Source: Desulfobacteraceae bacterium (GTDB lineage: Bacteria > Desulfobacterota > Desulfobacteria > Desulfobacterales > Desulfobacteraceae). From it: a stretch of 33,464 nt of DNA. Under the pieces are notes generated by a model, which was not told where the DNA came from, ran no database searches, and was given only the letters and a program-made list of their open reading frames with translations. A program made the translations under genes and the position numbers. The DNA lies in NCBI GenBank assembly GCA_024226935.1, contig JAAELK010000363.1, positions 1-33,464 on the forward strand, read 5' to 3'. Shown here in pieces: positions 1 to 33,464 of the stretch (the stretch's first letter is position 1; every line of letters starts with the position of its first letter).

Positions 1-44
1 CGCCGCCAGCGTTCATTCTGAGCCAGGATCAAACTCTCCAGTTA
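1..44 (-). rRNA. rrs: 16S ribosomal RNA, 5' end (partial)
   Basis: The reverse complement reads GAGAGTTTGATCCTGGCTCA followed by GAATGAACGCTGGCGGCG, the universal 5' end of bacterial 16S rRNA. The gene runs off the left edge, so only about 44 nt are present. The mature 5' end near position 44 is placed by comparison with the E. coli 5' terminus and could be off by a few bases. Confidence 0.95.
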
Positions 45-178
45 TAATCCTTTGATAAAACTTTTTAGGTCTTTACGACCCGCTCATTTCTTTTCTCACT
101 GACCAATTTTCAAAGATCAAACTAAAATCTCTTTCTCGTCCCCCGAAGCGACCCCGTAAGGTCTGTCCTCCTGAAGAC
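45..178 (-). promoter_or_regulatory. rRNA operon leader with boxA-like antitermination site
   Basis: This transcribed leader lies between the rRNA promoter and the 16S 5' end. On the minus strand it holds GATCTTTGAAAATTG (104-118), which resembles the boxA antitermination element of rRNA leaders, and short GC-rich self-complementary stretches around 120-180 that could form leader hairpins. The boxA assignment rests on position and similarity only. Confidence 0.5.
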
Positions 179-184
179 CGGCGA

Positions 185-213
185 ATAATGCATTAATTTA
201 GAACCGATGTCAA
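185..213 (-). promoter_or_regulatory. rRNA operon promoter (sigma-70 type)
   Basis: The minus strand carries a perfect -35 TTGACA (208-213), a 17-bp spacer and a -10 CATTAT (185-190). Upstream of the -35 lie A-tracts resembling an UP element. Strength, spacing and location about 140 bp before the 16S 5' end fit an rrn promoter. Predicted start is near 178. Confidence 0.85.
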
Positions 214-421
214 ACCTTATTTTTGTTTTTTTTCTATCCCACTGATTTTCCAATCTTTTTTTTGTATTCTTTTTTTGATTTATCCAGAATAATTTAAAAA
301 TTCAGGATTTCCTTTGCCCAAATCTCCCCTTTTATAATTGTCCTTCTGATTCCGAAACTTTTCTGATATTCTCACACCATGGACCATAAAGACTTTAAAA
401 TATTTCATTGGGAGAATTTCC
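214..421. other. Non-coding AT-rich stretch upstream of the rRNA promoter
   Basis: No gene is visible here. The part next to the -35 (about 214-300) is rich in A/T runs that could act as an UP element for the rRNA promoter on the minus strand. The part near 410-414 holds GGGAG, a ribosome-binding-like site 7 nt before the ATG of the following primase-like remnant. Confidence 0.5.
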
Positions 422-916
422 ATGGTTGCTGCTAATCACCCTACAAACCAAGCCTTATGGAAACAAAAGGCCGCAGCTTTTGTGACTCGATCCCACCATC
501 ATCTATGGGGCAAAAATAATGAAGACCCCCTGATCTTTTTGTTCCACCAGGATCTGACCAACCAATTTATCAAGGATATACACCTTGGCTGGAACAAACA
601 CAGCCAGAAAAGAACCATGGGAAAATGGGGCCTTGGCGTTAACAACACGGCAACACAAAACAATGAGCAACCAACAAGCTCTTTCATACTCCCACCGGGA
701 ATTGTGTTTCCATATATTGTCAAAAAAGAGTTGTTATCCGTATGGATCCAACCGATGGATCCAGCATCCCCCCCCTTTCTGGTGCCGGGAAGCACAAAAA
801 GATTAATACGCCTCGGCAATGGCAATAATCCAATAAAAAAAATTAACGGATTATTGAATGGGCTATGCCTGTTCCAAAAAAACCAAGGGACGCTATGTGT
901 AGAAATCCAGACCTGA
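422..916 (+). pseudogene. Remnant of a CHC2/Toprim-type DNA primase-like protein
   Basis: This 164-codon open frame keeps the order of short motifs seen between the zinc finger and Toprim domain of phage/plasmid-type primases: W-x-x-K-A-x-x-F-V near residues 13-21, LGWN near 56, KWGL near 68, LPPGIVFPY near 90-98, and FLVPGSTKR near 119-127. After that, where a Toprim acidic motif (E-x-x-x-D type) should follow, only a degenerate NGLLNGLCLFQ stretch remains before the stop. The CHC2 zinc finger and the catalytic Toprim core are absent; complete proteins of this kind are several hundred residues. ATG and a GGGAG site are intact, so a short product could still be made, but catalysis is not expected. 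Motif matching was by eye. It may instead be a diverged stand-alone domain. Confidence 0.55.
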
Positions 917-944
917 CAAGAAATCAAATGAATAAAGAGACCAA

Positions 945-974
945 TTGTGACAAAACAGGAAATTTTCTTATAAT
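945..974 (+). promoter_or_regulatory. Candidate promoter of the znu operon
   Basis: TTGTGA (945-950), 18-bp spacer, perfect TATAAT (969-974), followed by AAAGGA 5 nt before the znuA ATG. The -10 region is embedded in an alternating AT stretch where a Zur-type operator might be expected, but no convincing Zur palindrome is seen. Confidence 0.5.
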
Positions 975-996
975 ATAATAGTACAAAGGACTTTAA

Positions 997-1902
997 ATGA
1001 ATTTTAAAGGTTTTTTAATTTTATCAACCACTCTTATAATGATGGTTCCAGCCCTGGCCATTGCCAAGCCACCCGTACAAGTTTATGTGAGTATATTGCC
1101 CCAAAAATATTTTGTTGAAAGAATTGCCGGAAAATATGCCACGGTTCACGTTATGGTAAAACCCGGGAAAAGCCCTGCCACCTACTCCCCCTCACCGGAT
1201 CAAATCAAAAAACTGACTACATCCGATATTTATTTTACGATAGGAGTTCCATTTGAAAATGGAATTTTGCAAAAAATTAAGGCTGTCTCAGATACTATTA
1301 AGATTGTCGACACCCGAAAAGGTATTGTACTTCGTGAAATGAAATCTCAAAACCACCACGACCCAGGCCATAAAACAGATGAAAAAAGCCATACCGGAAA
1401 AGATCCCCACATCTGGATGAGCCCCTTGCTGGTAAAAAAACAGGCCGGGACCATGGCAGAAGCATTGATCAAATTTGCTCCAAACCACAGCACCATTTAC
1501 AGGCAAAACCTGGATAAGTTTCTCAAAGATCTGGACAATCTTCACAAGAATCTCGCAGCAACGCTTAAGCAATTCAAAGGTGAAAATATTTTTGTGTTCC
1601 ACCCGGTTTTCGGATATCTTACAGACACCTATGGTATGAACCAGGTGGCAATTGAAACCATGGGAAAATCTCCCAAAGGAAAAGAGCTGTCCGCCATTAT
1701 CAAAAAGGCAAAATCGGAAAAGACCCGGGTAATTTTTGTTCAACCCCAGTTTGATCGTCACCTGGCGCAAAAAATTGCTGAGAGCATCCATGGGGTGGTG
1801 GTATCCATTGATCCTTTAGCCTTTGATTATCTTTCCAACATGGAAAGCATTGCCCATACTATTAGTTCAACGTTGGCCCGCCAAAATAAGGATAATCCAT
1901 GA
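997..1902 (+). CDS. znuA: Zinc-type ABC transporter periplasmic binding protein (ZnuA-like)
   Basis: Solute-binding protein of the cluster A-I (ZnuA/TroA) family that captures a metal ion, probably Zn2+, in the periplasm for the ZnuBC membrane pump. A Sec signal peptide (residues 1-23, cleavage near ALAIA/KPP) has no lipobox. Metal-ligand motifs seen are DPHIW (H138), FHPVFGY (H202) and SIDPLAFDY (D272). A His-rich loop (H120, H121, H125, H132) precedes DPHIW, as in zinc binders. The first family histidine, normally in PHxYEP, is replaced: the protein reads PATYSPSP (A61). Length of 301 aa is normal. The stop overlaps the znuC start (ATGA), so the genes are translationally coupled. Zinc rather than manganese is inferred from the His-rich loop. 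Confidence 0.88.
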   Translation: MNFKGFLILSTTLIMMVPALAIAKPPVQVYVSILPQKYFVERIAGKYATVHVMVKPGKSPATYSPSPDQIKKLTTSDIYFTIGVPFENGILQKIKAVSDTIKIVDTRKGIVLREMKSQNHHDPGHKTDEKSHTGKDPHIWMSPLLVKKQAGTMAEALIKFAPNHSTIYRQNLDKFLKDLDNLHKNLAATLKQFKGENIFVFHPVFGYLTDTYGMNQVAIETMGKSPKGKELSAIIKKAKSEKTRVIFVQPQFDRHLAQKIAESIHGVVVSIDPLAFDYLSNMESIAHTISSTLARQNKDNP

Positions 1903-2651
1903 ATAACCCTGCTATCACCCTTGAAAACATCTCATTTTGCTATAACAAAAGACAGATACTCGAAGATGTAAATCTTCTGGTCAAAAAAGGTGAGTTTGCA
2001 AGCATTGTAGGACCCAACGGAGGAGGAAAGACCACCCTTCTTAAACTGATTTTAGGATTAATCAAACCCAGCACGGGAAAAATCATGGTCTGTGGAAAAC
2101 CACCGGAACAGGCAAGGGAAAAAATTGGATATATGCCCCAATACGCACACCTTGATATGAATTTTCCAGCAACGGTCCTAGATGTGGTTCTCATGGGCAG
2201 ACTTACAAAAAAAAAGCTCTGGTTTTCCAAACAAGACAAAAAACAAGCGTGTATTGCAATTGATGAGGTGGACATGGCATCCCATATCCATACCGGATTC
2301 AGTGAACTATCAGGAGGACAAAAACAACGGGTCCTGATAGCAAGAGCTTTATGCAGCAAGCCTTCCATCCTGCTTTTAGATGAACCCACTGCCAATGTGG
2401 ATCATAAAACAGAGGAAAATCTGTTTTCCATTCTCAAAAAATTGAATATCGACATGACCATCCTTTTAGTCTCCCATGACCTGGGCTTTGTCTCAAAATA
2501 TGTCAAAAGTGTTATCTGTGTTAATCGCCGGGTGGTCATCCATCCTACCACTTTAATAGACGGAGCTATGATTATGGATATTTACCATGGCAATCTTAAA
2601 ATGGTCCGCCATGACCACCGTTGTAGTGAAAAAGGGCATTGCCATGATTGA
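1899..2651 (+). CDS. znuC: Zinc-type ABC transporter ATPase (ZnuC-like)
   Basis: Cytoplasmic ATPase that powers metal import through ZnuB. All nucleotide-binding motifs are intact: Walker A GPNGGGKTT (residues 38-46), Q-loop MPQY, signature LSGGQKQR, Walker B ILLLDEPTA, and H-loop VSHD. The 250 aa length is standard. The C-terminal tail is histidine/cysteine rich (HGNLKMVRHDHRC then EKGHCHD), a common feature of zinc-importer ATPases that might sense metal. Start ATG overlaps the znuA stop by 4 bp, and the 3' end overlaps znuB by 8 bp, giving a tight three-gene operon. Confidence 0.93.
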   Translation: MNNPAITLENISFCYNKRQILEDVNLLVKKGEFASIVGPNGGGKTTLLKLILGLIKPSTGKIMVCGKPPEQAREKIGYMPQYAHLDMNFPATVLDVVLMGRLTKKKLWFSKQDKKQACIAIDEVDMASHIHTGFSELSGGQKQRVLIARALCSKPSILLLDEPTANVDHKTEENLFSILKKLNIDMTILLVSHDLGFVSKYVKSVICVNRRVVIHPTTLIDGAMIMDIYHGNLKMVRHDHRCSEKGHCHD

Positions 2652-3483
2652 GTTTTTCAATGCCCTGGCTGACCCCAGCAACCGATTCCTGCAATTATCT
2701 ATTATCATGGGAGGACTTGCCTCTATCTCCTTTGGCATAATCGGCACCTTTGTCACCACCAAGCGGATCGGTTATCTGGCAGGAGCCATTTCCCATTCCG
2801 TCTTCGGCGGTATCGGCCTTGCCTTATATTTACAGGTACAAATAGGGCTTACATGGGTAAACCCCATCCTGGGTGCGGTTCTGGCTGCGGTCCTATCGGC
2901 ACTCATTGTAGGGTTTGTAAGTATTTATGCAAAAGAAAGAGAGGATACCATCATCGGCACCCTTTGGGCTGTGGGCATGGCCATAGGTATCCTCTTTGTT
3001 GATAAAACCCCTGGATATTTTAATCTGGCCTCCTATCTTTTTGGAGATATTCTGCTGATTTCAACCAGTGATCTTGTTTTTGTCATTTGTCTAGATATTT
3101 TTGTGGTAGGAATTTGCATTATTTTTTTCAACCGTTTTTTCGGAGTCTGTTTTGACACTGAATTCACCGGCCTACGGGGAGTAAATACCAGTTTTTTCTA
3201 TCTACTTTTATTGATACTTACTGCATTGACTGTAGTACTTATGGTACGAATCGTAGGCATCGTCCTTGTCATCGCCCTGCTCACAATCCCACCAGCCATT
3301 GCCTCGTTTTATGCAAGACGGCTCTGGCAGATGATGGTCTATTCCATACTTTTTTGCATCCTTTTCACCTGGACAGGTCTTGGGATAAGTTATTCCTTCA
3401 GTCTCTCTTCCGGACCCACAATTATTGTTCTCAGCGGAGCTGTATATCTGGCACTTTTAATAATTCATAACCTATTTAAATAA
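2644..3483 (+). CDS. znuB: Zinc-type ABC transporter permease (ZnuB-like)
   Basis: Integral membrane permease of the ABC-3 family (279 aa, about 8 hydrophobic segments) forming the channel for the ZnuA-delivered metal. Family features include the TTKRIGYLAGAISHSVFGG region, the EREDTIIGTLWAVGMAIGILF segment and the VALLTIPPAIASF-like motif (VIALLTIPPAIA here). The start was set at ATG 2644, giving MIEFFNALADPSN, rather than the in-frame ATG at 2587, which would bury 65 bases in znuC and add a polar N-terminus unlike the family. With this start it overlaps znuC by 8 bp, with a GAAAAAGGG site upstream. No clear terminator follows. Confidence 0.9.
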   Translation: MIEFFNALADPSNRFLQLSIIMGGLASISFGIIGTFVTTKRIGYLAGAISHSVFGGIGLALYLQVQIGLTWVNPILGAVLAAVLSALIVGFVSIYAKEREDTIIGTLWAVGMAIGILFVDKTPGYFNLASYLFGDILLISTSDLVFVICLDIFVVGICIIFFNRFFGVCFDTEFTGLRGVNTSFFYLLLLILTALTVVLMVRIVGIVLVIALLTIPPAIASFYARRLWQMMVYSILFCILFTWTGLGISYSFSLSSGPTIIVLSGAVYLALLIIHNLFK

Positions 3484-3526
3484 TAGAGAAATAATGGGGA
3501 AAAGAGAGTACTATCTAAAAATTCAA

Positions 3527-3555
3527 TTGACTGTTTCAAACAAATGTTTTATTTA
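3527..3555 (+). promoter_or_regulatory. Possible promoter of the ABC-2 exporter operon
   Basis: TTGACT (3527-3532), 17-bp spacer, TATTTA (3550-3555). A second isolated TATAAT lies at 3644-3649, nearer the gene but without a good -35. The 188-bp gap between znuB and the adaptor gene suggests a separate transcription unit. Weak support. Confidence 0.35.
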
Positions 3556-3671
3556 TTCTAGTAAAATCAATCTCTGATAAAAAGGAGCTCCGTGCTCAAT
3601 ATAACTACCCTACCGACAAAAAAAATTATTAAAAAGAATACAGTATAATTAGTTAACCAGGAGAAGTATCC

Positions 3672-4862
3672 ATGAAAAAAGTACGGCCTATTCTGATCGT
3701 TGTAGCGTTGATCATCATTGCAATAGTGGCCTGGCGCTTATTTTTTGGGGGAGAAAACAGATCAAATACCATCAAGGCTTCAGGAAATATAGAGATCACG
3801 GAAGTGCAACTGAGCTTCAAAATTGCCGGAAGACTCAAAGAACGTTTTGTAGATGAAGGAGATTCTGTATTCAAGGGAGAACTGCTGGCCCGGCTGGAAA
3901 ATGAGGATCAAAAAATTGCTCTGCGCATCACCGAAGCAAATTTTTCCCAGGCAAAATCGGTCCTGGCAGAACTTGTGGCAGGAAACCGCCCCGAAGACAT
4001 AGCCAAAGCCTATGCCCAGGTGCTAGAAGCCCAGCAATCACTTCTGGAACTGACCAGGGGAAGCCGGAGCCAGGATATTAAGACGGCAGTCTCAGATCTG
4101 AAAAAGGCCGTGGCTGCTGCAAAATCAGCCAGGGTCCAACTGACCCAGGCAAAAGACGATTATGAGAGATTTTCCATGCTTTACAAGAGTAAAAGCGCCA
4201 CCCAGCGAGACTTTGCACTATACAAAACCCAATATCAAGTTGCCCAGAATAATCTATCCGAAGCCAAGGCAAAGGTCAATACAGCCCGCCAGGCCCTGTC
4301 CCTTCAAAAAGAAGGCCCAAGAACCGAACAGATCGGCCAGGCAAAGGCCGCCCTTGCCCAGACCCAGGCAGAATATGACCTGGTCAAAGCAGGTCCAAGA
4401 CAGGAAAAAATTGACCAGGCAAATGACGAACTGAACGAAGCCGAACAAAATGTGAATCAGGCAAAACAGCAATTATCCTATACCGAACTATTCGCCCCCA
4501 TGGACGGGATAATTTTGACCAAATCCGCAGAACCGGGGGAATATCTGAATCCGTCTACCCCCGTAGTGAACATTGGAGATATTACACACCCCTGGTTGAG
4601 AGCCTTTATCAATGAAAAGGATCTGGGCCGGGTAAACCTTAAAGACAAAGTAATAGTGACCACAGATTCTTTTCCGGATAAAAAATATCAAGGAGTTCTG
4701 TCATTTATCAGCAGTGAGGCGGAATTTACCCCAAAAGCGGTCCAAACCTTTGAAGAACGGGTAAAACTCATGTTCAGAATAAAAATAAATCTGGCCAACC
4801 CACAAGGAGAACTGAAACCCGGGATGCCTGCAGATGCAATTATTTCACTGTCCATAAAATGA
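3672..4862 (+). CDS. ybhG: HlyD-family periplasmic adaptor subunit of ABC-2 exporter (YbhG-like)
   Basis: Membrane-fusion (adaptor) protein that links the inner-membrane ABC exporter downstream to an outer-membrane channel; no TolC-like gene is in the window. One N-terminal membrane anchor (residues 5-25) is followed by a lipoyl-like half (SGNIEITEVQLSFKIAGRL), a long alpha-helical hairpin (about 90-265), the second lipoyl half (LFAPMDGIILTKSAEPGE) and a beta-barrel domain. The helical hairpin contains related units (GNRPEDIAKA, GSRSQDIKTA, GPRTEQIGQA, GPRQEKIDQA), a periodic repeat typical of YbhG/YhiI-type coiled coils. AGGAG lies 8 nt before ATG. The stop overlaps the next gene (ATGA). Confidence 0.88.
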   Translation: MKKVRPILIVVALIIIAIVAWRLFFGGENRSNTIKASGNIEITEVQLSFKIAGRLKERFVDEGDSVFKGELLARLENEDQKIALRITEANFSQAKSVLAELVAGNRPEDIAKAYAQVLEAQQSLLELTRGSRSQDIKTAVSDLKKAVAAAKSARVQLTQAKDDYERFSMLYKSKSATQRDFALYKTQYQVAQNNLSEAKAKVNTARQALSLQKEGPRTEQIGQAKAALAQTQAEYDLVKAGPRQEKIDQANDELNEAEQNVNQAKQQLSYTELFAPMDGIILTKSAEPGEYLNPSTPVVNIGDITHPWLRAFINEKDLGRVNLKDKVIVTTDSFPDKKYQGVLSFISSEAEFTPKAVQTFEERVKLMFRIKINLANPQGELKPGMPADAIISLSIK

Positions 4863-6811
4863 GTCCCATTGAAAAAAATGAGGCCGTCGCCATTGAGGCC
4901 AGAAACCTGACCAAACGATTCGGCAGCCTGACGGCTGTGGACAATATCAGTTTTCAAGTCAAAAAAGGGGAAATTTTCGGCATTGTCGGATCCGACGGTG
5001 CCGGGAAGACCACCACCCTTCGCATGCTTGCCAGCATCATGGATCAAGAATCAGGAACTGCTTCCATCGCAGGTTTTGATACCAAGACCGCCCCGGACTC
5101 GGTAAAAGAACATCTGGCCTATATGAGCCAGAGATTCAGCCTGTATCCTGATCTTACCGTGGGTGAAAATATTTCATTCTATGCAGATCTTTACGGTATG
5201 CCTAAAAAAGGACGAAAAGAACGCATTACCGAGCTTTTAAGATTCAGTTACATGGAACCTTTTAAAAAAAGAAAGGCCCGGGACCTGTCCGGGGGAATGA
5301 AGCAAAAACTTCAATTGATATGTGCCCTGATCCATACCCCGGCAGTGCTGCTATTGGATGAGCCCACCAACGGCGTTGATCCGGTAAGCAGAAGAGATTT
5401 TTGGCGGATTCTGTACAAAATTGTCAAACAGGGTGTCTCTATTCTGGTAACAACGGCTTACCTGGATGAAGCCGAACGCTGCGACCGAATAGGACTTTTA
5501 GACAAGGGAGAACTGCTGGCAACAGGGACTCCCCAACAAATCAAAGAATCCATGGAGGGCAAGGTACTCACAATCAAGAGTGAGGATGCCAGAAAGATCA
5601 CCAAACTACTTCAAAGAGAATTTTCCGACCTTATTGTCAATGCCTTCGGAGATACTGTACATATTGTCTGTCAACAAATGCAAAAGACCCGGGAAAAAGC
5701 CTTGCAATTGATTCAAGATGCAGGACTAAAAGCTGATGAAATCAAACAAGCCCTGCCCACTCTAGAAGATGTATTTGTCAGCAGGATGTCCAAAAAAAAT
5801 CCTCCTGACAATAATGCCCGGCTCTTTCAATCCCTAAGACATGAATCAGCCGGCACTGCAGTAAAGGTGGATCGCCTTACCAGGGTTTTTGGCAATTTTA
5901 CAGCAGTGGATTCCCTGAGCTTTGAGGTTCCCAGGGGTGAAATTTTCGGATTTCTGGGACCAAACGGGGCCGGGAAAAGTACCACCATCCGTATGCTCTG
6001 CGGCCTTCTCACTCCAAGCTCCGGCAATGGAACAGTGGCAGGCTATGATATTTGTACCCAGACAGAACAGATAAAACGCAACATCGGCTATATGAGTCAA
6101 AAATTTTCCCTATATGATGACCTCACAGTCAAGGAAAACATACAATTTTATGGCGGTATTTATGGTCTTAAGGGTCAGGCCATGAAAAAGCGTAAGGCCT
6201 GGGCCATGGAAATGGCGGGCCTTGCAGAACATGGCAAAACCATGACCGGCGTACTGAGCATGGGGTGGAAGCAGCGCCTTGCCATTGCCTGTGCCGTCCT
6301 CCATGAACCACCCATTATTTTTTTAGATGAACCCACAAGCGGTGTAGATCCCATAAGTAGACGACATTTCTGGGATCTCATTTATACCATGGCAGACCAG
6401 GGAATCACCATCTTTGTAACCACCCACTATATGGAAGAAGCAGAATACTGCGATAAAATTGCCTTAATTTATAAAAGCCGGATGATAGCCATGGGAACCC
6501 CCATGGCCCTGAAAACCCAATACATGCATGAACAAATTCTTGATCTAAGATGTAACACCCCCCAGAATATAGCTGAAAAAATAGTGGATCTGCCGGGTGT
6601 CAAAGATGTCTCTTTGTTCGGGGCCGGTCTCCATGTGGTCACCATGGATGCGGGTCTGGCGAAAAAAAATATCTGCCAAAAACTGACCGATCTTAAAATC
6701 ACAGAATATACAATTGAAAAAATTCTACCGGGCATGGAAGATGTTTTTATCTCCCTGATCGAACAAGATGATCAAAAACAGGTCGCCAAAAACCAGGGGA
6801 TCGCCCGATGA
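4859..6811 (+). CDS. ybhF: Tandem-domain ABC exporter ATPase (YbhF-like)
   Basis: One 650-aa chain with two complete ABC ATPase domains, energising the two ABC-2 permeases that follow. Domain 1: Walker A GSDGAGKTT (44-52), signature LSGGMKQK, Walker B VLLLDEPTNGVDP. Domain 2: Walker A GPNGAGKST (about 366-374), Walker B IIFLDEPTSGVDP. Each site has one non-canonical motif: domain 1 has Ala in place of the H-loop His (TTAYLDEAE), and domain 2 has signature LSMGWKQR instead of LSGGxxQR while keeping its H-loop (TTHYMEEAE). This suggests asymmetric ATP sites. It lacks the C-terminal membrane domain of RbbA, so YbhF is the better match. Overlaps both neighbours by 4 bp. Confidence 0.9.
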   Translation: MSPIEKNEAVAIEARNLTKRFGSLTAVDNISFQVKKGEIFGIVGSDGAGKTTTLRMLASIMDQESGTASIAGFDTKTAPDSVKEHLAYMSQRFSLYPDLTVGENISFYADLYGMPKKGRKERITELLRFSYMEPFKKRKARDLSGGMKQKLQLICALIHTPAVLLLDEPTNGVDPVSRRDFWRILYKIVKQGVSILVTTAYLDEAERCDRIGLLDKGELLATGTPQQIKESMEGKVLTIKSEDARKITKLLQREFSDLIVNAFGDTVHIVCQQMQKTREKALQLIQDAGLKADEIKQALPTLEDVFVSRMSKKNPPDNNARLFQSLRHESAGTAVKVDRLTRVFGNFTAVDSLSFEVPRGEIFGFLGPNGAGKSTTIRMLCGLLTPSSGNGTVAGYDICTQTEQIKRNIGYMSQKFSLYDDLTVKENIQFYGGIYGLKGQAMKKRKAWAMEMAGLAEHGKTMTGVLSMGWKQRLAIACAVLHEPPIIFLDEPTSGVDPISRRHFWDLIYTMADQGITIFVTTHYMEEAEYCDKIALIYKSRMIAMGTPMALKTQYMHEQILDLRCNTPQNIAEKIVDLPGVKDVSLFGAGLHVVTMDAGLAKKNICQKLTDLKITEYTIEKILPGMEDVFISLIEQDDQKQVAKNQGIAR

Positions 6812-7941
6812 ACCTTCAACGCCTTTCAGCGATTGCCAAAAAAGAGTTCATCCATGTATTAAGAGACTGGCGCAGCCTTTTTCTATCTCTCGCCATCCCG
6901 GTGATCCTGATTATACTTTTCGGATATGCCCTGACCCTGGACTTAAAGAACGTGCCCACAGTAATCTGGGACCAGTCCAAAAGCCCTGAAAGCCGGGATC
7001 TTATATCCTTGTTTTCAGGGTCCACCTACTTTTCCATCATTGGTTATAATAATAATTATGATGAGTTACAACTGGCTCTGGACAGGGGAAACGCCATGAT
7101 CGCCATCGTCATACCGGCGGATTTCGCCCAGAAAATCAATGCCCGGAAAAAAGTGGCTCTACAGATTATAGGTGACGGCAGTGATGCCAACACCTCCCGC
7201 CTTGCCATGGGATATGCCACCACCGTGGGCGGGATCTATTCCTCCGATATCACCACTAAAAATATGCAGCTCATGGGAAAAAGAAATTTAATATCACCTG
7301 TGAAAATGGTCAGCCGGTCCTGGTATAATCAGAATTTGAGAAGCCAGAATGTGGTCATACCCGGGATCATTGCCATTGTCATGGTGGTAATAGCGGCCAT
7401 GCTGACCTCCACCACCATTGCCAGGGAATGGGAAACAGGAACCATGGAACAGCTGATCAGTACTCCGTTAAAAGGCCCGGAACTGATTTTCGGCAAGGTT
7501 ATCCCCTATTTCATAATCGGCATGACGGATGTGGTCATTGCCGTTGCCATGGGCAAATGGCTATTCAATGTACCCATTGTGGGAAATGCAGTCCTGCTCT
7601 TTACCATGGCTGCTATTTTTTTGATCGGTGCCCTTTTTTTGGGAATAAGCCTGAGTATTATCCTAAAATCCCAGGTGCTGGCAAGCCAGATCGCCATTGT
7701 TTCAGGTTATCTTCCCACACTGACCCTGAGCGGTTTTGTCTTTGCCATAGAAAATATGCCATGGCCCATTCAATGTATCACCTATATCGTGCCTGCCCGC
7801 TATTTTATTGCTATTCTTCGTGGGATTTACATGAAGGGTATAGGGCTTAATATTTTATGGCCGGATGCCCTGCTTCTTTCCATTTATGCCATTTTCATGA
7901 TCTTTCTGGCCAATTATAAATTTAAATTCAAATTGGAATAA
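6808..7941 (+). CDS. ybhS: ABC-2 type permease subunit 1 (YbhS-like)
   Basis: Inner-membrane subunit of the exporter (377 aa). An N-terminal membrane helix (residues 26-43) is followed by a large extracytoplasmic domain (about 45-180), then five or so C-terminal helices, the ABC2_membrane_3 layout. Family motifs: KEFIHVLRDWRSLF at the N-terminus, REWETGTMEQLISTP in the cytoplasmic loop, and PARYFIAILRGIYMKG near the C-terminus. Start ATG overlaps the ATPase stop (ATGA). Substrate is unknown; YbhFSR of E. coli is linked to cation/drug efflux, but that cannot be transferred with confidence. Confidence 0.88.
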   Translation: MNLQRLSAIAKKEFIHVLRDWRSLFLSLAIPVILIILFGYALTLDLKNVPTVIWDQSKSPESRDLISLFSGSTYFSIIGYNNNYDELQLALDRGNAMIAIVIPADFAQKINARKKVALQIIGDGSDANTSRLAMGYATTVGGIYSSDITTKNMQLMGKRNLISPVKMVSRSWYNQNLRSQNVVIPGIIAIVMVVIAAMLTSTTIAREWETGTMEQLISTPLKGPELIFGKVIPYFIIGMTDVVIAVAMGKWLFNVPIVGNAVLLFTMAAIFLIGALFLGISLSIILKSQVLASQIAIVSGYLPTLTLSGFVFAIENMPWPIQCITYIVPARYFIAILRGIYMKGIGLNILWPDALLLSIYAIFMIFLANYKFKFKLE

Positions 7942-7943
7942 TA

Positions 7944-9071
7944 ATGATCCAGCGCTTAAAACAGATGCTCATCAAAGAGTTCTTGCAAATGCTTCGGGAC
8001 AAACGCATGCGAATGGTCATTTTCGGGATGCCGGTGATCCAGATGGTTGTCATGGCCTTTGCTTTGACAACCGATGTGACCAATATCCACACGGCTATTT
8101 TAGATATGGATAAAACCCCCTCTTCCCAGGAGTTAATCAGTGATTTTACAGCAGGGGGCTATTTTAAGATTATTAAAATACTCTCTTCCCCAAAAGAGAT
8201 TGATAATTTGCTGGATAAAGCCATCGTTCGTGCAATTATTTATATACCGTCGGGATTTGAACAAACCATAACAAAAGGGTCAACAGCAAAGGTCCAGGTA
8301 TTGACCGATGGCACCGACAACAATACCACCGCCATTGTCCAGGGATATGCCAACAGCATCATCCAGGCCTATTCCAGCCGAAAGCTGAAAACACAGATGG
8401 GAAATAAGGGGATTAAACCAACACCGGTCATGGTCAACACCATCCCCCGGGCATGGTTTAATGCAAACCAGGAGAGTAAATACTATTTTGTTCCCTCCCT
8501 TATCGGCGTCATGCTTTTTATTTTCAGCCTTATTCTGACCAGCATCGGCATTGTCAAGGAAAAGGAGATCGGTACCATCGAACAGGTCATGGTAACCCCC
8601 ATCCGAAAAATAGAGTTTATCCTGGGCAAAACCATCCCCTATATGATCACAAGCTATATCTCCATGACCATCATGCTGGTTGCGGCGTTTCTGGTATTTG
8701 ACATCCATATTAAAGGAAGTATCATTCTGCTCTATGCGCTTTCCGGCCTCTATTTATTCGGAAACATGGGAATTGCCCTGATAATAAGCGCATCTGCCTC
8801 AACCCAGCAACAGGCCATGCTCACAAGTTTTTTGATTCTGATGCCCTGTGTCATGCTTTCCGGCTTCATGTTTCCCATCAAAAACATGCCGGAACTGGTC
8901 CAGCACGCCACCTATGTAAATCCCATGCGCTGGTATCTCCAAATTCTTCGGGGAATAGTAATGAAAGGAGTGGGTATAAAAGTCCTGTGGCCAGCCATTA
9001 CAATTCAGGCAGGCCTGGCCTGCACATTTATTAGTCTTGCCTGGGCCAGGTTCAGTAAAACCTTATCTTGA
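7944..9071 (+). CDS. ybhR: ABC-2 type permease subunit 2 (YbhR-like)
   Basis: Second permease (375 aa), paralogous to the preceding gene and starting 2 nt after its stop. It shows the same layout: KEFLQMLRDKRMRM, N-terminal helix, periplasmic domain, KEIGTIEQVMVTP loop, and NPMRWYLQILRGIVMKG near the end. The two probably form a heterodimer with the tandem ATPase. The last 20 bp overlap the 3' end of the convergent PAP2 gene, and no terminator is visible between them, so transcripts from the two strands would overlap. Confidence 0.88.
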   Translation: MIQRLKQMLIKEFLQMLRDKRMRMVIFGMPVIQMVVMAFALTTDVTNIHTAILDMDKTPSSQELISDFTAGGYFKIIKILSSPKEIDNLLDKAIVRAIIYIPSGFEQTITKGSTAKVQVLTDGTDNNTTAIVQGYANSIIQAYSSRKLKTQMGNKGIKPTPVMVNTIPRAWFNANQESKYYFVPSLIGVMLFIFSLILTSIGIVKEKEIGTIEQVMVTPIRKIEFILGKTIPYMITSYISMTIMLVAAFLVFDIHIKGSIILLYALSGLYLFGNMGIALIISASASTQQQAMLTSFLILMPCVMLSGFMFPIKNMPELVQHATYVNPMRWYLQILRGIVMKGVGIKVLWPAITIQAGLACTFISLAWARFSKTLS

Positions 9072-9630
9072 GTATACGATCATACACACCCATAATATAC
9101 TGATTAATATTTACCAATTGTTTCTTAAAACCAAGAATTAAAAACCCGGAAACCACCGCTACTAATAAGGCACCCAACACATCTACCGGGTAATGAACAC
9201 CACACATCACCCTTGATAAACCACCAATAATTCCAATTATTGTGAATATAATCCCTATTTTTCTTGTTTCTTTGAGCAATAAGAGAAAAACCGAAATTGA
9301 TAGCATGAATGTTGTGTGATCTGAAGGAAACGAAGTATCAGCAACGTGATTTATCAGTGTGGTACCAATATTATTCATAAATGGTCTGGGGTGAAAATAA
9401 AAAAATTCAATGATTAAATTCAGCGACAACCCTAAAATAACACAACAACCTGCATATAATGCATTATTCCTGCTATTTTTTTTGTTGGAAAACCACAAAT
9501 AAACTAACAGGGCAATAAAAATAAGCGGTGAATATTTTGCCGTTAAAATTGCTAAACCATCACACCACGCAATCTTATGTGCCAAGTTGTTAATAATTAA
9601 AAAAGTATTGTCATTAAATTGTTCTATCAA
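9052..9630 (-). CDS. PAP2-family lipid phosphatase (undecaprenyl-diphosphatase-like)
   Basis: Membrane phosphatase (192 aa, about 5 to 6 helices) likely to dephosphorylate undecaprenyl diphosphate or a related lipid at the periplasmic face. The three catalytic motifs are present: HPRPF, SFPSDHTTF, and SRVMCGVHYPVDVLGA. The open frame begins with TTG (9628-9630), supported by GGAG 7 nt upstream (9637-9640) and by the N-terminus resembling BcrC-type proteins. No ATG lies nearby in frame. It is more AT-rich than the exporter genes and points the opposite way, so it may have been inserted separately. Whether it is BcrC or another PAP2 enzyme cannot be told from sequence. Confidence 0.82.
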   Translation of the reverse strand: MIEQFNDNTFLIINNLAHKIAWCDGLAILTAKYSPLIFIALLVYLWFSNKKNSRNNALYAGCCVILGLSLNLIIEFFYFHPRPFMNNIGTTLINHVADTSFPSDHTTFMLSISVFLLLLKETRKIGIIFTIIGIIGGLSRVMCGVHYPVDVLGALLVAVVSGFLILGFKKQLVNINQYIMGVYDRILKIRFY

Positions 9631-9812
9631 TTTTTACTCCAAATTTTATTTTAAGCCTGATTAACCGATAATCCCCAGATGGAAAAAAAGAACTCCGCTT
9701 TTTTTTCGTCTGCACAAATTACGAAAAGGATAGTAAGAACTTATAAGAAAAAAGCAATCAATGAAACCATGAATCCATAATTCTTAATGCCAACTTTTTT
9801 TTTATACTTACC
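9631..9812. other. Non-coding gap between the PAP2 gene and the glpT leader
   Basis: No gene is seen. An 8-bp A-run/T-run inverted repeat around a GC loop (about 9683-9706, AAAAAAAG...CTTTTTTTT) might be a weak terminator-like structure; otherwise it is simple AT-rich DNA. The PAP2 promoter must lie here on the minus strand but no convincing -35/-10 pair is seen. Confidence 0.35.
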
Positions 9813-9841
9813 TTGACAAAAAGCATATTCATATTCTATAT
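9813..9841 (+). promoter_or_regulatory. Candidate promoter of the glpT leader
   Basis: Perfect -35 TTGACA (9813-9818) with CTATAT or TATATC at 17 to 18 bp spacing (9836-9842). It would start transcription near 9848, nearly 290 nt upstream of the glpT ATG and before the strong hairpin at 9945-9993. Confidence 0.45.
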
Positions 9842-9944
9842 CCGATACCCTGTAATTAAATTGTAAGATACTTTTATGGGGAAGAGCCAATATTTGTCGA
9901 AAGACAGATTATATTAGCTAATTTAAACATATATAGACAATAGT

Positions 9945-10000
9945 GCCCTGGAGGCCTGTAATTTTCTATTTAGAAAACAGACTTCCAGGGCGCTTTTTTA
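9945..10000 (+). terminator. Terminator-like hairpin inside the glpT leader
   Basis: Left arm 9945-9959 (GCCCTGGAGGCCTGT) pairs with right arm 9977-9991 (ACAGACTTCCAGGGC) with one G-U pair and one mismatch. The apex is extended by TTTTCT/AGAAAA pairing, and it is followed by GCTTTTTTA. This has the form of a factor-independent terminator. No gene ends before it on the plus strand, so it either ends a short (about 150 nt) RNA started at the promoter near 9813 or acts as an attenuator for glpT. Confidence 0.7.
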
Positions 10001-10011
10001 TATTAAGGGTA

Positions 10012-10113
10012 AAAAAATGATTTCACCAAAAGAATCATTTTTTAAAAAAAGAGGCAAAAATGCATTAATTTATCTTGGATGGCAACAAAGTTCTGCGGGG
10101 CATTGCACCATCC
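10012..10113 (+). promoter_or_regulatory. Further inverted repeats in the glpT leader
   Basis: Two more foldable elements follow the terminator. AAAAAATGATT (10012-10022) and AATCATTTTTT (10033-10043) form a perfect 11-bp stem with a 10-nt loop. GGATGG-CAA (10077-10085) pairs with TTG-CA-CCATCC (10103-10113) leaving a CA bulge. They lie between the attenuator-like hairpin and the glpT ribosome-binding site (AGGAG near 10122), suggesting a structured leader. No known riboswitch class was recognised. Confidence 0.45.
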
Positions 10114-10151
10114 AATACCTAGGAGTTAGAAAAAATGATCGGAGTTTTTAA
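10017..10151 (+). CDS. Possible 44-codon leader peptide overlapping glpT
   Basis: ATG at 10017 with AAGGG 8 nt upstream opens a 44-codon frame (begins MISPKESFFKKRGKN, ends GVRKNDRSF) that stops at 10151, 17 bp inside glpT in another frame. It contains Trp, two Gln, His and Cys around the GGATGG hairpin. It could be a regulatory leader peptide whose translation opens the leader hairpins, or a chance frame. Nothing recognisable in the product. Confidence 0.3.
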   Translation: MISPKESFFKKRGKNALIYLGWQQSSAGHCTIQYLGVRKNDRSF

Positions 10152-11463
10152 ATCTTTACCAGCCGCGGAGCCCATGGATGCTGATAAGGTAGCCGCTGCA
10201 TACAAATGGAACCGAATTCAGGTATTTATCACTATTTTTATCGGTTATGCTGTTTTTTATTTTGTTCGAAAGAACCTATCTTTTGCCAAACCCTACCTGA
10301 TTAACGAACTGGGATACACCAAGACCCAGGTAGGTGCCATCGCAGCCTGTATGCCCCTGGCCTATGGTTTAAGCAAGTTTCTCATGGGAGCCATTTCCGA
10401 CCGAAGTAATCCCCGGTATTTCATGGGCGCAGGCCTAATTCTATCCGGTATTTTAAACCTGTTCTTCGGATCCACCACCGGTCTGGGAATGTTTGCCCTT
10501 ATCTGGACCCTCAACGGATGGGCCCAGGGTATGGGCTGGCCTCCCTGCGGAAAATCCATGGCTTATTGGTTCTCAGACAAAGAGCGCGGAACCTGGATGA
10601 GCGTTTGGAACGTAGCCCATAATATCGGCGGAATGCTGGTTCCAACCATAGCTATTATAGGTGTGGCACAATGGGGAGACTGGAGAGGTGCTTTTTATCT
10701 GCCCGCCATCATATCCATAGTTTGTGGTTTTCTGATCATTATGTTTCTCAAAGACAGACCTGCATCCCTAGGACTTCCTCCCATCGAAAAATACCGTTCA
10801 CAAAAATATAGTAGCTCCGATACACAAGTTGAAACCGTAAAGGTTGACAAGCTCTCCATAAAAGAGGTGATGGTCGAACATGTATTCAAAAACAAATATA
10901 TCTGGATGCTTGCCTTTGCCAATGTATTTGTTTATTTCCTCAGATACGGTATCATGGACTGGATTTCGGTATACCTCACCGAAGCAAAACATCTCAAAAT
11001 GGATGATGCCGGCTGGACCTTTTTCATGTATGAATTTGCCGCCATTCCAGGAACCATAATCATAGGATGGCTCACCGATAAGGTGTTCGGAGGAAAAAGA
11101 ACTCCAATGAGCGTTTTTTGCATGATCGGTGTGATTATAGCAGTGTTAATCTATTGGAAATCCAATAATATTTTCATGATCAATATGGCCGTGGGATCCA
11201 TCGGACTCTTAATTTACGGACCTGTAGCTCTCATCGGTATCGCCGCCATAGATATGTCCGACAAAGTAGCCGCTGGCACCGCAGCAGGGTTTACCGGACT
11301 ATTCGGATACGTAGGTGGTGCTGTGTGTGCCGAAATAGTTTGCGGAAAAATCATAGATACCTGGGGATGGAATGCTTATTTTGGGTCCCTTGTCGCCTCG
11401 GCTATACTTGCAATAATATTTTTGATCCCCACCTGGAAATTAGGAAGTCTTCACACGGAATAA
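10135..11463 (+). CDS. glpT: Glycerol-3-phosphate:phosphate antiporter (GlpT-like, MFS OPA family)
   Basis: Inner-membrane organophosphate:phosphate antiporter with 12 predicted helices, 442 aa, the usual length. The two substrate-binding arginines of GlpT are at matching places: R45 in YFVRKN and R270 in VYFLRYGIMDW. The central histidine lies in VWNVAHNIGG (H162). Other family blocks are GLSKFLMGAISDRSNPR and QGMGWPPCGKSMAYWFSDKERG. UhpT/PgtP transporters are close relatives, so hexose phosphate or phosphoglycerate is possible, but the motifs are nearest GlpT. No glp enzyme genes adjoin it. AGGAG precedes ATG, and a strong terminator follows. Confidence 0.87.
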   Translation: MIGVFKSLPAAEPMDADKVAAAYKWNRIQVFITIFIGYAVFYFVRKNLSFAKPYLINELGYTKTQVGAIAACMPLAYGLSKFLMGAISDRSNPRYFMGAGLILSGILNLFFGSTTGLGMFALIWTLNGWAQGMGWPPCGKSMAYWFSDKERGTWMSVWNVAHNIGGMLVPTIAIIGVAQWGDWRGAFYLPAIISIVCGFLIIMFLKDRPASLGLPPIEKYRSQKYSSSDTQVETVKVDKLSIKEVMVEHVFKNKYIWMLAFANVFVYFLRYGIMDWISVYLTEAKHLKMDDAGWTFFMYEFAAIPGTIIIGWLTDKVFGGKRTPMSVFCMIGVIIAVLIYWKSNNIFMINMAVGSIGLLIYGPVALIGIAAIDMSDKVAAGTAAGFTGLFGYVGGAVCAEIVCGKIIDTWGWNAYFGSLVASAILAIIFLIPTWKLGSLHTE

Positions 11464-11491
11464 GTTCTCTTTTATTGACATCGTTCTTCTA

Positions 11492-11521
11492 AGGCCGTCC
11501 CCTTCGGACGGCCTTTTTTTT
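11492..11521 (+). terminator. Factor-independent terminator after glpT
   Basis: Perfect 9-bp stem AGGCCGTCC / GGACGGCCT (11492-11500 and 11506-11514) with CCTTC loop, followed by an eight-T tract. It sits 28 bp after the glpT stop and before the end of convergent cbiD. Confidence 0.93.
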
Positions 11522-11529
11522 CATAAACT

Positions 11530-12627
11530 TTACTGAAAATTTTGAGACTCGAATGCTTTTTTCCCATCAAAATCCAGAATAATCACTCGAATTTTAATTT
11601 GTTTCCCGGCAAAACCCCCGGCATTATCCTGGATTTTTTTTCCCACAAAGGCAAGTACCCCCGGATAATCCGGATATATATATGAAAATGCATGACGGGC
11701 GGTATTAGCTTTTTTTATAGCCCAAAAAAGTTTTTCATCCCCTGTGATCTTCCTGGACCAACGGGCCAATTTATCTAAGGTCAATTCAGAATTTGCAGCA
11801 TGGGTATGCTCAAATCCCAGGGACATTTTAACGGCCTTGCCAAAGAATACAGTATAAATAATTTGCTGAATGGATCCCTTGGCACAAGCTTCATCAATGG
11901 CTGCCTTAAAAAAATCTCCGGTCTGGATAAAACTTTCCTCAAAAAAACTTGGAAAAAATCCCATGGCAAATCTTTCACTGCGTCTTCCCGTTGTAAACAC
12001 CAGAGTATCAATACCCCTTGCTGCGGCCACGGAAATACCGGATCGAATGGTGGCAATGTAAGCATCATGGGACAAGGGTCTGACAATGCCGGTGGTTCCG
12101 AGAATGGAAATCCCCCCGAGAATGCCAAGTCGAGCATTCAGGGTTTTTTTAGCCAGCAACTCCCCTTTGGGTACAAAGAGTTCAATAAAAATCTTTTTAC
12201 CAGACAAAGCATATTGATCACAAATCTCATCTACAACATTTCTGATCATTTTTTGGGGACCTGCATTGATGGCCGCTTTTCCCACCTCAACTTCAAGACC
12301 AGGTTTTGTAACCTTGCCCACCCCTTTACCACCCTTTATGATTATATTAAAATCCTTGGCTGGTAACAATTTAACTTTGGCCCCGATCTCAGCCTTATGG
12401 GTAATATCCGGATCATCCCCGGCATCTTTTATCACCGAGGCCTGGCAACAGGTATCTGAAAGCCTTAAAACTTTTTTAACGGCGATGGTCCTTTGTTCAC
12501 CATTTAAAAATTTAATCTCCACGGCCACAGGAAGTTGAGAGGAAACCAGGGCCAGCAGAGCAGCCTTAACCGATGCCGCAGCCGCAGCTCCCGTGGTAAA
12601 ACCCTGTTTAAGCTCTTTGGATGCCAT
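11530..12627 (-). CDS. cbiD: Cobalt-precorrin-5B (C1)-methyltransferase CbiD
   Basis: SAM-dependent enzyme that methylates C-1 of cobalt-precorrin-5B in the anaerobic (early cobalt insertion) cobalamin pathway. CbiD hallmarks: GFTTGAAAAASVKAALLAL at the N-terminus, GGKGVGKVTKPGL, PLSHDAYIATI, TTGRRSE, and HTHAANSELTLDKLA. The start was set at ATG 12627 (MASKELKQGFTTG, 365 aa) because AAGGATTACC immediately precedes it. An upstream in-frame start at 12669 would add 14 residues deep inside cbiA. It overlaps the cbiA 3' end by 20 bp and is the last gene of this three-gene unit. Confidence 0.93.
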   Translation of the reverse strand: MASKELKQGFTTGAAAAASVKAALLALVSSQLPVAVEIKFLNGEQRTIAVKKVLRLSDTCCQASVIKDAGDDPDITHKAEIGAKVKLLPAKDFNIIIKGGKGVGKVTKPGLEVEVGKAAINAGPQKMIRNVVDEICDQYALSGKKIFIELFVPKGELLAKKTLNARLGILGGISILGTTGIVRPLSHDAYIATIRSGISVAAARGIDTLVFTTGRRSERFAMGFFPSFFEESFIQTGDFFKAAIDEACAKGSIQQIIYTVFFGKAVKMSLGFEHTHAANSELTLDKLARWSRKITGDEKLFWAIKKANTARHAFSYIYPDYPGVLAFVGKKIQDNAGGFAGKQIKIRVIILDFDGKKAFESQNFQ

Positions 12628-14095
12628 GGTAATCCTTATCTGATATTCCCAATTCTCCGGGTATTGCAACTTTCAAAGTATCTCTAAAGTTAGCACAATT
12701 TTCAACAAAGGTTTGTGCACAATCAGGATTGCTGCCAAAATGAACATGAAGATAGGAACCAAGGGTTTGATTTTTTTGAAATCCTTTTAGTAAAATATCC
12801 TGACCTACCCTTGAAGTAACACTATAAACATTTTTAACTATAGAATCTCCTGAATTACTATTTTTTTCAAGATGTTCATCTTTTAGTGAAGAATAATGAA
12901 ATTCATGCCCCCGGAGTACCGCCCCTTTTTTCCCAATAATGGTATCTGCGGTCAACGTAATTTCCCTATACCCTAACGATCTGAGCTTCTTGGACATCTG
13001 AACAGAAAAGTCAAAGCAACCTGCCATATTATAAGGTTTTTTTTCATCCATAGAAGAGACCTGACTGCACAAATACATGAACCCACCACATTCTCCATAT
13101 ATGGGCATACCTGAAAGACTTAAGGCCTTAATCCGGGCCAGAAGATCCTGCCTGACAGATAAATTTTTGGCAAAGACCTCGGGATACCCCCCCCCAAAAT
13201 AAATCCCATCAATCCCCCGGGGCAATTGATCATCTGCCAAAGGTGAAAAGTTAACAATTTTTGCACCGGCTTTTTTTAATGCTTCAATATTATCCTGGTA
13301 ATAAAAACAAAAAGCCTTATCCCTTGCCACGGCAATAACCGGGGACTCCCCTTTTACAGGGGGCAATATTTTATCTTCTACCAATGGTTTTACCGGACTT
13401 TTCTCCAATTCAAGGATGGGTAATTTTTTCATCAATGCATCCATATCTATATGTTTTTCCACCATGGAAACCAGTATGGAAAGCACTTCGGAAGATATTG
13501 CAAGTTCATCGGCAGTCATCAACCCCAGGTGACGTTCGGGCATAACAATTTTTTCATTTTTTGGCATAAACCCAAGACAGGGAGTCTTGCAATTTTGTTC
13601 AACGGCATCCTTTAGACATTCATAATGCCGCTGGCTGCCGGTCTGGCTGAAGATCACCCCGGCCAGGGTAAGATCAGGATCAAAGGTTTCAAACCCTTTT
13701 ACAATGGCTGCAGCACTTCTGGCCTTACCCTTTGCACTGACAATGAGCAGGACAGGAAGACCTAACCATTTAGCCATCTGGGCTGTGGACCCTGTTTCTG
13801 AAACAGCATCATACCCATCAAACAAGCCCATTACCCCTTCCACCACAGCCAGATCCATACCCTTTGACTTTTCCGCAAACAATTGTTTGTTGTAGGCCTT
13901 TGTCAACATCCAGGAATCCAGATTAAAACTTGTTTTCCCTGTAATCTTGCCATGGTGACCAGGATCTATAAAATCCGGCCCCACCTTGAAAGGTGCAGCT
14001 TTTATTCCCCTTGCACAAAGATAAGAAAGAATGGCCAGACTGACGGTGGTTTTTCCGGTTCCGCTGCCCGTGGCAGCAATGACAAAGCCTTTGAT
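12608..14095 (-). CDS. cbiA: Cobyrinate a,c-diamide synthase CbiA (apparent ATC start)
   Basis: ATP- and glutamine-dependent amidation of cobyrinate side chains a and c. The N-terminal P-loop is AATGSGTGKTT (residues 7-17), followed by KVGPDFIDPGHH and VVEGVMGLFDG. The C-terminal class I glutaminase has PIYGECGGFMYL with the catalytic Cys, and the family block RGHEFHYS. The first usable GTG (13984) would remove the P-loop. Upstream, the frame continues without interruption to ATC at 14093-14095, exactly 5 nt after a perfect AAGGAGG (14101-14107), giving (M)KGFVIAATGSGTGKTT, the N-terminus expected for the family. I therefore place the start at this ATC (495 aa). A sequencing error for ATG is the alternative. 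It lies 17 bp after cbiC. Confidence 0.9.
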   Translation of the reverse strand: MKGFVIAATGSGTGKTTVSLAILSYLCARGIKAAPFKVGPDFIDPGHHGKITGKTSFNLDSWMLTKAYNKQLFAEKSKGMDLAVVEGVMGLFDGYDAVSETGSTAQMAKWLGLPVLLIVSAKGKARSAAAIVKGFETFDPDLTLAGVIFSQTGSQRHYECLKDAVEQNCKTPCLGFMPKNEKIVMPERHLGLMTADELAISSEVLSILVSMVEKHIDMDALMKKLPILELEKSPVKPLVEDKILPPVKGESPVIAVARDKAFCFYYQDNIEALKKAGAKIVNFSPLADDQLPRGIDGIYFGGGYPEVFAKNLSVRQDLLARIKALSLSGMPIYGECGGFMYLCSQVSSMDEKKPYNMAGCFDFSVQMSKKLRSLGYREITLTADTIIGKKGAVLRGHEFHYSSLKDEHLEKNSNSGDSIVKNVYSVTSRVGQDILLKGFQKNQTLGSYLHVHFGSNPDCAQTFVENCANFRDTLKVAIPGELGISDKDYHGIQRA

Positions 14096-14112
14096 GGGAA
14101 CCTCCTTAATAA

Positions 14113-14730
14113 TTATTTTTGTTGAAAGGCCATAATGGCCAGGGCATTGACAATACTGGCCGCAATATTGGACCCGCCTTTTCTACCCTTGTTGGTAATA
14201 TGGGGAAAATCAAGTTCCATGAGTTCATCTTTGGACTCAGCCGCATTAACAAAGCCCACGGGAAATCCGATTATCAATGCGGGATTTGCCTTTTTCTTTC
14301 GAATCAACTCCATTAACCGCAAAAGGGCTGTGGGGGCATTGCCAACCACATAAATTCCACCTTCCATCTCAGTTGCAGCCATATCAACGGCAGCAAGAGC
14401 ACGTGTAGTGCCGGCCTTTTTTGCTCTCTCTGCCACCTTTTCATCTGCAATCAGACAACTGATCTTACCCCCAAATTCATGGATCTCTTTTGTTCTAATA
14501 CCCACCCTTGCCATATTGGTATCTGTGATGATATTTTTCCCATGCAAAATAGCCTGGATTCCTTTTTCAATACCCCCCTTATAAAACCGGACTGTCTTTA
14601 TATAATCAAAATCCGCAGAAGTATGAATCATCCGTCTGACTACCGGCCATTCACTCCCAGTAAAACCATGATCTCCGGCTTCCTCTTCTATAATTTTAAA
14701 ACTTTTATCTTCAATTTCCTGTGGTTTCAT
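14113..14730 (-). CDS. cbiC: Precorrin-8X / cobalt-precorrin-8 methylmutase (CbiC/CobH)
   Basis: Moves a methyl group from C-11 to C-12 of the corrin ring, forming cobyrinate or hydrogenobyrinate. At 205 aa it has normal length. The catalytic histidine lies in RRMIHTSADFDY (H36). Other family blocks are DTNMARVGI, ATEMEGGIYVVGNAPTALLRL and IIGFPVGFVNAAESKDEL, plus the terminal GGSNIAASIVNALA. AGGTGA precedes the ATG by 6 nt. With cbiA and cbiD in the same operon, the anaerobic name CbiC is preferred. It is the first gene of the unit. Confidence 0.93.
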   Translation of the reverse strand: MKPQEIEDKSFKIIEEEAGDHGFTGSEWPVVRRMIHTSADFDYIKTVRFYKGGIEKGIQAILHGKNIITDTNMARVGIRTKEIHEFGGKISCLIADEKVAERAKKAGTTRALAAVDMAATEMEGGIYVVGNAPTALLRLMELIRKKKANPALIIGFPVGFVNAAESKDELMELDFPHITNKGRKGGSNIAASIVNALAIMAFQQK

Positions 14731-14841
14731 CTAAATCACCTTCTCTTTATCAAAGTTGCAAAATATTCGGATTAAAATACCATTTTTTAACTCAAGTTAG
14801 CAACCGATTGAACAAGATCCAACTATTAATTCAGGAATTGA

Positions 14842-14870
14842 TCGATATTAAACTAGGTATGGTGAGTCAA
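14842..14870 (-). promoter_or_regulatory. Possible promoter of the cbiC-cbiA-cbiD operon
   Basis: Minus-strand TTGACT (14865-14870), 17-bp spacer, TATCGA (14842-14847), about 110 bp upstream of cbiC. The -10 is poor. No cobalamin riboswitch (B12 box) was seen between it and the gene. Confidence 0.3.
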
Positions 14871-14961
14871 TGCCCTTCCCCCGGGTACAGCCATTTAAAT
14901 ATTTGATCCAATTTATAATTTTTCCGGTTTCCGGCAAATATTTAATTTACACAGATTTGCT

Positions 14962-14990
14962 TTTCTTCTGGGAATGAAATCTGGTACAAT
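14962..14990 (+). promoter_or_regulatory. Candidate extended -10 promoter of alaC
   Basis: TGGTACAAT (14982-14990) is an extended -10 element (TGn then TACAAT). The -35 region TTTCTT is weak. It lies 40 bp upstream of the aminotransferase start. Confidence 0.45.
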
Positions 14991-15029
14991 TTATAAAAAA
15001 TTATTATTTTATTTAAAAGGAGTTTGGTT

Positions 15030-16241
15030 TTGGAAGAAAATCCCATCATTCGATTTGCCGCCCGCATGGAACAATTACCGCCATATCTATTCGGTATGAT
15101 CAATAAAATGAAAATGGAGAAACGAAGAAAGGGGGATGATGTCATTGATCTTGGCATGGGTAACCCCATGGATCCCACTCCTGAGGCTGTCATTGAAAAA
15201 TTGGTAGAAGTGGCTAGAGATCCCAAAGCCCACAGGTATCCTGAAAGCTCCGGTATGCCCCATTTAAAAATTGAAATTACGAAATATTATAAACGCCATT
15301 ATAATATTGATTTGGACAGTGAAAAGGAAACCTATTTCACCATTGGATCTAAAGAGGGGATATCCCATCTTTGCCTGGCTATCATGGGGCCTGGAGATTC
15401 TGTTCTGGTACCGGCTCCTGCCTTTCCTGTTCATATTTATGCCGCCGTTATTGCCGGTGCCACTGTCATGAAAATACCCATTGCCCCGGAAAAAGGTTTT
15501 CTGGACAGAATCATTAATATTTGTGAATCCTGTTATCCCAAGCCCAAGGTATTACTGCTCAATTATCCCCACAATCCCACCGGAGTCGTCACGGATATAG
15601 AGTTTTTCAAGGAAATTGTTAAACTGGCCAAACGCTTTAATTTCATGGTCATTAATGATTTTGCTTATTCAAAGATCACCTTTGACGGATACCGGGCTCC
15701 AAGTTTTCTCGAGGTGGAAGGGGCTAAGGATGTGGGCGTTGAATTTGGATCATTTTCCAAATCCTATAATATGGCTGGATGGAGAATTGGATATTGTGTA
15801 GGCAATGAACAAATGGTCCAGGCCCTGGGTAAAATCAAAGGATATTTTGATTATGGTATTTTTTCTGCCATCCAGGTGGCTGGAATTATCGCACTGAGAG
15901 ATTGCGACGAGACCATCCTGGAACTGTGTAAAATCTACGAAACCCGCAGGGATACCTTATGTTCAAGCCTTGAACGCATGGGTTGGGATATCAAAAAGCC
16001 CAAAGCCGGCATGTTTGTGTGGGCTAAGATTCCAGAACCTTTCAACAAAATGGGATCCATGCAGTTTGCCATTGAAATGATGACCCGGGCCAATGTAGCT
16101 GTAGCTCCTGGAACCGGATTCAGCGATGAAGGAGAAGGTTATATTCGCCTGGCCCTGGTGGAAAACGAAGAACGTCTTAAACAAGCCGTCCGCCAGATGA
16201 AAAAAGCAATGGAAGCCATGACATCGGAACTGTCACTTTAA
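15030..16241 (+). CDS. alaC: Class I/II PLP aminotransferase, AlaC-like (glutamate-pyruvate type)
   Basis: PLP-dependent transaminase expected to interconvert pyruvate plus glutamate with alanine plus 2-oxoglutarate. The sequence follows E. coli AlaC block by block: LPPYLFGMINKMKMEKRRKG, DLGMGNPMDPTPEAVIEKL, TIGSKEGISHL, YPHNPTG, and the PLP lysine in SFSKSYNMAGWRIGY (K244). The start was set at TTG 15030 (403 aa) because AAAAGGAG at 15015-15022 is 7 nt away. The earlier in-frame TTG at 15024 would be only 1 nt from that site. A terminator follows. LL-diaminopimelate aminotransferase is a related alternative but fits less well. Confidence 0.88.
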   Translation: MEENPIIRFAARMEQLPPYLFGMINKMKMEKRRKGDDVIDLGMGNPMDPTPEAVIEKLVEVARDPKAHRYPESSGMPHLKIEITKYYKRHYNIDLDSEKETYFTIGSKEGISHLCLAIMGPGDSVLVPAPAFPVHIYAAVIAGATVMKIPIAPEKGFLDRIINICESCYPKPKVLLLNYPHNPTGVVTDIEFFKEIVKLAKRFNFMVINDFAYSKITFDGYRAPSFLEVEGAKDVGVEFGSFSKSYNMAGWRIGYCVGNEQMVQALGKIKGYFDYGIFSAIQVAGIIALRDCDETILELCKIYETRRDTLCSSLERMGWDIKKPKAGMFVWAKIPEPFNKMGSMQFAIEMMTRANVAVAPGTGFSDEGEGYIRLALVENEERLKQAVRQMKKAMEAMTSELSL

Positions 16242-16246
16242 CCTAT

Positions 16247-16280
16247 AAAAAGCCTTTTAGCCTACAACAAAAGGCTTTTT
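16247..16280 (+). terminator. Terminator after alaC
   Basis: Perfect 12-bp stem AAAAAGCCTTTT (16247-16258) / AAAAGGCTTTTT (16269-16280), 10-nt loop. It ends in five T and begins with five A, so it could also serve the convergent yqhC gene on the minus strand. Confidence 0.85.
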
Positions 16281-16322
16281 CCCGCTGGTTTAACAAAATA
16301 TTAATTAGGAGGGTTGAACCAT

Positions 16323-17204
16323 TCAAGACCCACCAGCAAGATTAATAAATTTAACAGGATTATTACCAAAATATCGCTTGAATTCCCGGCTAAACTGAGT
16401 AGCGCTTTCATAACCCACCCGGGTTGCTGCCTCATTAACCCTGATCCCTTGTTCGGTCAACAAAGCCCTGGCCTTATTGAGCCTCACTTTCTTCAAATAC
16501 TGAATGGGAGAAGAAGCGGTTACATCTTTAAAGGCACGATGGAATGCAGATGGACTCATATTAACCATGGAAGCCAGATTTTCAACATCCATGACCTCCC
16601 TGTAATTTCCGTGGATATTCTTGAGAGCCTTATCAACTTTAGACAAATTTGTGTTCTTCATGGCAAGGGCATAAAGAGATGCGGCATTTTCCCCGCAGAT
16701 AATTCTGAAGAGCAATTCCTGAACAATTCCCCGACCAATCACCCGGGCTTCGACCGGAGATAAAAGTGCAGAAAGCAGCCGAACTGCTGAATTTTTTATT
16801 TCCGAAGTTGTGTGGGCCAGAAAAAGGCCCTGATGCCTTGAATTCTGCCTGGACAAAACATGTTTAAGCTGGTCACCGGTCTGCTCTATGATTTTCTTGA
16901 GTAGACTTAAATCAATATCTATCATGAGTGAAAGCAAGGGTTTTTCCTGGGTGGCATGGGTTTCACATTCAGCCGGCAGGGGTACAGAAAGCACCAAATA
17001 TGTATCAGGATCATAGTTATAAATCTTATCATCCAAAAATACTTTTTTTGACCCCTGGCCGATAATAAATACCCCCTGCTCATAACAAAGTGGCTGGCGG
17101 GGCTGATATTGTGAAGCTTTAAAAATTTTTACACCGGAAACCAATGTTTCATTAATACCTTCTTTTTTTGCAAGTCTATCCATTAAATTAATAATTTTAC
17201 TCAT
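16323..17204 (-). CDS. yqhC: AraC-family transcriptional regulator, YqhC-like
   Basis: DNA-binding activator of 293 aa. The N-terminal AraC_N cupin-type domain (about residues 25-165) contains DPDTYLVLSVPLPAECETHA, very close to the YqhC block of E. coli. Two C-terminal helix-turn-helix motifs cover about 195-290 (NLASMVNMSPSAFHRAFK and the AATRVGYESATQFSREFKR region). In E. coli YqhC activates yqhD in response to toxic aldehydes such as glyoxal; the divergent yqhD here supports the same role. Start ATG 17204 is preferred over 17222 because AAGGAGGAG (17208-17216) precedes it by a few nt and would lie inside the longer version. Confidence 0.88.
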   Translation of the reverse strand: MSKIINLMDRLAKKEGINETLVSGVKIFKASQYQPRQPLCYEQGVFIIGQGSKKVFLDDKIYNYDPDTYLVLSVPLPAECETHATQEKPLLSLMIDIDLSLLKKIIEQTGDQLKHVLSRQNSRHQGLFLAHTTSEIKNSAVRLLSALLSPVEARVIGRGIVQELLFRIICGENAASLYALAMKNTNLSKVDKALKNIHGNYREVMDVENLASMVNMSPSAFHRAFKDVTASSPIQYLKKVRLNKARALLTEQGIRVNEAATRVGYESATQFSREFKRYFGNNPVKFINLAGGS

Positions 17205-17284
17205 TTTCTCCTCCTTGATCATAACCAGAAAAGTTTACCACAAATAAATTAAAACCATAATGATTTTTTATTTAAAAAAGCAGG

Positions 17285-17303
17285 AATAGGCAAGAAATAG
17301 GCA
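17285..17303 (+). promoter_or_regulatory. Direct-repeat operator candidate for YqhC
   Basis: AATAGGCA occurs twice (17285-17292 and 17296-17303) exactly 11 bp apart, one helical turn, as expected for the two half-sites of an AraC-type activator. It lies just upstream of where the yqhD -35 would be (about 17316). Confidence 0.5.
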
Positions 17304-17315
17304 GGATTATCTATT

Positions 17316-17344
17316 CCATCTAAATCAAATTGATTTAATATAAT
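17316..17344 (+). promoter_or_regulatory. yqhD promoter (activator-dependent type)
   Basis: Perfect -10 TATAAT (17339-17344) with no recognisable -35 at 17 bp (CCATCT-like). A strong -10 with a poor -35 next to activator repeats is the pattern of an AraC-dependent promoter. Confidence 0.5.
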
Positions 17345-17381
17345 ATGTATTAATCAAATACTTTTTAAGGAGAAAAATACA

Positions 17382-18548
17382 ATGCTTAATTTTAATTATT
17401 ATAATCCCACACATATCGTCTTTGGAAAAGACCGCCTGGCAGAACTTGATAATCTTGTTCCAAAAAATATCAAGGTTCTTATCCTTTATGGAGGCGGAAG
17501 CGTTAAAAAATTTAAAACCCTTGAAAAGGTTATTAAGTCTTTGCCGGGAAGAAAAATTGTAGAGTTCGGAGGGATTGAAGTCAATCCCCAATATACAACC
17601 CTTTTAAAAGCCATTAAGATTGTCAAAAATGAAAAAATTGATTTTCTCCTGGCCGTGGGTGGAGGGTCCGTGATGGATGGAACAAAATTTATATCCCTTG
17701 CATCCCATTATGAAGGAGACCCAAAAGACCTTTTAGCCCGGGATTTTCAACCCGTCCCAGTCAAAAAAGCCCTTCCCATCGGAACAGTGGTAACATTGCC
17801 TGCAACTGGATCGGAAATGAATTCAGGAGCAGTAATAAGCAACGACGGCAGCAAATTTCCGGTCTTCAGCCCCCTTGCCTTCCCCAAATTTTCGATCCTG
17901 GACCCGACACTCACTTACACCCTTCCTGCCATTCAGGTTGCAAACGGCATCGTTGACACTTTTATCCATACTATAGAACAATATGTCACCTATCCGGAAG
18001 AAGGTCGTTTCCAAGACCGAACCGCCGAAGGAATTCTTAAGACTCTTATCGAAATAGGCAAAAAAACCATCGATAATCCAAGGGACTATGATGCCAGAGC
18101 CAACCTGGTATGGTGTGCCACCAATGGGCTAAACGGACTTATCGGCGCCGGTGTACCCCAGGACTGGACCACCCATATGATTGGTCACGAACTAACAGCC
18201 ATGTTCGGAATTGACCATGGGCAAACCCTGGCCATCCTGCAACCTTCCATCTGGACTGTTAGAAAAGAGCAAAAATGGAAAAAACTATTACAATATGCCC
18301 AACGCGTCTGGGACATCACAAAAGGAGATGAAGAAAGCCGTATTGATGAAGCCATTAAAAAAACCCGTGAATTTTTCCAGGAGCTTGGCATTAATACAAA
18401 CCTAGGTTCCTATGGTGTCACCCATGATAAGATCGATGATATTATCAAAGCCTTGGACAATCAAGGATTAACTGCCTTATCTGAAACAAGGGATCTTTCT
18501 CTGGAAATCAGCCGAAAAATTCTTGAAGATGCCATGGATATTAAATAA
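17382..18548 (+). CDS. yqhD: Iron-type alcohol dehydrogenase / aldehyde reductase, YqhD-like
   Basis: Cytoplasmic NAD(P)H-dependent alcohol dehydrogenase of the Fe-ADH superfamily, likely reducing short-chain or toxic aldehydes. Its 388 aa align with E. coli YqhD throughout. Cofactor motif: AVGGGSVMDGTKF (residues 91-103). Metal ligands are D192, H196, H265 and H279, each shifted by two from the E. coli positions. Other blocks: YGGGSVKK, TLPATGSEMNSGAVIS, GLIGAGVPQDWTTHMIGHEL. A GGAG site precedes the ATG. It is divergent from the yqhC regulator, whose candidate half-sites lie in the shared 177-bp gap. NADH-dependent butanol dehydrogenases (BdhA) are close relatives, so cofactor preference is open. 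Confidence 0.93.
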   Translation: MLNFNYYNPTHIVFGKDRLAELDNLVPKNIKVLILYGGGSVKKFKTLEKVIKSLPGRKIVEFGGIEVNPQYTTLLKAIKIVKNEKIDFLLAVGGGSVMDGTKFISLASHYEGDPKDLLARDFQPVPVKKALPIGTVVTLPATGSEMNSGAVISNDGSKFPVFSPLAFPKFSILDPTLTYTLPAIQVANGIVDTFIHTIEQYVTYPEEGRFQDRTAEGILKTLIEIGKKTIDNPRDYDARANLVWCATNGLNGLIGAGVPQDWTTHMIGHELTAMFGIDHGQTLAILQPSIWTVRKEQKWKKLLQYAQRVWDITKGDEESRIDEAIKKTREFFQELGINTNLGSYGVTHDKIDDIIKALDNQGLTALSETRDLSLEISRKILEDAMDIK

Positions 18549-18716
18549 GGATACCAATCAAGATTTAAACCCCGAACAGCATTTCAAATTTAAAGAAAAT
18601 AGAGAAAATTATAATAATAAAAGTCAATTATTACTAAGGGTTAAATGAGTTATTAACACTCTTTTTTCAAAACATATCCGATAAAAAGTTTCGGATGATA
18701 AAAAAACCAAATAATT

Positions 18717-18739
18717 ACAATAGATTAACAATCTATTGT
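18717..18739. repeat. 10-bp perfect inverted repeat
   Basis: ACAATAGATT (18717-18726), AAC, AATCTATTGT (18730-18739), followed by a third partial copy CAATAGAT (18744-18751). It borders origin-like copy A and is not present in copy B. It looks like a protein-binding dyad. Confidence 0.5.
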
Positions 18740-18744
18740 CCAAC

Positions 18745-18970
18745 AATAGATAAAATGTTCAAAACTTTATGGGTTTTGAACATTTTAAATAAAGGGTCGA
18801 TAACTATTCTTTTATATACAGAATACAAACTTGATTTTACTAATAACTTTTTAAAAGTTTGGCTATAATTTCAATTATTTAAAAAGTTATGAACATTTGA
18901 ACACGGCTTATTATTATTGTTATCTTTATTTATTTAATTAATATAACTACCTTTATTTAATAAATGACAA
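18745..18970 (+). repeat. Origin-like element, copy A
   Basis: Non-coding AT-rich element that reappears inverted at 28080-28318. It contains three copies of GTTWTRAACATTT: inverted at 18753-18765, direct at 18773-18785 and direct at 18886-18898. The first two form a perfect 14-bp inverted repeat (18752-18765 and 18773-18786) with a 7-nt spacer. Between sites 2 and 3 lies ATACAAACTTGATTTT (18823-18838). After site 3 come TTA trinucleotide repeats (18907-18923) and an AT-only tract. Spacing from site 2 to site 3 is 113 bp, identical to copy B. The core TTWTRAACA is one base from the DnaA-box consensus TTWTNCACA. It could be a replication-origin subregion or a regulator site cluster. No gene is seen in 18549-19041. 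Confidence 0.75.
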
Positions 18971-19041
18971 TCATAGAAAAATTTAACCTTAAATATTAAA
19001 AATTGATTTTTTTATTTTTCGATAAAATAAAAAAGATAAAT

Positions 19042-19270
19042 CAAGAAGGTTATATCTTTGATGAACATACCACCATAAACGAAGGATATGGTCGAATTAA
19101 GACACGTAAATAGATTATGAATAGGAATTCACTGGCGAATTAAAAATTCGGTACTCTGGGTATTGGATATTGTATTCCGGGAAAATGAAAGCAAAATAAG
19201 AAAAGAATCCGCACCGAAGAATTTTGCAGCCATAGGACACATTGCTTTAACTCTATTTCGCCGGAATTAA
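19042..19270 (+). pseudogene. Remnant of an ISAs1-family transposase
   Basis: Two plus-strand frames match consecutive conserved parts of ISAs1-type DDE transposases. The first (19042-19110) reads QEGYIFDEHTTINEGYGRIKTRK, resembling the FDEHTT...HGRIETR block, and ends at TAG. The second, in another frame (19121-19267), reads HWRIKNSVLWVLDIVFRENE then SKIRKESAPKNFAAIGHIAL, matching the C-terminal HWxIENxxHWvLDVxFrEDxSRIRKxxAPxNxAxxRxIALNLL block, and ends at TAA 19270. The segment that should join them is deleted and the N-terminal two thirds are missing. No flanking inverted repeats were found. Inactive. Confidence 0.75.
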
Positions 19271-19633
19271 ATTTCTTTAATATTATCGTTTCATAGTCAT
19301 CCGGTTTATTTTTGGAGTTTCGATATTTTAAACTTGTTTGTCGCATTGAAAGAAGTTTTGTGTGATACACTATCTCCAATTGCCGTGCCCACAGTAGCAG
19401 GAAGGAACCCAAGACTTTCCTTTGTTAATTTGAATGTCCAATCTCTATCTTTAGCATGGGTTTTTATGCCTTGAATGGTTTTAGCCATCTGTTTACGTGC
19501 AGCAGTCACAACACTAATAGCAATTTTTGCGTCTTCTTGTTCAGAAAGGGCTTTGACAGAAGTTAATGAATCTTTGGATATTCGTTGGGTTAGCATTCTT
19601 TGGCGCCCAGCAATATTTACCACCTTAATATTG

Positions 19634-19660
19634 TGACCAAAATGACCAAAATGATCAAAA
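19634..19660 (+). repeat. Three tandem 9-bp repeats upstream of dcuB
   Basis: TGACCAAAA (19634-19642), TGACCAAAA (19643-19651), TGATCAAAA (19652-19660). They lie about 100 bp upstream of the dcuB ATG and 30 bp upstream of its candidate -35. They could be response-regulator sites, or only a trace of the HFG repeats encoded by the antisense chemoreceptor remnant. Confidence 0.6.
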
Positions 19661-19689
19661 AAAATAAAAAAATCTTTAATTTCAGAAAC

Positions 19690-19718
19690 TTTACAATATT
19701 TAAATGATTCTCTAATCT
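19690..19718 (+). promoter_or_regulatory. Possible dcuB promoter
   Basis: TTTACA (19690-19695), 17-bp spacer, TAATCT (19713-19718), 40 bp upstream of the dcuB start. Moderate match only. Confidence 0.35.
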
Positions 19719-19757
19719 CTTTTTAAATACAATAAATAAAGTAAAGGAAAATTAAAG

Positions 19758-21083
19758 ATGTTGTATATCCAGTTTTTATTTCTATTATTAATGCTTTATC
19801 TTGGTAGCAAATATGGAGGCATTGGCCTTGGGGTTATTTCCGGTATTGGGCTTACCATTGAAGTTTTTGTTTTCCATATGCCACCTACATCCCCACCCAT
19901 TACGGTTATGCTGATTATTATGGCTGTAGTAACCTGTGCCTCTATCCTGGATGCCGCAGGGGGATTGAAATATATGCTGCAAATAGCAGAAAAGCTACTT
20001 CGTTCCAATCCTAAAAGGATTTCTTTACTCGGACCCTTAGTTACCTATGGTATGACATTCATGCTTGGAACAGGTCATGCCGTTTATTCGGTTATGCCCA
20101 TTATAGGTGACGTTGCCCTTAAAAATAAAATTCGACCGGAACGACCCATGGCTGCTTCTTCCGTTGCGGCCCAGATGGGTGTCATAGCCAGTCCTATTTC
20201 TGCAGCAGTAGTTTATTATCTATCCCAATGGTCAAAAATTAATACCAGTATTACTTTGTTTTCCATTCTCAGTGTAACTATCCCCGCAACCCTTATAGGC
20301 GTCATTATCATGTCCCTTTATAGTATGCGTCGAGGAGTAGAACTAGAGGATGATCCCGAATATCAAAGACGGATGAAAGATCCCACCTGGCGTAAAAAAA
20401 TTGAAGAAACAATCAGTACAACATTGAATGAAACACTACCCAAGAAAGCACGTCACTCGGTTATATTGTTTGCCCTGGCCCTGATTACCATTGTTATAAT
20501 TGCCATGTTTCCTGAAATAAGAACCTTCTCCGGTAATGAAAAAGCCATTAATATGTCTGTGATCATCCAGATGATAATGTTGGCCTTTGGCGGGTTGATT
20601 CTTTTGGTTACCAAAACAGATTCTTCCAAAGTTCCAGAAAGCGTGGTTTTTAAATCCGGTATGGTTGCTGCCATTGCTATCTTCGGTATTGCCTGGATGA
20701 GCGATACCTACTTTACTTTTGCTCTTCCAAGTTTTAAAGCCGGCATTGTTCAAATGGTACATCTTTACCCCTGGACTTTTGCTCTTGCCATGTTTACCGT
20801 GTCAGTAATGGTAAACAGTCAAGCTGTAACATGTAGGATGATGCTACCGCTGGCGATTGGTATGGGGCTTTCACCGGCTCTTGTGATTGGCATCATGCCC
20901 GCCTGTTATGGTTATTTCTTTATCCCCAACTATCCTTCTGATATTGCCACCTGTACCTTTGATATTTCCGGGACAACTAAAATTGGAAAATATTATTTTA
21001 ATCACAGTTTCATGATGCCTGGATTAATTGGAGTTATAGTTGCTTGTTGTGTGGGAAGCAGTTTAGCCCAAATTTTTATCTAA
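19758..21083 (+). CDS. dcuB: Anaerobic C4-dicarboxylate transporter (DcuB-like)
   Basis: Inner-membrane antiporter for C4-dicarboxylates (fumarate, malate, aspartate in; succinate out) of the DcuA/DcuB family. 441 aa with about 10 to 12 helices. Conserved blocks match E. coli DcuB: LQIAEKLLRSNPKRIS, GTGHAVYSVMPIIGDVALKN, KIRPERPMAASSVAAQMGVI, SRFFKSGM-type (VVFKSGMVAAIAIFGIAWM), ACYGYFFIPNYPSDIAT and the FNHSFMMPGLIGV end. Cytoplasmic loop at 200-245 is charged. AAAGGA precedes ATG. The convergent dcuS-dcuR pair downstream makes control by that system likely. DcuA is the alternative; the regulatory partner favours DcuB. Confidence 0.92.
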   Translation: MLYIQFLFLLLMLYLGSKYGGIGLGVISGIGLTIEVFVFHMPPTSPPITVMLIIMAVVTCASILDAAGGLKYMLQIAEKLLRSNPKRISLLGPLVTYGMTFMLGTGHAVYSVMPIIGDVALKNKIRPERPMAASSVAAQMGVIASPISAAVVYYLSQWSKINTSITLFSILSVTIPATLIGVIIMSLYSMRRGVELEDDPEYQRRMKDPTWRKKIEETISTTLNETLPKKARHSVILFALALITIVIIAMFPEIRTFSGNEKAINMSVIIQMIMLAFGGLILLVTKTDSSKVPESVVFKSGMVAAIAIFGIAWMSDTYFTFALPSFKAGIVQMVHLYPWTFALAMFTVSVMVNSQAVTCRMMLPLAIGMGLSPALVIGIMPACYGYFFIPNYPSDIATCTFDISGTTKIGKYYFNHSFMMPGLIGVIVACCVGSSLAQIFI

Positions 21084-21120
21084 ACGATAGTTAAAACCGG
21101 ATTTACCAAAGCAGTAAAAA

Positions 21121-21152
21121 CTAAACCATTAAAAGATCTTTTAATGGTTTAG
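21121..21152. terminator. Bidirectional terminator between dcuB and dcuR (32-bp perfect palindrome)
   Basis: CTAAACCATTAAAAGA (21121-21136) is immediately followed by its exact reverse complement (21137-21152). On the minus strand the stem is followed by TTTTTAC, making a reasonable terminator for dcuR. On the plus strand it lies 37 bp after the dcuB stop with a weaker T-rich tail. Confidence 0.75.
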
Positions 21153-21155
21153 TCT

Positions 21156-21860
21156 TCATCCTATTTTATCATGAATTATTTGTGGAAAATATCGACGTTC
21201 AGGTCTACCAACACTGCCGTAAATTACATCTGGTTTTAATTCTCCGATGGTAATCATATATTCCAGATACCGTCGGGCTGTAGAACGACTTACTCCAATT
21301 TTTTTTCCTACTTCTTCTGCACTCATGCTCTTTGATTTTTCTTTCTTAAATGCCTGTTGGACCTTACCCAAGGTGAGTATATCAATGCCCTTAGGAACAT
21401 TATCTGTCTGAATAATAGAAGATGTCTGGAAGGGATGTAACCCATCGATATCATATTGTTCCAATGTATTTGCCTGCTGTAACTGCCCATGGTAATGAAG
21501 AAAACGAGTTAATGTCTGTTCAAAACGGGAAAAAACAACAGGTTTAATCAGATAATCAAAGGCACCGGCTCTCATCGCCTGTTGTACATCTTTTACATGC
21601 CTGGCTGCTGTAATCAAGATTACATCAATGGCTTGTCCCTTACCACGTAATTGATGGAGAATATCCATTCCGTTTCCATCGGGCATATATAGATCCAATA
21701 ACAACAAATCAGGCGCCAATAACTTTATCAGTTCCAGGGCTTCATTAAAGTTCTGGGCAATACCTACTATCTCGAATCCGGCAATTTTTTCAACAAAGAA
21801 CCTATGCATTTGTGCAATCCGGTTATCATCTTCAATAATTAATACGCGTATGGCGTTCAT
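21156..21860 (-). CDS. dcuR: Response regulator of C4-dicarboxylate two-component system (DcuR/CitB type)
   Basis: Receiver domain (residues 1-125) with acidic pocket EDD (10-12), phospho-acceptor D56 in LLLLDLYMPDG, ITAAR and the LIKPVVFSRF lysine motif. A linker and a C-terminal helix-turn-helix (SAEEVGKKIGVSRSTARRYL) follow, the CitB/DcuR layout. Length is 234 aa. The start was set at ATG 21860 (MNAIRVLIIEDD) because AAGGATAAT precedes it and the longer frame adds a non-homologous tail inside dcuS. It begins 1 nt after the dcuS stop. Likely activates dcuB and fumarate-respiration genes. Confidence 0.9.
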   Translation of the reverse strand: MNAIRVLIIEDDNRIAQMHRFFVEKIAGFEIVGIAQNFNEALELIKLLAPDLLLLDLYMPDGNGMDILHQLRGKGQAIDVILITAARHVKDVQQAMRAGAFDYLIKPVVFSRFEQTLTRFLHYHGQLQQANTLEQYDIDGLHPFQTSSIIQTDNVPKGIDILTLGKVQQAFKKEKSKSMSAEEVGKKIGVSRSTARRYLEYMITIGELKPDVIYGSVGRPERRYFPQIIHDKIG

Positions 21861-21861
21861 A

Positions 21862-23517
21862 TTATCCTTTTTTGAATGGATGCTTCGGGAGACTAAGGGT
21901 AAATAATGCGCCCCCCAGATCACCCGTTGATATAGCTAAATGACCATTTAAATCTGCCACGTATCGATTCACCAGATAAAGACCTATTCCATGAAAATCT
22001 CCCTGGGGACCATTATTCTTTTTGCTGGAATAGCCCTTGGTAAAAATTTTTTTCTGCAATGCAATGGATACACCGGGGCCGGAATCTTCAATTTCAAAAA
22101 TCAAATCATAACCAATATCGGTCATAAAAAGCTGGATACGGGGAAGACGTTTTTGTTGGTAGTTAATTGCAGCTTCAAGTGCATTATCCAGAAGATTGCC
22201 CAGAATAGTCACCAATTTCTCTTTGTTATAATCTGCCGGGATTTTTTCCATGGTACTGTCAGTATTGAACTGGAAATTTACCTTCATTTCCAATGACCTA
22301 TTATATTTACCCATGATGATAGCTGCAAGTCCTGAATGGGGCACTGCCCTGTTTAAAAATTGAATCAGGCTTTGTAAACCGGAAGATTCCAAAGTTACAA
22401 GCTCAAGGGCTTCTTGATAGTTAGCCATTTGCAGCATACCAGCCAGAGTATGTAGTTTATTTGAATATTCATGGGCCTGTACCCGGAGCATTTCAGAAAA
22501 TTGTCGGGTTTGATGCAACTCTTCTTGAAGTTTATGAAAATCTTCGATACGTCTAAAACTTGCCACTATACCATCTATAGCACCGTCGTATTTGATGGAA
22601 ACACTAGTGAATAAAAAATTTTGCCCGTCTATCTTAACCTCACGAAATAATTCTTTAGAGTCCGGCTGTAAGAGAATTTTAAAATCACTATGGGCAAATA
22701 CATCATCGATACATTTCCCGATCAAGTTTTTATCTGAATCAAAATTGCAAAATTCTAATGCCGCCTGGTTGATCAGACGGATTTTTTTTTCTTTGCTTAC
22801 GGCAATAATTCCGTCCCGGATAGATTGAAAAACAGCTTGACGTTCTACATAAAGAGAAGATATTTCACGAGGTTCCAGACCCAGGGTTTGTTTTTTTATA
22901 TACCTGGCAATTTGGGTTGCTCCCAGTATAACTACGACAAAAAGCATAAAAATAAGAGTTGCAGGTTCCCGTTGATATCCCTTTACTATTTGAGTCACTG
23001 TTTTTTGAAGATATCCCACCGAAATAAATCCTAGAACATCTCCTTTATTATTTAAAACCGGAACAATACTGCGAAGAGATGGTCCCAAGGAACCAATAAC
23101 TTCTGATACATAGGCTTTACCCTGCTCCAGGGCAGGTTGTTCATCACCGCCCATAAAATGTTTACCTACTTTTTCAGGATCAGGATGGGAAAAACGCAAA
23201 CTTTGTTTGTTGGCGATGACCACAAAGGCAGCACCTGTTTTTTTACGGATCTGTTCGGCCAGTTGTTGAATTTTTCCATCCGGGTCCTTATCAACTTGAA
23301 GAACCTCATGGGTAAGAGGCATCATGGCGATTAGATGAGCTATATCCAGGGTTTTTTTACTAATTTGTGCCTTTGAATTATTACCTATAAAACTGATAAA
23401 AATAGCGCCACTTACAAAAAGGGCACCAAACACAATTAAAAACACCAGGATAAACATCTGTCCTTGTAAACTGGTTGGATAAAGTAATGAAAGCAGTCGT
23501 TTAATATATCGGATCAT
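21862..23517 (-). CDS. dcuS: Sensor histidine kinase of C4-dicarboxylate system (DcuS/CitA family)
   Basis: Membrane sensor (551 aa). Transmembrane helix 1 at about 21-45, periplasmic sensor of the CitA/DcuS type at about 46-183 with RFSHPDPEKVGK (108-119) and GSLGPSLRSIVPV (142-154), both blocks near the ligand-binding region of DcuS, then helix 2 at about 187-206. A cytoplasmic PAS domain (about 225-325) follows, then the kinase: phospho-acceptor H349 in RVQAHEYSNKLHTLAG, N-box LGNLLDNALEA, G-box DSGPGV and GIGLYLV. Ligand is probably a C4-dicarboxylate, given neighbouring dcuB; citrate is possible since the family includes CitA. AAGGA is 7 nt before ATG. Forms an operon with dcuR. Confidence 0.9.
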   Translation of the reverse strand: MIRYIKRLLSLLYPTSLQGQMFILVFLIVFGALFVSGAIFISFIGNNSKAQISKKTLDIAHLIAMMPLTHEVLQVDKDPDGKIQQLAEQIRKKTGAAFVVIANKQSLRFSHPDPEKVGKHFMGGDEQPALEQGKAYVSEVIGSLGPSLRSIVPVLNNKGDVLGFISVGYLQKTVTQIVKGYQREPATLIFMLFVVVILGATQIARYIKKQTLGLEPREISSLYVERQAVFQSIRDGIIAVSKEKKIRLINQAALEFCNFDSDKNLIGKCIDDVFAHSDFKILLQPDSKELFREVKIDGQNFLFTSVSIKYDGAIDGIVASFRRIEDFHKLQEELHQTRQFSEMLRVQAHEYSNKLHTLAGMLQMANYQEALELVTLESSGLQSLIQFLNRAVPHSGLAAIIMGKYNRSLEMKVNFQFNTDSTMEKIPADYNKEKLVTILGNLLDNALEAAINYQQKRLPRIQLFMTDIGYDLIFEIEDSGPGVSIALQKKIFTKGYSSKKNNGPQGDFHGIGLYLVNRYVADLNGHLAISTGDLGGALFTLSLPKHPFKKG

Positions 23518-23570
23518 AAAAAGTCCTTAAGGCATCATGGGCCCGGGATTATATAAATAAGGACTTTTTA
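23517..23570. repeat. 13-bp perfect inverted repeat over the dcuS promoter and start
   Basis: TAAAAAGTCCTTA (23517-23529) and TAAGGACTTTTTA (23558-23570) are exact reverse complements separated by 28 bp. On the minus strand, the upstream arm fills the spacer between the dcuS -35 and -10, and the downstream arm contains the AAGGA ribosome-binding site and touches the start codon. The loop holds GGGCCCGGG. Confidence 0.75.
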
Positions 23571-23576
23571 TGTCAC
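23548..23576 (-). promoter_or_regulatory. Promoter of dcuS-dcuR
   Basis: Minus-strand GTGACA (23571-23576), 17-bp spacer, perfect TATAAT (23548-23553). Transcription would begin near 23541, 24 nt before the dcuS ATG, giving a very short leader. Confidence 0.65.
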
Positions 23577-23605
23577 GGTATATGATATTGTAATTAGTAT
23601 TTTTA

Positions 23606-24274
23606 TCAAGCTTTTTTATCCATGGCACATTGAATGACTTCTACTATCTTGTCCAGGGAAAGAACACTGCTGTTTAAAACAAGATCATAGTTACTGGAAT
23701 TATGGGTATCGCTATTAAAATATCTTTTTACGAAGGCGTGCCTGTTCGCATCTGTTTTAGTCATCAATTTTTGGGCTTCCTTTGAAAGAAGATTTTGGCT
23801 TTTTTGAAGATATTCCCGTCGTACGATATCTGGAGCTACAATTTTGACCCGGAGTACATTAAAGTTTTTAAGGGCGCAATTACCACCTCTTCCCAGAATA
23901 ACAGCATTTCCATGTTTTCCAATGGTATTTAAAATTCTGAGGAGCAGTTTCAAATATTCATCTGCCCAGAGATGATGTTCATAGACCATGGAGGATACAA
24001 TATCATCCACGATATTCATTCCCCTTTCATCCAGAGTTTCCAACAGGGCTTTACTGTTGTGAGATTTTTCTATCATGGCTTCTAAAATTTCATGGTGAAA
24101 CAGATCAAAACCTGTTTTTTCAGCCAGTTTTTCAGCCACTTGTTGTCCCCTGCTGCCGGATTCCCTTGAAATAGTAATTACATTTGTGGTTTTAACCGCA
24201 GGAGGCGGTTTGATTTTATTGAGTTCCCATCGCTTGACTTGTTCATTAATAATTTTGTAAATTGGCCTATTCAT
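23606..24274 (-). CDS. Cytidylate kinase-like family protein
   Basis: Cytoplasmic P-loop protein of 222 aa in the cytidylate-kinase-like family (AAA_26 type). Seen: TNVITISRESGSRGQQVAEKL near residues 30-50, the family's modified P-loop; HHEILEAMIE; and GNAVILGRGGNCAL near 120-135. This family is distinct from Cmk and its substrate is not established; it is common in Desulfobacterota and Clostridia. AAGGAATATTTC precedes the ATG. It stands alone, on the same strand as gyrB upstream and dcuS downstream, separated from gyrB by a strong terminator. Confidence 0.85.
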   Translation of the reverse strand: MNRPIYKIINEQVKRWELNKIKPPPAVKTTNVITISRESGSRGQQVAEKLAEKTGFDLFHHEILEAMIEKSHNSKALLETLDERGMNIVDDIVSSMVYEHHLWADEYLKLLLRILNTIGKHGNAVILGRGGNCALKNFNVLRVKIVAPDIVRREYLQKSQNLLSKEAQKLMTKTDANRHAFVKRYFNSDTHNSSNYDLVLNSSVLSLDKIVEVIQCAMDKKA

Positions 24275-24436
24275 GAAATATTCCTTTTCTTTTAAAATTA
24301 TAAGATATGATGAATAGTATTTGTAGAATAAATAAAATTCACCACCAAGTCAAATTTTATTCATTTTATCAGAAAAAGAATTTTTGAACTTTTTAAATTT
24401 AATTTACGAAGGAATAGAAGATTAAATTATATTAAT

Positions 24437-24473
24437 AAAAAACCGGTATCATTCTTGATGATACCGGTTTTTT
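24437..24473. terminator. Strong bidirectional terminator downstream of gyrB
   Basis: Perfect 16-bp stem (24437-24452 and 24458-24473) with core ACCGGTATCAT, a 5-nt TCTTG loop, six A on one side and six T on the other. It begins 16 bp after the gyrB stop on the minus strand. Confidence 0.92.
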
Positions 24474-24488
24474 ATTAAATTTTAAAGT

Positions 24489-28024
<3,536 letters not shown>

Positions 28025-28043
28025 TTAAAATCCTTTTCTTAAA

Positions 28044-28071
28044 ATAATATATCCATAAATATTTATATCAA
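28044..28071 (-). promoter_or_regulatory. Candidate promoter of dnaN-gyrB
   Basis: Minus-strand TTGATA (28066-28071), 16-bp spacer, TATTAT (28044-28049), ending 20 bp before the dnaN ATG and abutting the AT tract of the origin-like copy B. Confidence 0.45.
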
Positions 28072-28079
28072 ATACTTTG

Positions 28080-28318
28080 AATTATCAATTATTAAATATT
28101 TATAGTTATATTAATATATTAATTAAATTAAAGATAATAATAATAATAATAAGCTATGTTTAAATGTTTATAACTTTGTAAGGGTTTGAATTTTTAAGAA
28201 AATATCTATTAGTTTTTTATTAAAATCCAGTTTGTATCTTGTATATAAACTAATAGTTCTTTATCTTTTTTTTAAAATGTTCAAAACCTATAAAGTTATA
28301 AACATTTTATTATTATCC
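28080..28318 (-). repeat. Origin-like element, copy B (upstream of dnaN)
   Basis: Inverted counterpart of 18745-18970. On the plus strand the site GTTWTRAACATTT appears as direct 28295-28307 and reversed 28275-28287 and 28162-28174. The first two are inverted with a 7-nt spacer, and the second to third distance is 113 bp, both identical to copy A. The shared internal block (reverse of ATACAAACTGGATTTT) is at 28222-28237, 47 nt from site 3, again as in copy A. Next to site 3 are six TTA/TAA trinucleotides (28131-28153), then an AT-only tract running toward dnaN. Candidate origin unwinding region or dnaN control region. Confidence 0.78.
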
Positions 28319-28846
28319 ATGGATCCAGCTGTTAATTTGTTGTAATCCTTTGGTTTTCCAGTCATCTGAAATTCTTTGTTCAATATATTTTAAAAAAAGA
28401 GTGTCAATAACTGCTGTAACCTTCAGTAATAAATAGGCTTTTTCAAGGATCATTCCCTCTAATTCTTCTTCAGATTTTGAGGGCTGGGTGGACGGGGTTT
28501 TAAGTCCTGTAAGATTAAAGCTTTCTCCTTTGATAGTGAATTTATATTCTTCCTCTTCTCCCATTTTGCACAAAAGATTTAACTCCGTAACGAGGGCTCC
28601 TTTTTTAAGGGCGGTGGTGCCTTCTTCAAGACCTGCTTTGTCCCCCTTTATTGTAATCTTTTCTTTTGATTTATCTCCGAGATTGTTTTCAAGAACTATT
28701 GAGTTTCCTATTTCCATGGAGATAGGAAACTCAGATGCCGTTATGGCTGCAATATCCTGGTCATTTTCAATGAGAAACCAGATCCAGGTTAAAAATTCAT
28801 TGCCGAGAAATATATATTTATTATAGGCTGTTGCAATATCAAGCAT
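28313..28846 (-). CDS. RdgC-like pair, second gene (C-terminal-half-like protein)
   Basis: 177-aa cytoplasmic protein with no signal peptide. It begins MLDIATAYNKYIFLGNEFLTWIWFL; the G-x-E-F-L-T-W-x-W motif is typical of the C-terminal half of long RdgC-like proteins of delta- and myxobacteria. Later come IVLENNLGDKSKEKITIKGD, LKKGALVTELNLL and a C-terminal helix LLKVTAVIDTLFLKYIEQR. It starts at ATG 28846, overlapping the end of the preceding RdgC-like gene by 8 bp in another frame. A good site, AAAGGA, lies 5 nt upstream, so it looks like a genuine coupled gene rather than a frameshift product. It ends inside the edge of copy B. Function unknown; a recombination role is inferred from its partner. 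Confidence 0.65.
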   Translation of the reverse strand: MLDIATAYNKYIFLGNEFLTWIWFLIENDQDIAAITASEFPISMEIGNSIVLENNLGDKSKEKITIKGDKAGLEEGTTALKKGALVTELNLLCKMGEEEEYKFTIKGESFNLTGLKTPSTQPSKSEEELEGMILEKAYLLLKVTAVIDTLFLKYIEQRISDDWKTKGLQQINSWIHG

Positions 28847-29465
28847 GATTTTCCTTTACATATTTTAAGGGAGATAAGGAGAGTACCCGGTCTTTTTCAG
28901 GGGCTGAAAATTTAGATTTTGTTTCAACAATGGTATAGGGAAAAAGCCGGATCGGTTTCAGGTTAAAAGATTTTAAAAAAAGAGTTTCAAATATTTCGTT
29001 GGCAGCTTTCTGGGTACTAAATAAAAAAAGGTTTTTATCTTCATAACTCCAAAGCACATCATAAATATTGGGGATAGAAGGTGTTTTGTGCATAAGTACG
29101 TCCAGAATCATTTCCTTTATTTCAGCTTTTTCATTTTTGGCTAAAAAATCCCGGCCGGATTCTTCCTTCTTTTTTTCAATTGCCAGGGCCATGTGTTTTT
29201 GGATCAATTTAGCTGGGATTGATTTTTTATCAATTCTCAAGGAAAAAAGAAAATAGGTGCCGAAAATAAAGGGGAATTTTTCAAAATCAGGATTATATGG
29301 ACTTTCGTAGGGGGTCCATCCAGCTGAAAGCTCCTCATATTCATTCTCTATTTTCGGTATTGCATTTTCTATTAATCCCTTTCGAACTTCATCCATTACC
29401 GTTGCTTCAAATTGTCCTTCAATGTGGTAGCGGCTCATGGAATGAGTTGATGATATCAATCCCAT
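28839..29465 (-). CDS. RdgC-like recombination-associated protein (N-terminal-half-like)
   Basis: 208-aa protein matching the RdgC-like family of Desulfobacterota: MGLISSTHSMSRYHIEGQ at the start, then ENAIPKIENEYEELSAGWTP, FGTYFLFSLRIDKKSIPAKL, and the VLWSYEDKNLFLFSTQKAANEIFE region. E. coli RdgC is a ring-forming DNA-binding protein that limits RecA; this shorter relative lacks the final third of the classical protein. AAGGAG lies 6 nt before ATG. It forms a coupled pair with the next gene and lies upstream of dnaN-gyrB, a position consistent with a replication or recombination role, but this is inference. Confidence 0.72.
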   Translation of the reverse strand: MGLISSTHSMSRYHIEGQFEATVMDEVRKGLIENAIPKIENEYEELSAGWTPYESPYNPDFEKFPFIFGTYFLFSLRIDKKSIPAKLIQKHMALAIEKKKEESGRDFLAKNEKAEIKEMILDVLMHKTPSIPNIYDVLWSYEDKNLFLFSTQKAANEIFETLFLKSFNLKPIRLFPYTIVETKSKFSAPEKDRVLSLSPLKYVKENHA

Positions 29466-33323
<3,858 letters not shown>

Positions 33324-33464
33324 ACTTTTTGTATAAATAATAGATGAGAGGGGCTGGAAATTTATTAAAAATTAAAAACCACGTCCTGTGGGCGTGGTCA
33401 TCGTCAGAAGGCTATGCCTGAAGGATCTACCCATGGTATTAATTTAATCGGTTATCCCCATAAC
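33324..33464. other. Non-coding right edge of the window
   Basis: No gene is seen after nifJ. It contains the hairpin at 33378-33398 and, near the end, GGTTATCCCCATAAC (33450-33464), which holds TTATCCCCA, one base from the classical DnaA box TTATCCACA. No start of a further gene is visible before the edge. Confidence 0.4.
33378..33398 (-). terminator. Hairpin downstream of nifJ, terminator-like on the minus strand
   Basis: ACCACGTCC / GGGCGTGGT stem (33378-33386 and 33390-33398, one T-G pair) with a TGT loop. On the minus strand it is followed by T-rich TTTTTAATTTTTAAT, so it would stop transcription entering from the right. On the plus strand it is not followed by T, so it is a poor terminator for nifJ. 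Confidence 0.5.

Follow-up and report, generated by a model that had tools for sequence, protein, structure and literature searches.

The cobalamin (vitamin B12) gene cbiA of the window, which is the whole stretch of 33,464 nucleotides analysed here (contig JAAELK010000363.1 of a Desulfobacteraceae bacterium), is very probably genuinely initiated at an AUC codon, replaced by AUU in most sister species, and this weak start would keep the amidotransferase CbiA low relative to the products of its operon neighbours. AUC, AUU and AUA are hereafter grouped as AUH and the first two as AUY, and ATG, GTG and TTG were considered as canonical start codons. The features of the window on which the analysis is based are the following.

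12608 to 14095, minus strand: cbiA/cobB, recognised by the NF002204 and TIGR00379 profiles and by the Pfam domains CbiA and GATase_3.
14093 to 14095, minus strand: ATC, the inferred start codon of cbiA, for which the fMet initiator tRNA would be the reader; ATC or ATT is aligned here in 6/6 genomes of the genus.
14101 to 14107, minus strand: Shine-Dalgarno (SD) sequence AAGGAGG, 5 nt 5' of the ATC (duplex energy -12.0 kcal/mol).
14048 to 14068, minus strand: P-loop GSGTGKT, absent from the product if the first canonical codon is used.
13982 to 13984, minus strand: GTG, first canonical start codon of the frame, rejected as start on reading the frame.
14108 to 14116, minus strand: in-frame ATA ATT ATT directly 5' of the SD, poor start candidates by their duplex energies.
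14113 to 14730, minus strand: cobH/cbiC (precorrin-8X methylmutase), the upstream gene, with an ATG start and a stop codon that ends 17 nt before the ATC.
11530 to 12627, minus strand: cbiD (TIGR00312), the downstream gene, which overlaps the end of cbiA; its start, likely the ATG at 12627, is our own reading.

The window cbiA thus sits between cobH/cbiC (upstream) and cbiD (downstream). Translated from the ATC, CbiA is a protein of 495 amino acids with the N-terminus IKGFVIAATGSGTGKTT, its stop codon ending at 12608, and it scores 508.2 bits against NF002204 (cut-off 254) and 465.9 bits against TIGR00379 (cut-off 261.4). It carries the domains PF01656 and PF07685, the P-loop being included only when translation starts upstream of GTG 13984; a search of solved structures gave a match confined to the amidotransferase part of two distant proteins.

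Read stop to stop, the cbiA frame opens at 14182, with an in-frame stop just upstream, and contains no ATG, GTG or TTG between this stop and the P-loop. The first canonical codon is GTG 13984, which was rejected as the cbiA start since it would remove the P-loop GSGTGKT; the preliminary description had predicted this loss for any annotation restricted to ordinary starts, correctly so. In the order of the minus strand, the start region consists of AAGGAGG (14107-14101), TTCCC, ATC (14095-14093) and then AAA GGC TTT GTC ATT, and the gene, coordinates, SD and 5-nt spacing that had been proposed for a cbiA opening at ATC 14093-14095 were all recovered on this strand. The three isoleucine codons further upstream (ATA 14116, ATT 14113 and ATT 14110) were also rejected as starts, as they are devoid of an SD (duplex energies of -1.5, -1.5 and +2.9 kcal/mol, vs -12.0 kcal/mol for the ATC). 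No Rfam match for a riboswitch was obtained in the window at the gathering score. Among 20 other loci scanned, a cobalamin riboswitch was detected in three AUH loci (L054, L057 and L049), at 1.1 to 1.8 kb upstream of cbiA, and is therefore not located at the cbiA start. AUH and canonical loci were not distinguished by RNA folding between -30 and +30 around the start (p 0.07).

Relatives were collected by searching cbiA in 58 genomes (match in 57 at E 1e-3), in public genome contigs (best 80 of at least 584 relatives retained), in 291 genomes of the same order, Desulfobacterales (match in 116 at E 1e-120), and in 297 genomes of the phylum (match in 117 at E 1e-100). Same-order matches G069:C128, G070, G200, G208 and G226 and 28 lower-ranked places of the phylum search were left out of the locus set, and loci cut at a contig end (L016, L093), loci with a late alignment start (L298, L318) and 55 duplicates were dropped. 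Of the resulting 239 distinct loci, 162 form a near set (relatives, order and nearest contigs) and 77 a far set. Some public contigs in the near set do not belong to the order (L096, L099, L102, L104 and L110, at a minimum, are outside-order genome sequences), and this set also contains one paralogue (L111, see below); the far set includes one same-order locus (L260). A recount by kinship was restricted to genomes with a kinship code, leaving out the 80 public contigs and L111.

Within the genus, ATC or ATT occupies the aligned codon in all six genomes, each time after GGAGG. The preliminary description had asked whether close relatives have ATG at this codon; none of the five other genomes (L002-L006) does, their codons being ATT, ATT, ATT, ATC and ATT. 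Four of the six genomes are without any canonical start from the stop to the P-loop, and L004 and L006 have one further upstream in frame. In the near set, 76 loci were called AUH, 79 canonical, 5 ambiguous and 2 other, vs 75 canonical, 1 AUH and 1 other in the far set; the kinship recount gave 63 AUH, 59 canonical, 5 ambiguous and 1 other among 128 distinct loci of the same order, and 1 AUH, 79 canonical and 1 other among 81 loci of other orders of the phylum. The 76 near-set AUH codons are 44 ATC, 30 ATT and 2 ATA. For 56 of these calls, the stretch between 15 codons upstream and the vicinity of the P-loop is free of canonical codons, while the other 20 lean on SD strength, a canonical codon being nearby with the SD serving the AUH codon.

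A count independent of the SD, performed on loci with a visible in-frame stop, found no canonical start up to the P-loop in 45/161 near loci vs 0/76 far loci (35/127 in the same order vs 0/80 in the rest of the phylum, by kinship). Among these 45 near loci, the column reads ATC in 29, ATT in 14 and ATA in 1, which makes 44. Two near-set loci fit neither class: L153, the remaining one of the 45, whose ATC is displaced upstream by one codon, and L045, whose sole upstream ATG is 20 codons away. Two AUY loci lie on complete isolate chromosomes, namely L063 (NZ_AP021874, the finished isolate Desulfosarcina alkanivorans PL12), with ATC and a frame devoid of canonical codons between the 15th codon upstream and the P-loop, and L054 (NZ_CP061800), where an additional TTG, 8 codons upstream, lacks an SD. 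ATG was found in three named isolates, Desulfobacter vibrioformis, D. latus and Desulfatibacillum alkenivorans (L068, L077 and L085). As judged from these alignments, the putative AUC/AUU start of cbiA is a widely shared trait, neither an error nor a lone oddity.

Two observations concern particular loci. L240 (G380:C155), from outside the order, has a cbiA in which ATC is preceded by AAGGAG and which clusters with the near clade; a horizontal transfer that included the AUC start, or a misplaced contig, may account for it. In eight AUH loci (L052, L079, L098, L125, L138, L144, L150 and L193), a putative upstream gene, a frame of 100 codons or more, ends with a UAA overlapping the AUU start (AUUAA), which resembles the overlaps present at many canonical cbiA loci.

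The column was considered as a start rather than an internal isoleucine because it is occupied by ATG, TTG or GTG in 30 near-set loci. Among the 61 strict AUH loci, an in-frame stop lies at most 10 codons upstream in 33, and GAGG is present in 43, of which 29 have it at a spacing of exactly 5 nt from the codon. The AUH codons also deviate from isoleucine usage inside the same genes (ATC/ATT/ATA 44/30/2 vs 30.8/32.8/12.4 expected; p 7e-4), the p-values of this comparison and of the SD and second-codon comparisons that follow being inflated by the relatedness of the loci. The median SD duplex energy was -10.75 kcal/mol at the 56 AUH loci whose labels are independent of the SD, vs -5.5 kcal/mol at 79 canonical loci (best candidate). 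The second codon is AAA in 69/76 AUH loci (69/74 of the lysine codons, vs an interior usage of 0.672) and AAA at 20/27 canonical loci. The 16S 3' tail GGATCACCTCCTTT was present in 9/21 genomes searched, and was not found in the window's own bin.

An AUH start is not a general property of the genome. In a sample of 205 kb (the window and 20 further stretches of the same genome), an SD-like site followed after 4-8 nt by ATC, ATT or ATA was counted 3, 5 and 3 times, the count being limited to long frames without a nearby canonical start; these codons were no commoner after SD-like sites in this sample than the other codons, whose counts reached 6. The genome thus makes no general use of AUH starts, and an isolated site of this kind would prove little. 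Chance is ruled out for cbiA because the site is conserved across relatives. On contigs around cbiA, after removal of overlaps, a canonical start was lacking in 0/245 members of six other families, which include cobH (84) and cbiD (37), vs 34/109 for cbiA. A seventh family, ABC transporter ATPases as identified by Pfam, gave 8/33 members without canonical start under the same rule; the frames of these genes run on upstream of the gene, and with Walker A as the reference the count becomes 0/28.

To our knowledge, conserved AUH starts are known for only a handful of bacterial genes. In E. coli, infC starts at AUU, and pcnB is reportedly limited at translation by its AUU start, a finding said to be that of Binns and Masters in 2002. 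Like these genes and ccpN, cbiA has an AUH codon at a conserved N-terminus without a usable canonical start, conserved among related species and preceded by a strong, well-spaced SD. With infC (IF3), it shares a near-cognate AUH start behind an SD that is conserved across species, but infC is subject to IF3 feedback, whereas cbiA uses AUC or AUU and almost never AUA, and is a metabolic enzyme gene without known role in start selection, hence without an obvious feedback loop. pcnB, with its AUU start, would resemble cbiA in being limited at translation, and differs from it in gene and function.

The accessible text of a study on S. aureus (PMC13009471) describes infC starting at AUA, and conserved AUU/AUA starts with an extended SD that yield about 10% of the output of an AUG reporter in poor medium, this output rising to as much as 30% for ccpN when the medium is rich. 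The same text presents ccpN (AUA) as a repressor gene found from S. aureus to B. subtilis, and cvfC1 (AUU) as encoding a 61-aa protein found among Staphylococci; both combine a conserved weak start with a strong SD as cbiA does, but cbiA encodes an amidotransferase, has AUC as its commonest codon and shows the trait in numerous families within a single order. The evolution of start codons was surveyed by Belinky et al. (2017; PMC5622118, available to us in part), and AUG was replaced by AUU in 1/61,358 ancestral AUG starts; against this rarity, the presence of AUY at a homologous site in dozens of species is striking. The same survey reports that weaker start codons are accompanied by a stronger SD; its GUG and UUG starts are thus comparable to cbiA, but, in the portion available, the switches reconstructed are mostly between AUG, GUG and UUG, with two switches to AUU. 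Among the matches listed by a search of the open-licence literature, which could miss such a report, there was no earlier report of a cbiA with an AUY start.

The precedents of infC, pcnB, ccpN and cvfC1 suggest how the cbiA start may function. The 30S subunit would be anchored by the strong SD AAGGAGG, and the fMet-tRNA (anticodon CAU) would pair with the first two bases of AUC or AUU, leaving a mismatch at the third. IF3 would be expected to reject most of these initiation complexes, and the few that pass would give a normal CbiA starting with fMet. The weak codon would in this way limit CbiA synthesis relative to that of the operon neighbours, while the strong SD, the 5-nt spacing and the AAA second codon would prevent the output from falling to zero. 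Given an AUC/AUU start despite a strong SD, translation of cbiA is probably held low, and a lowered expression of CbiA, as the preliminary description had supposed, is plausible by analogy with these genes; we also infer that this low output may be maintained by selection.

Several other explanations were weighed against initiation at AUC. A sequencing or assembly error at 14093, for which the preliminary description had left room, could be suspected in an assembly of 590 contigs, but it is practically ruled out by the presence of ATC or ATT at the same column in independent assemblies, including the two complete isolate chromosomes. Just as improbable is a dedicated initiator tRNA with a GAU anticodon that would read AUC and AUU as efficiently as AUG and leave expression unreduced: no support for it was found, the 24 matches to an initiator anticodon-arm pattern (in 19/21 genomes) all having CAT, although a differently built initiator would be missed by this pattern, and AUH starts would not be expected to be as uncommon as they are in the 205-kb sample. 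Translation might also enter the cbiA frame by a frameshift from cobH and yield a CobH-CbiA fusion. The window is permissive in this respect, since the cbiA frame is open past the cobH stop with an offset compatible with a -1 shift, and a -1 slip at the end of cobH, CAACAAAAATAA, would read through IIIKEVP into CbiA. However, cobH was detected upstream in only 26/76 AUH loci (of the 50 others, 47 have another context and 3 too little sequence), and among these 26 the offset between the two frames is 0, 1 or 2, even within the window's genus; in 13 of them a fusion is blocked because the cbiA frame is closed by a stop at the end of cobH or beyond it, and in two (L020 and L038) the cobH frame extends beyond the AUH codon. 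An SD at fixed spacing would moreover be purposeless under a frameshift. Since upstream genes and frame offsets vary, a frameshifted fusion is refuted as a general cause, and it is very improbable altogether. AUH starts are commoner with cobH upstream (26/73 AUH loci vs 3/78 canonical loci; p 5e-7, uncorrected for ancestry), which may reflect either a link to this gene order or shared ancestry.

The alternative to be taken most seriously, possible but on balance doubtful, is that AUC and AUU are tolerated rather than selected, a strong SD making the third base nearly neutral so that the codon drifts. On a FastTree tree built without the first 18 residues, parsimony gave 25 switches between AUH and canonical starts, vs 54 when the labels were shuffled (lowest value in 300 shuffles, 46); AUH is thus clustered but labile, often gained or lost, and such a number of switches is compatible with drift. 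Changes among ATC, ATT and ATA at the AUH tips amounted to 18. A test of the third base on disjoint nearest pairs also favours drift, with 11 changes observed vs 10.8 expected in 42 pairs, i.e. a neutral rate and no sign of selection against AUG in these pairs; counting both members of a pair gives 11/73 vs 18.5 (p 0.02), but with double counting. On the other hand, tree-based changes between pyrimidine and purine at the third base were 13, vs a mean of 21.2 (sd 3.8) in 69 four-fold columns, i.e. fewer than in 65 of the 69, 4 columns being as low, which is only suggestive of selection against AUG and stands out less when the columns compared have a similar purine content. Drift is also difficult to reconcile with the extreme rarity of AUG to AUU replacement in general, as far as the available part of PMC5622118 goes, with the near absence of ATA, with the persistence of AUH in deep clades, and with the single AUH call among 81 loci outside the order, in a gene that groups inside the near clade (L240).

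A more specific version of selected initiation at AUC/AUU can be proposed, in which the codon acts as a translational valve on cobalamin synthesis, either because CbiA output follows the balance of IF3 to ribosomes or because scarce CbiA spares siroheme-type substrates of DsrN; this is speculative and rather unlikely. DsrN is, in the accessible text of PMC10504309, a CbiA homologue needed for siroheme amidation. A second CbiA homologue of the window genome (L111, 1477-2886) lies behind dsrB and dsrD and has an ordinary ATG start; as it adjoins these two genes, it was identified as DsrN. The window cbiA was rejected as a DsrN candidate, being located between cobH and cbiD and not beside dsrAB/dsrD. 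With both enzymes in one cell, scarce CbiA might limit cross-amidation with the substrates of DsrN.

AUH starts in a vitamin B12 enzyme gene across many genera of mostly sulfate-reducing bacteria have a practical consequence: gene callers restricted to ATG, GTG and TTG will remove the P-loop of such cbiA genes, and this loss in annotation could distort the B12 capacity assigned to sediment bacteria. The relatives also offer a natural series in which AUC, AUU, AUA, AUG, GUG and UUG occupy the same homologous site and the SD differs accordingly, so that both the trade-off between start codon and SD and any selection for weak starts are directly testable.

Two further possible cases of AUH starts were encountered. 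In the order, infC appears to start at AUA, as read by eye on the aligned loci (L211-L238), ATA being at the aligned place in 25 of the 26 parsed loci and ATC in one, and this is perhaps the IF3 autoregulatory start; the infC motif was not found in L220, L228 and L239. In the window's genus (e.g. L236 of the window genome), a GTG two codons upstream abuts an SD-like sequence and leaves some doubt about the AUA start there. On the minus strand of L332 (position 9672 of the reverse complement), a frame of 324 codons follows GGGGGGAAGCC and ATT; canonical codons are absent from the 15 codons on either side, and this is possibly a further AUU start or a chance occurrence.
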